Origin: Rhodanobacter sp. T12-5
GTDB lineage: Bacteria > Pseudomonadota > Gammaproteobacteria > Xanthomonadales > Rhodanobacteraceae
Length of the DNA stretch: 64,000 nucleotides
Direction of reading: 5' to 3'
Assembly (NCBI RefSeq): GCF_008329435.1
Contig: NZ_NPKN01000005.1
Coordinates: forward strand, 62,001-126,000
The notes under the pieces were generated by a model. It made no database searches and was not told the origin of the DNA. It saw only the letters and a program-made list of their open reading frames with translations. The position numbers were made by a program, and so were the translations under genes. Numbering within the stretch: the first letter of the stretch is position 1; every line of letters starts with the position of its first letter. Of this stretch, positions 1-64,000 are shown piece by piece.

Positions 1-60
1 GCATCGGATCTGCACGAGCATATCGACGGCCTGCAGTCGGTGTGCCCGCGACCGTTCTGA
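1..60 (+). CDS. C-terminal end of an unidentified protein (partial)
   Basis: The first 19 codons read as an open frame ending in TGA at 58-60, giving a peptide that ends in CPRPF. Third codon positions are nearly all G or C, as in real genes of this DNA. The gene starts before the window, so its family cannot be judged. It lies 74 bases upstream of the next start codon on the same strand. The call is tentative because so short a stretch could be open by chance. Confidence 0.35.
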   Translation, partial: ASDLHEHIDGLQSVCPRPF

Positions 61-134
61 GGCCGCTGTCGATCCCGCACAACCTCGTCGACACATGGCA
101 CAAGTCCGGACGTCCACACGCACAGGAGTATTCG

Positions 135-1070
135 ATGAACAGCTGGAAAGAAACACGGATGGCAAAGGCTCGTTTTGGCGTGGCGCTGCTGTTGGCAGCG
201 TGGCTGAGCCTGCCGGGCGTGGCCGGCGCGCAGGCGACACCGGCCGCATCGACCGAGCCGGACCAGCCGACCGACATGCTGGTGCCGCCGACCAGCGCCA
301 GCGACTTCACCTCCAGCCAGCTGGACAGCATCCTGGCCGGTGACTGGCGCGCGCCGAAGAATCGCGCCCGCGACGTCTATCGCCACCCCAAGGCCACCCT
401 GCAGTTCTTCGGCGTGCGGCCGGACCGGACGGTGATCGAGATCACCCCCGGCGGCGGCTGGTATGCCGAAATCCTGGCGCCGCTGCTGCACGACGACGGA
501 CATTACATCGCCGCGGAGAAGATGCCGACCGCCGACAGCGAGGCGCGCAGCGACGACAGTGCCTTGCGCAGGAAATTCGCCGCCGATCCGGCGCACTACG
601 GCAACGCCCGCATCGTCGAATTCGATCCGAAGGCACCGGTGTTCGGCCCGCCCGACTCGGCCGACCTGGTGCTGACCTTCCGCAACGTGCACAACTGGGT
701 CATGGCCGATACCGCCCCGGCGATGTTCAAGGCGTTCTTCGCGGTGCTGCGGCCCGGCGGCGTGCTCGGCGTGGTCGACCACCGCGCCGACGAGGGCGCC
801 TCGCTCGAGTCGGTGAAGGGCAGCGGCTACCTGCCCACCCGTTACGTGGTGAAGCTGGCGACCGAGGCGGGTTTCACGCTGGACGAAAGCAGCGAGATCA
901 ACGCCAATCCAAAGGACACCAGGGACTACCCGAAGGGCGTCTGGACGCTGCCGCCCACCTTGACCCTGGGTGAGCAGGATCGGTCGAAATATCTGGCGAT
1001 CGGCGAGTCCGACCGGATGACCTTGCGCTTCACCAAGCCGGCGGCACCGGCCGCTTCGACCACGCCCTGA
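135..1070 (+). CDS. Secreted methyltransferase-like protein (SAM-dependent fold)
   Basis: Protein of 311 residues with an N-terminal signal sequence (hydrophobic run GVALLLAAWLSLPG, then AGAQA as probable cleavage site), so the mature protein is probably periplasmic. The body matches predicted class I methyltransferases of the COG4798 type: a glycine-rich SAM-binding segment (EITPGGGWYAEILAPLL), then a segment around DLVLTFRNVHNW, and GGVLGVVDHRAD at the strand-4/5 position. Substrate is unknown. I chose the ATG at 135 because CAGGAG lies just upstream; an in-frame codon at 42 would add residues unlike a signal peptide, and the ATG at 159 is an alternative. It precedes rluE by 15 bases and may be cotranscribed with it. 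Confidence 0.8.
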   Translation: MNSWKETRMAKARFGVALLLAAWLSLPGVAGAQATPAASTEPDQPTDMLVPPTSASDFTSSQLDSILAGDWRAPKNRARDVYRHPKATLQFFGVRPDRTVIEITPGGGWYAEILAPLLHDDGHYIAAEKMPTADSEARSDDSALRRKFAADPAHYGNARIVEFDPKAPVFGPPDSADLVLTFRNVHNWVMADTAPAMFKAFFAVLRPGGVLGVVDHRADEGASLESVKGSGYLPTRYVVKLATEAGFTLDESSEINANPKDTRDYPKGVWTLPPTLTLGEQDRSKYLAIGESDRMTLRFTKPAAPAASTTP

Positions 1071-1085
1071 TTCGAACGTGGCACG

Positions 1086-1622
1086 ATGCTGATCGCCTTC
1101 AACAAACCGTACGGCGTGCTGTGTCAGTTCACCGACACGGACGGTCGCCGCACGCTGGCCGAATTCATACGGCAAAAAGACGTCTATGCGGCTGGACGTC
1201 TGGATCATGACAGCGAGGGACTTCTGCTGCTGACCGACGACGGTCGGCTGTCGCATCGAGTCACCGATCCCCGGCACAAACAGGCCAAGACCTATCTGGC
1301 GCAGGTCGAGGGCGAGATCGATGAGGCGGCATTGCGGGCGCTGCGTCGTGGCGTGGTGTTGAACGATGGTCCGACCCTGCCGGCTGACGCTGCTTTTGCC
1401 ACAGAACCGGAATGGCTGTGGCCACGCGATCCGCCAGTACGCTATCGCAAGAGCATTCCCACCAGCTGGCTCAGCCTGACCCTGAGCGAAGGCCGCAACC
1501 GCCAGGTGCGTCGGATGACCGCGGCGGTCGGTTTTCCGACCTTGCGCCTGATCCGCGTGCGCATCGGCGGGTATGCGCTGGATGGGCTGGCCCCGGGCGA
1601 GTCGCGCATCGTCCCGATGTAG
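1086..1622 (+). CDS. rluE: 23S rRNA pseudouridine(2457) synthase RluE
   Basis: Protein of 178 residues, the normal length for RluE of the RsuA/RluB/E/F family. The start [17 protein letters not shown] and the catalytic block [19 protein letters not shown] are characteristic; the aspartate in GRLDHDSEG is the nucleophile that isomerises uridine to pseudouridine in 23S r[23 protein letters not shown] is the conserved C-terminal motif of the family. There is no N-terminal S4 domain, as expected for RluE and unlike RsuA or RluB. It ends 36 bases before the convergent tatD gene. Confidence 0.93.
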
Positions 1623-1658
1623 GAGCGCGCGCCACCAGGCTTGATCCGGGATGCGTTC

Positions 1659-2456
1659 CTACGTGCGCGCGGGCAAACCAAAAAATGCCTCGGCCGTCGC
1701 CGTGCTGTTCGCCGCGGTCACCTCGGCCGGCTCGCCGCGATCGCGCGCAATCTCCTCGCAGATGTGCTTGAGGTACATCGGTTCGTTGCGTCGGTGGGCC
1801 GGCTGCGGACGTACCGTGCGTGGCAGCAGGTAGGGTGCGTCGGTTTCGATCATCAGGCGGTTCGCCGGGATCTCGCGCACCAGTTCACGCAAGTGGGAGC
1901 CGCGGCGTTCGTCGCAGATCCAGCCGGTGATGCCGATGTGGCAATCCAGCTCGAGGTAATCGTGCAAGGCCGCCGCGGTGTCGGTGAAGCAGTGCACCAC
2001 CGCGGCGGGAATGCGATCGCGATAGCGCCGCAGCAACGCGACGAAATCGTGGTGCGCGTCGCGCTGATGCAGGAACAGCGGCTTCTGCACTTCCACCGCG
2101 ATCTGCAACTGGCGCTCGAATGCCTGCAGTTGCACGTCGCGCGGCGAATAGTTGCGGTTGTAATCCAGCCCGGTCTCACCGACCGCACGCACTTCCGGCT
2201 GCCGTGCAAGCTCGCGCAGAAGTGCGTCGGTGGCATCGTCGTAATCGATCGCATGATGCGGATGCACGCCGGCGGTCGCGCGCAGCACGTCCGGATGGGC
2301 GCGCGCCAGCGCCAGCGCATGTTCGCTGTCGGCACGCGATGCGCCGGTCACCAGCATGCGGTTGACGCCATGCTCCGCCGCGCGCCGAATCACATCGGCC
2401 AGATCGTGCCGGAACGATTCATGACCGAGATTGGCGCCTATATCGATAAGCTGCAT
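1659..2456 (-). CDS. tatD: TatD-family metal-dependent DNase
   Basis: Protein of 265 residues with the TatD amidohydrolase fold. It starts MQLIDIGANL, where TatD proteins of this branch have a degenerate first metal motif, and carries TAGVHPHHA, GETGLDYNRN (metal-binding glutamate), FLHQRDAH (histidine), VHCFTDT and MIETDAPYLLPR (metal-binding aspartate). The closing region RRNEPMYLKHI is typical of E. coli TatD rather than of YcfH or YjjV. Members are magnesium-dependent 3'-5' exonucleases linked to oxidative DNA damage and RNA turnover; that function is taken from the family. It is convergent with rluE and divergent from the secretion operon. Confidence 0.92.
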   Translation of the reverse strand: MQLIDIGANLGHESFRHDLADVIRRAAEHGVNRMLVTGASRADSEHALALARAHPDVLRATAGVHPHHAIDYDDATDALLRELARQPEVRAVGETGLDYNRNYSPRDVQLQAFERQLQIAVEVQKPLFLHQRDAHHDFVALLRRYRDRIPAAVVHCFTDTAAALHDYLELDCHIGITGWICDERRGSHLRELVREIPANRLMIETDAPYLLPRTVRPQPAHRRNEPMYLKHICEEIARDRGEPAEVTAANSTATAEAFFGLPART

Positions 2457-2929
2457 GGCGAGCCCGCAAAAGCGGTGATTGTCGCAGGCGCATCGTCAAC
2501 TTTGGAATGGCGTATCGGAATTATTCCCATTGACAGCCACTCGGCGCCGTCAGTAGTTTCGGCCGCTTGCCGACTCTCCGGGGAGAGAGCGGCAGCGTCC
2601 ATCCTCGGTGATCGGCGTGCGTGCGAATGCCGATGTCGCGAATGATTCGAAAGGGGAGCAAGGCGGCAGATCGTTGGCGCGGCGTTCACCGTCCGGTACG
2701 CCGGCGCGGTATCGCTTTGCGTGGCAGACAGGCTTGTCAAATCGACAGGAAACGGCACTCAAGTATCGGTTTCTGTCAACAGAATGTGTTTTCGGCCGAT
2801 CGGGAAAGATTCGTTCAGAATCGTCCCGCGTGGCGCTCGCTTGTAGCCGGCGGGATGTGATACCAATAGCTATTGCCAATCTGCGTCGGGGGGCGCCGAA
2901 CAGGCCATTAACCCGAGTGAGGTAGGTGA
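2457..2929. promoter_or_regulatory. Divergent control region between tatD and the type II secretion operon
   Basis: 473 bases with no convincing gene; the short frames here have unlikely composition and no ribosome site. It must hold the promoter of the gspE operon. Visible elements are a perfect 12-base palindrome CAATAGCTATTG at 2864-2875, 55 bases before the gspE start, and a TTGACA hexamer near 2530 with no good -10 partner. GAGGTAGGTGA immediately precedes the gspE ATG as ribosome site. The palindrome is a candidate operator; its regulator cannot be named from sequence. Confidence 0.45.
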
Positions 2930-4663
2930 ATGTCGGCAGCCATCGAGCCGGTGATCAGCACGACGCGCGAAACAGTGGACGATCGCGAGGGGGACGTCTG
3001 TGCATGGCTGGTTGCGCGTGGTCGCCTCAAGGACAGCGATCTCGGGCGAGCGCGGCGTCTGCACGAGGAGTCGGTCGAAGGCACGCTGACCACGCTGATG
3101 GCGCGGCTCGGCCTGGTGTCCGAGCGTGACCTGGCCGAGGCCTGGGCCGAATTGCTGCAGGTGCCGCTGCTGTCCGCGCGCGATGCGCCGGAGCTGCCGC
3201 CGGCCGATCTCGACGTGTCGCTACGCTTTCTCAAGCAGCAGCATGTGGTGCCGGTTCAGGACGATGAACACGGCCTGACGCTGATCGTCGCCGATCCCGC
3301 CGATCCGTATCCGTTGCAGGCGGTCGAATTGGCCGCGGGGCGGCCGGTCGCATTGCGGGTCGGCTTGCGCTCGGAAATCGACGGGTTGATCGAACGTTAT
3401 TACGGCACCGGCCGCTCGGCGATGGGTACGATTGTCGAGAACCTCGACGGCAGCGCCGCCGAAGAGGACGACGTCGAGCATCTGCGCGATCTTGCCTCCG
3501 AGGCACCGGTCATCCGGCTGGTGAACCTCATCCTTCAACGCGCGGTGGAGCAGCGCGCTTCGGACGTGCATGTCGAACCGTTCGAGAATCGCCTGAAGGT
3601 GCGTTATCGCATCGACGGCGTGTTGCACGAAGTGGAAGCGCCGCCATCGTCATCGACGGCGGCGGTGATCTCGCGCGTGAAGATCATGGCGCGGCTCAAT
3701 ATTGCCGAACGCCGGCTGCCGCAGGACGGCCGCATCCAGTTGCGCGTGCAGGGCAAGGAACTGGATCTTCGCGTGTCCACCGTGCCGACCAGCTTCGGGG
3801 AGTCGGTGGTGATGCGCATCCTGGATCGCGAGTCGGTGGTGTTCGACTTCGCCTCGCTCGGCTTCACCGACAGCTTCCAGCAACGTTTCATCGACGTGCT
3901 GGAAAAGCCGCATGGCATCCTGTTGGTCACCGGCCCGACCGGTTCGGGCAAGACCACCACGCTGTACACCGCGCTGTCGCAGATCAACACCAACGACGTG
4001 AAGATCATCACCGTCGAGGACCCGGTCGAATACCAGCTCGAAGGCATCAACCAGATCCAGGTGAAGCCGCAGATCGGGCTGGATTTCTCAGGCGCGCTGC
4101 GCTCGATCATGCGCCAGGACCCGGACGTGATCATGATCGGCGAAATGCGCGACCTGGAGACCTGCCGCATCGCGATCCAGTCCGCGCTCACCGGCCACCT
4201 GGTGCTGTCCACGTTGCACACCAACAGCGCTGCCGGCGGCATCACGCGCCTGCTCGACATGGGGGTGGAGGATTACCTGCTCGGCTCGACCATCAACGGC
4301 ATCCTGGCGCAGCGGCTGGTGCGCCGGCTCGACCCGGAAACGGCGATCCCGTACGAGGCGCTGCCCGAGGTGATCGCACAATTCGAGCTGGAGAAGTACA
4401 CCGACGAGCGGCCGATCCGACTGTGGAAACCCGGCAGCAGCGCGGCCAATCCCAGCGGCTACCACGGTCGCCGCGCGATCATGGAATTCCTGACCATGAG
4501 CGACCCGCTGCGCCGGCTGGTCATGCAGCGTGCCGATGCAGGCGAGATCGAGAAGCAGGCGCGCGCCGAAGGCATGCGCACCATGTACGAGGACGGCATC
4601 GCCAAGGCGGTCGCCGGTGTCACCACGCTGGAGGAGGTCCTGCGCGTCACGCAGGACAGTTGA
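2930..4663 (+). CDS. gspE: Type II secretion ATPase GspE (XpsE)
   Basis: Protein of 577 residues, the cytoplasmic hexameric ATPase that powers pseudopilus assembly. Residues about 20-150 form the N-terminal MshEN-like domain that binds the inner-membrane protein GspL. The ATPase core follows, with Walker A GPTGSGKTTT, the Asp box (ITVEDPVEYQ), Walker B (DPDVIMIGEMRD) and the His box (TGHLVLSTLHTNSAAG). The C-terminal segment after QRLVRRL, where most GspE proteins carry two CxxC pairs binding zinc, contains no cysteine here; only two cysteines exist in the whole protein. First gene of the operon; gspF starts one base after its stop. Confidence 0.96.
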   Translation: MSAAIEPVISTTRETVDDREGDVCAWLVARGRLKDSDLGRARRLHEESVEGTLTTLMARLGLVSERDLAEAWAELLQVPLLSARDAPELPPADLDVSLRFLKQQHVVPVQDDEHGLTLIVADPADPYPLQAVELAAGRPVALRVGLRSEIDGLIERYYGTGRSAMGTIVENLDGSAAEEDDVEHLRDLASEAPVIRLVNLILQRAVEQRASDVHVEPFENRLKVRYRIDGVLHEVEAPPSSSTAAVISRVKIMARLNIAERRLPQDGRIQLRVQGKELDLRVSTVPTSFGESVVMRILDRESVVFDFASLGFTDSFQQRFIDVLEKPHGILLVTGPTGSGKTTTLYTALSQINTNDVKIITVEDPVEYQLEGINQIQVKPQIGLDFSGALRSIMRQDPDVIMIGEMRDLETCRIAIQSALTGHLVLSTLHTNSAAGGITRLLDMGVEDYLLGSTINGILAQRLVRRLDPETAIPYEALPEVIAQFELEKYTDERPIRLWKPGSSAANPSGYHGRRAIMEFLTMSDPLRRLVMQRADAGEIEKQARAEGMRTMYEDGIAKAVAGVTTLEEVLRVTQDS

Positions 4664-4664
4664 C

Positions 4665-5882
4665 GTGGCACAGTTCCGTTACAAGGCGATCAGCGACGTC
4701 GGCGAGGCGTTGCAGGGGCAGATGGAGGCCGCCAACGCCGAAGAGGTGATCGCGCGGCTGCAGGACCAGGGCCATACGCCGCTGGACGCGCGGCCGGCCG
4801 ATGGTGTCGGTGGCGGAAGCGGCTTCGCGGCGCTGTTCAAGCGCGGTCCGTTCACCGGCGACCAGCTGGCCCAGTTCACCCACCAGCTTGCCACCCTGCT
4901 CGGCGCCGGCCAGCCGCTGGATCGCGCGCTCAGCATCCTGCTCGACCTGCCCGAAGGCGAGCACGCGAAGAAGCTGGTGGAGCGCGTGCGCGATCGCGTG
5001 CGCGGCGGCAACACCCTGTCGTCGGCACTGGACGAGGAACATGGCGTGTTTCCCAAGCTGTACGTCAGCCTGGTGCGGGCCGGCGAGGCGGGCGGTTCGC
5101 TGGAGGAAACCCTGCGCCGGCTCGCGGACTACCTGGAACGCGCGCAGGCGATGCGCGGCAGCATCGTCAATGCGCTGATCTATCCGGCCTTTCTGATGGT
5201 CGGCGTGCTCGGTTCGCTGGTGCTGCTGCTGGCGTACGTGGTGCCGCAATTCGTGCCGATCTTCGAAGACATGCAGGTGCCGATCCCGTGGATCACGCAG
5301 GCGGTGCTGGTGGTCGGCAACACGTTGCAGGCATGGTGGTGGCTGATCCTGCTGCTGCTCGCCGGCGGCTGGTTCGTCTGGCGCGCGCGCCTGCGCGACC
5401 CGGCCGCGCGGCTGGCCTGGCACGCCCGGCTGCTGCGGCTGCGCCTGGTCGGCCCGCTGCTGCTGAAGGTGGAGACTGCGCGAATCGCGCGCACTCTCGG
5501 CACCTTGCTGAAGAACGGCGTACCGCTGTTGAGCGCACTGACCATCGCGCGCCAGGTCACCGGCAATCTCGCTCTGGACACCGCACTGGACGCGGCGCAT
5601 GAGCAGGTCAAGGGCGGCGCCGGACTGAGTTTCGCGCTAGGCCAGTCGAAGCTTTTCCCGCGACTGGCGATGCAGATGGTGCAGGTCGGCGAGGAAGCCG
5701 GCCAGCTCGACACCATGCTGCTGAAAGTGGCCGATACATTTGAACTTGAGTCCAAACGAGCGATCGACCGTCTGTTGGCCGCGCTGGTTCCGGCGCTGAC
5801 CATCGTGATGACGGTGATGGTGGCCATCATCATGGCGGCGATCCTGCTGCCGCTTTTGAGTCTGACCAGCAACATCCAGTGA
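4665..5882 (+). CDS. gspF: Type II secretion inner-membrane platform protein GspF
   Basis: Protein of 405 residues with two T2SSF four-helix domains (about residues 65-190 and 270-395) and three membrane helices, including LIYPAFLMVGVLGSLVLLLA and a final one near the C terminus (ALTIVMTVMVAIIMAAIL). It forms the core of the inner-membrane platform that couples GspE to the pseudopilus. I chose the GTG at 4665, one base after the gspE stop, because it gives the family start VAQFRYKAI; the longer frame beginning upstream overlaps gspE and has unrelated composition. Translation is probably coupled to gspE. Confidence 0.95.
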   Translation: MAQFRYKAISDVGEALQGQMEAANAEEVIARLQDQGHTPLDARPADGVGGGSGFAALFKRGPFTGDQLAQFTHQLATLLGAGQPLDRALSILLDLPEGEHAKKLVERVRDRVRGGNTLSSALDEEHGVFPKLYVSLVRAGEAGGSLEETLRRLADYLERAQAMRGSIVNALIYPAFLMVGVLGSLVLLLAYVVPQFVPIFEDMQVPIPWITQAVLVVGNTLQAWWWLILLLLAGGWFVWRARLRDPAARLAWHARLLRLRLVGPLLLKVETARIARTLGTLLKNGVPLLSALTIARQVTGNLALDTALDAAHEQVKGGAGLSFALGQSKLFPRLAMQMVQVGEEAGQLDTMLLKVADTFELESKRAIDRLLAALVPALTIVMTVMVAIIMAAILLPLLSLTSNIQ

Positions 5883-5897
5883 AACTTGGAGATATTC

Positions 5898-6413
5898 ATG
5901 ATTGAACACTCAATGCGATCCGGAATTCGGGATTCGGAATTCGCAAAAGCGAGCGGCTGGCGCAGAGGCGCCTTGCCGAATCCCCCATCCCGAATCCCTG
6001 ATCTCGGGCGAGCTTCGCGCGCCCGCGGCTTCACCCTGCTGGAAATGCTGGCAGTGATCGTGCTGATCGGCATCATCGGTGCGGTGGTGGTGACCCAGGT
6101 CGGCAAGAACGTGGACAAGGGCAAGTACGGTGCCGGCAAGGCGCAGTTGATGACGCTGAGCCAGAAGATCGAGAACTATTCGCTCGACAACGGCTCGCCG
6201 CCGCAGCAACTGGAAGGGCTGGCGGTGAAGCCGGCCAATGCGCCGAACTGGCAGGGGCCGTACGCGAAGGAATCCGATCTGAAAGATCCGTGGCGGCACG
6301 ACTTCGGCTACCAGTATCCGGGCCAGCACGGCAGTTTCGACCTGATCTTCTACGGCCAGGACGGCAAGCCGGGCGGCGACGGCTACAGCAAGGACGTGGG
6401 TAATTGGCAATGA
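5898..6413 (+). CDS. gspG: Major pseudopilin GspG with a repeat-derived extended leader
   Basis: Protein of 171 residues: the major pseudopilin that polymerises into the periplasmic pseudopilus. The cleavage and methylation site is RG|FTLLEML at about residues 43-50, with Glu5 of the mature protein present. The mature part has the usual calcium-binding C-terminal region (DLIFYGQDGKPGGDG). GspG leaders are normally 5-10 residues; here the leader is about 44 residues because a palindromic repeat (5922-5998) lies in frame between the ATG and the cleavage site. ATG 5898 is chosen for GGAG seven bases upstream. A TTG at 5973, inside the repeat and four bases after GAGG, could give a shorter leader. 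It overlaps gspH by four bases. Confidence 0.94.
   Translation: MIEHSMRSGIRDSEFAKASGWRRGALPNPPSRIPDLGRASRARGFTLLEMLAVIVLIGIIGAVVVTQVGKNVDKGKYGAGKAQLMTLSQKIENYSLDNGSPPQQLEGLAVKPANAPNWQGPYAKESDLKDPWRHDFGYQYPGQHGSFDLIFYGQDGKPGGDGYSKDVGNWQ
5922..5998. repeat. Palindromic GGGATTCGG/CGAATCCC element inside gspG
   Basis: Left arm GGAATTCGGGATTCGGAATTC and right arm CCGAATCCCCCATCCCGAATC flank a GC-rich centre. The 50-base core 5937-5986 is the reverse complement of gspH bases 6437-6486 with three mismatches by direct reading. The element is in frame and codes for part of the GspG leader. Repeats of this kind are usually intergenic in Xanthomonadales. Confidence 0.9.
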
Positions 6414-6967
6414 AGCCTGGATTCGGGATTCGGGATGGGGGATTCGGCAAGGCGCATCTGCGCCAGCCGTTCGCTTTTGCGAATCCGCCATCCCGAATCC
6501 CGAATCGCGGGCACGCTTCGCGCGCCAACGGCTTCACCCTGCTGGAAATGCTGGCGGTGATTCTGTTGATCGGCATTGCGGTGGCGGCGGTGTCGGTGTC
6601 GGTGACCCAGGGCCTGGCCAGCGCGCGTGTGCGCGCCGCCAGCAGCGAACTGGCCGGTGCGTTGCGGGCCACCCGCGCGCAGGCGATCGTGCGCGGGAAG
6701 GAACAGAACTTCGACGTCGATACCAGCGCGAACAGCTATCGCAGCGTAAGGCAGAAAGACGTGCGCCTGCCCAAAGGCCTGCGCGTGAGCATCACCAGCG
6801 CGCAGGCGGATCAACCCAACGACCATACCGGGCGCATCCGGTTTTTCCCTGACGGCAGCTCGACCGGCGGGCGGATCACGCTGCAGAGCGGCAAGCGCCA
6901 GTGGCATGTCAATGTGTCATGGCTGACCGGCGAAGTGCGCGTGGTCGACACGGTTGCAGTCCGATGA
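6410..6967 (+). CDS. gspH: Minor pseudopilin GspH with a repeat-derived extended leader
   Basis: Protein of 185 residues. Cleavage site NG|FTLLEML lies at about residues 40-47, followed by the membrane helix AVILLIGIAVAAVSVSVTQG and a GspH C-terminal domain (ARVRAASSELAGALRATRAQ). It is a minor pseudopilin of the pseudopilus tip. The ATG at 6410 overlaps the gspG stop (ATGA), giving translational coupling; the TTG at 6404 is a less likely start. The leader is about 41 residues long, built by the palindromic element at 6420-6506. The DNA around the cleavage site closely resembles that of gspG, suggesting shared history of the two 5' ends. Confidence 0.93.
   Translation: MKPGFGIRDGGFGKAHLRQPFAFANPPSRIPNRGHASRANGFTLLEMLAVILLIGIAVAAVSVSVTQGLASARVRAASSELAGALRATRAQAIVRGKEQNFDVDTSANSYRSVRQKDVRLPKGLRVSITSAQADQPNDHTGRIRFFPDGSSTGGRITLQSGKRQWHVNVSWLTGEVRVVDTVAVR
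6420..6506. repeat. Palindromic GGGATTCGG/CGAATCCC element inside gspH
   Basis: Arms 6420-6447 and 6479-6506 are reverse complements at 26 of 28 positions, and could form a long hairpin in DNA or mRNA. The centre reads GGCGCATCTGCGCC. This copy has the opposite core orientation to the one in gspG and the same orientation as the one in gspI. It lies wholly within the coding sequence upstream of the prepilin cleavage site. Confidence 0.93.
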
Positions 6968-7485
6968 AAGCCGGGAATCGGGATTCGGGAATGGGGATTC
7001 GGCAAGGCGCGTCAGCGCCGGCCGCCCGCTTTTGCCATTCCCCATTCCCGATTTCCCATTCCCGGCAGCAAAGCGGCTTCAGCCTGCTCGAAGTGATCGC
7101 CGCGATCATGCTGCTGGCGATCGCGTTCACCGCGTTGATGAAGGTGGCTGGTGCGTCGATCAGCCTGACCCACAACGCCGCCGAACACAGCGAGGCGGCG
7201 ATGTGGGCGCGCAGCCTGCTCGACAGCGCGTTCGTGGGCGAGCCGGTCAAACCGGGCAGCAGCTCGGGCCGGTTCGACCGGCAATTTCGCTGGCAACTCG
7301 AGGTCACCCCGTGGAACGGTGCGGGGATCGCCGCACCGAACGCACCACTGCATCTGTACCAGCTGGACCTGGACGTGCTGTGGGGGCCGACGGCGCATCC
7401 GCGCTCGGCACATTTCCGCACCCTGCGACTGGGTGGGCCACAGGTCGGCGGCGCCCAGCTCGACGATTCGCAGGCAGCCCGATGA
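6964..7485 (+). CDS. gspI: Minor pseudopilin GspI with a repeat-derived extended leader
   Basis: Protein of 173 residues with cleavage site SG|FSLLEVI at about residues 37-44, Glu5 present, membrane helix AAIMLLAIAFTALMKVAG, and a short periplasmic domain typical of the GspI tip pseudopilin. The ATG at 6964 overlaps the gspH stop (ATGA). The leader of about 38 residues again derives from an in-frame palindromic element (6973-7063), whereas GspJ and GspK downstream have short ordinary leaders. It overlaps gspJ by four bases. Confidence 0.93.
   Translation: MKAGNRDSGMGIRQGASAPAARFCHSPFPISHSRQQSGFSLLEVIAAIMLLAIAFTALMKVAGASISLTHNAAEHSEAAMWARSLLDSAFVGEPVKPGSSSGRFDRQFRWQLEVTPWNGAGIAAPNAPLHLYQLDLDVLWGPTAHPRSAHFRTLRLGGPQVGGAQLDDSQAAR
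6973..7063. repeat. Palindromic GGGATTCGG/CGAATCCC-type element inside gspI
   Basis: Left arm from 6973 (GGGAATCGGGATTCGGG) and right arm 7034-7063 (GCCATTCCCCATTCCCG) pair imperfectly. The core GGGGATTCGGCAAGGCGC through CGCTTTTGCC matches the gspH copy in the same orientation, with more divergence than the gspG/gspH pair. The element is in frame upstream of the GspI cleavage site. Confidence 0.88.
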
Positions 7486-8153
7486 AACGGGCCGCCGGTT
7501 TCACCCTGCTGGAGGTACTGGCCTCGCTGGTCCTGCTGGCGTTGCTGCTGGTCGGGGTGTACTCGGGCATCCGCACCGCCTCCCGCAGCGTGCAATCGGG
7601 TACCGCCGCGATCGATCGGATCGATCAGATCCGATCGGCCCAGCAGTTCATACGGCGCGAACTTTCGCAAAGCCTCCTCCAGCCTATCGATCACACGGCC
7701 GCGGGCGAGCCGGTCTATTTTGTCGGCACCGCGCGCGAGATGCGCTACGTCGCGCCCTTGCCCGGCTATCTCGGCAAACTCGGGCCGCAGTTGCAGCAAC
7801 TGCAACTGGTCGATGACGGCCACGGCGGTCTGCGTCTGGAGTTGAGCCTGGCCCTGCTGCCGCCGAACGACGAGGAGGCCCCGGTCCCGCTGGGCGATCC
7901 GCAGGTACTGCTCGATCACATCGGCAGCGGCGGCTTCACTTATCGCGGCACCGATCTGCGGGGCCGCGCGGTGCCGTGGTCCGCCGCGTGGGCCGATGGT
8001 CGACTGCTGCCGCAATTGGTGCGCATCGATCTGCATGCACGGGGCGACCAGGACTGGCCGCAGATGCAGGTTCCATTGCGCCTGAATCCGGTGAACAACG
8101 CCGGTGCGAATGGTCTGTCGCGGATGGGCCTTGGCGCGGGAGGTGCGCGATGA
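7482..8153 (+). CDS. gspJ: Minor pseudopilin GspJ
   Basis: Protein of 223 residues with a short conventional leader MKRAAG before FTLLEVLASLVLLALLL, Glu5 present, then IRTASRSVQSG and the beta-rich GspJ periplasmic domain. With GspI and GspK it forms the tip complex of the pseudopilus that contacts cargo and the secretin. It starts inside the gspI stop (ATGA at 7482) and its own stop overlaps the gspK start the same way. No palindromic repeat is present, which makes its leader a useful contrast with gspG, gspH and gspI. Confidence 0.94.
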   Translation: MKRAAGFTLLEVLASLVLLALLLVGVYSGIRTASRSVQSGTAAIDRIDQIRSAQQFIRRELSQSLLQPIDHTAAGEPVYFVGTAREMRYVAPLPGYLGKLGPQLQQLQLVDDGHGGLRLELSLALLPPNDEEAPVPLGDPQVLLDHIGSGGFTYRGTDLRGRAVPWSAAWADGRLLPQLVRIDLHARGDQDWPQMQVPLRLNPVNNAGANGLSRMGLGAGGAR

Positions 8154-9016
8154 GGCGGTGCCTGTCCCGACGGTCCGGACAGCGCGGAGTGGCGTTGCTG
8201 CTGGTGCTGTGGGCCTGCACGCTGCTGGCGATCCTGCTTGGCGGCTATGCCGCGCTGGCGCGCACCGAGGGCCTGCAGGCACGCTACGACTTTGCCCAGA
8301 CCCAGGCGCATTACGCGGCCGAGGCCGGCGTGATGCGGGCGGTGTATGGCTTGCAGGATCCGCAGGCGAAACAGCGCTGGATCGGCGACGGGCGAACCTA
8401 TACGTTCCATTACGGCGACGCCACGGTGCTGCTGTCATCGGTCGACGAAGGCGGCAAGGTCGATCTCAACACCGCCTCGCCCGAAGTGCTGCAAGCCCTG
8501 TTCCAGGCCGCCGGGATGCCGCAGGCACAGGCACAGATACTGGCCGGCCGCGTGGTGGATTGGCGCAACCCGGTCAACCTGGTGGGCGCGGCCGACAGTG
8601 GCCGCGAGGCATATGCCGCGGCCGGACGCGACTACGGTCCGCGCAACGCGCCGTTTGCCAGTGTCGAGGAGTTGCAGATGGTACTGGGCATGACCCCGGC
8701 GCTGTACCGGCAACTGGCGGGCGTGATCACGATCTGGTCGGGCAGCACGAGTCCGGATCCGGACATGGCGCCGCCGCTGGCGCTGGCCGCGATCCCGGGA
8801 ATGACGACCCAGCAACGCGAGGCGATCGAGGCCGCACGGATCAAGCACGCGAACGATCCGAGCCTGATCCTCAATAACGGCACGACGCACAGTATCCGGT
8901 CGGAGGCCACGCTGGCCGACGGCACCCGTGCCGTCCTGCGCGTCACGGTTCGCCTGCAGTCGGGGCAGGCACAATCCTATGCGGTACTGCGCTGGCGGGA
9001 GGGAACGGCGGAATGA
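8150..9016 (+). CDS. gspK: Minor pseudopilin GspK
   Basis: Protein of 288 residues beginning MRRCLSRRSGQRG before VALLLVLWACTLLAILL. As in other GspK proteins, position 5 of the mature helix is not glutamate (leucine here) and the periplasmic region is large. KVDLNTASPEVLQALFQAAG is the helix-hairpin-helix-like segment of GspK, and a second such block occurs at VEELQMVLGMTPALYRQL. GspK caps the pseudopilus tip. The start overlaps the gspJ stop and the stop overlaps the gspL start. Confidence 0.93.
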   Translation: MRRCLSRRSGQRGVALLLVLWACTLLAILLGGYAALARTEGLQARYDFAQTQAHYAAEAGVMRAVYGLQDPQAKQRWIGDGRTYTFHYGDATVLLSSVDEGGKVDLNTASPEVLQALFQAAGMPQAQAQILAGRVVDWRNPVNLVGAADSGREAYAAAGRDYGPRNAPFASVEELQMVLGMTPALYRQLAGVITIWSGSTSPDPDMAPPLALAAIPGMTTQQREAIEAARIKHANDPSLILNNGTTHSIRSEATLADGTRAVLRVTVRLQSGQAQSYAVLRWREGTAE

Positions 9017-10221
9017 GTACGGTGATGCAGCCATGGCGGCCATGGGTTGACCGTCTGCGTCGCGGCTGGCGTGCTTCGCCATTGCCGGGGTTCCTCGACT
9101 GGTGGGGCGGCGAACTGCGCAACCTGCTGCCGGTGCGCTGGCGTGGCTGGTTCGGCAGTGGTGCCGATTGGCATCTGCTGCAACATGTCGACGGGCTGTG
9201 GCGCTTGCGCCGCAGCGGCCACAGCGAATTGCTGGCGAGCTGGAGCGACCCGGTCGATGCCGTTGGCGGCGACATCCGCACGTCCGATGGCCACCTGCAA
9301 TCGGCGGTGCTGGAAGCTGCATGGCGCCATGTGGATCGGGAAGATCGGCGGCTGGCGCTGCTGCTGCCGTCCGCCGTCGTTCTGCGGCGAACGCTGGCCT
9401 TGCCGCTGGCCGCCCGCGACAACCTGCAGCAGGTTGCCGCCTTCGAGATGGATCGGCAGACGCCCTTCAGCGTGGCGCAGGTGTATTACGCCGCGCGCGA
9501 GCTGACCACGCCGGCACCGGCGGGCCGCTTCCATGCGGAGCTGGTGGTGGTCAAGCGCGACACGGTCGATCCGCTGCTGGCCAATCTGCGTAACCAGGGC
9601 ATTGCGGTCGATGCGGTGGATCTGGCAGTGGCGGACGCGCGCCTCGGCGTCAACCTGTTGCCGCCGGAACAGATCCCGCGCCGCACACATCCGCGTCGAC
9701 GCCTGAACCTGGCGCTGGCCGCCGCCTGCGTGCTGCTGCTGGCACTGGTGCTCGGCGAGTGGCGGCACAACCGGCAACTGGCGCTCGTCCAGATGCGAAG
9801 CGAGGTCGCGGCGATGGGCGGCGAGGCGCAGCAGGTCGCTGCGTTGCGTCAGCAATTGCAGGACAACGCCGGTGCCGCCGGTTTCCTGGCCGAGCGCAAG
9901 AAGAACACCGTAAGCATGCTCGCCCTGCTGCAGGAGACCACCGCACGCCTGCCCGACAGCGCCTGGCTGGAGCGCTTCAGCGTCGACAATACGGGCCAGA
10001 TCGGCTTCCAGGGACAAAGTAAACAGGCGGCCAAACTGCTCGACACGCTGAAGGACTCGCGCCTGATCACCGATGCCAGTTTCCAGGGCAGCATCCAGCC
10101 TGATCCCACCACCGGCAAGGAGCGCTTCTACCTCACCGCGCGGGTCAACGAACCGGCCGCCGGCAAGGCGAAAAAGCCGCCTGCGGCGGCGGCATCGACG
10201 GACGACGGGGACACGCCATGA
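9013..10221 (+). CDS. gspL: Type II secretion protein GspL (PilN-like C terminus)
   Basis: Protein of 402 residues. The cytoplasmic part (about 1-230) has the actin-like fold that receives the GspE N-terminal domain; a single membrane helix follows (LNLALAAACVLLLALVLGEW, about residues 233-252), then a periplasmic coiled segment and a PilN/ferredoxin-like domain (SAWLERFSVDNTGQIGFQG). The C-terminal tail is rich in Lys, Ala and Pro. GspL links the cytoplasmic ATPase to the GspM/GspF platform. ATGA overlaps occur at both ends. Confidence 0.9.
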   Translation: MSTVMQPWRPWVDRLRRGWRASPLPGFLDWWGGELRNLLPVRWRGWFGSGADWHLLQHVDGLWRLRRSGHSELLASWSDPVDAVGGDIRTSDGHLQSAVLEAAWRHVDREDRRLALLLPSAVVLRRTLALPLAARDNLQQVAAFEMDRQTPFSVAQVYYAARELTTPAPAGRFHAELVVVKRDTVDPLLANLRNQGIAVDAVDLAVADARLGVNLLPPEQIPRRTHPRRRLNLALAAACVLLLALVLGEWRHNRQLALVQMRSEVAAMGGEAQQVAALRQQLQDNAGAAGFLAERKKNTVSMLALLQETTARLPDSAWLERFSVDNTGQIGFQGQSKQAAKLLDTLKDSRLITDASFQGSIQPDPTTGKERFYLTARVNEPAAGKAKKPPAAAASTDDGDTP

Positions 10222-10868
10222 AGATGGCCGCACTCAATCCGCGCGACAGTCGCATAGCGGCGATCGGGCTCTTGTTGCTGGTGCTGCTGCTGGGCTATTT
10301 CGTATTGCTGCACTGGTGGTTCGTGGCGCCGCTGCAGCAGATCCGCAGCGAGATGGCCGACTTGCGCGATACGCACAGCCGCTATGCGGCGGCGATCGCC
10401 GAGAAGCCGGCGCTGCAGCAGCGCATCGCCGCGCTCGGTGCCGGCCAGGCCGCCAGCAGCGCGTTCCTCGCCGCGGATGATCCGAACACCGCCGCGGCCG
10501 ATTTGATGCAGCGCGTGGTCGACGTGGTCGCCGCCAACACCGGCGGCGGCAGCTGCACCGTGAGCCAGAAGATGCCCTTGCCCAGTCCGCCACCCACGCC
10601 CGGCGAACCCTACCGCCAGGCGGCGGTGAGCATCAGCCTGAGTTGCGACATCCAGACGCTGGCCGCCGTATTGCAGGCGCTGGAACAAGGCACGCCCTAC
10701 CTGTTCATCGACGACCTCAGCATCTATCGCAACCCGGTGGCCGCGCAGCAGAACCACGCCGCCTCGCTGGAAGTGCAGTTCACCGTGTCCGGCTATGTGC
10801 GCCCGCCACGTGCCCGGTCGACGACAGCCGCTGCCGCATCGACCGATGCCGCCGGAGGCACGCCATGA
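10218..10868 (+). CDS. gspM: Type II secretion protein GspM
   Basis: Protein of 216 residues: one N-terminal membrane helix (IAAIGLLLLVLLLGYFVLLHWW), a periplasmic coiled-coil stretch, and a C-terminal ferredoxin-like domain of the GspM/PilO type (VSISLSCDIQTLAAVLQALE). It partners GspL in the inner-membrane platform. Position between gspL and gspN, with ATGA overlaps at both ends, agrees with the xps operon of Xanthomonas. The last 25 residues are a low-complexity Ala/Thr tail, as in the neighbouring GspL. Confidence 0.9.
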   Translation: MKMAALNPRDSRIAAIGLLLLVLLLGYFVLLHWWFVAPLQQIRSEMADLRDTHSRYAAAIAEKPALQQRIAALGAGQAASSAFLAADDPNTAAADLMQRVVDVVAANTGGGSCTVSQKMPLPSPPPTPGEPYRQAAVSISLSCDIQTLAAVLQALEQGTPYLFIDDLSIYRNPVAAQQNHAASLEVQFTVSGYVRPPRARSTTAAAASTDAAGGTP

Positions 10869-11593
10869 ACGCCGCCAACCAGCGTCAACTGACCCCGATC
10901 CTGGCAGCGATCGCCGTGCTGCTGGGCGCCGTGCTGCTGATGTTGCTGCTCGGCATCGGTGCCACGGCTCACTGGAATCCGCCGCGGGCGCTGGCCCCGC
11001 TGCCGCCGGCCGGCAAATCCGATGCCCTGCCCAGGCCGGTGCCGTTGCAGCAGTTTGCGCTGGTCTGGCAGAAGCCGCTGTTCAACCCCGAGCGCAAGCC
11101 GGTGGCACGCGCTGCCGATGGTGGCAGCAGCCTGGGCGATCTCGATCTGACCGGCATCATCCTCACCCCCAGCCTGCGCATGGCCTTGCTGCACGACCGC
11201 AACGGCGACAAGCAGGTGCGACTGCGCGAAGGCGAATCGTTGCCCGACGGCAGCGTGACGCTGGTGGAAGTCCATCCGCGTTCGGCGCTGTTCGATTCGT
11301 CGGCAGGGCGCTCCGAGTTGAAGCTGCCTGCCGGCGCGCCGATCGACGTGAGCCGGCCCGAAGGACCGCACGCCGACGAACTGCTGAGCCCCGGCGCTGA
11401 CGAGCCGGAGGCCGACGAGGCACGCAGGCCGCCGGTGCTTTCCGGCAGCGAAATCATCGCGCCGCCCACGGTCACGCCGCAGCAACGGGCGAGGCCCGAG
11501 CATGCCCGCGAATCGGCCGTCGAGCGGTTGCGCAAGAACATCCAGAAACGTCGGGCTGAACGCGCCGCCGCCGCCCGCAAAGGAGATCATTGA
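10865..11593 (+). CDS. gspN: Type II secretion protein XpsN/GspN-like (GspC analogue)
   Basis: Protein of 242 residues with one membrane helix (ILAAIAVLLGAVLLMLLLGI), then a periplasmic region resembling the homology region of GspC: FALVWQKPLFNPERKPVAR, LDLTGIILTPSLRMALLHD, VRLREGESLPDGSVTLVEV. In Xanthomonas the XpsN product at this operon position links the secretin XpsD to XpsL and XpsM, doing the job of GspC, which is absent here. The C terminus is charged and Arg-rich with no PDZ domain. It starts in the gspM stop; AAGGAG near its end serves gspD. Confidence 0.85.
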   Translation: MNAANQRQLTPILAAIAVLLGAVLLMLLLGIGATAHWNPPRALAPLPPAGKSDALPRPVPLQQFALVWQKPLFNPERKPVARAADGGSSLGDLDLTGIILTPSLRMALLHDRNGDKQVRLREGESLPDGSVTLVEVHPRSALFDSSAGRSELKLPAGAPIDVSRPEGPHADELLSPGADEPEADEARRPPVLSGSEIIAPPTVTPQQRARPEHARESAVERLRKNIQKRRAERAAAARKGDH

Positions 11594-11596
11594 GCC

Positions 11597-14221
11597 ATGT
11601 TCCGCACCCTTTACCCGCAAGTCCTGCGCACCATCACGCTTGCCGTGGTCGTGTGCATGGCCGGTTGCGCCAGCCTGCCGCAGCCGCACGACGATGGTGC
11701 ATTGCAGCGCGAGGCGATGGCCGGCACCCGAAACCCGGTGCCCGCGCTGTTGCCGCTGAACAACAACGCCACCGCGCCCACCGAGACCACCGCCAAGGAA
11801 ATCAGCCACGGCAGCGGCCAGTTCATCCGGCCCGGCGCGCTGATCAAGCCGCGCCCGGCGGCCAGCGGCGGCGGCGCGGTCACCTTCAATTTCGAGAACC
11901 AGCCGGTGCAGGCGGTGGTCAAGGCGATCCTCGGCGATCTGCTCAAGCAGAACTACACCATCGTGCCGGGCGTGCAGGGCAACATCTCCTTCTCCACCTC
12001 CGAGCCGGTGGATTCCAGCCAGGCGCTGCCGATCCTGGAAACGCTGTTGTCGTGGACCAACAACGCGCTGGTGCAGCGCGACGGCGGCTACGTGGTGATG
12101 CCTACCAAGGACGCGGTGGCCGGCAACATGGTGCCCAGCCTGGGCGCCGCGGCGCCCAAGGGCGGCATGCAGGCGCGGCTGTTCCCGCTGCGCTACATCT
12201 CCGCCACCGAGATGCAGAAACTGATCAAGCCGTTCGCGCGCGCCGATTCGGTGCTGCTGGTGGACCCGGCACGCAACCTGCTGGTGATGTCCGGCACGCC
12301 GCAGGAACTGGCGAACTACCAGAGCATGGTGCGCACCTTCGACGTCGACTGGCTGCGCGGCATGTCGGTGGGCGTGTTCAACCTGCAGTACGCGAACGTC
12401 GGCGAGCTGATGCCGAAGCTCGACGGCATGTTCGGCGTGCACGGCGACACCCCGCTGGCCGGCATGCTGCGTTTCATTCCGATCGAGCGGACCAATGCGA
12501 TCGTGGTGATCAGCACCCAGCCGGAATATCTGCAGGAAGTGGGCGACTGGATCACCAAGATCGATCGCGGCGGCGGCAACGAGCCGCAACTGTTCGTGTA
12601 TGACGTGCGCAACATCAAGGCATCGGACCTGGCCAGGTACCTGGCGCAGATCTACACCAACAGCGCCGGAACCGGCGGCGACAATGGCGGCCAGGTCGGG
12701 CCGGGACTGGGCGGCGGCACGCTGGGCAGCGCCGACAACGCCAACGGGGCGACCAGCATGGGCAGCACCGCCGGCAGCTTCGGCAGTCCGGCCGAAGCCT
12801 CGCGCGACAGCGGGGCATTTGGCGCGGGCAATGGATCCGGCGCGAACGCGGGCCTGGGCACCACCGGCGCGGACAACCGCGAGGGCAGTTCGGCCGGCAG
12901 CTTCGGCAGCAACATGCCTGCGTTCGGCAATGGTGCCGCCGGCACCGGCAGCAACGCTCCGAACGAGCAGCAATACACCTCCAGCGACGGCAGCGTGCGG
13001 ATCAGTTCGGTCGACGGCAGCAATCAGTTGCTGGTGCGCGCACGGCCCTCGCAATGGGAGGAGATCAAGGGTGCGATCCACAAGCTCGACAACGTGCCGC
13101 TGCAGGTACAGATCGAGACCCGCATCCTCGAAGTCAGGCTCACCGGCGAATTCCAGTTCGGCGTGCAGTGGTACCTCGAGGGCCTGACCGGCAGTACCGG
13201 CAGTCCCGCCGATGGCAATTTTGTCCCCGGCGAACCTTACCGGCATCGCCAGGTCGGCCTGGGCCAGGGCGGCAACGCGTTCGGCGGCGAGCCGTTCTTC
13301 TATTCCTTCCTCAACAGCAACCTGCAGGTTGCCGTGCGCGCGATGGAAACCAGCGGCAACACCAAGACGCTGTCGGCGCCGTCGATGGTGGTGATGAACA
13401 ACCAGAACGCGCACATCCAGGTGGGCGACCGCATCCCGGTCAACCAGACCAGCGTCAACACCGGCATCGGCAACACCACCAGCTTCAGCCAGGTCGAGTA
13501 CCTCGACACCGGCGTGATCCTCAACGTGCAACCGCGGATCAATCCCGGCGGCCTGGTCTACATGAACATCAGCCAGCAGGTCAGCCAGCCGAACAACGCG
13601 GTGCCGCTGGTCAACGGCAACCGGACCATTTCCAAGCGCGAGCTGGCCACCCAGGTCGCCGTGCAGAGTGGCCAGACCGTGCTGTTGGGTGGCCTGATCC
13701 AGCAGGACGAAGGCAATACCGACACCGGCATTCCGGGGCTCAACCGCATCCCCGTCCTGGGCCGGCTGTTCGGCAGCACCAATCGCAGCCGCAATCGCAC
13801 CGAGCTGATCGTGCTGATCACGCCGCGGGTGATCCGCGGCGGCGCGGATGCGAAACAGGTCACCGACGACTACCAGGAGAAGTTCGAGTCGCTGGCGCCG
13901 CTGCGTGCCGCTGCCGGCAACGGCAAGGCCGCCACGCTGACCCCTGAAACAGCGGTGCCGCCGGCCACAACGTCGCCGGCCATGCCGAGCTGGCCGGACC
14001 AGTTGCACCAGCACGCCGAGATCGCGCTGGCCAAGGCCGACTATGCGACGGCAGAAGATCTGGCGATGAAATCGTGGCAGCAGGGTGCGCGTCAGGGCGG
14101 CATGTGCGAACGCAACTGGCAGGTCGTCATCGAGGTGCGCAAGCATGCGAACGATCAGAAGGGTGTCGAGGCGGCGCGCAAGCGACAAGCCGAGTGTCGG
14201 CTGCCGGCAACGCAGCCGTAG
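11597..14221 (+). CDS. gspD: Type II secretion outer-membrane secretin GspD (XpsD), lipoprotein
   Basis: Protein of 874 residues. The signal peptide ends in a lipobox (VVCMAGC, Cys24), so the secretin is a lipoprotein like XpsD and needs no separate pilotin. N0-N3 domains span about residues 90-510 (VTFNFENQPVQAVVKAILGD; AEMQ-type repeats), interrupted at about 353-460 by a Gly/Ser/Asn-rich insertion. The secretin pore domain follows (VPLQVQIETRILEVRLTGE; VLLGGLIQQDEGNTDTGIPG; LIVLITPRVIRGG). After the pore, about 90 extra residues with helical repeat character (HAEIALAKADYATAEDLAMK) close the protein. Last gene of the operon. Confidence 0.95.
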   Translation: MFRTLYPQVLRTITLAVVVCMAGCASLPQPHDDGALQREAMAGTRNPVPALLPLNNNATAPTETTAKEISHGSGQFIRPGALIKPRPAASGGGAVTFNFENQPVQAVVKAILGDLLKQNYTIVPGVQGNISFSTSEPVDSSQALPILETLLSWTNNALVQRDGGYVVMPTKDAVAGNMVPSLGAAAPKGGMQARLFPLRYISATEMQKLIKPFARADSVLLVDPARNLLVMSGTPQELANYQSMVRTFDVDWLRGMSVGVFNLQYANVGELMPKLDGMFGVHGDTPLAGMLRFIPIERTNAIVVISTQPEYLQEVGDWITKIDRGGGNEPQLFVYDVRNIKASDLARYLAQIYTNSAGTGGDNGGQVGPGLGGGTLGSADNANGATSMGSTAGSFGSPAEASRDSGAFGAGNGSGANAGLGTTGADNREGSSAGSFGSNMPAFGNGAAGTGSNAPNEQQYTSSDGSVRISSVDGSNQLLVRARPSQWEEIKGAIHKLDNVPLQVQIETRILEVRLTGEFQFGVQWYLEGLTGSTGSPADGNFVPGEPYRHRQVGLGQGGNAFGGEPFFYSFLNSNLQVAVRAMETSGNTKTLSAPSMVVMNNQNAHIQVGDRIPVNQTSVNTGIGNTTSFSQVEYLDTGVILNVQPRINPGGLVYMNISQQVSQPNNAVPLVNGNRTISKRELATQVAVQSGQTVLLGGLIQQDEGNTDTGIPGLNRIPVLGRLFGSTNRSRNRTELIVLITPRVIRGGADAKQVTDDYQEKFESLAPLRAAAGNGKAATLTPETAVPPATTSPAMPSWPDQLHQHAEIALAKADYATAEDLAMKSWQQGARQGGMCERNWQVVIEVRKHANDQKGVEAARKRQAECRLPATQP

Positions 14222-14295
14222 CGAAGCAAGGGCAAGCGCGGCCATGGAGGGCCACCGAGGGCCGGTCGAGGCGGCAGCCGTTATCATTCGCGCGA

Positions 14296-16821
14296 ATGAC
14301 TTCAGCCCCGCCCGTTTTCCCGATCACGCCGCTGCTGCCGCAGATCCGTGCCTCGCTCGCCGCCCATCCACGGCTGGTGCTGGAGGCGCCGCCCGGTGCC
14401 GGCAAGACCACCCAGGTACCGCTGGCCCTGCTCGACGCCGACTGGCTGGCCGGCCACAAGATCGTGATGCTGGAGCCGCGCCGGATCGCGGCGCGCGCCG
14501 CCGCGCAATTCATGGCGCAGCAGTTGGGCGAGGTGGTCGGGCAAACCGTCGGTTACCGGATCCGCTTCGAATCGAAAGTGAGTGCGGCGACCCGGATCGA
14601 GGTGGTCACCGAAGGCATCCTGACCCGGCTGATCCAGCACGATCCGGAGCTGGCCGGGATCGGCGCCATCGTGTTCGACGAATTCCACGAGCGTCACCTG
14701 GCCGGCGACCTCGGCGCCGCGTTGGCGCTGGACGTGCAGGGCACGCTGCGACCGGACCTGCGTCTGCTGCTGATGTCGGCCACGCTCGACGGCGAGCGCA
14801 TCGCGCGATGGCTGGACGCGCCGCGGCTGTCCAGCCCTGGGCGCAGCTTCCCGGTGCGCATCGAGCATCCGCCGGCGCGCACGCAGGAAAGCATCGAGCA
14901 CCAGCTCGCCCGCGTCGCGCGCCAGGCGCTGGATGAAAATGACGGCGACGTGCTGGCCTTCCTGCCCGGTCGGCGCGAGATCGCGCGCGTGCAGGCGGTG
15001 CTGGCGCAGACGCTGGTCCGCGATGACGTCGAGGTGCTGGCGCTGCACGGGGAACTCTCGCTGGCCGAGCAGCAGGCCGCGCTGGCGCCCGCCGAGCCGG
15101 GCACCCGGCGTATCGTGCTGGCGACCAACGTGGCCGAGTCCAGCATCACCCTGCCGGGCATCCGCGCCGTGATCGATGCCGGTCTTGCGCGCGAGCCACG
15201 GTTCGATCCGAATTCCGGCTTCACCCGGCTGGAGACGGTCGCCATCTCGCAGGCCTCGGCCGACCAGCGCGCCGGCCGCGCCGGTCGCGTAGCGGCGGGC
15301 ACGGCGTATCGGCTGTGGCCGCAAAGCAAGCGGCTGGAGGCGGCGCGCACGGCGGAGATCGGCCAGGTCGAACTCTCCGCGCTGGCCCTGGAACTCGCCG
15401 CATGGGGTGTCACCCAGAGCAGCGCCGATGGCATGCGCTGGCTCGATCCGCCGCCGGCCGGCGCTCTGGCGCAGGCGCGCGACCTGCTGGGTCGGCTCGG
15501 CGCGCTCGGCAGCGATGGCCGGATCACCGCGCTGGGTCGCCGGATGCTGGAGCTCGGTGCCAGCCCGCGCCTGGCCGCCGCGGCCCTGCGTGCACCCATC
15601 GAACTGCATGCGCTGATCGCCGACCTGCTGGCGTTGATGGAGGCGCGTTCGCCGTTGCGCGGAACGCAGGCGCGCAGTGACGATTTCCGCGTGCGGGTGA
15701 TGGCGCTGCATGCATGGCGCGACCGGCGCGGCGCGCTGGCACGTGGCGAAGTCGATACCGGTGCGCTGGCCGCGATCGAGCAGGCCAGCAAGGGCTGGCG
15801 CAGACGTCTGGACGTCCGTACCGCCGCCAGTGGCGTGCCGAACGGTCATGCCGTAGGCGAACTGCTGCTGCACGCCTTTCCCGATCGCGTCGCCCGCCGC
15901 GATGACAACAATCCGCTGCGCTACACGCTGGCCAACGGTCGTGGTGCGCGCCTGCACGAGAACACCGCGCTGCACGGCGAGCCGTGGCTGGTCGCGCTGG
16001 ATCTTCGCCACGAAGCCCGCGACAGCCTGATCTTCGCGGCTGCGCCACTCGATCCGGATGCACTGGAGCGCGATTATCCGGCGCAGTTCACGCGCGAACG
16101 CACGTTGCGCTGGAACGATCAGCGCGGCGCGGTGGAAGCGTTCGACGAGCAGCGCTTCGGCGCGATCGTGCTGGATCGCCGCAGCGTGCCGGTGAACGCG
16201 CAGGACGCACTGCCTGCGCTGCTTGCCGCAGTGCGGGCCCGCGGCATCGACGTGCTGCCGTGGAGCGGCCATGCGCGGCGATTGCGCGCGCGCATGCAGG
16301 CGTTGCGTGCATGGATGCCGGAGCTGGGGCTGGCGGACGTCTCCGACGCAGCGCTGCTGGCATCGCTGGACGACTGGTTGGCACCCTGCCTGGACGGCAT
16401 GCATCGACTCGATGAGCTGGATGCGGACACCCTGTCGCAGGCACTGGCGAGGCGGTTCGATCATGAGCAGCGCCGCCTGCTCGACACGCAGGCGCCGGAA
16501 AGTCTCGTCGTGCCGAGCGGCCAGCGCCGACAACTGGAGTATGCGAACGGCGAACCGCCGGTGCTGGCGGTCAAGCTGCAGGAACTGTTCGGCCTCGCCG
16601 ACACGCCGCGCATCGGTGGCGGACGCATTCCGGTCACGTTGCACCTGCTTTCGCCGGCCGGCCGGCCGATCCAGGTCACGCAGGATCTGAAAGGTTTCTG
16701 GGAGCGGACCTATCCGGAGGTTCGGCGCGAATTGAAGGGTCGTTACCCGCGCCATCCATGGCCGGACGATCCGTGGACGGCCATGGCGACGCACCGCGCG
16801 AAACCGCGCGAACGACGCTGA
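14296..16821 (+). CDS. hrpB: ATP-dependent helicase HrpB
   Basis: Protein of 841 residues, close to the usual HrpB length. Motif I is EAPPGAGKTTQVPLALL, motif II is a DExH box (IVFDEFHERHLAGDL), motif III is LLMSATLDG, and motifs V-VI are IVLATNVAESSITLPG and QRAGRAGRVAAG. HA2 and the HrpB-specific C-terminal region (FGLADTPRIGGGRIPVTLHL; FWERTYPEVRRELKGRYPRH) follow. The family is a superfamily 2 helicase of DEAH/RHA type, with an unclear role in RNA metabolism. ATG 14296 gives the conserved beginning; the longer upstream frame overlaps gspD. It is not part of the secretion operon by function. Confidence 0.95.
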   Translation: MTSAPPVFPITPLLPQIRASLAAHPRLVLEAPPGAGKTTQVPLALLDADWLAGHKIVMLEPRRIAARAAAQFMAQQLGEVVGQTVGYRIRFESKVSAATRIEVVTEGILTRLIQHDPELAGIGAIVFDEFHERHLAGDLGAALALDVQGTLRPDLRLLLMSATLDGERIARWLDAPRLSSPGRSFPVRIEHPPARTQESIEHQLARVARQALDENDGDVLAFLPGRREIARVQAVLAQTLVRDDVEVLALHGELSLAEQQAALAPAEPGTRRIVLATNVAESSITLPGIRAVIDAGLAREPRFDPNSGFTRLETVAISQASADQRAGRAGRVAAGTAYRLWPQSKRLEAARTAEIGQVELSALALELAAWGVTQSSADGMRWLDPPPAGALAQARDLLGRLGALGSDGRITALGRRMLELGASPRLAAAALRAPIELHALIADLLALMEARSPLRGTQARSDDFRVRVMALHAWRDRRGALARGEVDTGALAAIEQASKGWRRRLDVRTAASGVPNGHAVGELLLHAFPDRVARRDDNNPLRYTLANGRGARLHENTALHGEPWLVALDLRHEARDSLIFAAAPLDPDALERDYPAQFTRERTLRWNDQRGAVEAFDEQRFGAIVLDRRSVPVNAQDALPALLAAVRARGIDVLPWSGHARRLRARMQALRAWMPELGLADVSDAALLASLDDWLAPCLDGMHRLDELDADTLSQALARRFDHEQRRLLDTQAPESLVVPSGQRRQLEYANGEPPVLAVKLQELFGLADTPRIGGGRIPVTLHLLSPAGRPIQVTQDLKGFWERTYPEVRRELKGRYPRHPWPDDPWTAMATHRAKPRERR

Positions 16822-16895
16822 AACCGCTGGGGTCGCGCGGTCTGTTTGACCTGGCCGGTGCGGCTGCCGGATAGTGTCCGCAAGGGTTGTCGTCC

Positions 16896-19619
16896 ATGCG
16901 GCCGAACTCATCAAGCATGTGGGGAGTTTTCTTGCGAGCAACCAAGGATTCCGGCGCTGCTCCCCCTGCCGCAGGGGCGGGCCGCCGTGGCATGGATAGC
17001 GAAGTCCCGTCCTCCTTGCCACGCAAGCTGACGGCTTATCTGTGGAGCCTGCTGGCGCTGCTGCTCGGGCTAGCGCTGACCGTGATCGTGCATTGGCAGC
17101 AACTGCAACGACAGCAGGCCGAACAGGATTTCGTCCGCAACCAGCTGGCCAACAAGAGTTATGCCGCGGTACTGGCGCAGTTGCATTCGGCCGAATTGTT
17201 GCTGCGTGCGGCACAGACCCTGTTCCTTGCATCCGACGAAGTCACTCCGGCGGAATTTCACGACTTCTACGTCAACCTGAGGCCGCGCGCGCAGTTTCCC
17301 AGCCTGGTCGCGCTGGCCTATGTGCGGCGCGAGTTGCGACCGGACGGGGAGCATTACGTCACCCGCTGGGTCGAGCCGCTGGCCGGCAACGAAGCGGTGG
17401 TGGGGCTGGAGGTGGAGGCGCAGCCGAACAACCTTGCCGCGCTGATGGCATCGCGCGACAGCGATCGCGCCACGTTGTCGGCACCTTTTCATCTGCTGCA
17501 ACAGGCCGGCCCGACGTCGGCCATTGATGGGGTGACCTTTCGGTTGGCGGTTTACAGCTCCGGCTCGCCACCGCCGACCATCGCCGAGCGTCGGTCGCGG
17601 ATGCGCGGCTCGCTGGCATTGTCTTTCCGGGTCAGCGGCCTGATCGGCAGTGCCGTGCCGGACGATGCACGAAGGCTTCTGCACCTGAGAATCAGCGACA
17701 TCACCGATGGCAGGCCGGTGCCGCTGTATGACTCGCGACCGGGTGTGGCGATGCCGGCGAGCGGTTACCGTTTTCAGCACAGTCTCGATTACGGCGGGCG
17801 CGTGTGGCAGATGCGGATGCAGCCGTACACGACGGATGCGAGCGCCATCACGTGGGCCGAGTCGACCGTGCCGGCCGGTCTGCTGGCGAGCTTGCTGCTG
17901 GCGCTGCTGGTGTTCTCCGTGGCTTTCACGCGTCAGCGTGCGCTGGAGCTGGGCTGGCGCATGAGCCGCCAGTATCGCGAAAGCGAGGAGCGCTTCCGCG
18001 CATTGAACGAGTTGCTGCCGGCGATGGTGCTGCTCGCCGATGCGGAGAACGGTCTGATCACCTACGCCAACCAGGCCTCGCGCGAGCGGCTGGGTGCGCA
18101 CATCGGCGAGCAGCATCTGCCGGAGGTGTTCGAGGATCCGGCCCTGCAGATGCGTCTGCAGGACCCGGCCGGCCAGGGCTGCAGCCGCGTCGAGGCGCTG
18201 TTGCGCAACGGCGAAGGCGGAAAATTCTGGGCCAGCGCGGCGATTTCGCGAGTCATCCTCGGAGGGCGCGGCAAGTTGTTGATGGTTGCCAGCGACATCA
18301 CCGAGCAGCGCGAGTTGACCGAGCAGCTGGGCTATCAGGCCAGCCATGATGCGTTGACCGAGCTCTACAACCGGCGCGAATTCGAGCGCCGCCTGCAAGG
18401 TGCCTTGCAGGCCATCGGCGAGAGTACTGCGCCGGTGCTCCTGCTATACGTCGATCTCGATCAATTCAAGCTGATCAACGATACCTCCGGTCATCTCGCC
18501 GGCGACCAGTTGCTGGCCCAGCTGGCGATCGTCATGCGCAGGAATCTGGGCGCGGGCGACGTGCTGGCCCGGCTGGGTGGCGACGAGTTTGGCGTGCTGG
18601 CCACTGGCGTGGATGACCTTGCCGACGCGCAGTCCCTTGCAGAGAGGGTACGGTGTTGCATCGACGGTTACGTGTTCATCTGGGAGAAACGCAGCTACAC
18701 GATCAGTGCCAGCATCGGCGGCGTGCTGATCGATCATCCCGGTGCCACCGTGCGGGATCTGCTCGCGCACGCCGATGCTGCCTGCTACATGGCCAAGGAG
18801 CTCGGTCGCAATCGCGTGCATTTCTATTCCGATGCGGACGCCAAGACGGCCACGCGGCGCAGCGAGATGGAGTGGGCCAACCGGTTGCGCTGGGCGATCG
18901 ACGAGCACCGCCTCAGGCTGACTTATCAGGAGGTGTGGCCGCTGCCGCTGCAGGCAGGCGGCAGCCCGGCCGGCATCGAGTTGCTGTTGCGCTTTCGCGA
19001 TGAATTCGGCCAGCTGCTGGCGCCGGGCGTGTTCATGCCTGCGGCCGAGCGCTATGGCCTGATGCCGGTGATCGACCGCTGGGTGATCGAGACCGCGCTG
19101 GCGAATTTCGACCACCTGCATCCGGCCGGCAGTGAAGTGCCCCTGGTGGCGATCAACCTGTCCGGGGCCAGCGTCGAGGACGATGCGCTCGCCGAGCTGA
19201 TCATCGAGTTGATGCGACGCCACCAGGTGGCGCCGTCGCAAGTGTGTTTCGAGATCACCGAAACCGTCGCGGTGCGCAACCTGTCGCAGGTCGCGCGCTT
19301 CATGGAACGCCTGCGCGCGGTCGGCTGCAAGATCGCGCTGGACGATTTCGGCGCAGGCATGTCGTCCTTCACCTATCTGAAGAACCTGCCGCTGGACATC
19401 ATCAAGATCGACGGCAGCTTCATCCGCGACATGCTCACCGATCCGGTCAGCCACGTGATGGTGCGCGCGGTCACCGACATCGGCCATCGGCTCGGACTGG
19501 AGGTGGTGGCCGAATGGGTGACCGATGTCGAGACCGTGGCGGCGCTGACCGCGCTGGGCGTCAACAGCGTGCAGGGCTTCAGCCTGCACCGGCCCGAACT
19601 GGCGTTGTTCGAGCGCTGA
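16896..19619 (+). CDS. CHASE-PAS-GGDEF-EAL cyclic-di-GMP membrane protein
   Basis: Protein of 907 residues. Two membrane helices (LWSLLALLLGLALTVIVHW and a second near 325-345) enclose a periplasmic CHASE ligand-sensing domain; a PAS domain (FRALNELLPAMVLLADAENG) follows, then a diguanylate cyclase domain with an intact GGDEF at 561-565, and a phosphodiesterase domain. The EAL signature reads ELL at 695-697, but the metal and catalytic positions around INLSG, FEITET, DDFGAG and IKIDGSF are present. Both activities are therefore possible. The start is uncertain: ATG 16896 has AAGGG nine bases upstream, while 16917 and 16992 are alternatives. Confidence 0.93.
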   Translation: MRPNSSSMWGVFLRATKDSGAAPPAAGAGRRGMDSEVPSSLPRKLTAYLWSLLALLLGLALTVIVHWQQLQRQQAEQDFVRNQLANKSYAAVLAQLHSAELLLRAAQTLFLASDEVTPAEFHDFYVNLRPRAQFPSLVALAYVRRELRPDGEHYVTRWVEPLAGNEAVVGLEVEAQPNNLAALMASRDSDRATLSAPFHLLQQAGPTSAIDGVTFRLAVYSSGSPPPTIAERRSRMRGSLALSFRVSGLIGSAVPDDARRLLHLRISDITDGRPVPLYDSRPGVAMPASGYRFQHSLDYGGRVWQMRMQPYTTDASAITWAESTVPAGLLASLLLALLVFSVAFTRQRALELGWRMSRQYRESEERFRALNELLPAMVLLADAENGLITYANQASRERLGAHIGEQHLPEVFEDPALQMRLQDPAGQGCSRVEALLRNGEGGKFWASAAISRVILGGRGKLLMVASDITEQRELTEQLGYQASHDALTELYNRREFERRLQGALQAIGESTAPVLLLYVDLDQFKLINDTSGHLAGDQLLAQLAIVMRRNLGAGDVLARLGGDEFGVLATGVDDLADAQSLAERVRCCIDGYVFIWEKRSYTISASIGGVLIDHPGATVRDLLAHADAACYMAKELGRNRVHFYSDADAKTATRRSEMEWANRLRWAIDEHRLRLTYQEVWPLPLQAGGSPAGIELLLRFRDEFGQLLAPGVFMPAAERYGLMPVIDRWVIETALANFDHLHPAGSEVPLVAINLSGASVEDDALAELIIELMRRHQVAPSQVCFEITETVAVRNLSQVARFMERLRAVGCKIALDDFGAGMSSFTYLKNLPLDIIKIDGSFIRDMLTDPVSHVMVRAVTDIGHRLGLEVVAEWVTDVETVAALTALGVNSVQGFSLHRPELALFER

Positions 19620-19705
19620 GCCACCCCTGCAGCCACGTCGATCGGGATGCTCGTGCTTCGTCGCACGGCGAAGCATCCGGCAGCCCGGCTGGCTAGACTG
19701 CGCGC

Positions 19706-20392
19706 ATGAACGACGACGCTGCACTCAATCGCTACCAGCTCGCCGAACTGGGCAGCCTGCTTGCCGAACCGGCGCGCACGGCGATGCTGCTGGCGCTGGC
19801 CGATGGCACCGCGCGTCCAGCCGGCGAACTGGCACAGCTGGCCGGCATCGGTGCGGCTACTGCCAGCGCGCATCTGCGCCGGCTGCTCGACGGTGGCCTG
19901 CTGGCGCTGCATGTGCAGGGCCGGCATCGCTATTACCGGCTGGCCGATGAGCGCGTTGCGGCGATGCTGGAGTCGCTGACACTCGCCCGCGCACCGCTCC
20001 CGTGCGCGCTGCCGAAAAAAGGGGATGCACAACTGCAGCGGGCGCGCTGCTGTTACCGGCATCTGGCCGGAACGCTGGGCGTGGCATTCTGCAGCGCGTT
20101 GTTGCAGCACGGCTGGCTGCGTACCGGCTCGCGCGGCCTGCAGCTGTTGCCGCACGGTGCCGATGCGCTCGCCGCCAGCGGACTGCCGCTGGCCGGCGTG
20201 CCGGCGCTGTACGGCCGCAGCTGCCTGGACTGGACCGAGCGGCGCATGCACCTGGGCGGTCCGCTCGGCGTGGCGCTGACTACCGCGATGTTCGATGCCG
20301 GCTGGTTGCGCCGGTTGCCGCCCGGTCGCGCGCTGCGTCCCAGCGCCGATGGCCTGCGCCGGTTCGGCCTGCTCGGCGTGCGGCTGGATTGA
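19706..20392 (+). CDS. ArsR-family winged-helix transcriptional regulator
   Basis: Protein of 228 residues. The N-terminal 90 residues form an ArsR/SmtB winged helix: LAEPARTAMLLALADG, a recognition helix in AATASAHLRRLLDGGLL, and the wing GRHRYYRLADERVAAML. The C-terminal part contains the RARCCYRHLAGTLGV block, which belongs to a longer ArsR subgroup in which Cys-Tyr-x-His-Leu-Ala-Gly is conserved; I do not know its ligand. The regulated gene is not evident: the upstream neighbour is the c-di-GMP protein and the downstream neighbour is convergent. Confidence 0.85.
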   Translation: MNDDAALNRYQLAELGSLLAEPARTAMLLALADGTARPAGELAQLAGIGAATASAHLRRLLDGGLLALHVQGRHRYYRLADERVAAMLESLTLARAPLPCALPKKGDAQLQRARCCYRHLAGTLGVAFCSALLQHGWLRTGSRGLQLLPHGADALAASGLPLAGVPALYGRSCLDWTERRMHLGGPLGVALTTAMFDAGWLRRLPPGRALRPSADGLRRFGLLGVRLD

Positions 20393-20424
20393 CGCGGGTC
20401 GGCACGACCCGCGTCGGTCGCCCT

Positions 20425-21819
20425 TCAGGGTTTGGCGCTGGTGGCGGCTTCTGCCGGCGAGCGTTCGAAGCTGCCGGCGTAACCGGGGAATACCACCGGG
20501 CTTTCGTAGCCATCGGCCGAGACCGCCGAGACGCCGAAGAACCAGTCGTCGATCACCACGTCTTTCACCACGGCCCGGTCGACATCGCCGACCGCGAGCT
20601 CGTGCTGCCATTGGGGCGCGGTGGTCTCGCGCCAATGCACGCGATATCCCGCGGCGCCCGGCACCTTGTGCCAGGTCAGCGTGGTGTCGGTGGCCAGCGC
20701 ACCCTTGCTGTCGACGCCGGTAGGCGGCGCCGGCGCACGGCTCAGCGATGCCATGGTCAACGTGTTCAACGCGGTGACGCGGGCGAGATAGCGGAAGTCG
20801 ATGCCGTCGATGGTGTCGCCGTAGTGCACACCATGTTCGGTGCGCAGGTCCTGATGCTGGCGCGTGTAGTTCTCGTGCGCTTCGGTGACGCGCACCGCCG
20901 GATAGCCGGCCTCGAGGAACGGCACCTGGTCGCCGCCACGGCTGTAACGGTCGGTACGGTAGACCATGTGCACGCGGAAGTCGGGCAGATAGGTGTCGGC
21001 GACGCGATCGATATAGCGGGCGAGATTGCGCGAGGGCGAGTCCACTTCGCCGCCGTGATAGCGGCGGTAGTTCGCCTGCGCCACGCTCTCGTTGCTCTTG
21101 GTACCTTCGGAGAACACCCGCACGGTGGTGTTGTCGATCACGCCGTTCTGGCCGTGGCTGTTGCCGACGATGTCGTTGTTGAGATCGGCCTCGACCTGCC
21201 AGCCGTGCGCCACCGCGTAGTCGGCCAGCACCTTGCCGCCGTACAGGCCCTGTTCCTCGCCGGACAGCGCGGCGAACACCAGGGTGGCGTCGTTGTCCTG
21301 CTTCGACAGCAGCCGCGCTGCCTCGATCAGCGCGGCGACGCCGGAGGCATCGTCGTTCGCGCCGGGCGCGTCGCTGGTGGCGTTCATCACGTCAGTGACG
21401 CGCGAATCGAGATGGCCGGTCATCACGATGACGCGATCCGGATCGCGCTTGCCGCGCTTGATCGCGACCACGTCCATCACCTCGGTCGGTTTCGGTGCGC
21501 GCTTGCCGGTGAACATCTGCGACGGGGTGATCACCTCGATGCAGCCGCCGCAGTCATGCGCGATCGTTTCGAAGCGCGACTTCACCCAGCGCCGCGCCGC
21601 ACCGATGCCGCGCGTGTTCGATGTCGTGTCGGACAGGGTGTGGCGGGTGCCGAAGCCGACCAGGCGGGTGATCGTGGCGCGAAGTTCCGCCTCGCTGGGC
21701 GCATTGGCCAGTGCGTGCAGCGCCGGTTGCTCGTGGGGCGTGACGGGCGCTTGCGCCGCCTGGGCAGTGCCGGCGATGGCCAGCAAGGCAGCCGGCAGCA
21801 GGGAGATGGCTCGAAGCAT
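20425..21819 (-). CDS. Secreted M28-family aminopeptidase with C-terminal Fn3-like domain
   Basis: Protein of 464 residues. Signal peptide MLRAISLLPAALLAIAGTAQA, then the M28 zinc peptidase fold with metal ligands in VMTGHLDSR, GANDDASG and SGEEQGLYG, the aspartate in ADLNNDIVG, and the distal histidine in VHYGDTIDG. The last 100 residues look like a fibronectin type III module (TTLTWHKVPGAAGYRVHWRE). A secreted digestive peptidase is likely and would be a natural type II secretion substrate, which is inference. I chose the ATG at 21819 because GAAGG lies eight bases upstream; the ATG at 21828 overlaps that site. Confidence 0.92.
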   Translation of the reverse strand: MLRAISLLPAALLAIAGTAQAAQAPVTPHEQPALHALANAPSEAELRATITRLVGFGTRHTLSDTTSNTRGIGAARRWVKSRFETIAHDCGGCIEVITPSQMFTGKRAPKPTEVMDVVAIKRGKRDPDRVIVMTGHLDSRVTDVMNATSDAPGANDDASGVAALIEAARLLSKQDNDATLVFAALSGEEQGLYGGKVLADYAVAHGWQVEADLNNDIVGNSHGQNGVIDNTTVRVFSEGTKSNESVAQANYRRYHGGEVDSPSRNLARYIDRVADTYLPDFRVHMVYRTDRYSRGGDQVPFLEAGYPAVRVTEAHENYTRQHQDLRTEHGVHYGDTIDGIDFRYLARVTALNTLTMASLSRAPAPPTGVDSKGALATDTTLTWHKVPGAAGYRVHWRETTAPQWQHELAVGDVDRAVVKDVVIDDWFFGVSAVSADGYESPVVFPGYAGSFERSPAEAATSAKP

Positions 21820-21898
21820 CGTTCGCATCCTTCAGCGGGGAAACAGACACCTTACCGCGCCGGTGCGACGGGCGGACAGATGCCCTTTGGCATGGAAA

Positions 21899-21939
21899 CA
21901 GGAAGGCCCGGTCGTTGCCGACCGGGCCTCGGGTTCCTG
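21899..21939 (-). terminator. Hairpin terminator of the S53 peptidase gene
   Basis: A perfect 11-base stem (21904-21914 with 21919-21929, loop TTGC) is extended by an outer CAGGAA/TTCCTG pairing. On the minus strand the hairpin is followed by TTCCTGTTTCC. It lies between the stop of the S53 gene and the start of the M28 gene on the same strand, so it should separate the two transcripts. Confidence 0.7.
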
Positions 21940-22061
21940 CTGTAGTGTCGACGTACGTCCGTATGCGTCGCTTGTGCCGAGTATCCATCCGTGGCGGCCG
22001 ACATCAAGAGGGCCGCTGGCGCGCGTCCGTGCGCGCCGTCCTGTGGCGTATTGCCTTTTCC

Positions 22062-24596
22062 TTATGGCGTGTAGCTGCCGGTCAGCGTGACGCCGCTGTA
22101 GCTGCTGTAGGCGCGCACCATGACGTAGTAGGTGCCCGGGGTCGGTGCCGACGCGGTGCAGCTCTCGCTGTTGCCCGCTATGTACGGACGGCAGTCGTAG
22201 CTGCTGGTGGTCGGTGTCGAACCGAGCTTGACGTACAGGTCGGCGTCGCCGGTGCCGCCGGCGATCTTGATGTTGAGGTTGCTGGCCCCGGTCGGCACGA
22301 CCATCGTGTAGTACACGGCGTTGCCCTTGGTCGCACTCAGGCCGGACACCGGCACGCCGTTCTGCAGCACGTTGCCGCCGCCACCACCGCCAGTGCTCCA
22401 GGTCGCCTTGACGCTGACGCCGGAGAACGCGGTGTAGCCGTTCAGCATCACGTAGTACGTACCGGCCTGCGGCGAAGCCACGGTGCAGCTCTCGTTGTTG
22501 CCGGTGATGTACGGGCGGCAGTCGTAGCTGGACAGGGTCGGGGCGGAGCCGAACTTCGTGTACAAATCGGCATCGCCGGTGCCGCCGGACTCGGAGATCA
22601 CCAGGTTGCTGGCGCCGGCCGGGATCACCACCGTGTAGAACAGCTGCGCATTCGTCGCGCCGGACTGGCCGGTCAACGCCACGCCGTTCTGCAGCACGTT
22701 GCCACCGCCACCGCCGGCAGCGGTGACCGTCACCGACTGCGTCTTGGTGTTGGTCGCGCCGTCGTTGTCGGTCACCGTCAGCGAGACGCTGTAGGTGCCG
22801 GCAGCGGCGTAGGTGTGGCTCGGGTTGGTCGCGGTCGAGGTGCTGCCGTCACCGAAGTTCCACGAGCGCGAGGCGATGCTGCCGTCGCTGTCGGTGGAGC
22901 TGTCGGTGAAGTTGACCATCAGGTTGCTCGCGCTGTCGCTGAAGTTGGCGACCGGCGGCACGTTGGCCGGCGGCGAACCGCCACCGATGTCGTTGGCGGC
23001 ACCGCTGATGATCAGTTCGCCGCGACCGGTGGCCAGGTCGTAGCCGGCGCTGGCGGTCTCGCCGCCGTTGTTGCCCGAGGTGATGTCGTGGAAGTCGGAC
23101 GCCGGCAGTTGGTACAACAGCGGTGCGGCAAAGCCGACGTTGGAACCCTTGATCGCGATGACGCGCGCCCAGGCGCCGGCAAACAACGGAGCGGACAGGC
23201 TGGTGCCGCCGTATTGCTGGGTGGCGCCGCTGACGATGATCTTCGAGCCCGAGTTGGGGTCGGCGTCATAGGCGATGTCCGGCAGGCCGCGCTTGCTGCC
23301 CGGGGCCACGCCGTTCTGCCAGCTTGGCTGCGGCTCGAAGGTGCTGGAACTGCCGCCGCCGCTGGTCCACACGGTGGCGCTGCTCCAGGTGGTGGTGGAG
23401 GCATTCAGTGTGGTGCCGCCCACCGCCACCACGTACTGCGACGCGGCCGGCCAGCTCGGCGTGACACCGCCGTCGCCGCACTCGTCGGCGCCGGAGTCGC
23501 CGGTGGAAATGGAGAAGGTCTGCCCTTGCGCCACCGCCTGCTGGAAGATCTGATCCTGCGCTGCGGCCGAGCCGTCGCTCTGCGCGCTGGTCTCGCACTC
23601 GCCCAGCGAGACGTTGATGATCTTGGTGGCGTTGGCGTTGACGATGGTGTTGAAGTCGGCGGTGAGGTTGGCGTTGGACAGGGTCGGAATGTTGTAGAAG
23701 ATCAGGCTGCCGACCTGGCCGCCGGCCATGCCGACGATGTCCTGGCTGTCCAGGCTCCATTCGCCCAGGCCGCTGGTATCGGTGCTGGTGCCATTGGTGT
23801 TGATGGTCTGCGTGGTGACCGTGGCCAGGCCGTTCTGCGAGGTGAACGTGTTCAGGTCGGTGATGGTCTGGGTGATCTTGCCCTGGGTGACGATGCCCAC
23901 CGGGACGCCGGCCGCCGTGGTCACGCCGTTGCCGCCGTAGATCGAGGAGAACTCGGTCGGGTTGTGGCCGGTCACCGCCTGGGTGGTGTAGCCAGCCTGC
24001 ATCGGCTTGGCGAAGGTGTGCGCCTGGTGCACGCTCTGCAGGCCGATCACCGACAGCACGCTGTCCTGCAGTGCGGCCGGAATCTGCACGCCGCTGGTGT
24101 TCATGAAGGCGTTGCGGCCTTCCTTGGTCCTGACCTTGACGAACGAGGTCTTGAACGCGGCATGCGCGGTATCCGCGCGGCCGTCGGCCGAGATCATCAT
24201 GCGGTTCGGCGCGATCGTGACGTTGGTGAAACCGGCGGCCTTCAGCCACGCGGCGACCTTGTTCGCCTGATCCGATGTGGGCGAATAGGCGGCCACGAAC
24301 TGCTGCGTCGACATCTTGTGCTGCACCATCGACAGCGTCGAGGTCTTGGCGGTCGCCAGGAAGGTGTGCAGCTGAGCCGGATTGCGCAACTTCAGCGCAA
24401 CCTCGATATGGATCGGTTGCGATGTCGCCAGCGCTCCGCTGACGACATCACCCTGGCGCAACTGCGCAGCGTGCTGCGCCAGCGCGACGAATGCGTTGCC
24501 GGTAACGGCATTGCTGGCCGGCGCCGCGCTGACCGTGGCCGCGGCGGCCACGCCGATGGCGGCCACGAGCAACTTGAGACGAAAATGACTTGGCAT
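22062..24596 (-). CDS. Secreted S53 (sedolisin/pseudomonalisin-type) peptidase with PKD and two PPC domains
   Basis: Protein of 844 residues: signal peptide (1-25), Pro-kumamolisin activation domain (about 35-200), and S53 catalytic domain with Glu279 and Asp283 (GEWSLDSQDIVG), Asp367 (STGDSGADE) and Ser466 (YGGTSLSAP), a full acid serine-carboxyl peptidase set. A PKD domain spans about 547-625 (NFGDGSTSTATNPSHTY), followed by two pre-peptidase C-terminal domains (about 634-735 and 745-844), each preceded by a Gly-rich linker and GNVLQNGV. Start ATG 24596 has GGGAG upstream. It is a probable type II cargo, with the C-terminal modules perhaps removed on secretion; that is inference. Confidence 0.95.
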   Translation of the reverse strand: MPSHFRLKLLVAAIGVAAAATVSAAPASNAVTGNAFVALAQHAAQLRQGDVVSGALATSQPIHIEVALKLRNPAQLHTFLATAKTSTLSMVQHKMSTQQFVAAYSPTSDQANKVAAWLKAAGFTNVTIAPNRMMISADGRADTAHAAFKTSFVKVRTKEGRNAFMNTSGVQIPAALQDSVLSVIGLQSVHQAHTFAKPMQAGYTTQAVTGHNPTEFSSIYGGNGVTTAAGVPVGIVTQGKITQTITDLNTFTSQNGLATVTTQTINTNGTSTDTSGLGEWSLDSQDIVGMAGGQVGSLIFYNIPTLSNANLTADFNTIVNANATKIINVSLGECETSAQSDGSAAAQDQIFQQAVAQGQTFSISTGDSGADECGDGGVTPSWPAASQYVVAVGGTTLNASTTTWSSATVWTSGGGSSSTFEPQPSWQNGVAPGSKRGLPDIAYDADPNSGSKIIVSGATQQYGGTSLSAPLFAGAWARVIAIKGSNVGFAAPLLYQLPASDFHDITSGNNGGETASAGYDLATGRGELIISGAANDIGGGSPPANVPPVANFSDSASNLMVNFTDSSTDSDGSIASRSWNFGDGSTSTATNPSHTYAAAGTYSVSLTVTDNDGATNTKTQSVTVTAAGGGGGNVLQNGVALTGQSGATNAQLFYTVVIPAGASNLVISESGGTGDADLYTKFGSAPTLSSYDCRPYITGNNESCTVASPQAGTYYVMLNGYTAFSGVSVKATWSTGGGGGGNVLQNGVPVSGLSATKGNAVYYTMVVPTGASNLNIKIAGGTGDADLYVKLGSTPTTSSYDCRPYIAGNSESCTASAPTPGTYYVMVRAYSSYSGVTLTGSYTP

Positions 24597-25638
24597 TTGT
24601 AACTCCCGAAGTTTTTTTGAGGCGAACGAACCCAATGAAGCCACCTGGACTTCATGAATAAGGCGGCGTGGACAGACACGACACCATGGTCTTTATGAAT
24701 TGCCTGGCGATCCCGTGCGCACTGCGGCCGTTCCTCCCCCAATGAATTCCCTCAAGAGGCGGCGCGCGGTTTTGTATTTCAATCAACGCCGTAATGGCAT
24801 GGCGTTGTCACCGGATCATTCGTCAAGCTCCCAATTGACGAACCGGTTGACGGTAGGGTTTGCCGCCGAAAAGCGTCAATAGGATTTTTTCCGGTGCCGT
24901 CCAGTGGGCATCGTATTCGGGACGAAAAAATTCGCATTGCCGAAATCGTAATTACCTGCGATTCGCGGATCGTTTTCCGGAAAACCACGACCGCCCTTCT
25001 CGAAGGCTGCCGCCCGACGCCGTCGACCGTCGTGGTGTTTATTGGGCGAGGTTTACGCGCCCTGATGGTGGGCGATTTCTTGCGGAGTTCCGATGCCCTG
25101 CGGTCGCCGAAAAAAGCGCCGGACGTGGCGGTTCTGGTGCAGTCCCTTGCGGCAATATTTCGGTCGGTGCGGGTATTTGCGTACGCAATAAATAATATGC
25201 GGATATGTATTATCAACGGAATAATGGCGGTGGTTTCCATGTTGCGGAAATCGCGAATTGCATCATTTTTCAACGTGATAATTTGGTCGGGCAGGAATGG
25301 CGTAAATTATTGCGATACGCGGGTGCTGTCCGGCGATAATCCGCAAGATCTGACTGTGCATTTCTGTGAATTGCGGCAGAAAACGTGGTCGGGTTTTCTC
25401 GCGGGATGACGAGCGAAACAGCGAGCTGCCAGCAGTCGCTCGGCTAAATTGGCTGCCCTCGGTCCTGCGCGTTGGGAATATCGACGTGGCGTCGCAGAGC
25501 GGAGGCTCTTCTGTCGACGCTTCACCATCACTTCTTCGTTTCCTGCCCTTGTTGACGAGGCCAACCGGGTGGCTCGTTCACGTCGCACGCAGCCGTCGAT
25601 CGGTTCATTCCGTCCATGCGGCATGCGACCATGCACGA
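24597..25638. other. About 1 kb of lower-GC DNA without a confident gene
   Basis: This stretch is visibly richer in A and T than its neighbours (for example AATAAATAATATGCGG near 25190) and holds no frame I can assign to a family. It should include the promoter of the S53 gene on its left side. The best forward frame, 24894-25409 from GTG, could encode 171 residues containing KAPDVAVL and NYCDTRVLS; this faintly recalls the receiver domain of a NarL-type response regulator, with the phospho-acceptor aspartate and DNA-binding domain missing. A decayed or foreign gene is possible, as is plain non-coding DNA. Confidence 0.5.
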
Positions 25639-26907
25639 ATGACTCCGACGCCCATCCCGCGACTGGCAATCATCGGCGGCGGCCCTGCAGGGTTGATGGC
25701 CGCCGAGGTGGCGCGTGCGTCGGGCATGGCTGTGGATCTGTACGACGCAATGGGCTCGGTCGGACGAAAATTTCTGCTGGCCGGGAAGGGCGGGCTCAAC
25801 CTCACCCACGGCGAGCCGGCGGCCCGCTTTGTCGAACGCTACGGTGCACGCCGGGTGGAGGTCGGTCGCTGGCTCGATGCCTTCGACGCGGACGCATTGC
25901 GTGCGTGGGCGCGTGGACTGGGCGTGGAGACTTTCGCCGGGAGTTCCGGGCGGGTGTTCCCGACCGACCTGAAGGCGGCGCCGTTGCTGCGAGGCTGGCT
26001 GCGTCGCCTGCGTGAGTCGGGTGTGGTGTTCCATATGCATCATCGCTGGCTTGGCTGGCAGGCGCACGGTGCGCTGCGCTTCGCCACGCCGGATGGCGAG
26101 CGCGAGGTGTCGGCCGACGCGACAGTCCTGGCGCTCGGCGGTGCCAGCTGGCCACAACTGGGGTCCGATGCGGCATGGCTGTCGCCATTGCAGCAGGCCG
26201 GGGTCGACATCGCGCCGCTGCAGCCGGCCAATTGCGGGTTCGAACTCGCGTGGAGCGAACATCTGTCCAGCCGCTTTGGCGGCGCACCGCTGAAACCGGT
26301 GGTCGCGCAATGGATCGACCGCAACGGCGTGGCGCATTCGCGCCAGGGCGAATTCGTGCTCAGTGAATACGGCATCGAGGGAAGCCTGATCTACGCGATC
26401 GGTGCCGAACTGCGCGAGCAGATCGCCGCGTGTGGCGCGGCCACGCTGAAGTTGGACCTGGTGCCGGGCTACAGCCAGCCGGTACTGGCCGAGCGCCTTG
26501 CCGCAGCGCGGGGCAAACACAGCATCGGTGACTGGCTGCGCCGTCGTGCCGGACTGGACGCGGCCAAATGCGCGCTGGTGTTCGAACTCACCGACAAGGC
26601 CACGCTGGCCGATCCGCTCGCGCTGGCCGCGCAGCTGAAGGCCTTGGCGTTGCGGCTGCGCGGGCCACGGCCGATCGCCGAGGCGATCAGCACGGCCGGT
26701 GGTGTCCGGCTGGAGGTGCTGGATGAACACCTCATGTTGCGTGCGCGTCCCGGCGTGTTCTGCGCCGGCGAGATGCTGGACTGGGAAGCGCCGACAGGCG
26801 GCTATCTGCTCACTGCCTGCTTCGCCAGTGGACGGATCGCCGGTCGTGGCGCAGCGCGCTGGCTGGGCGTCGATGGCGGCGCGACAGGTCTGGGTCCGGA
26901 CGCGTAA
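25639..26907 (+). CDS. NAD(P)/FAD-dependent flavoprotein (TIGR03862/BaiN-like family)
   Basis: Protein of 422 residues. It opens with a Rossmann FAD motif (LAIIGGGPAGLMAAEVA), has the family signature VGRKFLLAGKGGLNLTHGE, the segment GSSGRVFPTDLKAAPLLRGW, and closes with GVFCAGEMLDWEAPTGGY and a second glycine-rich stretch. These mark the HI0933/BaiN-like flavoproteins, the branch annotated as TIGR03862 in proteobacteria. Substrate is unknown. ATG 25639 is the family start; the upstream extension in the same frame comes from the lower-GC region and is not coding-like. Confidence 0.9.
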   Translation: MTPTPIPRLAIIGGGPAGLMAAEVARASGMAVDLYDAMGSVGRKFLLAGKGGLNLTHGEPAARFVERYGARRVEVGRWLDAFDADALRAWARGLGVETFAGSSGRVFPTDLKAAPLLRGWLRRLRESGVVFHMHHRWLGWQAHGALRFATPDGEREVSADATVLALGGASWPQLGSDAAWLSPLQQAGVDIAPLQPANCGFELAWSEHLSSRFGGAPLKPVVAQWIDRNGVAHSRQGEFVLSEYGIEGSLIYAIGAELREQIAACGAATLKLDLVPGYSQPVLAERLAAARGKHSIGDWLRRRAGLDAAKCALVFELTDKATLADPLALAAQLKALALRLRGPRPIAEAISTAGGVRLEVLDEHLMLRARPGVFCAGEMLDWEAPTGGYLLTACFASGRIAGRGAARWLGVDGGATGLGPDA

Positions 26908-27078
26908 TCGACTCGACCTCGGCCAGTGGTGCCGCGTTGCCGGCGCATGGCGTCGAACGCGGGATCGGCAGTCGCCAGATACTCGATCTTGTGAGGCACT
27001 TGTTCTCTCCTCGACGACACTTGCGAAGAAGATCGCGCCGGGAGTGCGCCGCGAGCTTCGTTCGGGCCAGCCCGGGAT

Positions 27079-27867
27079 CTACCGGGCTGGCCGCTCGACC
27101 AGGGTGATCTCGAACAGCTTCGGCCAGTGCTTGCCGGTGACGAACAGCCGCTGGTGTGCCGCGTCGTAGGCGATGCCGTTGAGCACGTCGTTGCCGGGTT
27201 CGGGCAACTGGCTGATATCGAGCAGGCCATCGAGATCGATCCAGCCGACGACGTGGCCGCTGACCGGATCGATCCTCGCGATGCGGTTGGTCAGCCACAC
27301 GTTCGCGTAGATCTCGCCCTTGATCCACTCCAGCTCGTTGAGGTTGGTGACCGGCACGCCATCGGCCGTCACCGTGATGCGCCGGGTCGTGGCCAGCGTT
27401 TCCGGATCCAGCACGCGCAGCACCGCGGTGCCGTCGCTCATGTAGAGCTGGCGGTCGTCGCGGGTCAGTGCCCAGCCTTCACCGGGATAGCCGAACGTGC
27501 GCTGCAATTTGAAACTCGCCAGGTCGTAGACGAAGCCGGTCTGGCTCTTCCAGGTGAGCTGCACCAGCCGGCCCTTCCAGTCCACGATGCCCTCGCCGAA
27601 ATAGTGTGCCGGCAGGTCGTGGCGCAGCACGGCCTTGCCGGTCTTCAGCTCGACCTTGCGCAGCGTCGACTGGCCGACTTCGCCGGTGCTCTCGTAAAGG
27701 TAGCCGTCCTTGTAGAACAAGCCTTCGGTGTAGGCGCTGGTGTCATGCGGGTAGGTGTGCACGATCTTGTAGCCGTACACCGGGATGGCTGCGGCGGACT
27801 GGGCGACGCCGCTGACGAGCAGCAGGGCGAGCGCGAAAATCGAGTACGGGCCGGGCAATCGGATCAT
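27079..27867 (-). CDS. Glutaminyl-peptide cyclotransferase (bacterial/plant type), secreted
   Basis: Protein of 262 residues with signal peptide (FALALLLVSGVAQSAAA) and the five-bladed beta-propeller of the glutamine cyclotransferase family PF05096. Family blocks visible are HDTSAYTEGLFYKDGYLYES, GWALTRDDRQLYMSDGT, LNELEWIKGEIYANVW and VLNGIAYDAAHQRLFVTGKH. It converts N-terminal glutamine of exported proteins to pyroglutamate, probably in the periplasm. ATG 27867 is the only start that gives a signal peptide. A hairpin overlapping the stop (GCCAGCCCGG with CCGGGCTGGC near 27071-27096) may terminate transcription. Confidence 0.92.
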   Translation of the reverse strand: MIRLPGPYSIFALALLLVSGVAQSAAAIPVYGYKIVHTYPHDTSAYTEGLFYKDGYLYESTGEVGQSTLRKVELKTGKAVLRHDLPAHYFGEGIVDWKGRLVQLTWKSQTGFVYDLASFKLQRTFGYPGEGWALTRDDRQLYMSDGTAVLRVLDPETLATTRRITVTADGVPVTNLNELEWIKGEIYANVWLTNRIARIDPVSGHVVGWIDLDGLLDISQLPEPGNDVLNGIAYDAAHQRLFVTGKHWPKLFEITLVERPAR

Positions 27868-27910
27868 CGGTCGGTTTCTCGCAGCAGGAAACGTTGTGGC
27901 AGCGCGCCGG

Positions 27911-29290
27911 TCAGGCCAGTGGCCGCACGCGAAAATTGCGGCCCTTGATCTTGCCGGCGCGCAGCCGCTCCAGTGCCTTGTTGGCCAGCGCGCGGCTGAT
28001 CGCCACATAGGCGCGGGTGGCGAACACGTCGATCTTGCCGATGTCTTTCGCATCGAGCCCGGCATCGCCGGTGAGCGCGCCGAGGATGTCGCCCGGACGC
28101 AGCTTGTCCTGCCGGCCGGCGTCGATCACCAGCGTTTTCATCGGTGCGAGGTGCAGGGTCTTGCCCCGTGCGGGTGTGACCTTCAGCGGTCGCCACGGCA
28201 ACGGCGTCCCGTTGAGTTCCTCGATGTTGGCGGCCTTCGGCTGCTCGCGCGGCGTGCACAAGGTGATTGCCAGACCCGATTCGCCGGCGCGGCCGGTGCG
28301 GCCGATGCGGTGGGTGTGGGTTTCCGGGTCGTGTGCGATGTCGTAGCTCACCACCAGCGGCAGCGCCACGATGTCGAGCCCGCGCGCGGCCACATCGGTG
28401 GCCACCAGCACGTTGCAGCTGCGGTTGGCGAAGCGCACCAGCACCTCGTCGCGGTCGCGTTGTTCCATGTCGCCGTGCAGGGCCAGCGCGGAGAAGCCGC
28501 GGCGGTCGAGCTCCTGTGCCACCGCATCCACTTCGCGGCGCATGTTGCAGAACACCAGCGCGTGCTGGCCACGTTCGCCGGCCAGCAGCTGTGCCAGCGC
28601 ATCGGGCTTCCGGGCGGGCTCCACCTCGATGAACTGCTGCTCGATAGCCGGCCTCTGCTCGGCCGGCGCTTCCACCGTGACCACCACCGGATCCTTTTGC
28701 ACGCGCTCGCTCACCGCGCGGATCTCGTCCGGATAGGTGGCCGAAAACAGCAAGGTCTGATGGTGTTTCGCGATGCGCCCGATGATGTCGTCGATCGCCT
28801 CGGAGAAGCCCATGTCGAGCATGCGGTCGGCCTCGTCCAGCACCAGTACCTTGATGCCGCCGCCGTGCAGGCTTTGCCGCTTCAGGTGTTCCTGCACGCG
28901 GCCGGGCGTGCCCACGACGATGTGCGGATCGTGCGTCAGCGAGGCCAGCTGCGGCCCCAGCGGCATGCCGCCGCACAGGGTCAGCAACTTCACGTTCGGG
29001 ATGTTTGCGGCGAGCTTGCGGATCGCCTTGCTGACCTGGTCGGCCAGCTCGCGCGTGGGGCACAGCACCAGTGCCTGCAGCCGGATCGTGTCCACGTCCA
29101 GCGACTGCAGCAGGCTCAGCCCGAACGCCGCGGTCTTGCCGCTGCCGGTCTGAGCCTGCGCGATCACGTCGCGGCCTTCCAGCATCGGCGGCAGGCTCTG
29201 CGCCTGCACCGGGGTCATTTCCGCGTAGCCGAGCGTTTCCACGCTGGCGAGCAGTGCGGGTTTGAGCGGAAGCGTGTCGAACTTGGCCAT
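27911..29290 (-). CDS. dbpA: ATP-dependent RNA helicase DbpA
   Basis: Protein of 459 residues, matching E. coli DbpA (457). DEAD-box motifs: AQAQTGSGKTAAF, PTRELADQ, VGTPGR, LDEADRML, FSATYP, VATDVAARGLD and HRIGRTGRAG. The C-terminal DbpA RNA-binding domain (about 385-459; LRPGDILGALTGDAGLDAKD, DVFATRAYVAISRALANKAL) binds hairpin 92 of 23S rRNA and directs the helicase to 50S assembly. ATG 29290 (MAKFDTLPL) is preferred over one five codons upstream. It sits 43 bases upstream of the cyclotransferase gene on the same strand. Confidence 0.95.
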   Translation of the reverse strand: MAKFDTLPLKPALLASVETLGYAEMTPVQAQSLPPMLEGRDVIAQAQTGSGKTAAFGLSLLQSLDVDTIRLQALVLCPTRELADQVSKAIRKLAANIPNVKLLTLCGGMPLGPQLASLTHDPHIVVGTPGRVQEHLKRQSLHGGGIKVLVLDEADRMLDMGFSEAIDDIIGRIAKHHQTLLFSATYPDEIRAVSERVQKDPVVVTVEAPAEQRPAIEQQFIEVEPARKPDALAQLLAGERGQHALVFCNMRREVDAVAQELDRRGFSALALHGDMEQRDRDEVLVRFANRSCNVLVATDVAARGLDIVALPLVVSYDIAHDPETHTHRIGRTGRAGESGLAITLCTPREQPKAANIEELNGTPLPWRPLKVTPARGKTLHLAPMKTLVIDAGRQDKLRPGDILGALTGDAGLDAKDIGKIDVFATRAYVAISRALANKALERLRAGKIKGRNFRVRPLA

Positions 29291-29407
29291 GCGACATGAT
29301 CGCATCTATGCGATGCGTTCGCTGCGGTGGCTTTCGCGAGCAACCCCGTACTTGCATCCGGCCGCCGGCTGCCCGACCCTGTATGGCTATTGCCACAGTG
29401 AATCGCC

Positions 29408-29767
29408 ATGGATACCGTTTTCATCGAAGACCTGCGCATCGATGCCGTCATCGGCATCTACGACTGGGAGCGTCGCGTGCGGCAGACGCTGTCGTTCGAT
29501 ATCGAGATGGCGTTCGACAACACCGTGCCGGCGGCAACGGACGACATCGCGCTCACGCTGAACTACAAGGACGTGTCGAAGCGCCTGATCGACTACGTGG
29601 GTGCGTCGAGCTTCGGCCTGGTCGAAACGCTGGCCGAGCGCTGCGCGGCGATCATCCGCGAGGAATTCGGTGTGCGCTGGGTGCGCCTGAAGCTGTCCAA
29701 GCCGGGCGCGGTGCGCGGCGCGAAGGCGGTCGGCGTGTGCATCGAGCGTGGCGTGCGGCCGCAATAG
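29408..29767 (+). CDS. folB: Dihydroneopterin aldolase FolB
   Basis: Protein of 119 residues, the standard FolB length. DTVFIEDLRIDAVIGIYDWE is the conserved beginning; the glutamate in IGIYDWER and the lysine in VRLKLSKPGAVRGAK are active-site residues. FolB cleaves 7,8-dihydroneopterin to 6-hydroxymethyl-dihydropterin and glycolaldehyde, the substrate for FolK, whose gene lies 1.4 kb downstream with an MscS-type gene between. No strong ribosome site precedes the ATG. It is divergent from dbpA. Confidence 0.94.
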   Translation: MDTVFIEDLRIDAVIGIYDWERRVRQTLSFDIEMAFDNTVPAATDDIALTLNYKDVSKRLIDYVGASSFGLVETLAERCAAIIREEFGVRWVRLKLSKPGAVRGAKAVGVCIERGVRPQ

Positions 29768-29915
29768 CGGCGCCATGTTCCGCGCCGACGGTGGTTGTGC
29801 CGCCGGCGCCGTGTCCCCATCCTGACCGGACAGTCGAGAATCTCTTGCGGTTCATGCCGCCCCGATCCGTGCCCGCTGTCCATTGCGCGGGTCCCGAGCC
29901 GACAGGAACGAGCCG

Positions 29916-31196
29916 ATGCAAACCCTGCAGCACCTGATGGACCTTCCCTGGACGCGCAGCGTGCTGGGCGTGCTGGCGCTGCTGGCACTGGCCTGGCTGG
30001 CCGGGCAACTGATGCGGCGTCTGCTGCTGCGGCTGGTGCGCGGGATCACCCGTCGCACCGCCACGCACTGGGACGATGCGCTGTGCAAGTACGGCACCTT
30101 CCGCTGGCTGGCCAGGTCGGTGCCGGCGCTGCTGGTGCAGTACGGCATCGTGCTGGTACCGGGTGTGCCGGCGGGCACCGAGGCGCTGGTCGGCAACCTG
30201 ACGACGGCGCTGCTGGTGTTCTTCGTGGTGATGGCGATCAGTGCGGCGCTGTCGGCGGCCGAGGACATGTACCGGCAGACGCCGCGCGGCCAGCAGCGCT
30301 CGATCAAGGGCATGGTGCAGTTGATCAAGCTCGGCCTGTTCGTCGCCGCTGCGCTGATCATCATTGCGGCGGTCACCGGCAAGCACATCGGCCTGCTGCT
30401 GTCCGGCCTGGGCGCGATGTCGGCGGTGTTGATGCTGATCTTCAAGGACACCATCCTGGGTTTCGTCGCCGGCGTGCAGCTGTCGTCGAACGACATGCTC
30501 AGGGTCGGCGACTGGATCGAGATGCCGCAGCTCAATGCCGACGGCGACGTGATCGACATCGCGCTGCACACGGTCAAGGTGCGCAACTGGGACAAGACCA
30601 TCACCAGCATCCCAAGCTGGCGGCTGATCTCCGACTCGTACAAGAACTGGCGCGGCATGCAGGAAACCGGCGGGCGGCGGATCAAGCGCGCGCTGCAGAT
30701 CGATGCAGCCAGCGTGCATTTCCTGGGCGAGGCTGAGCTGCGCCGGTTGTCCTCGCTGCGCCTGCTGGCCGACTACCTGTCGACCAAGGAGCGCGACCTG
30801 GCGCAATGGAACCAGGCGCAGGGCGACGCGGCCGCGGTGCCCGCCAACCGCCGCCGGCTGACCAACCTGGGCACCTTCCGCGCCTACGTGCAGGCCTATC
30901 TGGACGGCCATCCGCAGATCCATCATGGCCTGAGCTGCATGGTGCGCCAGCTGGCCAGCGGCGCGCAGGGCATTCCGCTGGAGCTGTATTGCTTCACCGC
31001 GACGGTGGAATGGGCCGAGTACGAAGGCATCCACGCCGACATCTTCGACCACCTGTTCGCCCTGCTGCCGGAGTTCGGCCTGGCGCTTTACCAGCAGCCG
31101 TCGGGGCAGGACGTGCGCGCGGGGCTGGCGGCGCAGGCCGGGCAGGGAGCAACATCGCTCACCGGCCGCAAGGCCCACGACCTCGTCGAGGCCTGA
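29916..31196 (+). CDS. MscS-family mechanosensitive channel (YbdG-like)
   Basis: Protein of 426 residues with about five membrane helices. The pore-lining MscS helix is GLLLSGLGAMSAVLMLIFKD, followed by TILGFVAGVQLSSNDMLRVGDWIEM and the beta domain (TVKVRNWDKTITSIPSWRLI). The long C-terminal cytoplasmic part and the DxIxMPQLNADGDV insertion resemble the YbdG/YjeP branch rather than MscS itself. ATG 29916 has AGGAA upstream. It lies between folB and folK; its stop is four bases before the folK start, so it is probably cotranscribed with folK without functional need. Confidence 0.9.
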   Translation: MQTLQHLMDLPWTRSVLGVLALLALAWLAGQLMRRLLLRLVRGITRRTATHWDDALCKYGTFRWLARSVPALLVQYGIVLVPGVPAGTEALVGNLTTALLVFFVVMAISAALSAAEDMYRQTPRGQQRSIKGMVQLIKLGLFVAAALIIIAAVTGKHIGLLLSGLGAMSAVLMLIFKDTILGFVAGVQLSSNDMLRVGDWIEMPQLNADGDVIDIALHTVKVRNWDKTITSIPSWRLISDSYKNWRGMQETGGRRIKRALQIDAASVHFLGEAELRRLSSLRLLADYLSTKERDLAQWNQAQGDAAAVPANRRRLTNLGTFRAYVQAYLDGHPQIHHGLSCMVRQLASGAQGIPLELYCFTATVEWAEYEGIHADIFDHLFALLPEFGLALYQQPSGQDVRAGLAAQAGQGATSLTGRKAHDLVEA

Positions 31197-31200
31197 CCAC

Positions 31201-31689
31201 GTGGCACGCGTCTACCTGAGCCTGGGCTCCAACCTCGAACCGCAACGCTACCTGCCGGCGGCGATCGGCGAACTGCGCGAGCGTTTCGGCGAACTCAGCG
31301 TGTCGCCGGCCTACCGCAGCCGGTCGGTGGGTTTCGAGGGTGCGGACTTCGTCAACCTGGCGGTAGGGCTGGATACCGACCTGGCGCCCGAGGCATTGAA
31401 TGACTGGCTGCACGCGCTGGAGGACCGCCACGGCCGCCGCCGCGACGTGCCGCGCTATTCCGATCGCACGCTGGATGTCGACATCGTGTTCTACGACGCG
31501 CTGGTGCTCGACGGCCCGGGTCATCTGCAGATCCCGCGCAAGGAACTGCAGCACGCGTTCGTGTTGCGACCGATCGCCGATATCGCGCCGGCGTTCCGGC
31601 ACCCGGTCAGCGGGCTGAGCATGGCCGAGTTGTGGGCGGCGTTTCCGCCGCAGCGCGAACCCTTGCAGGTCGAGCCCCTGGCCGGCTGA
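31201..31689 (+). CDS. folK: HPPK: 2-amino-4-hydroxy-6-hydroxymethyldihydropteridine diphosphokinase FolK
   Basis: Protein of 162 residues starting at GTG 31201, four bases after the MscS stop. VYLSLGSNLEPQRYL is the FolK signature start; ALEDRHGRRRDVPRYSDRTL with DVDIVFYDALVLDGPGHLQIP contains the two magnesium-binding aspartates (DVDI) and the HPPK signature arginines. LQHAFVLRPIADIAP is the conserved end. The enzyme pyrophosphorylates 6-hydroxymethyl-dihydropterin for folate synthesis. The partner folB is two genes upstream and a pteridine reductase two genes downstream. Confidence 0.94.
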   Translation: MARVYLSLGSNLEPQRYLPAAIGELRERFGELSVSPAYRSRSVGFEGADFVNLAVGLDTDLAPEALNDWLHALEDRHGRRRDVPRYSDRTLDVDIVFYDALVLDGPGHLQIPRKELQHAFVLRPIADIAPAFRHPVSGLSMAELWAAFPPQREPLQVEPLAG

Positions 31690-31761
31690 GCAAGGCGCAC
31701 TGTCGCGGCCGCACGGCGGGTGCTAGAAAGGTATTCACGATCCACGGACGAGGGGGCACGC

Positions 31762-32622
31762 ATGGCCGGGAAATTTGCACGCAGTTGGGCGTTGATGAAG
31801 GCGAGCGCGGCGGTGCTGCGTTCGGACAAGTCGTTGCTGGTGTTTCCGTTGCTGTCGGGTCTGTGCACGCTGCTGGTGGCGGCCAGTTTCCTGATTCCGG
31901 TCGGCCTGATGGCGTTCGGCGACGGGCACGCCGGGGCGCGCGTCGAGGAAGGCATGTCGGCGGGTGCGTACCTGCTGATGTTCGGCTTCTACCTGGTGCA
32001 GTACTTCGTGATCATCTTCTTCCAGACCGCGCTGACCGGCGTGGCCTTGATGCACTTGCGCGGCGAGCCGACCAGCGTGGCTGCCGGCTTTGCGCTGGCC
32101 CGCGCAAGGCTGCCGCAAATCCTCGGCTATGCGCTGATCGCGGCCACCGTCGGGCTGGTGTTGCGAATGATCCAGGAGCGCCTCGGCCTGCTCGGCCGGC
32201 TGGTGGTCGGTTTCATCGGACTGGCCTGGACGGTGGCGACCTTCCTGGTGGTGCCGGTGCTGGTCAGCAAGGACGTGGGGCCGATCGATGCGGTGAAGGA
32301 AAGCGTCGCGCTGCTCAAGCGCAGCTGGGGCGAGAACCTGATCGGCAACGGCGGCATCGGCATCGTGTTCGGCTTGCTGATGGTGCTGGCGGTGCTGGTC
32401 GGTGCCGTCCTGATCGGCGGTGCGGTGGCGATGCAATCGGTCGTCGCGATCGTGGTGGCTGCGGTGATCGTCGTGACGGGATTCGTCCTGCTCGGCCTGG
32501 TGCAGGCGTCGTTGCAGGGCATCTACTCGGCCGCGCTGTACCGCTACGCGGAATCCGGCGAAGCCAGCGTCGGATTCGACCAGGCTTTGTTGCAGCAGGC
32601 GTTCGCGCCGAAGAAGAAATAG
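31762..32622 (+). CDS. Polytopic inner-membrane protein (DUF6159-like)
   Basis: Protein of 286 residues with about six membrane helices in three hairpins (KSLLVFPLLSGLCTLLVAAS; FGFYLVQYFVIIFFQTALTG; VGLVLRMI; GLAWTVATFLVVPVLVSKDV; GLLMVLAVLVGAVLIGGAV; VVAAVIVVTGFVLLGLVQ). The N-terminal FARSWALMKASAAVLRSDKS and the block DAVKESVALLKRSWGENLIG are typical of the DUF6159 family, whose function is unknown. A GAGGGGG ribosome site precedes the ATG at 31762. It follows folK and converges on the pteridine reductase gene. Confidence 0.85.
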   Translation: MAGKFARSWALMKASAAVLRSDKSLLVFPLLSGLCTLLVAASFLIPVGLMAFGDGHAGARVEEGMSAGAYLLMFGFYLVQYFVIIFFQTALTGVALMHLRGEPTSVAAGFALARARLPQILGYALIAATVGLVLRMIQERLGLLGRLVVGFIGLAWTVATFLVVPVLVSKDVGPIDAVKESVALLKRSWGENLIGNGGIGIVFGLLMVLAVLVGAVLIGGAVAMQSVVAIVVAAVIVVTGFVLLGLVQASLQGIYSAALYRYAESGEASVGFDQALLQQAFAPKKK

Positions 32623-32632
32623 CCGCAGAAAC

Positions 32633-33379
32633 TCACACCGACAGCGTGCGCCCACCGTCGACGCGAACAATCTGTCCGGTCACGAACGGCGCATCGCGCA
32701 GCAGCCACAGCACCGCGCCGGCCACGTCCTCCGGCGTACCGGCACGCTGCAGCGGCGTGCGCGACAGCATCGCCTGCTGGTCGTCGTACGGCTTGCCGTC
32801 GCTCGGCCACATCACCGCACCCGGCGCCACGCCGTTGACGCGGATCTCCGGGCCCAGCTCCAGCGCCAGCGAGCGGGTCATCGCGGCGTTCGCGGCCTTG
32901 GCCATGCAATACACGGCGTGTTCCGCCAGCGGCCGTTCGGCGTAGATGTCGATCAGGTTGACGATGCCGCCGCGTGCTTCGCGCAAGGCCGGGATCGCCG
33001 CCTGGCTGAGAAAGAACGGCGCCTGCGCGTTGGAGGCGAACAGCTCGTTCCATTGCTGCGGGGTCGCCGTGCCCAATGGCGTGGGGAAGAATGCCGAGGC
33101 GTTGTTGACCAGCGCGTCGAGCCGGCCGTAGTGCGCCAGCAAGCGTTCGATCATCGCCGGCAACGCCGGCAGCTCGGCGAGTTCCGCCTGCAGCAGCAAG
33201 GTGCTGCCGCCGCGTTGCCGTTCCAGTTCGTCGGCCAGCGCGCGGGCGTCATCGGCGGAATGGCGATAGTGCAGCGCCAGGTCGTAGCCGGCCGCGTGCA
33301 GCGTGCGTGCGATCACCGCGCCGACGCGGCGGCCGGCGCCGGTGATCAGCGCGACGGGGCGATCGTGGCGTGGCGGCAT
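32633..33379 (-). CDS. folM: Pteridine reductase (SDR family, FolM/PTR1-like)
   Basis: Protein of 248 residues. The NADPH motif is TGAGRRVGAVIA, where the Arg-Arg-x-Gly form marks pteridine reductases; NNASAFF follows. The catalytic region has Asp in NLIDIYAERPL instead of the usual SDR serine, then Tyr and Lys in VYCMAKAANAAM; this Asp-Tyr-Lys arrangement is that of PTR1 and FolM. It reduces dihydropterins or dihydrofolate, consistent with folB and folK nearby. ATG 33379 has GGAG seven bases upstream; an in-frame start nine codons earlier is less likely. Confidence 0.88.
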   Translation of the reverse strand: MPPRHDRPVALITGAGRRVGAVIARTLHAAGYDLALHYRHSADDARALADELERQRGGSTLLLQAELAELPALPAMIERLLAHYGRLDALVNNASAFFPTPLGTATPQQWNELFASNAQAPFFLSQAAIPALREARGGIVNLIDIYAERPLAEHAVYCMAKAANAAMTRSLALELGPEIRVNGVAPGAVMWPSDGKPYDDQQAMLSRTPLQRAGTPEDVAGAVLWLLRDAPFVTGQIVRVDGGRTLSV

Positions 33380-33455
33380 GCGGCGGCTCCGGCGAATATC
33401 CAGCATGCAGCTTGCCGCAAAGCGGCACCGGCGTCATCCGCCGGCATGGCCGGAG

Positions 33456-34217
33456 CTAGTCCGTTTTCGGCTTGCGCGGCTTTCTGGCGGCAGCCTTGCG
33501 CGCCGTGCCGGCCACCTTGCGTGCGGCGCCGGCCACGGCCTTCTCGATCAGGCTGTCCGCCATGCGGCGGCGTGGCTCGGCCTGTCGCTCCGGCTTCGGG
33601 GTTTCGTCGTCGCCCTCAATGGCGATCTCCCCTTCGAACATCTCGATCGCGGTGCTCGCCACTTGCCCGGTGTCGTAATACGCGTACGCGCCGACGCCGA
33701 GCGCGCCGATCACCGGCAACCAGCGCGAGATGCCCTTGTTCAACGTGCGCTGGGTCAGCTTGACGCCGACCCGTTTCGCCACGCGTTGCGCGACGCTGTG
33801 GGACATCCGCCGGAACACCAGCCGGTCGCCCATGCGCACCACCAGATCGCGAAACGCCTGCGCCGCGGTGTGCCGGAACAGGCACCACATCATCTGTTCG
33901 CGCCCCAGCGTGGCATGGCGACCGTAGGCGGCGGCGATGTCGCTGACCATCTGGCCCTGGATCTTCCAGATCGCGATCAATTCCGGCAACAGGGTCAGCC
34001 AGCCCAGCGGCCCCGGTGGCAGGGCCAGCGAACCGGCGGTGAGCGCGGCGCGCTGGGCGGCGCGATTGGCCAGCCGGCGCGCCTCGCTGGCGGGCTCCTT
34101 GCTGTTGCCGACCTTGCTGTCCGGCACCTGGCTGACGAAATCGAGGATCGCCGAAGTGATCCGGCCGTGTTCGACCGGTGCGCTGACGGCGGGCACCTGC
34201 TGGCTGTGCTGGGTCAT
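33456..34217 (-). CDS. EcsC-family protein
   Basis: Protein of 253 residues. The central part (about 25-200) matches the EcsC family: LANRAAQRAALTAGSLALPP, GWLTLLPELIAIWKIQGQMV, DIAAAYGRHATLGREQMMWC, and LNKGISRWLPVIGALGVGAY with AYYDTGQVASTAIEMF. The C-terminal 50 residues are Lys/Arg/Ala-rich (KAAARKPRKPKTD), resembling a nucleic-acid or membrane-binding tail. EcsC is named after the Bacillus ecs locus and its molecular role is unknown. GGAG precedes the ATG at 34217; a start 14 codons earlier is possible. Confidence 0.85.
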   Translation of the reverse strand: MTQHSQQVPAVSAPVEHGRITSAILDFVSQVPDSKVGNSKEPASEARRLANRAAQRAALTAGSLALPPGPLGWLTLLPELIAIWKIQGQMVSDIAAAYGRHATLGREQMMWCLFRHTAAQAFRDLVVRMGDRLVFRRMSHSVAQRVAKRVGVKLTQRTLNKGISRWLPVIGALGVGAYAYYDTGQVASTAIEMFEGEIAIEGDDETPKPERQAEPRRRMADSLIEKAVAGAARKVAGTARKAAARKPRKPKTD

Positions 34218-34344
34218 GCGTGGCTCCGTGAGGCGGGCATCACTGCAGTCTAGGGACACGGCGTGAAGCGGGGCTGATGACGGCGCGACGCGGCGACGAT
34301 TCTTCGCGAGGCATGACTTCTGGCGCAGGCGACGGTGGTTGTCC

Positions 34345-34367
34345 GTAATGTAATATTATAACATTAC
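34345..34367. promoter_or_regulatory. Zur operator upstream of the TonB-dependent receptor
   Basis: A 23-base palindrome with 10 of 11 pairs matching: half-sites GTAATGTAATA and TATAACATTAC around a central T. It agrees with the gammaproteobacterial Zur consensus (GAAATGTTATA, N, TATAACATTTC) at all but a few positions. It lies 32 bases before the receptor start, where bound zinc-Zur would block transcription when zinc is plentiful. Confidence 0.88.
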
Positions 34368-34399
34368 AAAATCCCCCCCGCCCCTTGCTCGGATCCCTG

Positions 34400-36562
34400 A
34401 TGAAACCTTCCCTGCTTGCCCTGAGCCTCGCCCTTTCGCTGGGTACAACCGCCGCCCATGCCGCCGGCCCATCTCCGGCAATGACCGCGCCCGCGGAGGA
34501 CATCCCCGCCAACGCCCCGGACGGCCAACCCGCCATGGTGCGGGACCTCGACGCCGTGACGGTGTCGGCGCGGCTGGACCAGGCCCGCAATGCGCTGTCG
34601 CCGGGTACCGGCAGCAGCCAGTACGTGATCGACCACAAGGCGATCGCGCAACTGCCGCTGGGCGCGTCCACGCCGATGAACCAGGTGCTGCTGCAGGCGC
34701 CGGGCGTGGTGCAGGATTCCTACGGCGGCCTGCACGTGCGCGGCGACCACGCGAACCTGCAGTACCGCATCAACGGCGTGATCATTCCCGAGTCGATCGG
34801 CGGCTTCGGCCAGAGCCTCGATGCGCGCACGATCGACAACGTGAAGCTGCTCGACGGCGCGCTGCCGGCGCAGTACGGCCTGCGCACGGCGGCGGTGGTC
34901 GACATCACCACGCGCAGCGGTCACGAGCTCGGCAACGGCGGCAGCGTGGGCATCACCGGCGGCAGCAACGGCACGCTGAACCCGAACGCATCGGTCTGGG
35001 GCAGCGACGATCGCTGGAGCTGGTTCCTCACCGCTAACTACATGGAGAACGATGCCGGCATCGAGAACCCCACGCCGAGCAAAAAGCCGATCCACGACCA
35101 CACCAACCAGGTGAAGGGCTTTGGCGACATCAGCTACCTGATCGACAACGACACCCGCTTGAGCTTGTTGTTCGGCGTCGCCAACAACCGCTTCCAGATC
35201 CCGAACAATCCGGGCCAGACGCCTGCATTCGGCTATCTCGACACGGTCGACTTCGACTCCGCCAACCTCGACGAACGCCAGCGCGAGAACACCCGCTTCG
35301 GCGTGTTGTCCCTGCAGGGCAAGCTGGGCGCGACCGACTATCAGGTGTCCCTCGGCCAGCGCTACAGCAGCCTCGCCTACACGCCGGACCGGATCGGCGA
35401 GCTGATGTTCAATGGCGTCGCGTCCGACGTCAGCCGCAGCAATCGCGCCAGCACGCTGCAGGCCGATTTCGCCACGCCGCTGGGCGAAAGCCATACCTTG
35501 CGCTATGGCATCTACGGCAGCTTCGAACGCGCCGCCAGCGGCAACGACGCGTGGGTGTTCCCGGCCAATGCCGATGGCGAGCAGAGCAGCACCATGCCGC
35601 TCAACATCCTCGACGACAGCCATCTCGTCGCGAAGACCTGGTCGGCCTACGTGCAAGACGAATGGAGCATCGGCGAGAACTGGACGCTGAACTACGGCCT
35701 GCGCGGCGACCGCTACCAGTTGGTGCGCAGCGAAAGCCAGTTGAGCCCGCGCCTCGGCCTGGCCTGGCAGGCCACCGACAGCACTACCGTGCACGCCGGC
35801 TACTCGCGCTACTTCACGCCGCCGGCGACCGAGATGATCGCCAGCTCCAACATCGCGAAATTCGACGGCACCACCAATGCCGTGACGGACAGCGGCAACA
35901 ACACGCCACTGGCCGAACGCTCGGATTACTTCGATGTCGGCATCTCGCGGAACATCGGCTTGTCCTGGACCGTCGGCGTGGACGCCTACTACCGCAAGGT
36001 GCAGCGCCTGCAGGACGAGGGCCAGTTCGGTTCGGCGCTGGTCTACTCCACCTTCAACTACGAAGCCGGTCGCGTGAAGGGGCTGGAGTTCACCGCCAGT
36101 TACGCGCAGGGGTCGTTGTCGGCGTACTTCAATGCCTCGCTCGGCAAGGCCATCGGCAAGCGCATCATCACCAGCCAGTACAACTTCGCGGCGGACGACC
36201 TGGCTTACGTCGACGATCACTGGATCTTCCTCGACCATGACCAGAAACTGACCTCGTCCGGCGGCATCGGCTACGCGCTGGACGACAGCACTCGGCTCGG
36301 CGCCGACTACCTGTTCGGCAGCGGCCTGCGCAAGGACGGCGCGGTGCCGAACGGCGCATCCTTGCCGGCGTACTTCCAGTTGAACCTCAACGTCTCGCAC
36401 GATTTCGCGTTCGACCGCTTCGGCAAACTGCATACGCAGCTTGCGCTGATCAATGCGCTGGATCGCACGTATGAACTGCGCGACGGCAGCGGCATCGGCG
36501 TCGGCGCCCCGCAATTCGGCCCTCGCCGCGGCGTATTCCTGAGCGTGCAGAAGGATTTTTGA
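34400..36562 (+). CDS. TonB-dependent outer-membrane receptor, probably zinc uptake
   Basis: Protein of 720 residues: signal peptide MKPSLLALSLALSLGTTAAHA, then a TonB-box-like segment (LDAVTVSARLD), a plug domain (LPLGASTPMNQVLLQAPGVV; LHVRGDHANLQYRINGVIIP) and a beta-barrel ending in an aromatic residue (FLSVQKDF). No long histidine-rich loop of the ZnuD kind is seen. The Zur box just upstream makes zinc, or a zinc-chelating metallophore, the most likely substrate; that is inference from regulation. ATG 34400 gives the signal peptide. The next gene is convergent. Confidence 0.9.
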   Translation: MKPSLLALSLALSLGTTAAHAAGPSPAMTAPAEDIPANAPDGQPAMVRDLDAVTVSARLDQARNALSPGTGSSQYVIDHKAIAQLPLGASTPMNQVLLQAPGVVQDSYGGLHVRGDHANLQYRINGVIIPESIGGFGQSLDARTIDNVKLLDGALPAQYGLRTAAVVDITTRSGHELGNGGSVGITGGSNGTLNPNASVWGSDDRWSWFLTANYMENDAGIENPTPSKKPIHDHTNQVKGFGDISYLIDNDTRLSLLFGVANNRFQIPNNPGQTPAFGYLDTVDFDSANLDERQRENTRFGVLSLQGKLGATDYQVSLGQRYSSLAYTPDRIGELMFNGVASDVSRSNRASTLQADFATPLGESHTLRYGIYGSFERAASGNDAWVFPANADGEQSSTMPLNILDDSHLVAKTWSAYVQDEWSIGENWTLNYGLRGDRYQLVRSESQLSPRLGLAWQATDSTTVHAGYSRYFTPPATEMIASSNIAKFDGTTNAVTDSGNNTPLAERSDYFDVGISRNIGLSWTVGVDAYYRKVQRLQDEGQFGSALVYSTFNYEAGRVKGLEFTASYAQGSLSAYFNASLGKAIGKRIITSQYNFAADDLAYVDDHWIFLDHDQKLTSSGGIGYALDDSTRLGADYLFGSGLRKDGAVPNGASLPAYFQLNLNVSHDFAFDRFGKLHTQLALINALDRTYELRDGSGIGVGAPQFGPRRGVFLSVQKDF

Positions 36563-36917
36563 GTGGTGCAGAGTGATTGCCCGATCCAAGGTTCGAGCGT
36601 CGACGCCCGCGACAGCTCCGACACGCCGCGTTCGTCGAACGCGTCGGCAGCCACGACGTATTTCACGCCCTGATCAACACGCGCACTTCCAGTCGCGTCG
36701 ACTGATCGGCGAAGCACTGGCAGGTCTCGTGCAGGCGGCCGGGCACCAGCCCCGGCGCACGTCGTAGCCCGCCGGCTTCCAGACGGTCTCGGCATCGCGG
36801 GTATCGGTCAGGCGACGTGCCGGGACAAGGCCGGATGCTGGCGGCGGCGGGCCGTCGGCGTTGCCGAACACGCAGGTTGGACTCCGCCGATCCGGCGTGC
36901 GCAACGCCGAGGGCGAA
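36563..36917. other. Intergenic stretch with coding-like composition but no intact gene
   Basis: 355 bases between the convergent receptor and CtlX genes. GC content and codon-like periodicity resemble coding DNA, and short minus-strand frames contain protein-like fragments (for example GVKYVVAADAFDERGVSEL, and LHETCQCFADQSTRLEVRV in another frame), but no frame is complete or recognisable. It may be the remains of a gene broken by frameshifts. No clear terminator was seen. Confidence 0.4.
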
Positions 36918-37835
36918 TCAGTAGATCTCGCCGACGCAGCAGCGCAGGCTGCCGCCGGCCTTCTCGATCTCGCCCAGTTCCACCGCACCGATCGCGAAGC
37001 CGTAACCGGCCAGCGCCGCGCGCTGTTCGTCGGTCAGCGAGGCAGCAGCGCAGGCGCTCATCCACACGCGGTCGTCGGACAGGGTGATCGCGTTGCCGGC
37101 GAAGGCCTGTTTCTGCGCCGGCGTCAGCCAGATCGCGCGGTTGCCGCAAGCCGTGGCGATCGCCTGTACCGCGGCCGGATCGCGGAAGCCGTCGGCGGCG
37201 ATGATCGCGGCGCGACCGGCCAGCAGGGTCAGCACCACGTTGGTGTGATACTCGGACTCGGCAAGCTCGAAGCAGTACGTCAGGCGCAGATCGAACGCCT
37301 TGTGCATCGCTTGCGCGCCGGCCATGTCGCAGCGTTCGCTGAGGCCGCAGTAGCCGACGCCACGCGCGCGGTCGATGATCAGCGAACCGGTCAGTTCCGC
37401 GACAAGGTCATCGCAGCCGGACAGGTCGATCTCGTCGTAGCCCAGCACGTCGCCGAAGAACGCGCGGATGTCGCTGCGTCCGGCCTCGCGCTGGCGCACC
37501 GGGTGCCTCATGCGGCCCACCACCAGCCGGCCCGGCGCGGTGCCGAACACGTTGTTGGGAAACACCGCGTCCGGCGTCGCCGGATCGCCGGGGAAGGTGA
37601 TCACCGGCACGTCCGCGCGCAAGGCCTGCGCCAGCGCGCTGTGCTGGGCCAGCGCCTTCAGCGGATCGACGGCGAGGCTCATGTCCATGTAGCGGTTGTC
37701 GCGCGCCGATTCCGCCGCCAGCGTGAACCCGGCCGGTGCCACCAGATAGGCGGCGCGCGCCGTGGCGGCGGCCTCGGGCCGTGGTGCAAGTGCGGCAAGG
37801 GCTTCGAGGAACTCGGTCGGCGAGGTGGTGATCAC
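36918..37835 (-). CDS. ctlX: Arginine deiminase-family amidinohydrolase (CtlX type)
   Basis: Protein of 305 residues of the guanidino-group modifying superfamily. Conserved features are DAVFPNNVFG (substrate-binding Asp-Asn), ELTGSLIIDRARGVGYCGLSE, YHTNVVLTLL with the catalytic histidine, and the catalytic cysteine near the end in GGSLRCCVGEIY. The CtlX branch is linked to citrulline use, hydrolysing the ureido group; this assignment comes from the family. I chose GTG 37835 because AAGGA lies eight bases upstream; the frame continues for 24 codons further without a good start. It lies 25 bases downstream of the MFS gene and is probably cotranscribed. Confidence 0.85.
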   Translation of the reverse strand: MITTSPTEFLEALAALAPRPEAAATARAAYLVAPAGFTLAAESARDNRYMDMSLAVDPLKALAQHSALAQALRADVPVITFPGDPATPDAVFPNNVFGTAPGRLVVGRMRHPVRQREAGRSDIRAFFGDVLGYDEIDLSGCDDLVAELTGSLIIDRARGVGYCGLSERCDMAGAQAMHKAFDLRLTYCFELAESEYHTNVVLTLLAGRAAIIAADGFRDPAAVQAIATACGNRAIWLTPAQKQAFAGNAITLSDDRVWMSACAAASLTDEQRAALAGYGFAIGAVELGEIEKAGGSLRCCVGEIY

Positions 37836-37860
37836 GCGGTGGTTCCTTGCATGGGCAACG

Positions 37861-39129
37861 TCAAAGGATATCCACTGCCGGTTCTTCCCGCGCGGCGGCC
37901 TGCGCATGCAACTGCTGGCGGCGGCGCAGGGTCGGGAACATCGCCATCCACAGCCCGACCACGACCAGCGTGCCGACGCCGCCGATCACCGTGGCGCCCA
38001 CCGCGCCCAGCCACGCCGCCAGCATGCCTGACTCGAACTCGCCCAGCTGGTTGGAGGTGTTGATGAAGATCGCGTTGACCGCGCTGACCCGGCCGCGCAT
38101 GTCGTCCGGTGTATCGAGTTGCACCAGTGCACCGCGGATCACCATGCTGACCATGTCGAACGCGCCCAGCGCGAACAGCGCCAGCAGCGACAGCCACAGA
38201 GCGGTCGACAGCGCGAACACCAGCGTGGCCACGCCGAAGCCGGCCACCGAGGCGAACATGATCATGCCGACGCGCCGCTGCATGTCGTGCCGCGCCAGCC
38301 ACACCGACATCAACAGCGCACCCGCGGCCGGTGCCGCCCGCAGCAGGCCCAGTCCCCACGGGCCGGTGTGCAGGATGTCCTTGGCGAAGATCGGCAGCAA
38401 CGCGGTGGCGCCGCCGAGCAATACGGCGAACAGGTCCAGCGAGATCACGCCGAGCACGTCCTTGCGCGCGCGGATGAAATGCACGCCGGCGAACACGGTC
38501 TTCAAGGTGGCCGGCTCGCGCTTCGGCGGCGCGTGTTCGTAACGCAGCCGAGCCATCAGCAGCACCGAGACCAGGTACAGCGCGGCACACGCCGTGTACA
38601 CCACGCCTGGCCCGGCCACGTACAGGAAACCACCCAGCGCCGGGCCCATGATCATCGCCGCCTGGCCGGCCGACGAGTTCACCGCCATCGCGCGCGGGAG
38701 GATCGCTGGCGGCACCAGCGCCGGCAGCATCGACTGCAACGCCGGAAACTCGAATGCCTTGGCGATGCCGATCACGAACACCAGCAGCAGGATGCCGACC
38801 TCGTGGATGCCGTGCGCCAGGCTCAACCCGGCCAGCACGGCGATCGCGATCCATTCCAGCAGCTGACCCGACAGCACGATGCGGCGGCGCTCGAACTGGT
38901 CGGCGACATGCCCGGCCGGCAACGCCAGCAGCACCGACGGGACGAACTGCACCAGGCCGATCAGGCCCAGATCGAAGGCGCGGCCGGTGATTGCATAGAT
39001 CTGCCAGCCGACCGCCACCGACAGCATCTGGAAGCCGAAGCTGGAGGCGATGCGGGCGAACCAGAACGCGACGAAGGCGCGGTGCTGCAGCAGCGATCCG
39101 GTGGATCGCGGCGAGTGGGATGACGACAC
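37861..39129 (-). CDS. MFS transporter (EntS/MFS_3-like exporter)
   Basis: Protein of 422 residues with twelve predicted helices. The MFS loop between helices 2 and 3 reads GHVADQFERRRIVL; LPRAMAVNSSAGQAAMIMGP and LDTPDDMRGRVSAVNAIFIN are hallmarks of the EntS (enterobactin exporter)/MFS_3 group. The transported compound is unknown. The start is GTG 39129, with GAGGA seven bases upstream. It heads the pair with ctlX and lies near the Zur-controlled receptor, though the receptor is on the other strand and no metallophore biosynthesis gene is present. Confidence 0.9.
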   Translation of the reverse strand: MSSSHSPRSTGSLLQHRAFVAFWFARIASSFGFQMLSVAVGWQIYAITGRAFDLGLIGLVQFVPSVLLALPAGHVADQFERRRIVLSGQLLEWIAIAVLAGLSLAHGIHEVGILLLVFVIGIAKAFEFPALQSMLPALVPPAILPRAMAVNSSAGQAAMIMGPALGGFLYVAGPGVVYTACAALYLVSVLLMARLRYEHAPPKREPATLKTVFAGVHFIRARKDVLGVISLDLFAVLLGGATALLPIFAKDILHTGPWGLGLLRAAPAAGALLMSVWLARHDMQRRVGMIMFASVAGFGVATLVFALSTALWLSLLALFALGAFDMVSMVIRGALVQLDTPDDMRGRVSAVNAIFINTSNQLGEFESGMLAAWLGAVGATVIGGVGTLVVVGLWMAMFPTLRRRQQLHAQAAAREEPAVDIL

Positions 39130-39423
39130 GGGGGAGTCCTCGCAGAGGCCGCATTATCGCCGAGCCGGCGAGTCCCGCCCAGCACGGCGCCTGGGATGAG
39201 GAACTGCCCGACGGCGACCGGGTCAGGATGTCGTTGATCGACGGCACTCACTGCGAGGCGTTGTCGGCGAATGCCCGCCGTGCAGCTGTTTTACGACGGC
39301 GATGGCAACGCGGGCATCAACGGTGTGGTGCACCTGGAACATCTGGCACCTCCGACCGACACGGCGATGCCTGTCGACCGGATCGCCGGCATCGAGCACC
39401 CGGATTCAGACGCGTCGCCGCGC

Positions 39424-41235
39424 CTAACCGGCGCGGTGGCTGAAGCCGTCCTCGCTCCAGCCTTCGCTGCCCACGCCGTGATGCACGAAGAAAAGGCCCT
39501 CTGGATCGTAGCGCCGCTTGGCACGGGCAAGCCGGGCGTAGTTGGCGCCCCAAAAGCCATGCTGCCAGTCGCGCAGGAAATAGTCGCTCTCCGAGACGTA
39601 GGAGCCCGCGTCCGGCGCCACCGTGCGCAGTGCTTCCATCACGCGCTCGACTGCCGTCGCCGTCCGCCGCGCCTGCGCCAGGTCGGGTCTCGGGCCAGGC
39701 ATGCCGGGGAAGGCCGGGTCGCTGCCATTGGCGCAGATAGCCAGGGCAAAGGCGGCGGTCACCTGTGGATTCATCGCGGTGTCGCGGGTGCGCGCGATCG
39801 CTTCGGGTTCGCCGCCGCCCATTCCCTTGTTGAAGTGCAGCTCGAACCCGTGCCGGCGCGAAGCGGCGAACAACGCGTCAGCCAATGCCGCCTGCCGCCC
39901 CGGCGCGAGCAACGCATCGGGCAGCCAGGCAGATTGGAACGCCTGGATGAACCAGCCGACCTCACCGCGGTTGCCGGCCCACACCATGTGGTAGTCCGGC
40001 GTGCCGGGCCGGTCGTCGGGCACCATCAGCTGCTGTGCGTGCTGGCGGTAGAAGTCCGCATCCCAGAAGTGCCGTGCCGGCACTGCCATTGTCCGCGGCG
40101 GTTCAGCGAACGTGTACTCGCCGCGGGCGCGCACCCAGTCGAAGAACGGCGCCCACGTCTGTTCGGCCTGCGCCTGGGTCAGGCCCTGGAACACCATCAT
40201 GATTGACAGGGTGTTGTCCGGGCGGAAACCCATCTGTTCGCCCCAATGGCGGTTGAACAACGCATCGCGGTAGAACACCATCGCCCGCGCGACCAGTGCG
40301 CGGTAGGCCGCGTCGGATGACGCCTTGATCGTGCCGAAAACCGCGCCGAAGAAGGGCGGCAGCTCGAACGTGCGCAGGGTTAGCCGGGTAACCACGCCGA
40401 GACTGCCACCGCCACCGCCCTTGAGGCTCCAGAACAGCTCCGGATGGCTGTGCGCGTTGACAGTGAGTACCGCACCGTCGGCGGTGACCAGCTCGGCCTC
40501 CAGCAGGTTGGCCGAAGCGGTGCCGAAGTTCTTCGAGAAGCTGCCGAAGCCACCACTCTGCACCAGCCCGGCGACGCCCACCGTGGTGCAGCCGCCGCCC
40601 TGCACGTAGCGGCCACCGAGCGTGGTCACCGCGTGGTAGACGTCGATCCACATCGCGCCGGCTTGCACGCTCACCGCCGGCTGCGGCGCGAGCTTGCCCG
40701 CGCCGCCTTGCGGCACGAAACCTTCGTGCAGGGTCACCTTGTTCATATGGCGCGGCCAGATCAGCAGCGAATCGGGCGCCTCGGAAGTACCCTGGTAGCT
40801 GTGCCCGCCGCCCTTGACCACCAGCCGCAGGCGATGCCGGCGCGCGAAGTCCACCGCTGCGGCAACGTCGGCCGCCGATTCGGCTGCCACGGCGTAGGCG
40901 CTGGGCTGCGAAATCCAGGCATCGGCCCAGCCGCTGGTCTGGGTCAGCGCCGGGTCGTCGCCGAGCGCGAAAGGGTTGCGCAGTTGCTCGAGCGCGTGCG
41001 CGCGGGCGGCGGCCGGTGCGCCCTCGGCGAAGGGTGAAACCGGTTGCAACAGTCGGCCGCCGACCGCGCGGCGCAAGGCTTCCCATTCGGCCGGCGCCGG
41101 CCAACCCAACTGGCCCGGTCGCACCCGCGCGCGCAGCGCGCCGGCCACGGAAGCGGGCAGGGCCCGTGCGGTGCGCGCCAGCAGCGGCACCAGCGGCAGG
41201 GTGAGGGCGGCCTTCAGCAGTTCACGTCGTTCCAT
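39424..41235 (-). CDS. FAD-linked oxidase of the berberine-bridge-enzyme type, probably Tat-exported
   Basis: Protein of 603 residues. The N terminus MERRELLKAALTLPLVPLLA has a twin-arginine and hydrophobic core, suggesting Tat export of a folded flavoprotein. FAD_binding_4 follows with GGGHSYQG (His145) and GGGCTTVGVAG (Cys216), the two positions that attach FAD bicovalently in BBE-like oxidases. The C-terminal BBE segment reads NYARLARAKRRYDPEGLFFV with HHGVGSEGW. Members oxidise sugars, alkaloids or other small alcohols with oxygen; the substrate here is unknown. It stands alone, divergent from the LytTR gene, with 294 bases free of genes between it and the MFS gene start. Confidence 0.9.
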   Translation of the reverse strand: MERRELLKAALTLPLVPLLARTARALPASVAGALRARVRPGQLGWPAPAEWEALRRAVGGRLLQPVSPFAEGAPAAARAHALEQLRNPFALGDDPALTQTSGWADAWISQPSAYAVAAESAADVAAAVDFARRHRLRLVVKGGGHSYQGTSEAPDSLLIWPRHMNKVTLHEGFVPQGGAGKLAPQPAVSVQAGAMWIDVYHAVTTLGGRYVQGGGCTTVGVAGLVQSGGFGSFSKNFGTASANLLEAELVTADGAVLTVNAHSHPELFWSLKGGGGGSLGVVTRLTLRTFELPPFFGAVFGTIKASSDAAYRALVARAMVFYRDALFNRHWGEQMGFRPDNTLSIMMVFQGLTQAQAEQTWAPFFDWVRARGEYTFAEPPRTMAVPARHFWDADFYRQHAQQLMVPDDRPGTPDYHMVWAGNRGEVGWFIQAFQSAWLPDALLAPGRQAALADALFAASRRHGFELHFNKGMGGGEPEAIARTRDTAMNPQVTAAFALAICANGSDPAFPGMPGPRPDLAQARRTATAVERVMEALRTVAPDAGSYVSESDYFLRDWQHGFWGANYARLARAKRRYDPEGLFFVHHGVGSEGWSEDGFSHRAG

Positions 41236-41374
41236 CGCAATCTCTCCGGTGATTGGCGCACGCTACGCCGTGCGACGGCGGTTCGCATCGCTGGTGTGAC
41301 CGATCGTGGGCGCCTGGGGACGAGCCGTGGGCAGCCGGGACGAATGGTGTGCGCCGTCGCGTAGAATTCGTCGA

Positions 41375-42241
41375 ATGAGCCATGCCATCCGACTCGAATA
41401 CCGCGATGTCCACCGCTGGCGGCGCCCCACCGAGATCGCCTTCTGGGTCCTGCTGGCCATCCTCAACACCGTCTTCAACAGCGTGGTCGCGCAGATCGAC
41501 CATGCCCGCGTCGCCGCCTGGGAGCCGTGGCTGTGGGAGTGGACCAGCTCGCTGATGATTCTGGCGCTGGTGCCCGCCGTGCTGGCAGTGGAGCGGCGCT
41601 GGCCGTTCCGCTTCGACACTTGGCGCCGAAACCTGCCCTGGCACCTGCTCGCCACCGTGCCGTTCTGCCTGGTGCACGTCACCGGCATGATCGCATTACG
41701 CGTGCTGGGCTACCGCATCGCAGGCATCCACTACGACTTCGGTCGATGGGAGCCGGGCATCGGCTACGAATACCTGAAGGACATCCGCACTTATTTCCTG
41801 ATCGTCGGCGTGCTGGTGCTGTACCGGCTGTGGCTGCTGCGCCAGCAGGGCGAAGCGCGGCTGCTGGCCGAGCCGGATGAAGGCGCGCCGGTGGAGCCGG
41901 TGGAGCGGCCGGAGCGCTTCCTGGTGCGCAAACTGGGCAAGGAGTTCCTCCTCAACGCCAGCGAGATCGAATGGCTGCAGGCCTCGGGCAACTACGTGAA
42001 CCTGCACGTGCGCGGGCGCGACTACCCGCTGCGCGCCACCATGGCCGGGATCGAGGATCGGCTGGATCCGGCGCGCTTCGTGCGGGTGCATCGCAGCTAC
42101 TTCGTCAACCTCGACTACCTCGCCGAGATCGAGCCGCTGGAGACCGGCGACGCGCGCCTGCAGATGCGTGACGGCGTGAAGATTCCCTGCAGCCGGCGCT
42201 ACCGCGCGGCGCTGCGCGAGCGCTTCGGCCAGCCGGACTGA
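41375..42241 (+). CDS. Membrane-anchored LytTR DNA-binding regulator
   Basis: Protein of 288 residues. Four membrane helices occupy residues about 20-170 (FWVLLAILNTVFNSVVAQ; SSLMILALVPAVLAVERRW; LLATVPFCLVHVTGMIALRV; YFLIVGVLVLYRLWLLRQ), and a LytTR domain fills the C terminus (FLVRKLGKEFLLNASEIEWL; ASGNYVNLHVRGRDYPLRAT; RFVRVHRSYFVNLDYLAEIE). It has no receiver domain, so it acts as a one-component membrane regulator. Such proteins often control neighbouring genes. ATG 41375 gives the family-like start. The FAD oxidase gene lies on the other strand, sharing a 139-base control region. Confidence 0.9.
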   Translation: MSHAIRLEYRDVHRWRRPTEIAFWVLLAILNTVFNSVVAQIDHARVAAWEPWLWEWTSSLMILALVPAVLAVERRWPFRFDTWRRNLPWHLLATVPFCLVHVTGMIALRVLGYRIAGIHYDFGRWEPGIGYEYLKDIRTYFLIVGVLVLYRLWLLRQQGEARLLAEPDEGAPVEPVERPERFLVRKLGKEFLLNASEIEWLQASGNYVNLHVRGRDYPLRATMAGIEDRLDPARFVRVHRSYFVNLDYLAEIEPLETGDARLQMRDGVKIPCSRRYRAALRERFGQPD

Positions 42242-42327
42242 GTCGACCCGAGCGAAACCGTGCGGTTGTTGCATGGTGACCGCGGATCGCTTCAAGCTAG
42301 CTGCCTGTTTCCGCCTGGATGCCGCCG

Positions 42328-43077
42328 ATGAATCGCGCCTTTCTTCGTTACGCCCTGATCGCCGCATGCGCCACCTGGCTGCTCGCCGGCTGCTCGCCCG
42401 GCACGCCGGCACCGACCGCGCAACAGCAGCAAGCCCAGACGCAGGCCGCCGATGCGGCACGCAACCTCGACACCTATCGCCAGTTGCTGCGCATCCACAA
42501 CGACGAGATGGCGGTGTCGATGGGCAAGGACATCGTCAACCGGTTTCCCGACAGCGATGCCGCGAAGGAAGTGCAGAAGACCCTGCCTGCGATCGAGAAG
42601 CGCTACACCGAGACCAGCGAGAAGAGCCGGCTGGCCCGGCTGTGGTTGTACCAGGTGTCGCCGATGGCCGGCGGCACGCAGTCCACCGCCACCATCCAGA
42701 ACAGCCAGCCTTCGGGCAATGACCGCGTGCAACTGGTGCTGCGCCGACACACCAGCTGGGGCCAGAGCGTGTTCCTGTACGGCAGCAAGCCCGGCTTCTT
42801 CTGCCGCGGCAACTGCACCATCGCCGGCACGGTCGACGGCAAGCCGGTGGGCATCAAGGCATTTGCGCCTTCCACCGGCGAGCCGGCGCTGATGATCCGC
42901 GACGACAAGGCCTTCATCGCGATGCTGGAAAAGGCGAAGAAAATCACCCTGAACGTGACCCTGGCCGATGGCGACAAGAAGCAGGCACTGGTCTATGAAG
43001 TGGGTGGCTTCGATCCGTCGAAATGGGCGCCGCTGGACAAGGCCGGGCACAAGGGCGGCAAGAAGCAGGTCCAGTGA
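42328..43077 (+). CDS. Hypothetical lipoprotein
   Basis: Protein of 249 residues with a lipobox WLLAGC (Cys22) and a Gln/Ala-rich stretch after it. The middle looks helical (NLDTYRQLLRIHNDEMAVSM; KEVQKTLPAIEKRYTETSEK); the second half is a beta-rich domain (NDRVQLVLRRHTSWGQSVFL; GFFCRGNCTIAGTVDGKPVG; AFIAMLEKAKKITLNVTLAD), which may bind or inhibit another protein. I do not recognise a named family. ATG 42328 or the ATG three codons earlier are both possible. It follows the LytTR gene by 86 bases on the same strand and could be its target. Confidence 0.8.
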   Translation: MNRAFLRYALIAACATWLLAGCSPGTPAPTAQQQQAQTQAADAARNLDTYRQLLRIHNDEMAVSMGKDIVNRFPDSDAAKEVQKTLPAIEKRYTETSEKSRLARLWLYQVSPMAGGTQSTATIQNSQPSGNDRVQLVLRRHTSWGQSVFLYGSKPGFFCRGNCTIAGTVDGKPVGIKAFAPSTGEPALMIRDDKAFIAMLEKAKKITLNVTLADGDKKQALVYEVGGFDPSKWAPLDKAGHKGGKKQVQ

Positions 43078-43191
43078 TGCCCGATGGCGTGGAGGGCCCG
43101 CTCGTGACGTGGCCGCGACGTCCGCGGGAATAGGCTTTTATCGACACGGTCATTCGACTGCAGCGGCGCGTGCGTGCAGTGGGAGGTTCCC

Positions 43192-43653
43192 ATGCTTGTT
43201 CGCAGTATCCCCAGCTCATGCCTGATCGTCGGCGTGCTGGTGTTCGGTGGCTTGCTCGGCGGATGCGCCACGAACTACCCCCAGCGGGAGAGCCAGCGCC
43301 AGGCCGCGTACCAGGCCGCGACTGGCGCACCGGTGCGCAGCTTCCGCTTCTTCGGCTCGCTGTATTCATGGGAGCCGCTGGGCAATCAGCAGTTGGCCGT
43401 CTATACGCGGCCCAACCAGGCGTGGCTGCTCGATGTACCCGGATGCAACGAGTTGCCGTTCGCCACCGCCATCGGGCTCACTTCCAACATGCATGAAGTG
43501 ATGGCCGGCTTCGACCACATACTGACCGGGCGCGGCAATGTCCCCTGCACCATCACGCAGATCCGCCCGATCGACGTGAGCAAGCTGAAGGCCGCGCGGG
43601 AAGCCCAACGCAAGATCGAGGAAAAACCGCGCTCGCCGACGGACAAGCCATGA
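43192..43653 (+). CDS. DUF6491-family lipoprotein
   Basis: Protein of 153 residues with lipobox LLGGC (Cys25). The mature part has the DUF6491 pattern: APVRSFRFFGSLYSWEPLGN, QQLAVYTRPNQAWLLDVPGC, then a late cysteine in GNVPCTITQIRPIDVSKLK; the two cysteines probably form a disulfide. The family is common in Xanthomonadales and of unknown function. The tail is charged (AREAQRKIEEKPRSPTDKP). GGGAGG precedes ATG 43192. It converges on the ferritin-like gene with 19 bases between. Confidence 0.85.
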   Translation: MLVRSIPSSCLIVGVLVFGGLLGGCATNYPQRESQRQAAYQAATGAPVRSFRFFGSLYSWEPLGNQQLAVYTRPNQAWLLDVPGCNELPFATAIGLTSNMHEVMAGFDHILTGRGNVPCTITQIRPIDVSKLKAAREAQRKIEEKPRSPTDKP

Positions 43654-43672
43654 CGCCCTCGGCTCCGCCGCT

Positions 43673-44494
43673 TCAGTGCAGGAACAGCTTTTCGGTCACG
43701 CGCGCCAGCGGTTTTTCCAGCGCCTTCTGCAGCCGTGGCGGCAGGTCCAGTGGCTTGAGCAGCATCTTCACCGTCATGCCGGCCGGGATGTGCCGCCGCA
43801 GCAGGCCCTGCGCGCGATCGCTGATGCGACGGAACTCGGTCTCGTTGCCAAGGTGCTGCGGGTAGCACTGGTTGAACACGTGGCGCAGCGCGATGTCGCT
43901 GTCCTCGCTCTTGATCTCGTTGACCCGGCGCAGGATGGTGCGCAACACCTTGTAGCGGCCGAAACCCTCGCGCTCGCGGTATAGCCGGTAGTGCTGGTAG
44001 AAGTGCTTGAAGTGGCGGACTTCGTCGCTCTTGATCTGGCCGGTCAGCTGCTTCAGCACCGGCTCGTCGGTGATCTCGTTGAGTGCGCGGTACAAGCTGG
44101 CGGTGCCGGTTTCCACCACGCAGCGCGCGGCCAGCTCCAGCCCGCGGCAGGGTTCGAGCTGCTCGGCCGTGCACACTGCGCCGTACTCGTTCCAGAACGC
44201 CTTGAACGCGGTATCCCAGTCGAACTCCGGCCATACCTTGCGCACATACGCGGCCAGCGCGCGGCCATGCTGCAATTCCTCGTGCTGCCAGTGCTGGCTG
44301 AGCCAGCCCTGCAGTTCCTGGTCGTCGGCGAAGTGATCGATCAGGTTCTGCGTGTACAGATCCGAGCCGCTCTCGACAAACGACGAGCTGCACAGCAGGA
44401 AAAACAGGTCTTCGTCGTGGCGAATGCGGGCGACCTCGATCTGGTCGAGGGCGAGACTCTCCAGAGTCCAGGGCAGGGCAGCGGAATAATTCAA
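43673..44494 (-). CDS. Ferritin-like diiron protein (acyl-ACP desaturase-like fold)
   Basis: Protein of 273 residues, all helical. Candidate diiron ligands are the glutamates in SSSFVESGSDLY, QHEELQHGRALAAY, RCVVETGTASLY and KSDEVRHFKHFY, giving two E and two ExxH-type sites as in the fatty-acid desaturase type 2/ferritin-like superfamily. The substrate cannot be told. I chose the TTG at 44494 because AGGAAA lies seven bases upstream and gives the start LNYSAALPW; the frame stays open for 157 codons upstream, but those residues do not look like a protein domain. An upstream ATG cannot be excluded. Confidence 0.8.
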   Translation of the reverse strand: MNYSAALPWTLESLALDQIEVARIRHDEDLFFLLCSSSFVESGSDLYTQNLIDHFADDQELQGWLSQHWQHEELQHGRALAAYVRKVWPEFDWDTAFKAFWNEYGAVCTAEQLEPCRGLELAARCVVETGTASLYRALNEITDEPVLKQLTGQIKSDEVRHFKHFYQHYRLYREREGFGRYKVLRTILRRVNEIKSEDSDIALRHVFNQCYPQHLGNETEFRRISDRAQGLLRRHIPAGMTVKMLLKPLDLPPRLQKALEKPLARVTEKLFLH

Positions 44495-44628
44495 GCGGTT
44501 TCCTGTGCGCAACGGTTGCGTCCGACCCGTCGGCCAGCGCATGACAAAGGGATGACACAGCATACGGCTTCGCCGCGTTGCCGGATTAACCCCGACCGAC
44601 TCGCTGTCCGGCACATGTCCGGCCTCTC

Positions 44629-45045
44629 TCAGCGCACCACCGTCACCGGCACATGGGCGCGGGCCAGAACGTTGCTGGAAACCGAACCGAGCAGCCAGCG
44701 CGCCAACGCGCCGCGCTCGGTGTGTCCGATCACGATGTGGTCGACGCCATGCTGATCGATCTGGCCGAGCAGTACGTCGCCGGGGCTGCCGTAGACCATC
44801 TCGACGTCGACCAGGGTGGTGGCGTCGGGCACGATCGAGGTCAGCTCTTCCAGCAGTTCCTGCACGCGCCGGGTGCCGGAGTCGGCCATCATCAGGGCCG
44901 ACGCGTCGGCGCCGCCTTCGGTCACCTGCAGCACCGACACCACGCGAACCCGTCCGTTGGCGCAACGGGCCAGGTCGATGGCGAACTGGAATGCACGGCG
45001 GGAGGCATCGGAGCCGTCATAACCGACCAGGGAATACTTGACCAT
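44629..45045 (-). CDS. Universal stress protein (UspA family)
   Basis: Protein of 138 residues with one Usp domain. MVKYSLVGYDGSDASRRAFQ contains the nucleotide-binding aspartate after the first strand, and VIGHTERGALARWLLGSVS is the glycine-rich ATP-binding loop; AHVPVTVVR is the usual last strand. It is a soluble cytoplasmic stress protein. AAAGGAG precedes the ATG at 45045. It lies upstream of, and on the same strand as, the ferritin-like gene, with 134 bases between. Confidence 0.92.
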   Translation of the reverse strand: MVKYSLVGYDGSDASRRAFQFAIDLARCANGRVRVVSVLQVTEGGADASALMMADSGTRRVQELLEELTSIVPDATTLVDVEMVYGSPGDVLLGQIDQHGVDHIVIGHTERGALARWLLGSVSSNVLARAHVPVTVVR

Positions 45046-45329
45046 GAATGCTCCTTTGCTGTGATCGGGCGTCGGAGGCCATGCCTTCAGGACATGCCCC
45101 ACGTGGACACGGTGCCGCGCTCCCGGCGTCCATGCAACTGCAGTTTGCGCCGCGCGCGGTTGTCCATGCACCAGGATCACAAAGCTGAACGGGGGCGCGT
45201 GGACCTGCACGCGGCTGTCACACTTTCCTGCACACGATTCGATCACCGCGTAACCAGGTGCCACCCCAAGGGCTCCTGATGACGCGGACACGACACTACG
45301 ACCCGCATGGGAAAACCAAGGAGATACCG

Positions 45330-45788
45330 ATGATCAAGCGTACTTTTGGAATGGCTGCACTGGTAATGGCCTGCGCGGGGGCAATGACCGTATTGCCGAC
45401 GGGCAACGCACGAGCCGCCGAAGCCAGCGTGAAATGTGACCTCACCTACAACCTGTCCGGCTGGTCGCTGATCTACAAGCATGCCCAAGGCAGCGGGATG
45501 ATCACTTGCGACAACGGCCAGAGAGCGAGCGTGAAGATCACCGTCGTCGGCGGCGGCCTCACCGCGGGCAAATACCACATCGACAACGGCAAGGGCGAAA
45601 TCAGCAACGTGCACAGTATCCAGGACGTGTATGGCGATTACGCACAGGCCGGCGCCGAGGCGGGCGTGGTCAAGAGCGCCAGCGCGCAGGTACTGACCAA
45701 GGGCACCACCTCGCTGGCCCTGACGGGTACCGGCCAGGGCGTCAACCTCGGCGTCTCGGTGGGCAAGTTCACCATCAGCAAGCGCTGA
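45330..45788 (+). CDS. Small secreted protein of unknown function
   Basis: Protein of 152 residues with a signal peptide ending near TGNARAAEA. The mature part is beta-rich with two cysteines (KCDLTYNLSGW; GMITCDNGQ) likely to pair, glycine-rich turns (VVGGGLTAGKYHIDNGKGEI) and ends with VGKFTISKR. Similar small periplasmic proteins occur across proteobacteria, but I know no function. AAGGAGATACCG is a strong ribosome site before ATG 45330. A strong hairpin follows the stop, so it is a single-gene transcript. Confidence 0.82.
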   Translation: MIKRTFGMAALVMACAGAMTVLPTGNARAAEASVKCDLTYNLSGWSLIYKHAQGSGMITCDNGQRASVKITVVGGGLTAGKYHIDNGKGEISNVHSIQDVYGDYAQAGAEAGVVKSASAQVLTKGTTSLALTGTGQGVNLGVSVGKFTISKR

Positions 45789-45796
45789 TACTCCCG

Positions 45797-45845
45797 CTCA
45801 CCCACAAAGAAGGGCGCCTTGATGGCGCCCTTCTTTGTGGGTGAG
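45797..45845. terminator. Perfect 22-base stem-loop terminator
   Basis: Arms 45797-45818 and 45824-45845 are exact reverse complements around the loop TTGAT; the inner arms are GAAGGGCGCC and GGCGCCCTTC. It begins eight bases after the stop of the secreted-protein gene. TTCTTTGTGGG lies on the descending arm, so a long poly-U tail is lacking. Its length and perfection could also make it an mRNA-stabilising structure or a repeat. Confidence 0.8.
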
Positions 45846-45891
45846 CGTAAACTGCCGGGGCCGTACTTTCGTTTCCCGCTGGAGTTGCGCC

Positions 45892-46422
45892 ATGCGTCGT
45901 CTGTCCTGCCTGCTCGTGTTGACCCTGCTGTGTGCCTTGATCGCCCCGGCCTTCGCTGCCACGCCGCAGGTCGGCCAAGCCGCCCCCACGTTCCGACTGC
46001 AAGACCAGAATGGACACTGGCGTTCGCCGGCCGATTTCCACGGCCACTGGCTGGTGATGTATTTCTACCCGAAGGATTTCACGCCCGGTTGCACCACCGA
46101 GGTGTGCACGTTCCGCGATGACATCGCCAAGCTGCGCAAGGCCGGGGCCGATGTGGTCGGGGTGAGCCTGGATGACGTGAAGTCGCATGCCGAATTCGCG
46201 AAGAAATACCACGTGCCGTTCCCGCTGCTGGCCGATGCCGATCGCAGCGTCGCCACCACCTACGGCGTGCTGACTTCGCACATGGGCATGCACTACGCCA
46301 AGCGCACCACCTTCCTGATCGACCCGCAAGGCCGGATCGCGAAGGTCTACGTCGACGTCGATCCGGAGAAGAATTCCGCCCAGGTGCTCAGCGACCTGGC
46401 GACCCTGAAGGCGGCTCCCTGA
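45892..46422 (+). CDS. Periplasmic peroxiredoxin (BCP/PrxQ type)
   Basis: Protein of 176 residues with signal peptide (LSCLLVLTLLCALIAPAFAA), unlike cytoplasmic Bcp. The AhpC-TSA domain has VMYFYPKDFTPGCTTEVCTF, where the peroxidatic cysteine is followed five residues later by the resolving cysteine, the pattern of BCP/PrxQ enzymes. TTFLIDPQGRIAKVYVDVDP is the conserved C-terminal strand. It reduces peroxides with thiol donors in the periplasm. GGAG precedes ATG 45892. Its stop overlaps the next start by one base, so the two are coupled. Confidence 0.92.
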   Translation: MRRLSCLLVLTLLCALIAPAFAATPQVGQAAPTFRLQDQNGHWRSPADFHGHWLVMYFYPKDFTPGCTTEVCTFRDDIAKLRKAGADVVGVSLDDVKSHAEFAKKYHVPFPLLADADRSVATTYGVLTSHMGMHYAKRTTFLIDPQGRIAKVYVDVDPEKNSAQVLSDLATLKAAP

Positions 46423-46892
46423 TGCCGCTGGCGGTGCGCGCCGACACGGCGTCGGCGCGGCGCTTTTCGCTCTGGGCGGTTGGTCCGTGGGTGGCGCTGC
46501 TGCTTGCGGCGTTGGGCGGCGTGCAATACCTGCGGCACGCCGAATATGCGTATCTCGCGGCGGCGCTGGTGGTCATCGCGGTGTGTGCCGGCTGCATCCT
46601 GCGGCAGTCGTGGGCGCGCCCGGCGATGCAAGTGCTGGCGGTGCTGCTGGCGGCATGGGCGCTGGTTACCGGCGTGCTGATGCTGCAGCAGTCGGGCGAC
46701 TTTGAAGCCGCACGGCAACATGCCATGGCGCAGCCGCAGCTTGGCCAGATCGCGCTGTGGATGATCGATCGGGCGCAGCGCACCTGGCAGGTAGCCCTGG
46801 TGTTGAAGGCGATCGCGATACCGCTGCTGCTCTGGCTGGCCTGGCAACTCGGCCGGCCGGCGGTGCGGGCGCAGTTCCAGCGGCGTCGCTGA
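46422..46892 (+). CDS. Small four-helix membrane protein, unknown
   Basis: Protein of 156 residues with four predicted membrane helices (VGPWVALLLAALGGVQYL; YLAAALVVIAVCAGCILR; MQVLAVLLAAWALVTGVLML; WQVALVLKAIAIPLLLWLAW) and a basic C terminus. No recognised family. The start codon overlaps the peroxiredoxin stop (TGATG), so it is translated from the same message and may serve the same envelope redox function, which is speculation. Confidence 0.75.
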   Translation: MPLAVRADTASARRFSLWAVGPWVALLLAALGGVQYLRHAEYAYLAAALVVIAVCAGCILRQSWARPAMQVLAVLLAAWALVTGVLMLQQSGDFEAARQHAMAQPQLGQIALWMIDRAQRTWQVALVLKAIAIPLLLWLAWQLGRPAVRAQFQRRR

Positions 46893-46985
46893 GTTCGCCG
46901 CGACAGACGGCATGGGTCGGGCTCCGCGCCGGGCGGCATGCCATGGCACATTCAGCCTCGGTTGGTGGCGCAGCGGGTATCGCTG

Positions 46986-47765
46986 ATGTCCTTTGCCCGC
47001 CGGATCATGCTGATGCGTCCACTTCGCTCGCTCGCCATTGTGCTGTTCCTGTCCGCCGCATTGCCGCTGCAGGCGCAGGATCTGGCGGCTACCTGCCATG
47101 CCAGCAGCAGCTACGACGTCACCCTGAAGACCGACAGCCTGCTGTTCGATCGTGCCTCGCCAGCGCCATTTCATGTCGAGCTTCAGCACGGTGCGTTGCG
47201 TACCGACGGCGTGGCCGTGCATCTGAATGCGGAGGACCAGGATCGGCTGGCGTTGTTCGAGCGCGACCTGCGGACGCTGGTTCCGCGCGTGCGCGTCGTC
47301 GCCCGGAACGGCGTGGATCTGGCGATGCGCGCGATGCGCGCCGAAGCCGACGGCATGGGCCTGGCCCCGGCAACCCGCGCCGAGTTCGATCGCCGGCTCG
47401 GCGTGCACGCCGACCAACTCCGGCAGCGTATTGCGACCAGTCGAAGCACGCACGACTGGCAGGGCGACGTCGCCGGCGAATATGCGAACAAGGTCGCCGC
47501 CGACCTGTTGCCGGTGGTGGCGGCCGACCTCGGCCAGCAAGCGCTCGACGCGGCACTGGCAGGCGACCTTCAATCTGCCGCGAGTCTGCGTGATCGCGCC
47601 AGCGCCCTGGCCAGCGACTTGCAGCCGCGGCTGCAACAGCGCATGCAGGCCTTGCGTCCGCAGATCGAAGCGTTGTGCCCGGCCATCCAGCGGCTCGCCG
47701 AATTGCAGCAGGGCGTGCGCGGCAGTGACGGGCGTCCGTTGAACCTGCTGCAGATCGCTCCCTGA
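46986..47765 (+). CDS. DUF2884 (YggN-like) periplasmic protein
   Basis: Protein of 259 residues with an N-terminal signal sequence (LAIVLFLSAALPLQAQ). The mature part follows DUF2884: a beta-rich start with one early cysteine (TCHASSSYDVTLKTDSLLF), the block VELQHGALRTDGVAVHLNAE, then a long helical region (LALFERDLRTLVPRVRVVAR) and an end with a second cysteine (ALCPAIQRLAELQQGVR) and SDGRPLNLLQI. Function is unknown. Starts at 46986, 47007 and 47013 are all possible. A second, frameshifted member of the family lies at 50766-51562. Confidence 0.82.
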   Translation: MSFARRIMLMRPLRSLAIVLFLSAALPLQAQDLAATCHASSSYDVTLKTDSLLFDRASPAPFHVELQHGALRTDGVAVHLNAEDQDRLALFERDLRTLVPRVRVVARNGVDLAMRAMRAEADGMGLAPATRAEFDRRLGVHADQLRQRIATSRSTHDWQGDVAGEYANKVAADLLPVVAADLGQQALDAALAGDLQSAASLRDRASALASDLQPRLQQRMQALRPQIEALCPAIQRLAELQQGVRGSDGRPLNLLQIAP

Positions 47766-47882
47766 AGACGCCAGAGTGACCCCCGGCTGACCGTTGTTCG
47801 GCCTGTGCCGCCGGGTTTATGTCCCGCTAAGTGCGTCGGCGCGACCATGCTCCCCCACGCTCATCGCCCACCGGAGGCGGCC

Positions 47883-48323
47883 ATGCCGCCGCGATTCCAA
47901 CCTTCCAGCTGCAATGCTCTCCTGCGCCAGGCCATCGACCTGCGACGGCTGTACCGCCACGCCGCCCGACAATGCGAGCCGGGTTTGCGGGTGGTGCTGA
48001 ATGAGAGCGCGCAGACGCTGGATCTGCTGATTGCCGATCTGCAGGCACAGCGACGCGCCGAGGGCGGTACGCCGCGTCGGCACGGCAGTTGGCGCGGAGT
48101 CGGCCGACGTCACCTGGCCGGGTGGCTGGTGAGGCTTGCCGCCCGCCCCGACAACGCGTGGATCCGCGCACTGGCCTATCAGGAAGCCGCCTTGCTGGGA
48201 GCGTTCGAGCGGGCGATAGCCACCGCGCCGGCTCCCGACACGCTGGCCTTGCGCCGGCAACTTTCACGTCTGCGTGACATTCATCTCGATTTGGATAATC
48301 TGGGTGGTGCTGCACGCTACTGA
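47883..48323 (+). CDS. Four-helix-bundle protein (DUF2383/PA2169-like)
   Basis: Protein of 146 residues. ALLRQAIDLRRLYRHAARQC, LRVVLNESAQTLDLLIADLQ, GWLVRLAARPDNAWIRALAY and EAALLGAFERAIATAPAPDT form four amphipathic helices in the arrangement of PA2169-type proteins (PF09537), a ferritin-like bundle. Function is unknown; members are often stress-induced. GGAGG lies five bases before ATG 47883, which is why I prefer it to in-frame starts upstream. Its stop lies 10 bases before the DUF924 gene. Confidence 0.72.
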   Translation: MPPRFQPSSCNALLRQAIDLRRLYRHAARQCEPGLRVVLNESAQTLDLLIADLQAQRRAEGGTPRRHGSWRGVGRRHLAGWLVRLAARPDNAWIRALAYQEAALLGAFERAIATAPAPDTLALRRQLSRLRDIHLDLDNLGGAARY

Positions 48324-48333
48324 AGGTGAAAAG

Positions 48334-48909
48334 ATGTCGCCTGCTGCACAGGAGGTACTGGCGTTCTGGTTTGCCGAAGCGAACATGCCGCGCTGGTTCG
48401 ATGTCGACGCGGCGTTCGATGAGCAGATCCGCGACCGTTTCGGTCGCCTGCTGGACGCGGCCGCACGAGGTGCGCTCGACGACTGGAAGACCATCCCGCT
48501 GGGCTGGCTGGCGTGGTTGATCGTACTCGACCAGTTTTCACGCAACATCCACCGCCACGACCCACAGGCCTGGGCACAGGACGCGCACGCGCAGGAGGTT
48601 GCGCTGTCAGGCATCGCCCGCGGCGATGACCGGCAACTGCCCCCGCTGCAGCGCGTGTTCGCCTACCTGCCGCTGGAACACGCCGAAGACATGGCGCTGC
48701 AGCAGCGTTCGGTAGCCCTGTTCGAGGCGCTGTGCGCCGAGGCGCCGCTGGATCATCGCGAGCGGTTCGAGGGGTTTCTCGATTATGCTCGGCGCCATCG
48801 CGAGGTGATCGCGCGCTTCGGCCGCTTTCCGCATCGCAACGCGTTGCTCGGCCGGGCCAGCACGTCCGAAGAGATGTTCTACCTGGCCGGGCCGAATGCG
48901 GGGTTTTGA
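48334..48909 (+). CDS. DUF924-family protein
   Basis: Protein of 191 residues, the usual DUF924 length. Visible family blocks are QEVLAFWFAEANMPRWFDVD, LAWLIVLDQFSRNIHRHDP, QRVFAYLPLEHAEDMALQQR, FLDYARRHREVIARFGRFPH and RNALLGRASTSEEMFYL. The fold is a TPR-like helical bundle of unknown function. GAAGGTGAAAAG is the ribosome site before ATG 48334; an earlier in-frame start overlaps the preceding gene. Confidence 0.9.
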   Translation: MSPAAQEVLAFWFAEANMPRWFDVDAAFDEQIRDRFGRLLDAAARGALDDWKTIPLGWLAWLIVLDQFSRNIHRHDPQAWAQDAHAQEVALSGIARGDDRQLPPLQRVFAYLPLEHAEDMALQQRSVALFEALCAEAPLDHRERFEGFLDYARRHREVIARFGRFPHRNALLGRASTSEEMFYLAGPNAGF

Positions 48910-48936
48910 AATCCTTTCGCTGAAAAGGAGCACGTG

Positions 48937-49209
48937 ATGCGCCATCTCTTGCTGATTTCGTTGCTGGCTTTCAGCCTGGCCGCCCAGGCCGGGCAGACCC
49001 TGCGCATCGGTCAGCAGGTGCTGACAGTCGGCGATACCGCCGCACATGCGATCGCCCTGCTGGGCACGCCGGCGTTCAAGGAGCCGGTGGAGAACAAGTT
49101 CGGCGCACATCTGGGCGAGCGCTGGCAATACGCCCGCGACAAGGGGCACGTGGTCGTGGTGACGATCATTGCCGGCAAGGTCGCCGACATCGACGATCGC
49201 CGCAGCTGA
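48937..49209 (+). CDS. Small secreted DUF2845-like protein (first of a tandem pair)
   Basis: Protein of 90 residues with a signal peptide (LLLISLLAFSLAAQAG), then LRIGQQVLTVGDTAAHAIAL, LLGTPAFKEP, GERWQYARDKGHVVVVTIIA and GKVADIDDRRS. The pattern of a short beta module that begins with a Gly-Asp turn and ends in a strand before IxDxR resembles DUF2845/SmpA-like modules. AAAAGGAG precedes the start; the GTG one codon earlier is possible. A paralogue follows at 49278. Confidence 0.75.
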   Translation: MRHLLLISLLAFSLAAQAGQTLRIGQQVLTVGDTAAHAIALLGTPAFKEPVENKFGAHLGERWQYARDKGHVVVVTIIAGKVADIDDRRS

Positions 49210-49277
49210 AGCGGAAGCGCCGTCGCGAGACGGTTATTCGGGGTTGCAGGATTTCCAGTCAGGCCAGGGAGCAGGTC

Positions 49278-49583
49278 ATGCGTGTTCATTTTATCGTTGC
49301 GTTGTTCGCCTTCAGTGCCGCGGTGCACGCATCGAGCACCTTGCGGGTGGGCAACCGGGTGCTCACCGCCGGCGACAGCCGCGAGCGGGTCGTCGCGTTG
49401 CTGGGCAAGCCCACGTCGAAATCGCACGCGCACAAGTCGCGCCGCCGCGGCGGTCGTCGTGGCGTCCGCGTGCTGGACAACCACCAAGGCGGCGAACAAT
49501 GGCGCTACCGCCGCGGCGACCATGTCACCGTGGTGACGATCGTCGGCGGCCGTGTCAGCGATATCGAGGATCGTCGACTTTGA
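49278..49583 (+). CDS. Small secreted DUF2845-like protein (second of a tandem pair)
   Basis: Protein of 101 residues with signal peptide (FIVALFAFSAAVHAS). The mature part parallels the preceding protein: LRVGNRVLTAGDSRERVVAL, LLGKPTSK, EQWRYRRGDHVTVVTIVGG and RVSDIEDRRL, with an inserted basic stretch (HKSRRRGGRRGVRVLDNHQG) where the first copy is shorter. The two genes come from a tandem duplication. Function is unknown; membrane or nucleic-acid contact by the basic loop is conceivable. Confidence 0.75.
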   Translation: MRVHFIVALFAFSAAVHASSTLRVGNRVLTAGDSRERVVALLGKPTSKSHAHKSRRRGGRRGVRVLDNHQGGEQWRYRRGDHVTVVTIVGGRVSDIEDRRL

Positions 49584-49698
49584 AGGCGGCTTCGGATCTG
49601 CGCGGCAAACAGGTCGGTACGCAGTTGCCGAGCGATCCTCGACGCGGCTTCATGACCGGTTTGATACGCTGTGGCGGCTTTTCAAACGAGCCGATTCC

Positions 49699-50550
49699 AT
49701 GCATGACTTTCTCGACAACCTGCTCGGAACCACGCTTTCCGATGGCGTCATCCGTGCCGGATTGAACCTGCTGGTGGCGTTGCTGATCCTGCTGGTCGGG
49801 ACCTGGCTGGCCGCGCGACTGGCCAATTTCAGCCAGCGCGCGCTGCGGCGGGCCGCGGTCGACGTCACCCTGAGCGGTTTCCTGCGCAACCTCATCTATG
49901 GCGTGCTGGTGGCGGTATTGATCGTGATGGCGCTGACCAAGGCCGGCGTGCCGTCGGCGCCGCTGGTGGCCGCGCTGGGTGCCGGCGGTCTGGCGATCGG
50001 CCTTGCCTTGCAGGGGTCGCTCAGCAACCTGGCCTGGGGCGTGCTGCTGGTGGTGTTCCGGCCGTTCCGCATCGGCGACTACGTCACCGCCGGCGGCACC
50101 GAGGGCACGGTGCAGAGCATCAACCTGATGCACACCCTGCTGATCCTGCCGGACAACCGCGAGGCGATCCTGCCGAACGCGAAAATCGGCAGCGACGTCA
50201 TCGTCAACTTCAACCGGCTGGGTACGCGCCGTTTCGAGCTCAAGCTGGGTATCGGCCATCGCGACGAGGCGGACCAGGTGATGGGCACGATCATGTGTCT
50301 GCTCGAAGCGGACGATCGCGTGCTGAAGGATCCCGCGCCCGGCGTGTGGATCGAAAGCCTGGCCGGCCAGACGGTGAACCTGGTACTGCGCGGCTGGACC
50401 CGCAGTGCCGACGGCTGGGCCGTGCAGACCGACCTGTTGCGTGCCATCAAGCAGCAGATCGACGCCGGAAGGATCAGCATCCCGGTCATCCCGATGGATA
50501 TCCGCTGGACCGCCGAACCCCCGCCATCGACGGTGTCCGGGCGAGGTTGA
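49699..50550 (+). CDS. mscS: MscS-type small-conductance mechanosensitive channel
   Basis: Protein of 283 residues, close to E. coli MscS (286). Three membrane helices (LNLLVALLILLVGTWLAARL; LIYGVLVAVLIVMALTKAG; the pore helix ALGAGGLAIGLALQGSLSNL) are followed by AWGVLLVVFRPFRIGDYVTA and the cytoplasmic vestibule (TVQSINLMHTLLILPDNREA; LPNAKIGSDVIVNF). The glycine-alanine pattern of the pore helix is that of true MscS. It releases solutes on osmotic downshock. ATG 49699 starts the family-like N terminus. Confidence 0.94.
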   Translation: MHDFLDNLLGTTLSDGVIRAGLNLLVALLILLVGTWLAARLANFSQRALRRAAVDVTLSGFLRNLIYGVLVAVLIVMALTKAGVPSAPLVAALGAGGLAIGLALQGSLSNLAWGVLLVVFRPFRIGDYVTAGGTEGTVQSINLMHTLLILPDNREAILPNAKIGSDVIVNFNRLGTRRFELKLGIGHRDEADQVMGTIMCLLEADDRVLKDPAPGVWIESLAGQTVNLVLRGWTRSADGWAVQTDLLRAIKQQIDAGRISIPVIPMDIRWTAEPPPSTVSGRG

Positions 50551-50765
50551 GCGGCGCTGCCTGCATTCGATCGCGCGCCCGCAAATGGACGTCCATTCGT
50601 TGAGGTCGATGTGCCATTCGTCCCGCCTGCACATGACTGATGGCACGGCGTGACCACCGGCTCATGCCGGCGTGACGGATCGGCGTTGCCTTAAACCTTG
50701 TTGGCATGACGCGGCATCCAGGCCGCGTCCGGACGATGACCGTCCGCGCCCACGGGGAAACGATC

Positions 50766-51562
50766 ATGCGCAAACGATGGGTGGTTCTTTGCGTGTCTGT
50801 GGGGTTGGCTGCGATGACGCAGGTGCAGGCCCATGACATGCGTATCGAAGGCGATCACTGCGGCTACGACAGTGTCTACGACGTGCAGGTGAAGTCGGGC
50901 GGCGTCGACTTCAGCCGCAGCGACGCGCGACCGACGGACGTGTTCATGCACGATGGCCAGTTGAGCGTGGACGGGCGCGCGGTTGCAGTGTCGGCCGACG
51001 ATGCGGCACGCCTGCGCGACTACGAGGCCGGCATGCGCGAACTGCTGCCGAAGATGGCCGGCATCGCGCAGGAGGCCGTGGGCATCGGGTTCGATTCGCT
51101 GGCCATCGTGGCGGCGACGTTGGCGGCAGCCGGCATCATCGCGATGCGCTGGTGGACGGGCTCAACCAACAACGTCGCGATGCGTTGCGTGAGCTCGGCG
51201 CGCACATGAACGCGCAGCGCTGGGATCAGCAGGGTCTCGGGCGGGCGCTCGAACAGCCGATGACGGATGCCGCCAACGCGCTGGCCAGCTCGCTCACGCG
51301 TCACGTGTTGTGGTCGGTGCTGACCGGTCGCACCAGCGATGTCGAGGCGCGTGCCGATACGGTCGATCAGTCGGTCGACAAGGAGATGGATGCGCGCTCG
51401 GGCAAGCTCGATGCGCGCGTCAAGGCGGTCTGCCCACGCCTGCAGGCGCTCGACCGGTTGCAGCAACAGTTTCGCTTCCGGCTCGCCGATGGTTCACCGC
51501 TGAAACTGATCGTGCCGGAAGCGGGGCGCGACAAGCCGGCCGGGCAGCTCGCCGCACGCTGA
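50766..51562 (+). pseudogene. DUF2884-family gene broken by a frameshift
   Basis: Two overlapping frames together give one DUF2884 protein like that at 46986. The first frame (ATG 50766, signal peptide VVLCVSVGLAAMTQVQAH, then DHCGYDSVYDVQVKSGGVDF and MHDGQLSVDGRAVAVSADDA) runs into unrelated sequence after LPKMAGIAQEAVGIGFDSLA. The second frame continues the family pattern (ALVDGLNQQRRDALRELGAH; KLDARVKAVCPRLQALDRLQ; LADGSPLKLI) to a stop at 51562. The span of 797 bases is not a multiple of three, and a one-base loss around 51110-51140 would join the frames. It may be a real pseudogene or an assembly error. Confidence 0.8.
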
Positions 51563-51660
51563 AGCCCGGAGTCGACCCGATCGCGCGGAACAGCCGCCGC
51601 GCATGGCTCGCTGCCGGACGCGGCTCCTGGTCCCGACCGGATCGGAAGCCTCGAACGTTT

Positions 51661-51740
51661 GTGGGAGCGACTTCAGTCGCGATGCTCTTGGAGTTCTGCG
51701 GCGTCTGCGCAAAAAGCATCGCGACTGAAGTCGCTCCCAC
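51661..51740. repeat. REP-like inverted repeat (GTGGGAGCGACTTCAGTCGC type)
   Basis: Arms 51661-51686 and 51715-51740 are exact 26-base reverse complements, beginning GTGGGAGCGACTTC and ending GAAGTCGCTCCCAC, separated by 28 bases. Dispersed elements of this sequence are abundant between genes of Xanthomonadales and pseudomonads and are thought to be moved by REP-associated transposases. No such transposase gene is in the window. The 318-base gap that holds it has no gene. Confidence 0.88.
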
Positions 51741-51881
51741 AGGCAGGATAAACCGTCGAAGCGCGTGGGGCGTTCCCGGTTTCCACTCCCGATGACTTCG
51801 GACAGCGGCGCGCTTTCGCAGGAACGCGGATCTCAGAATGTCTGCCCGTGGTCAAGTGAAATCCGCATCTGCTGCGGTCGT

Positions 51882-54800
51882 CTATTGCACCGTCACCGCC
51901 CGGCGGTTGTCGCTGGAGACCTTGTCGATCAGCTCGTTGTACGGGTCGATGCCGGCCTGCGCGGGCAGGCTGTCGACGGTCACCGTGATCGTGCTGTCGC
52001 CATCGGGCAGCAGGCGCTTTTCCAGGTACAGCGGCTTGCCGTCCTTGCCGGCACTGGACGAGGCGGCGAACACGCCGATGTCGATCGGAATATCCGGCTT
52101 CGCCGCGGTCTCCTTGCCGGTGCCGTCAACGTAGACCTTGCCGGCGTGCACCTTCAGGGTCACTTCGTACTTGCCGTTCGGCAGCTTCTTCGCGGTGGCA
52201 TCGGTGATGCGGTTGTCGAACAGGGTGATCTTCCAGAACAGGTCGTCAAGCAGCGGCTGCCACTTCGGTCCGAGCGCCTTGCCCAGCGCGTCCATGAATT
52301 CCTGCGAGGTGGTGTATGGCGGCTGCTGGAAGCCCTTGTCGATCAGGAACTGCTTGAGCATCGCATTCAGCGCGTTCTCGCCGACGTAATCCTGCAGCGC
52401 GTAGAACACCAGCGAGCCCTTCTTGTAGTGGATGTACTGCTGGTTCTCCACCTTGGCCAGCGGCTCCTCGGCCAGCTTTTCGGTGGCACGGCCCGCCAGA
52501 TAGCCGTCCAGTTCGTATTTCAGGAACTTGCGCATCTGGTCGGCGCCGTACTTGTGCTTCATCACCATCAGCGCGGAGTACTGCGCCAGCGATTCGCTGA
52601 GCATGGTCGAGCCCTGCATGTTCGCGCCGATCACCCGGTGCGCCCACCACTGGTGCGCCACTTCGTGCGCGGTGACGTAGTAGACGTAGTCGATCTTCGA
52701 CTTGTCGCGCAGGTCGGCGATGAAGCCGATCGATTCGGAGAACGGGATGGTGTTGGCGAACGACTGCGCGAAGCTGGCGTAGTTCGGGAACTCCAGGATG
52801 CGCAGCTGGCGGAACTGGTACGGCGTGAAGTTGGCGTCGTAGTAGTCCAGTGCATCCTTCGCGCCCTGGATCATGCGATCGACGTTCCACGCGTGCGCCG
52901 GGTTGTAGTACACCGCGATGTCCACGCCCTTCCACATCTCGTGCTTCACGGCATAGCGCGCCGACAGGTACGAGAAGAACGGCAGCATCGGCTGGTCCAT
53001 CGTGTAATGGAAATAATGCCGGCCGTTGGCCGTCCATTCCTTTTGCAGGTAACCCGGTGCCACCGCGATCTGGTCGGCGGCGGTGGAGACGGTGGTGTCG
53101 AAGCTGATCCAGTCCGCGTCGTTGCTGATGTAGGTATCGCCGCGCGCCTTTTCGTCGCCGAGCTTGGGCATGCGCGGCGCCTCGCCCTTGAGCCCGTACT
53201 TGCGGCGGTCGTTGCGGTCGGTGATCTGGTAGCGGGTCTGGTAGCCGAACTGCGGCAACATCTGGTTGTTGAAGAACGTGCCGTTGTGCGCCAGGAAGGT
53301 GCCTTCGGGGCTGTTGGTGAAGCCCTTCGGCGCGTATTCCAGGGTGAAGTCGAACGACATCGACGCACCCGGCGCCAACGGTGTCTTCAGCCGATAAATG
53401 GTGTAGCCCAGATCCTTGTCATTGCTGACCGTGTCGTGCGGCGCGAACTGCAGCGACTTCAGCTTGAAGTCGTCGGTGTAATTGACGTGCAGTTCGCTGA
53501 TCGGCGCAGCGTGCTTGTTGACCAGGGTGTAATGGCCGCGGATTTCCAGCCGGCGCTGGTACGGGTAGATGTCGACGTCGGCCTTCACCGCGGTAATGCG
53601 CGGCTGCGGCAGATCCTTGTACTTCGCGTACTTCTTCTCGTAGTCGGCGCGCTGTCTGGTTTGTGCAGTGCTGTTCTCGAAATGATTGAGCACGTTGGTG
53701 TTGTAGTAGATCCAGCTGCCGCTGCCGATGAACGCGAACAGGCCCAGCGCGATCGCGATCGCCGCCGGCGCATGCAGCCGCGCGCGCGCCTCGTTCAAGC
53801 GATCGCGCCACGCGTGGCCGGTGCCGCGCACCCAGAACAGCGCGGCCAGCACCGCCAGGACCACCGCGCAGCTGGCCCAGTAGAAGTCGAACCACAGCAC
53901 GCCCTTGAGGAAGTGGCCGAAGCCGTTCATGTCCGAGTACGGCGCACCCGGCGTGGTGCCGTAGTTGTAGAGGTGCTGCTCCCAGTGCAGCAGGTCGAAG
54001 CCGATCGCGCTCAGTACCAGCCACACGATGGTCAGCAGGTAGCCGAGGAACTTGTTGTTCGACAGCACTTGCACGAACAGCGCCAGCACCGCCAGCAGCA
54101 CGAACGGGATCGCCTGCAACGCCAGCGTTTCCAGATACAGGCCCAGCTCCAGGTGCGTATAGCCGTGGCCTAGCTGCCAGCCGATGCCGACCAGCGCGCC
54201 GACCAGCAGGAAGGTGGCGATCACCGCCACCAGTGCGCCGAGCTTGGCGGTGAGCGGCACCCAGTCCGGCACCGGAAAAGCATCGCTGACCTCGGCCGAA
54301 CGCTGGCTGCGCTCGCGCCATACCAGCTCGCCGGCGTAGAACGTGATGATGATGTAGAGCAGCCACTGGAAGCCGCCGCGCACGTTCTCCAGCACCTGGT
54401 GCGTCACTGGCCACGTCGCGGTGCCGTAGATCTGGCCCGAGAGCAGCAAGGCGCCGAACAGGTTGGCCACGCCCAGCGCCAGCATGATCAGGAACGGCGC
54501 GCCGCGCAGTACGCCGAGCGTGTCGAACGCGAACTGCGTGCGCAGTTGCAGCAGGTGCGCGCGCAGGCCGTCGGCCAGTCTTACCCGGGGCAGGGTCAGT
54601 GCGGCGGCGCCGCCGGGCGGGAGCAGGATCGGCGGCTCCGCACGCTTCTTGCGCCTGGGCAATTGCAAGCCTTCGCGATTCGGCCGGAACAGCGCCACGG
54701 TGGCGCCCAGCATGGCCAGACTGACGCCGATCCACAGCAGCCGGTTGAACAGCAGCACGCCGGCCAGCGCCGGCAGCTCGTGATTGGCCTGGTCGGCCGA

Positions 54801-55484
54801 CCAGTAGCGCGTGACCAGTGCAAGCGTGCGGCCACCGAACGGGTCGAGCATCGCGGCAATGAAGTGGTTGTTCACGTCCTTGGTCAGCTGCCCGACGATG
54901 CCCTGCAGCACGAAGTAGGCGATCAGCCCGATGTAGGTCGCCAGCAGCGAGCGGGTGGTGGTGGCGAGCAGGTACAACAAGGCGGCGATGAACAGCATGT
55001 CCGGGATCACCATCACGCCGAACGCCCAGGCGTAACCGTGCCAGCTGGCCGGCCCCAGGCGTGCCGCGTCGATCCACGGCATCATGCCGCCGATGGCGAT
55101 ACCCAGCGTGCAGGTCAGCATGACCGCCAGCGCCGCGACGTAGCCGGCGGCAAAGCGACCGCCGAGATAGGCGCCGCGGCTCATCGGTGTGGTGAAGAAC
55201 AGCTCCGAAGTGCGATGGTCGAAATCGCGCAGCGCCGCGCCGGCGACGAAGATCGTCACCAGGAAGATGCTGAGCACGGTGAGCACGCTGAGCAGCCGCA
55301 CGATCACCAGCGGTGCATTGCGCAACACGTTGCCGCTGGCCCCGCCGAGGATCACCGCATCGGTGCTGCTCAAGGCGAAGGCGAGAGCGCCGAACGCGGC
55401 GGCCACGATCCAGAACAGCGGTGCCTTGAGCTGCTGGCGCAACTCGAATCGACATATTTCGAAAAGGGTATTCTTGAATGACAT
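51882..55484 (-). CDS. ABC-2 type permease fused to an M1-family metallopeptidase
   Basis: Protein of 1200 residues. The first 600 residues hold two ABC-2 permease-like blocks with about twelve membrane helices (FWIVAAAFGALAFALSSTDA; VTIFVAGAALRDFDHRTSEL; FLGYLLTIVWLVLSAIGFDL). The C-terminal part (about 640-1190) is an aminopeptidase N-like domain with HEVAHQWW at 940-947 and Glu964 as third zinc ligand (MLSESLAQY). The histidine-to-glutamate spacing is one residue longer than the classical M1 pattern. The peptidase faces the periplasm if topology follows the helices. The ATPase gene is directly upstream on the same strand, forming a transport pair with an attached peptidase. Confidence 0.93.
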   Translation of the reverse strand: MSFKNTLFEICRFELRQQLKAPLFWIVAAAFGALAFALSSTDAVILGGASGNVLRNAPLVIVRLLSVLTVLSIFLVTIFVAGAALRDFDHRTSELFFTTPMSRGAYLGGRFAAGYVAALAVMLTCTLGIAIGGMMPWIDAARLGPASWHGYAWAFGVMVIPDMLFIAALLYLLATTTRSLLATYIGLIAYFVLQGIVGQLTKDVNNHFIAAMLDPFGGRTLALVTRYWSADQANHELPALAGVLLFNRLLWIGVSLAMLGATVALFRPNREGLQLPRRKKRAEPPILLPPGGAAALTLPRVRLADGLRAHLLQLRTQFAFDTLGVLRGAPFLIMLALGVANLFGALLLSGQIYGTATWPVTHQVLENVRGGFQWLLYIIITFYAGELVWRERSQRSAEVSDAFPVPDWVPLTAKLGALVAVIATFLLVGALVGIGWQLGHGYTHLELGLYLETLALQAIPFVLLAVLALFVQVLSNNKFLGYLLTIVWLVLSAIGFDLLHWEQHLYNYGTTPGAPYSDMNGFGHFLKGVLWFDFYWASCAVVLAVLAALFWVRGTGHAWRDRLNEARARLHAPAAIAIALGLFAFIGSGSWIYYNTNVLNHFENSTAQTRQRADYEKKYAKYKDLPQPRITAVKADVDIYPYQRRLEIRGHYTLVNKHAAPISELHVNYTDDFKLKSLQFAPHDTVSNDKDLGYTIYRLKTPLAPGASMSFDFTLEYAPKGFTNSPEGTFLAHNGTFFNNQMLPQFGYQTRYQITDRNDRRKYGLKGEAPRMPKLGDEKARGDTYISNDADWISFDTTVSTAADQIAVAPGYLQKEWTANGRHYFHYTMDQPMLPFFSYLSARYAVKHEMWKGVDIAVYYNPAHAWNVDRMIQGAKDALDYYDANFTPYQFRQLRILEFPNYASFAQSFANTIPFSESIGFIADLRDKSKIDYVYYVTAHEVAHQWWAHRVIGANMQGSTMLSESLAQYSALMVMKHKYGADQMRKFLKYELDGYLAGRATEKLAEEPLAKVENQQYIHYKKGSLVFYALQDYVGENALNAMLKQFLIDKGFQQPPYTTSQEFMDALGKALGPKWQPLLDDLFWKITLFDNRITDATAKKLPNGKYEVTLKVHAGKVYVDGTGKETAAKPDIPIDIGVFAASSSAGKDGKPLYLEKRLLPDGDSTITVTVDSLPAQAGIDPYNELIDKVSSDNRRAVTVQ

Positions 55485-55536
55485 CGGTATTTCCGTCCCT
55501 GTACTTTCTGGATGACCGCCGCCGTGGCGGCGGGCG

Positions 55537-56421
55537 TCAGGCGGCCTTGGCGGTGGCCTGCGCGCGCAGGCGGCCGAAATAGACGTCTTCCAGATCCGGC
55601 GCGACCGGTTCGAAACCTTCCTCCGGCAGCGAGTCGGCCAGCACGTGCAGCAGGGTGCGACCGCCGGCGAGGCGGGTGGACAGGATGTTCATGCGGGCGC
55701 GGTAGCCGTCCAGTTCGGCCTTGTCGATGCTGCGCCGCCAGACCCGGCCATCCAGCGAGCGGATCGCCTCGATCGGCTCGCCGGTGAGGAGCACCTGACC
55801 CTGGCCGATGATGGCCATGCGCGAGCACAGGTCGGTGACGTCCTCGACGATATGGGTGGACAGGATTACCACCACGCGCTCGCCGATCTCGGCCAGCAGG
55901 TTGAGGAAGCGGTTGCGTTCCTCCGGGTCGAGTCCGGCGGTGGGTTCGTCCACGATCACCAGGCGCGGGTCGCCGATCAGCGCCTGCGCGATGCCGAAGC
56001 GCTGGCGCATGCCTCCGGAATAGGTGCCGAGCTTGCGCTTGCGCACGTCCCACAAGTTCACCTGGCGCAGCAATGCCTCGACCAGTTCGCGCCGCTCGCT
56101 CTTGACGGTGACGCCCTTGAGCACGGCGAAGTGGCTCAGCATCGCCTCGGCCGAGACCTTCGGGTACACGCCGAATTCCTGCGGCAGGTAGCCGAGCAGG
56201 CGACGGGTCGCCTGCTTGTCTGCGAGCAGGTCCATGTCATCGAGCTTGATCGTGCCTTCGTCCGGATCCTGCAGCGTGGCGATCGTGCGCATCAGCGACG
56301 ACTTGCCGGCACCGTTGGGGCCGAGCAGGCCGAACATGCCGTTGGGGATGTCCAGCGAGACGCCGCGCAGCGCCCGAACGCCATTGGCATAGGTTTTCGA
56401 CAGGTCACGGATCGTCAGCAT
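55537..56421 (-). CDS. ABC transporter ATP-binding protein
   Basis: Protein of 294 residues: Walker A GLLGPNGAGKSSLMR, Q-loop YLPQEFG, signature SGGMRQR in GTYSGGMRQRFGIAQAL, Walker B LVIVDEPTAGLD and H-loop STHIVED. The C-terminal 70 residues (VWRRSIDKAELDGYRARMNI) are an accessory domain. It energises the M1-fused permease, whose gene starts 52 bases downstream. AGGAAGGAACCC precedes ATG 56421. The frame stays open far upstream on this strand, over the E2 gene, but that is an antisense shadow. Confidence 0.95.
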   Translation of the reverse strand: MLTIRDLSKTYANGVRALRGVSLDIPNGMFGLLGPNGAGKSSLMRTIATLQDPDEGTIKLDDMDLLADKQATRRLLGYLPQEFGVYPKVSAEAMLSHFAVLKGVTVKSERRELVEALLRQVNLWDVRKRKLGTYSGGMRQRFGIAQALIGDPRLVIVDEPTAGLDPEERNRFLNLLAEIGERVVVILSTHIVEDVTDLCSRMAIIGQGQVLLTGEPIEAIRSLDGRVWRRSIDKAELDGYRARMNILSTRLAGGRTLLHVLADSLPEEGFEPVAPDLEDVYFGRLRAQATAKAA

Positions 56422-56582
56422 GGGTTCCTTCCTGTGCCGCCCCGCGCGGCTTGTTGGTGAGACGAGAGTAGGGCATGGACCGCGGCAAGGCGTGCGCTCA
56501 AGGTCATGCATACGCCTACGCATGGTAAGCGACAGTCCGAGCAAACTGCACGAGCCGCCATACGAATGCTGCGTGCCTTCGC

Positions 56583-56588
56583 TATGAT
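56583..56588 (+). promoter_or_regulatory. Possible -10 box of the pyruvate dehydrogenase E2 gene
   Basis: TATGAT, close to the sigma-70 consensus TATAAT, lies 60 bases before the aceF start in the divergent region between aceF and the ABC ATPase gene. No good -35 hexamer is present 16-18 bases upstream, so the assignment is weak. Confidence 0.3.
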
Positions 56589-56647
56589 TGAGGCCTTGTA
56601 TGCAGCCGCCATCCCCGAGCGGCACGCCATCGCCAGCAGGAGTCACC

Positions 56648-58018
56648 ATGGCCGACCTCAAAGAAGCCCGCGTTCCCGATATCGGCCACGCCGACGTTCC
56701 CGTCATCGAAGTGCTGGTCAAAGCCGGCGACCGGATCGAGAAGGAACAGAGCCTGATCACGCTTGAGTCGGACAAGGCCACCATGGAAGTCCCCGCGCCG
56801 TTCGCCGGCACGGTGAAGGAAGTGAAGCTGAAGGTCGGCGACGAAGTGTCCGAGGGCGCGGTCATCGCAGTGATAGAAGTCGACGACGAAGCCGTCGCCG
56901 CGCCCCCCTCTCCCGCCCCGGGAGACGGCAGGGGTGAGGTAGCCCAGGCCCCGGCAGCACCTGCGCCTGCCCCCGCTGCGCCCAAACCGGAAGACAAACC
57001 CGCCCCGATCGCGGGCCAAGGCGTGCAGCCCGGCAACGCACCCGAAGGCGACGCCGCTCCCAGCGCCCGCCCACCACTCGACGCCAGCATCGTGATGCCC
57101 GGTGATGCGCCATACGCCAGCCCGGCGATCCGCGCCTTTGCGCGCGAATTGGGCGTGGACATCCAGCAAGTGAAGGGCAGCGGTCGCGGCGGCCGCATCC
57201 AGCGCGATGATGTCAGCGCCTACGTGAAGCACGCGCTCGCTTCCGGCGCGCGTCCGGTCAGCGGCGCGTCCGCCTCGGTCGGCGGCCTGAACCTGCTGCC
57301 GTGGCCGAAAGTCGACTTCGCCAAGTTCGGCGAAATCGAGGAGAAGCCGCTCACCCGCATCCAGAAAATCTCCGGCGCGAACCTGGCGCGCAACTGGGCG
57401 ATGATCCCCCACGTCACCCAGCACGAAGACGCCGACATCACCGAGATGGAAGCGTTCCGAAAGAAGCTCGGCGAAGAGAACAAGGATCTGAAAATTTCGC
57501 CACTGGTGTTCCAGATCAAGGCAGTAGTGGCCGCGCTGAAACAGTTTCCGCAATTCAACGCCTCGCTCGACGAGTCGGGCGAGAAGCTGATCCTGAAAAA
57601 ATATTTCCACATCGGCATCGCGGTCGACACGCCCGACGGCCTGGTGGTGCCGGTGATCCGCGATTGCGACAAGAAAGGCCTGCTCGACCTGGCCCGCGAC
57701 CTCGGCGAGATCTCGAAGAAGGCGCGCGAGAAGAAGCTCGGCCCGGCCGAGATGTCGGGCGGCTGCTTCTCGATCAGCTCGCTCGGCGGCATCGGCGGCA
57801 CCTACTTCACGCCGATCGTCAACGCGCCGGAAGTGGCCATCCTCGGCGTGTCCAAATCGGTGACGAAGCCGCTGTGGAACGGCAAGGAATTCGCGCCGCG
57901 GCTGGTTCTGCCATTGTCCCTGTCGTACGACCATCGGGTGATCGACGGCGCGCTCGCCGCGCGCTTCGCCGCCTTCCTCGCCAACCAGCTCGGCGACATC
58001 CGCCGGCTGCTGCTCTGA
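56648..58018 (+). CDS. aceF: Pyruvate dehydrogenase E2, dihydrolipoamide acetyltransferase
   Basis: Protein of 456 residues: one lipoyl domain (1-80) with the lipoylated lysine in [10 protein letters not shown], a Pro/Ala linker, a peripheral subunit-binding domain (about 155-195; [20 protein letters not shown]) and the catalytic domain (about 220-456) ending with the active-site histidine in [15 protein letters not shown] (His429, Asp433). It transfers acetyl groups to Co[21 protein letters not shown] and [20 protein letters not shown] fit the AceF branch rather than the 2-oxoglutarate E2. The E1 gene is not in the window. lpdA follows after 15 bases. Confidence 0.94.
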
Positions 58019-58033
58019 CCGGAGGCGATGACG

Positions 58034-59827
58034 ATGACAAACACGAACACGATCGAGATCAAGGTTCCCGACATCGGCGGCCACGACAACGTGCCGGTGA
58101 TCGAAGTGCTGGTGAAAGCCGGCGACACGGTGGCGAAGGAACAGAGCCTGATCACGCTGGAGTCCGACAAGGCGACCATGGAGATTCCCTCCAGCGCCGC
58201 CGGCGTGATCAAGGAAGTGAAATTGAAGGTCGGCGACGAGGTTTCCGAGGGCGCGGTGATCGCCGTGCTGGAAGTGGCCGGCGATGCCGCGGCGCCGGAA
58301 GCCGAGGCGCCCAGGCCGGCAGCACCAGCACCGGCCGCACCCGCACCTGCCGCCGCTCCGGCCGCGGCTCCGGTTGCGCCGGCGCCGCAGGCCGCAGGCG
58401 GCTCCGGCCGCAAGGCCGACATCGAATGCAAGCTGGTCGTGCTCGGCTCCGGTCCCGGCGGCTACACCGCCGCGTTCCGCGCCGCCGACCTCGGCGTCGA
58501 CACCGTGCTGGTGGAACGCTACGCCAGCCTCGGCGGCGTCTGCCTCAACGTGGGCTGCATCCCGTCCAAGGCACTGCTGCACGCCGCGGCGGTGATCGAC
58601 GAAGCCGAGGCGATGGCCGCGCATGGCGTCAGCTTCGGCGCGCCCAAGATCGACATTGACAAGCTGCGCAGCTTCAAGGGCAAGGTGGTCGGCCAGCTCA
58701 CCGGCGGCCTCGCCACGATGGCCAAGCAGCGCAAGGTGCGCACGCTCGAGGGCAGCGGCACGTTCGTCTCGCCGAACGAGCTGGAAGTGCAGACCAGGGA
58801 CGGTGCGAAGCTGATCCGCTTCGAGTACGCGATCATCGCGGCCGGCTCGCAGTCGGTGAAGCTGCCGGCGTTCCCGTGGGACGATGAGCGCATCGTCGAC
58901 TCCACCGGCGCGCTGGAGCTGCGCGACGTGCCGAAGCAACTGCTGGTGGTCGGCGGCGGCATCATCGGCCTGGAAATGGCCACCGTGTATGCCGCGCTGG
59001 GCAGCGAGGTGACCGTGGTCGAGTTCATGGACCAGCTCATCCCCGGCGCCGACGCCGACCTGATCCGGCCGCTGGCCAAGCGCCTGGGCAGCAAGCTCAA
59101 GGGCGTGCACCTGAAGACCAAGGTGGTCTCCGCCAAGGCCACCAAGAAAGGCATCGAGGTCGGCTACGAAGGCGACAGCATACCGGCGACCACGCTGTTC
59201 GATCGCGTGCTGGTGTCGGTGGGCCGTTCGCCGAATGGCGGCAAGATAGGCGCCGACAAGGCCGGCGTCGCGGTGACCGAGCGCGGCTTCATCAACGTCG
59301 ATTCGCAGATGCGCACCAACGTGCCGCACATCTTCGCGATCGGCGACCTGGTCGGCCAGCCGATGCTGGCGCACAAGGCCACGCACGAGGCGAAGGTCGC
59401 TGCGGAAGTCGTCGCCGGCATGAAGAGCCACTTCGACGCGCGGGTGATCCCGTCGGTTGCCTATACCGATCCGGAAATCGCCTGGGTCGGCGTGACCGAG
59501 CGCGAAGCGAAGGAGAAAGGCCTGAAGATCGGCGTGGGCAAGTTCCCGTGGGCCGCCAGCGGCCGCGCGATCGGCATCGATCGCACCGAGGGCTTCACCA
59601 AGCTGATCTTCGACGAGGAAACCCATCGCATCGTCGGCGGCGGCATCGTCGGCGTGCATGCGGGCGACCTGATCTCCGAACTGGCGCTGGCGATCGAGAT
59701 GGGCAGCGAGGCGGCCGACATCGGCCTCACCATCCATCCGCATCCCACCCTGAGCGAGTCGATCGGCATGGCGGCGGAAGTGTACGAAGGCACCATCACC
59801 GACCTTTACATGCCGAAGAAAAAATAG
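58034..59827 (+). CDS. lpdA: Dihydrolipoamide dehydrogenase E3 with N-terminal lipoyl domain
   Basis: Protein of 597 residues. Residues 1-85 are a lipoyl domain almost identical to that of AceF ([10 protein letters not shown]); an Ala/Pro linker leads to a complete E3 flavoprotein with FAD motif [19 protein letters not shown], redox disulfide [18 protein letters not shown] motif [19 protein letters not shown], and C-terminal His-Glu in [18 protein letters not shown] lipoyl-bearing E3 is known in pathogenic Neisseria and other proteobacteria. ATG 58034 has GGAGG at suitable distance; the ATG at 58028 is too close to it. It forms an operon with aceF. Confidence 0.95.
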
Positions 59828-59878
59828 CTCTGCTGCCACGGAGGGCGTGCTGTCCGTGTTTCCGTCAGAGGACTCGTG

Positions 59879-61648
59879 ATGAAACTTGCGCAACTCCGTA
59901 TCGCCGCCGCCATCGCCCTGCTGGCGGCGGCCAATGCCAACGCCGACGTCGGCCGCGGCGATCGCTACTCCGGCCACGCCTGGGCCTCGCGCTCGCCGGT
60001 GCTGGCGCAGCACGGCATGGCGGCGACCGAGCAGCCGCTGGCCTCGCAGATCGCCGTCGACATCCTGAAGAAGGGCGGCAGCGCGGTGGATGCGGCGATC
60101 GCGGCGAACGCCGCGCTCGGCCTGATGGAGCCGGTGCTGAACGGCATCGGCGGCGATTGTTTCGTGATCGTGTGGGATCCGAAGACGCACAAGCTCTATG
60201 GCTACAACGGCTCCGGCCCGTCGGCGAAGGGTCGCGACCTGGCGAAGATGCAGGCCGAGGTGAAGGCCGCCTATGCGAAGGCCGGGATGCCGGCGCAAGC
60301 GCACATCCCGCCGGTCGGTTCGCTGCCGGTCACCGTGCCCGGCACCGTTGATGCGTGGGGTGCGCTGCACGACAGGTTCGGCAAGCTGTCGCTGGCCGAC
60401 GACCTGGCGCCGGCGATCGCGTATGCGAAGAACGGTTTCCCGGTCACCCAACTGGTCGCCAAGTACTGGAAAGGCGGCATGGCCAAGTTCGAGCGCGAGC
60501 ACGGCCTGATCGAGGAAAGCGCGAATGCGCGCCACACCTATCTGATCGACGGCCACACGCCGGTCGAGGGCGAGGTGTTCCGCAATCCCGACCTCGCGCG
60601 CACCTTGACGATGATCGCCGAGGGTGGCCGCGACGCGTTCTACAAGGGCGCGATCGCGCACACCATCGACAGCTACTTCAAGCGCATCGGCGGCGACCTG
60701 CGCTACGCGGATTTCGCCGGCTACCATGGCGAGTGGGTCACGCCGCAATCGGTCAATTACCACGGTTACGATGTCTACGAACTGCCGCCGAACGGGCAGG
60801 GTTTCGCCGCGCTGGAGATGCTGCAGATCCTCAAGGGTTTCGACCTGAAGAAGATGGGCGTGGGCAGCGCCGATGCGATCACCGCGATGCTGGAAGCCAA
60901 GCGCCTGGCCTATGAGGACCTCGCGAAGTTCTACGCCGACCCGCGCTTCGTCGACGTGCCGATGAAGGGCCTGCTGTCCGAGGCCTATGCCGACCAGCGG
61001 CGCAAGCTGATCCATCTCGATCACGCCAACCCGAACCTCGGCCCCGGCCATCCGAAACTGTTCAACGGCGACACCACCTATTTCACCACCGCCGACAAGG
61101 ACGGCATGATGGTGTCGATCATCCAGTCCAATTATCGCGGCATGGGTTCGGGCCTGGTCGCCGACGGCCTCGGCTTCATGTTCCAGGATCGCGGCGAGCT
61201 GTATTCGCTCGACCCGAAGGCCGCCAACGTCTACGCCGCCGGCAAGCGGCCGTTCCACACCATCATCCCCGGCTTCGTGATGAAGGACGGCGAACCGTAC
61301 ATGGCGTTCGGCCTGATGGGCGGCGACATGCAGCCGCAGGGCCACGTGCAGGTGCTGACCAACATGATCGACTACGGCATGAACGTGCAGGACGCCGGCG
61401 ACGCCGCGCGCTGGCGTCACTACGGCAACGCCGAGCCGACCGGCGAGCCGTCGCAGGGCATCGGCACGGTGGAAATGGAATCGGGGTTCGATCCCGCCGT
61501 GAAGGCCGAACTGGCGAAACGCGGCTACAAGATCGTGCCGGGCAGCGGCAATTTCGGCGGCTACGAGGCGATCATGTATGACGCCAGGCAACACGTGTAC
61601 TGGGGTGCCACCGAGATGCGCAAGGACGGCGAGGTCATCGGCTATTGA
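59879..61648 (+). CDS. ggt: Gamma-glutamyltransferase, periplasmic
   Basis: Protein of 589 residues with a signal peptide (LRIAAAIALLAAANANA). The GGT fold shows GMAATEQPLASQIAVDILKK, LNGIGGDCFVIVW, and the processing site with nucleophilic Thr399 in NGDTTYFTTADKDG, after which the precursor would split into two subunits. The glycine-rich stretch RGMGSGLVADGLGFMFQDRG and TIIPGFVMKDGEPYMAFGLM are also typical. It hydrolyses or transfers gamma-glutamyl groups of glutathione. AGAGGA precedes ATG 59879. The DapB-like gene starts six bases after its stop and may be cotranscribed. Confidence 0.94.
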   Translation: MKLAQLRIAAAIALLAAANANADVGRGDRYSGHAWASRSPVLAQHGMAATEQPLASQIAVDILKKGGSAVDAAIAANAALGLMEPVLNGIGGDCFVIVWDPKTHKLYGYNGSGPSAKGRDLAKMQAEVKAAYAKAGMPAQAHIPPVGSLPVTVPGTVDAWGALHDRFGKLSLADDLAPAIAYAKNGFPVTQLVAKYWKGGMAKFEREHGLIEESANARHTYLIDGHTPVEGEVFRNPDLARTLTMIAEGGRDAFYKGAIAHTIDSYFKRIGGDLRYADFAGYHGEWVTPQSVNYHGYDVYELPPNGQGFAALEMLQILKGFDLKKMGVGSADAITAMLEAKRLAYEDLAKFYADPRFVDVPMKGLLSEAYADQRRKLIHLDHANPNLGPGHPKLFNGDTTYFTTADKDGMMVSIIQSNYRGMGSGLVADGLGFMFQDRGELYSLDPKAANVYAAGKRPFHTIIPGFVMKDGEPYMAFGLMGGDMQPQGHVQVLTNMIDYGMNVQDAGDAARWRHYGNAEPTGEPSQGIGTVEMESGFDPAVKAELAKRGYKIVPGSGNFGGYEAIMYDARQHVYWGATEMRKDGEVIGY

Positions 61649-61653
61649 ACGCC

Positions 61654-62454
61654 ATGCCCCTGAAGGTATGTCTTGCCGGCGCGACCGGCTGGGCCGGCTC
61701 CGAACTGGCGCGCGGCATCGCTGCCGCCGATGACCTGGCGCTGGTCGCCGCGGTCGCGCGTCGACACGCGGGACGGCCGCTCGGTGAAGTACTGGATGAG
61801 CCGCGCCTGCAGGCAGCGATCTTCGCCGGCGCCACCGAAGCGCTGGCGCAATCGTGCGACGTGTTCGTGGAATACACCGGGCCGGACAGCGCGAAGGCGA
61901 ACATCCTCGCCGCGCTGGAACATGGCGCGCACGTGGTGGTGGGTACCTCGGGCCTCACCGACGAGGATTACGCGCAGATCGACGCGGCGGCGCGTGAACG
62001 CCAGCGTGGCGTGCTGGCCTGCGGCAATTTCGCGCTGACCGCGGTGCTGCTGATCAAGTTCGCCGAGATGGCGGCGAAGCTGATCCCGCAGTGGGAGATC
62101 ATCGACTACGCGTCCGCCGGCAAACCGGACGCGCCCAGCGGCACCGTGCGCGAGCTGGCCACGCGGCTGGGCAAGGTGCGCCAGCCGTTGCTGGAAGTGC
62201 CGCTGGAGCAGACCGTCGGCGTGCGCGAGACCCGCGGCGGCACGCTCTCGGGATCGCAGGTGCATGCGCTGCGCCTGCCCGGTTTCGTGATCGGCGTCGA
62301 GGCGATCTTCGGCATGCCGGACCAGACCCTGAGCCTGCGCCACAACGCCGGCAGCAGTGCGAAGCCCTATGTGGGTGGTGCGCTGCTGGCGATCCGCAAA
62401 GTGTCCGGCCTGGTCGGCCTGCATCGCGGACTGGATGCGGTACTGGAGCTGTAG
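61654..62454 (+). CDS. Dihydrodipicolinate reductase-like protein, catalytic histidine absent
   Basis: Protein of 266 residues with the DapB fold: N-terminal dinucleotide motif AGATGWAGSELARGI, EYTGPDSAKANILAALEHGA, VVVGTSGLTDEDYAQI, and KPDAPSGTVRELA (Lys157 to Ala169). In canonical DapB the segment before the lysine is E-A-H-H-x-x-K; here it reads D-Y-A-S-A-G-K, so both histidines, one of them the proton donor, are replaced by Ala153 and Ser154. A divergent DapB branch with this sequence exists, but activity on tetrahydrodipicolinate is uncertain. I prefer ATG 61654 to TTG 61645, which overlaps the ggt stop. Confidence 0.82.
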   Translation: MPLKVCLAGATGWAGSELARGIAAADDLALVAAVARRHAGRPLGEVLDEPRLQAAIFAGATEALAQSCDVFVEYTGPDSAKANILAALEHGAHVVVGTSGLTDEDYAQIDAAARERQRGVLACGNFALTAVLLIKFAEMAAKLIPQWEIIDYASAGKPDAPSGTVRELATRLGKVRQPLLEVPLEQTVGVRETRGGTLSGSQVHALRLPGFVIGVEAIFGMPDQTLSLRHNAGSSAKPYVGGALLAIRKVSGLVGLHRGLDAVLEL

Positions 62455-62468
62455 CGGAGTCTTCCGGT

Positions 62469-63161
62469 TCAGCGGCGGCTCGCCGCCGTGCTGTCGGCCT
62501 GCGCGGGCAATGCGTCCCGCAGGTGGCGTTGCAGTGACAGCAGGCTCTGCTGCGCCTGATCCAGCATCGTCGCCATCTGGCTGACCACATGCAGGAACTC
62601 GCGCGATTGCACATCCCCGGAGTCGAGGTCGGTCAGCGTGTCGATCATCCGCGGGCCGTCCATCACCAGCGCCAGGTTCGCGCTCAGGCTGGTGCTGACA
62701 TCGCGCTGGTTGGCGTAGACCGCGGAATAGCGCTGCATGCGCTCCCGGTCGATCCAGCTGGCGGACTGATCCGCCACCGCCACATCCCAGGCTTCGTGGC
62801 GCAGGGTCGGCCACTTCAGGCTAAGTTGAAAATTCCTGGCCGAGACCTGCGACTGGATATGCTGCGCGATCGTCGCTTCCGGCGCGTGCGCCTTGAAGTC
62901 CTGTACCAGACCGTCGCGAATCGCGGCGAGTCGCTTCGCTTGCCGTGCGTCCTGCGCCAGCGAAGACTCGATTGCATCCAGGTTGGAACGGATCTCCGCA
63001 TCGATACGCAGGCTGGCCGCTTCGGCGGCGTGGACATGGTGCGCGTGCTCGATCCATGCCTCCAGCCCGAGCGCGGTGAGGATGCTGAGTACGATCATCA
63101 GATAGTGCTTGGCGAAATCCCTGAAGGACTCCAGCCGAACCTTCGGCAGTTCGAGGTGCAT
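62469..63161 (-). CDS. Membrane-anchored protein of unknown function
   Basis: Protein of 230 residues with one N-terminal membrane helix (YLMIVLSILTALGLEAWIEH) followed by a mostly helical periplasmic region with coiled-coil character (RIDAEIRSNLDAIESSLAQD; RQAKRLAAIRDGLVQDFKAH). The basic start RDFAKHYLMIVLSI, one helix and a long helical tail are seen in several uncharacterised Xanthomonadales proteins. No named domain was recognised. It lies downstream of the sigma-factor operon on the same strand and 14 bases from the convergent dapB-like gene. Confidence 0.75.
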   Translation of the reverse strand: MHLELPKVRLESFRDFAKHYLMIVLSILTALGLEAWIEHAHHVHAAEAASLRIDAEIRSNLDAIESSLAQDARQAKRLAAIRDGLVQDFKAHAPEATIAQHIQSQVSARNFQLSLKWPTLRHEAWDVAVADQSASWIDRERMQRYSAVYANQRDVSTSLSANLALVMDGPRMIDTLTDLDSGDVQSREFLHVVSQMATMLDQAQQSLLSLQRHLRDALPAQADSTAASRR

Positions 63162-63248
63162 GCTGTTTCCGGCGATGGCGGACGGACTGCGAAGAGTAGC
63201 GGATCACCCGGTTCCGGTTTCAACCGGACGCCGGGACGGTTCGGGAAT

Positions 63249-63731
63249 TCAGGTGGTCGGGCCGTGAAGGTGCCGCTGCCACTGCCCCAGCAGCCACGAC
63301 GCGCCGAGGCAGCCGGCCAGTGCCAGCAGCCAGCGGGTGGCCGGTGCATGCGGCGTGGGCAGGACCGTGGCGAACGACGGCAGCCACGCGTCGCCGTACA
63401 TCGCCGTCACCGCAACGGCGGCCACGGCCAGCGCGATCGTCAGCAGCAGCATCAGCGTGAATTCGAAACGTGTACCGGAGGCTGCCCGTCGCGCCGGACT
63501 GGCGGCGACCCGTGCGGCCATCTGCCGCGCGAAATCCGCCGGCAGCGCATCCGGCAACGGTTCGCGCAAGGCGCGCGCGAGCAGGCGGTAGCGTCGGCTG
63601 CGTGCGTCGTCGCCGGCCGGATCGAGCTGCAGGCGCTCGCGCCGCATGGCGTTTTCCTGCGCCAGCCATTCGCGCTCATGCGCGGCGGTGTCGAAGGACG
63701 GGATGTGGTCGTCGATGTGCTGGATAGTCAT
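63249..63731 (-). CDS. Membrane protein paired with an ECF sigma factor, possible anti-sigma factor
   Basis: Protein of 160 residues with a cytoplasmic N-terminal part (IDDHIPSFDTAAHEREWLAQ; ARSRRYRLLARALREPLPDA) and two membrane helices (FTLMLLLTIALAVAAVAVTA; WLLALAGCLGASWLLGQW). Its start codon overlaps the stop of the sigma-factor gene (ATGA at 63728-63731), so they are translated together, a layout typical for sigma/anti-sigma pairs. No zinc-binding HxxxCxxC anti-sigma motif is present, so the anti-sigma role is only inferred from context. Confidence 0.7.
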   Translation of the reverse strand: MTIQHIDDHIPSFDTAAHEREWLAQENAMRRERLQLDPAGDDARSRRYRLLARALREPLPDALPADFARQMAARVAASPARRAASGTRFEFTLMLLLTIALAVAAVAVTAMYGDAWLPSFATVLPTPHAPATRWLLALAGCLGASWLLGQWQRHLHGPTT

Positions 63732-64000
63732 GCTGCAACTCCGGTCCGCGCTTCGAGCACGCCTCGCAGGCGCAAACGTGAGCGGAACAAGTGGCTCTTG
63801 ATGGTGCCGCTGGCCAGGCCGGTGATCCGGGCGATCTCCGGGATGGTTGTCTCTTCGAGGTAATACAGGGTCAGCAGCGTGCGCTGCAACGGCGGCAACT
63901 GCTCGATCGCGGCGTGCAGGTGGCGCGCTGCTTCCTCGTCTGCACAGGATGCCTCCAGGTCGAAGCCGTCGCCGATGCTGTCGACCAGCGAATAGTCGTC
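63728..64000 (-). CDS. RNA polymerase sigma factor, ECF type (partial, C-terminal part)
   Basis: The last 90 residues are visible and the gene continues past the window end. They contain sigma region 4: IEQLPPLQRTLLTLYYLEET, IPEIARITGLASGTIKSHLF and RSRLRLRGVLEA, a helix-turn-helix that reads the -35 element. The spacing and content are those of extracytoplasmic-function sigma factors. The stop overlaps the start of the membrane-protein gene. Region 2 lies outside the window, so the subgroup cannot be assigned. Confidence 0.9.
   Translation of the reverse strand, partial: DDYSLVDSIGDGFDLEASCADEEAARHLHAAIEQLPPLQRTLLTLYYLEETTIPEIARITGLASGTIKSHLFRSRLRLRGVLEARTGVAA

Follow-up and report, generated by a model that had tools for sequence, protein, structure and literature searches.

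Three consecutive pseudopilin genes of Rhodanobacter sp. T12-5, gspG, gspH and gspI, each carry a palindromic repeat of about 90 nt between the start codon and the prepilin cleavage site, and palindromic leaders of this kind are a family-wide hotspot in the gsp pseudopilins. The elements lie in frame, need to be translated, recur among relatives, come from several unrelated repeat groups, are specific to gspG, gspH and gspI (and gspJ) as against T4P prepilins and gspK, and resemble one another within a genome. On balance we favour, as the best reading, that REP-like repeats have been tolerated in the disposable leaders of gsp genes and have spread from one such leader to another.

Palindromic elements in three gsp leaders

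The window, that is, the whole 64-kb stretch of DNA analysed, contains a T2SS operon in which gspG, gspH, gspI, gspJ and gspK are consecutive on the forward strand (5898-9016). The starts of gspH, gspI, gspJ and gspK overlap the stop of the preceding gene as ATGA, and an SD-like GGAG can be read 5' of the gspG ATG at 5898. The genes, leaders and elements are listed below.

5898..6413 (+), gspG, major pseudopilin: T2SSG PF08334, 1.9e-28; TIGR01710 over cut-off
5898-6029 (+), gspG leader: 44 aa from ATG 5898; mature protein from 6030, from start and site reading
5917..6003 (+), gspG-leader element: arms 5917-5951/5969-6003, 77% complementary; leader MFE -60.9 kcal/mol
6006..6024 (+), short GC-rich imperfect inverted repeat between the gspG element and the cleavage site, read from the sequence
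6410..6967 (+), gspH, XpsH-like minor pseudopilin: PF12019, 2.6e-11; NF047827, 2.3e-39, below cut-off
6410-6532 (+), gspH leader: 41 aa from ATG 6410, overlapping the gspG stop (ATGA); mature protein from 6533
6420..6506 (+), gspH-leader element: arms 6420-6454/6472-6506, 89% complementary; leader MFE -78.0 kcal/mol
6964..7485 (+), gspI, XpsI-like minor pseudopilin: PF07963; NF047828, 4.1e-24, below cut-off
6964-7077 (+), gspI leader: 38 aa from ATG 6964, overlapping the gspH stop (ATGA); mature protein from 7078
6970..7066 (+), gspI-leader element: arms 6970-7009/7027-7066, 80% complementary; leader MFE -68.5 kcal/mol
7482..8153 (+), gspJ: leader of 6 aa, element-free in the T12-5 genome (control)
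8150..9016 (+), gspK: leader of 13 aa, element-free (control)

Only gspG passes its NCBIfam equivalog cut-off, with the other four scoring below theirs, and gspI and gspJ match only the N_methyl domain in Pfam. A prepilin site, G^F[TS]LLE, lies 3' of the palindrome in gspG, gspH and gspI, and all three show the features expected of prepilins (Gly at -1, Phe at +1, Glu at +5 and a hydrophobic stretch). The first-pass annotation, made from the sequence alone, had described a palindrome between start and cleavage site in these genes, leaders of about 38-44 residues, and short ordinary leaders in gspJ and gspK. Inverted repeats were located in all three genes, and the leader lengths given above agree with that description.

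Each element consists of two arms of about four heptads (GGGATTC, GGGAATC or GGGAATA) flanking a short loop, with GGGATTC arms in gspH and a 7-bp tandem period in the arms of gspH and gspI. Relative to the copy in gspH, that in gspG lies in the opposite orientation, the two being 89% complementary over 89 nt. The predicted mRNA hairpins of the leaders, which had also been proposed earlier, are very strong folds (-61, -78 and -69 kcal/mol). The motif GGGATTCGG occurs eight times in the window, all within the three leader elements, against 0.76 expected, and this count was reached in 0 of 100 shuffles. The GC-rich mini inverted repeat has a counterpart in gspH (6509-6526, 3' of the element); it encodes the basic end of the leader and recurs, as the GGGCGCGCnnnGCGCGCC type, behind the elements of relatives, in gspG, gspH, gspI and gspJ of other genera.

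Survey of relatives and reading of the elements

We compared the pseudopilin 5' ends, as had been suggested at the outset, in 128 genomes of the family. These comprised 42 of 45 Rhodanobacter genomes (G020, G027 and G041 lack a full gspH match) and 86 of the 167 genomes with a match in other genera, mostly the best-scoring ones and not a random draw; the 28 named loci were drawn from 65. For each gene we measured how far the prepilin site lies from the previous stop, calling the distance long at 80 nt or more (125 nt or more for gspG). Long distances were found in Rhodanobacter for gspG in 17/41, gspH in 23/42, gspI in 17/42, gspJ in 3/42 and gspK in 0/42, and in the other genera for 14/85, 56/85, 16/84, 17/82 and 3/76, respectively. 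A palindrome was called when its score was at least 9 and beat all of 40 dinucleotide shuffles, with rows dropped if the gap fell outside 20-320 nt or contained N (for example, gspJ of L151 and gspH of L226).

Palindromes were present in 108 of 164 long leaders versus 5 of 357 short ones, leaving 56 of the 164 long leaders without a clear palindrome. The 108 comprise 24 in gspG, 45 in gspH, 26 in gspI, 12 in gspJ and 1 in gspK; the presence or absence of the element varies among relatives, and elsewhere in the family gspJ is included. In L151 (G122:C1, oriented 2348-3292), 944 nt of nested palindromic repeats lie between gspI and the gspJ prepilin site; read in the gspJ frame from an ATG that overlaps the end of gspI, the stretch has no stop and could encode a leader of 316 residues, although later starts exist. 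L041 has about ten GGGAATA-type heptads arrayed 5' of the gspG start, besides its leader element.

The positions of start codons indicate that the elements are read. In-frame starts in the window lie 48 (TTG), 44, 39 and 19 (TTG 5973) codons before the site in gspG, 43 (TTG) and 41 in gspH, and 38 and 29 in gspI. No in-frame start codon was found 3' of the element in gspH of the window and, judging by its codons, gspH must read the whole element; a late start could be used in gspG alone, even so within the 3' arm, and gspI could start within its 5' arm. That the elements are untranslated intergenic DNA, with translation starting downstream, would fit TTG 5973 and the 8 of 108 palindromic leaders that have a start 3' of the palindrome. 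We find this scarcely credible, however, given that gspH of the window and 100 of the 108 leaders have no in-frame ATG, GTG or TTG there, and that the ATGA-start distance (2 mod 3) is kept in 26/26 palindromic leaders of gspI, 12/12 of gspJ and 37/45 of gspH across the 128 genomes (8/45 for gspH depart from it). Starts are confined to the upstream side in 39 of the 108; apart from these and the 8 with a downstream start, the leaders have them also or only inside the palindrome. Palindromic gspG leaders show no frame preference (12, 4 and 8), and gspG need not overlap gspF. The scarcity of downstream starts and the kept frame imply that the inserts are read through, wholly or in good part, and a late translation start was rejected on these grounds. 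The frame in use is stop-free in 97% of the 108 elements versus 45% of shuffled sequences, and the unused forward frames in only 69%.

The first-pass annotation had named two observations that would undo its proposal: translation beginning after the repeats, and repeats absent from the true sequence. Neither found support: gspG alone has a candidate late start, TTG 5973, which still lies in its 3' arm, and database proteins bear leaders of the same kind. One of them, the cluster representative P0001, is 99% identical to GspH of the window and has an identical leader, which argues against an assembly error, an explanation that we rejected; the P0001 cluster holds 14 member sequences on 7 contigs, among which the T12-5 genome itself may be counted.

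Specificity, turnover and other copies

Prepilin leaders outside the gsp operon provide a control. In Rhodanobacter, a palindrome that must be translated was found in 0 of 127 T4P-type prepilin leaders (121 distinct; 6 of the 127 sites were seen twice, the loci coming from some of the genomes). The same method applied to gsp in the genus recovered 12/42 for gspG, 14/42 for gspH, 14/42 for gspI, 2/42 for gspJ and 0/42 for gspK. The difference between 0/127 and the 40/126 for gspG, gspH and gspI has p = 2e-14, or 6e-14 with the 121 distinct sites. Heptad clusters likewise numbered 0 in 60 T4P loci (199,858 nt, of which about 10,800 nt overlap), while the 42 gsp loci (146,161 nt) contained 41. 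Within the T12-5 genome, the seven other prepilin leaders that could be placed, gspJ included, are ordinary; two weaker prepilin matches (L123 and L124) gave no site. The earlier argument that a cleaved leader could tolerate almost any sequence is thus insufficient as an explanation, and leader tolerance as sole cause was rejected on the T4P result.

Other boundaries of the operon were also compared. Palindromes occur in gspK in 1 of 118 cases, for which we propose its dissimilar 5' end as the reason. No heptad cluster was found at the K/L junction in the 28 named loci, where the genes overlap or abut in 26. The E/F gap is 10 nt long in 11 of 24 named loci and at least 123 nt in 13, with heptad clusters in 6 (L048, L058, L059, L060, L063 and L067). 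The elements thus sit at the gene boundaries of the operon from E through J, and inside the leader where intergenic space is absent.

The elements are diverse and labile. A single heptad-repeat superfamily accounts for 91 of the 108, the other 17 forming ten small clusters that include GGGACTC heptads and CCCTCTCCCC repeats; clustering was by single linkage on 7-mers, so that the large cluster is a superfamily and some small clusters are loose. An independent case is L359, which belongs to a different family of the order (code f12) and whose leaders of gspI and gspJ (oriented 2057 and 2563) are made of unrelated GGGAAAA palindromes. L363 (family code f10) has other repeats 5' of the gspH, gspI and gspJ sites, and the 13 loci inspected from family f2 showed no such element. 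Element presence is labile on a quick tree built from the mature proteins of the same operon, with at least 21 changes of palindromic state for gspG, 36 for gspH, 19 for gspI, 9 for gspJ and 1 for gspK. Presence in gspG, gspH, gspI and gspJ is correlated between genes.

Elements in different genes of one genome share on average 0.41 of their 8-mers (84 pairs), versus 0.10 for the same gene across genomes (1657 pairs). A gspH-type flank ends the gspI leaders of L041, L169 and L170 and the gspJ leader of L169. The within-genome similarity and these flanks indicate local spread or homogenisation, but the nearest relative of an element was in the same genome for only 6 of 84 (58 were in a different gene of another genome and 20 in the same gene elsewhere), weakening the case for purely local spread. 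Three independent occurrences at one position had been taken to argue against chance. Chance was indeed rejected, both by the window shuffles and by the shuffle-tested survey of relatives, whereas simple independence does not survive the within-genome sharing. In L040, gspI has what looks like a deletion scar, where the two ends of an element meet without a change of frame. We sought target-site duplications at gspH junctions and none was readable, as empty and filled junctions differ as whole haplotypes.

Copies elsewhere in the T12-5 genome were located by matching GGGATTCGGGATTC with at most one mismatch, which gave 36 matches in 3.98 Mb, against 0 for the reversed control pattern. These were grouped by hand into 16 places, with gene contexts read by hand and ten flanking proteins checked in Pfam. 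A genome-wide count inside and outside prepilin leaders, which had also been proposed, yields three gsp leaders, 12 places outside genes by this reading and one lone 14-mer in a coding frame, which has no palindrome (L367). Six of the copies were also recovered by BLAST, all beside or between genes. Four lie in intervals whose flanking genes are an EF-Tu gene and tRNA-Trp, two genes for MacB/FtsX permeases, genes for an ARD protein and a HAD hydrolase, and genes of the FHIPEP (flhA) and SRP54 (flhF) types; the other two are 3' of genes encoding a DUF697 GTPase and a cytochrome c. The remaining seven places are L367 and six outside genes, one of which we take to be the interval between rpoB and rpoC; at L366, a lone 14-mer stands directly 5' of a likely start. 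With 13 other copies spread over intergenic DNA, the probability of three falling within 360 nt comes to 5e-7 to 3e-8 by a rough Poisson calculation, the value varying with the share of the genome taken to be intergenic.

Explanations and wider meaning

Under the tolerated-repeat reading, REP-like palindromic repeats would lodge at gene boundaries and, where gsp genes overlap by ATGA, the leader would be the sole place between two mature proteins able to accept an insert. The leader would be translated, stay cytoplasmic owing to its hydrophilicity and be removed by the prepilin peptidase. Heptads that are mostly stop-free and hydrophilic in any frame would suit such a leader. Recombination between similar 5' ends may then spread or homogenise the element among pseudopilin genes, in-frame deletion may remove it again, and the hairpin may have a secondary effect on mRNA decay or translation. 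Several observations sit poorly with this reading: gspK is almost element-free although its leader should be equally tolerant, plain tolerance does not predict that gspH is favoured over gspG and gspI (p = 0.0002 and 0.0009), the unused forward frames are less often open than 'any frame' would imply, and there remain the long leaders without a clear palindrome and the eight palindromic gspH leaders that lack the ATGA distance.

The main rival, which we hold to be possible but the less probable account, is selected mRNA punctuation, in which the gspG message is bracketed by the hairpin of its own leader and that of the gspH leader. The 3' hairpin, in the coding region of the next gene, would block 3'-5' exonucleases and/or lower gspH translation, the 5' hairpin would guard gspG, and their joint effect would be more of the major pseudopilin relative to the minor ones, any available repeat being recruited. 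The preference for gspH, directly 3' of the major pseudopilin gene, agrees with this: gspH has the element without gspG in 26 genomes and gspG without gspH in 5, and gspH has it without gspI in 23 and gspI without gspH in 5. The start is overlapping in 33 of 45 palindromic gspH leaders versus 1 of 49 short ones (a set that includes L226, which is actually long but contains N), and a hairpin in gspG is accompanied by one in gspH in 19 of 24 genomes. In an exploratory analysis of leader folds, in which short leaders were sampled at 40%, long gspH leaders lacking a clear palindrome folded better than shuffled sequences, with z below -2, in 15 of 33 cases versus 2 of 21 for gspG, gspI and gspJ together. 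Unrelated repeat groups occupy this one place, and E. coli offers a precedent of protective structures inside the downstream coding sequence (PMC5927463). Against punctuation, many relatives lack the elements, those in gspI and gspJ are unpredicted, and the genomes are not independent. Among eight equal-length gspH elements, 12 of 32 arm pairs show at least two Watson-Crick types, as expected from hairpin selection or arm homogenisation; such two-sided changes would also follow from homogenisation at the DNA level. Selection for a punctuating role around gspG, in mRNA decay or in translation, is plausible though unproven, and the hairpins may set pseudopilin ratios here.

Two mobile or switching mechanisms fared worse. 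RAYT-mobilised REP elements that prefer pseudopilin 5' ends as a target seem improbable: Y1_Tnp matches occur in 36 of the 45 Rhodanobacter genomes, with two in T12-5, but 3 of 9 element-rich genomes (G010, G011 and G028) have none, element copy counts being lower bounds with 20 candidates scored per genome, and the GTAG tag is absent from the ends of the three elements read. RAYT dependence was set aside as improbable on account of those three genomes. Separately, G008:C1 has four Y1_Tnp matches in 166-aa frames (E about 1e-34), far stronger than the others and perhaps IS200-like copies. Phase variation, in which changes in the number of 7-bp units would switch pseudopilin genes by frameshift, is more improbable still. 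Heptad units do lie in coding sequence, but they are imperfect and few, and out-of-frame alleles were found in 0 of 26 gspI and 0 of 12 gspJ palindromic leaders, on which basis it was rejected.

The elements invite comparison with several known systems. Rickettsia palindromic elements are in-frame, translated repeats in many unrelated protein genes (PMC10969869, PMC3733652), and the first-pass analogy with them is apt, as the start and frame evidence places the gsp palindromes in frame and translated, with the gene staying open. The gsp elements differ in being confined mainly to one gene set and to a predicted cut-off peptide, and in comprising several unrelated repeat groups; insertion across many unrelated genes was not seen in T12-5, where 3 of the 16 places are gsp leaders. 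REP elements of the GTAG/CGTC families are palindromes of 20-40 bp, mostly intergenic with some inside ORFs (PMC3733652), resembling the short repeats here and the mostly intergenic non-gsp copies of T12-5. The gsp elements, however, have heptad arms of about 28-40 nt and no consistent Y1_Tnp link, and a terminal GTAG or CGTC tag, as defined in PMC3733652, is absent from all three window elements.

In E. coli, structures that protect transcripts from decay are found, on average, 107 nt into the coding sequence of the downstream gene, the malE REP being their model case; for papA mRNA the protection comes from a structure at the 5' end together with a 3' terminator (PMC5927463). The gsp hairpins are similarly near the start of a downstream gene, behind a gene needed in excess, but they are repeats in a discardable leader and their protective role is putative. 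Class III signal peptide leaders are 6-26 aa long (PMC4471445); like long prepilin leaders, those of gsp are hydrophilic and end in Gly, but at 38-44 aa, and longer in relatives, they are repeat-built and not conserved between species. No report of palindromic repeats in pseudopilin leaders was found among the open-licence PubMed Central papers listed, and the heptad sequences in four spellings had no match there. A hotspot in cleaved leaders is absent from the descriptions of Rickettsia elements and REP in the portions of the literature covered.

The gsp leaders show, clearly and in countable form, palindromic repeats that one specific translated niche has tolerated or domesticated, and 42 Rhodanobacter and 86 other genomes are available for comparison. 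The repeats account for the wide variation in length and sequence of gsp pseudopilin leaders in the family, and caution annotators against trimming the starts of these genes. They also provide a testable model of how overlapping operon genes can still gain a hairpin between them. We raise only tentatively the idea that the gspG/gspH junction is a recurrent site at which lineages recruit their own palindromic repeats to form a disposable, in-frame RNA hairpin by which the stoichiometry of the pseudopilins is set. If true, a regulatory RNA module would be hidden in a cut-off peptide, leaving the gene overlaps and the mature proteins untouched.
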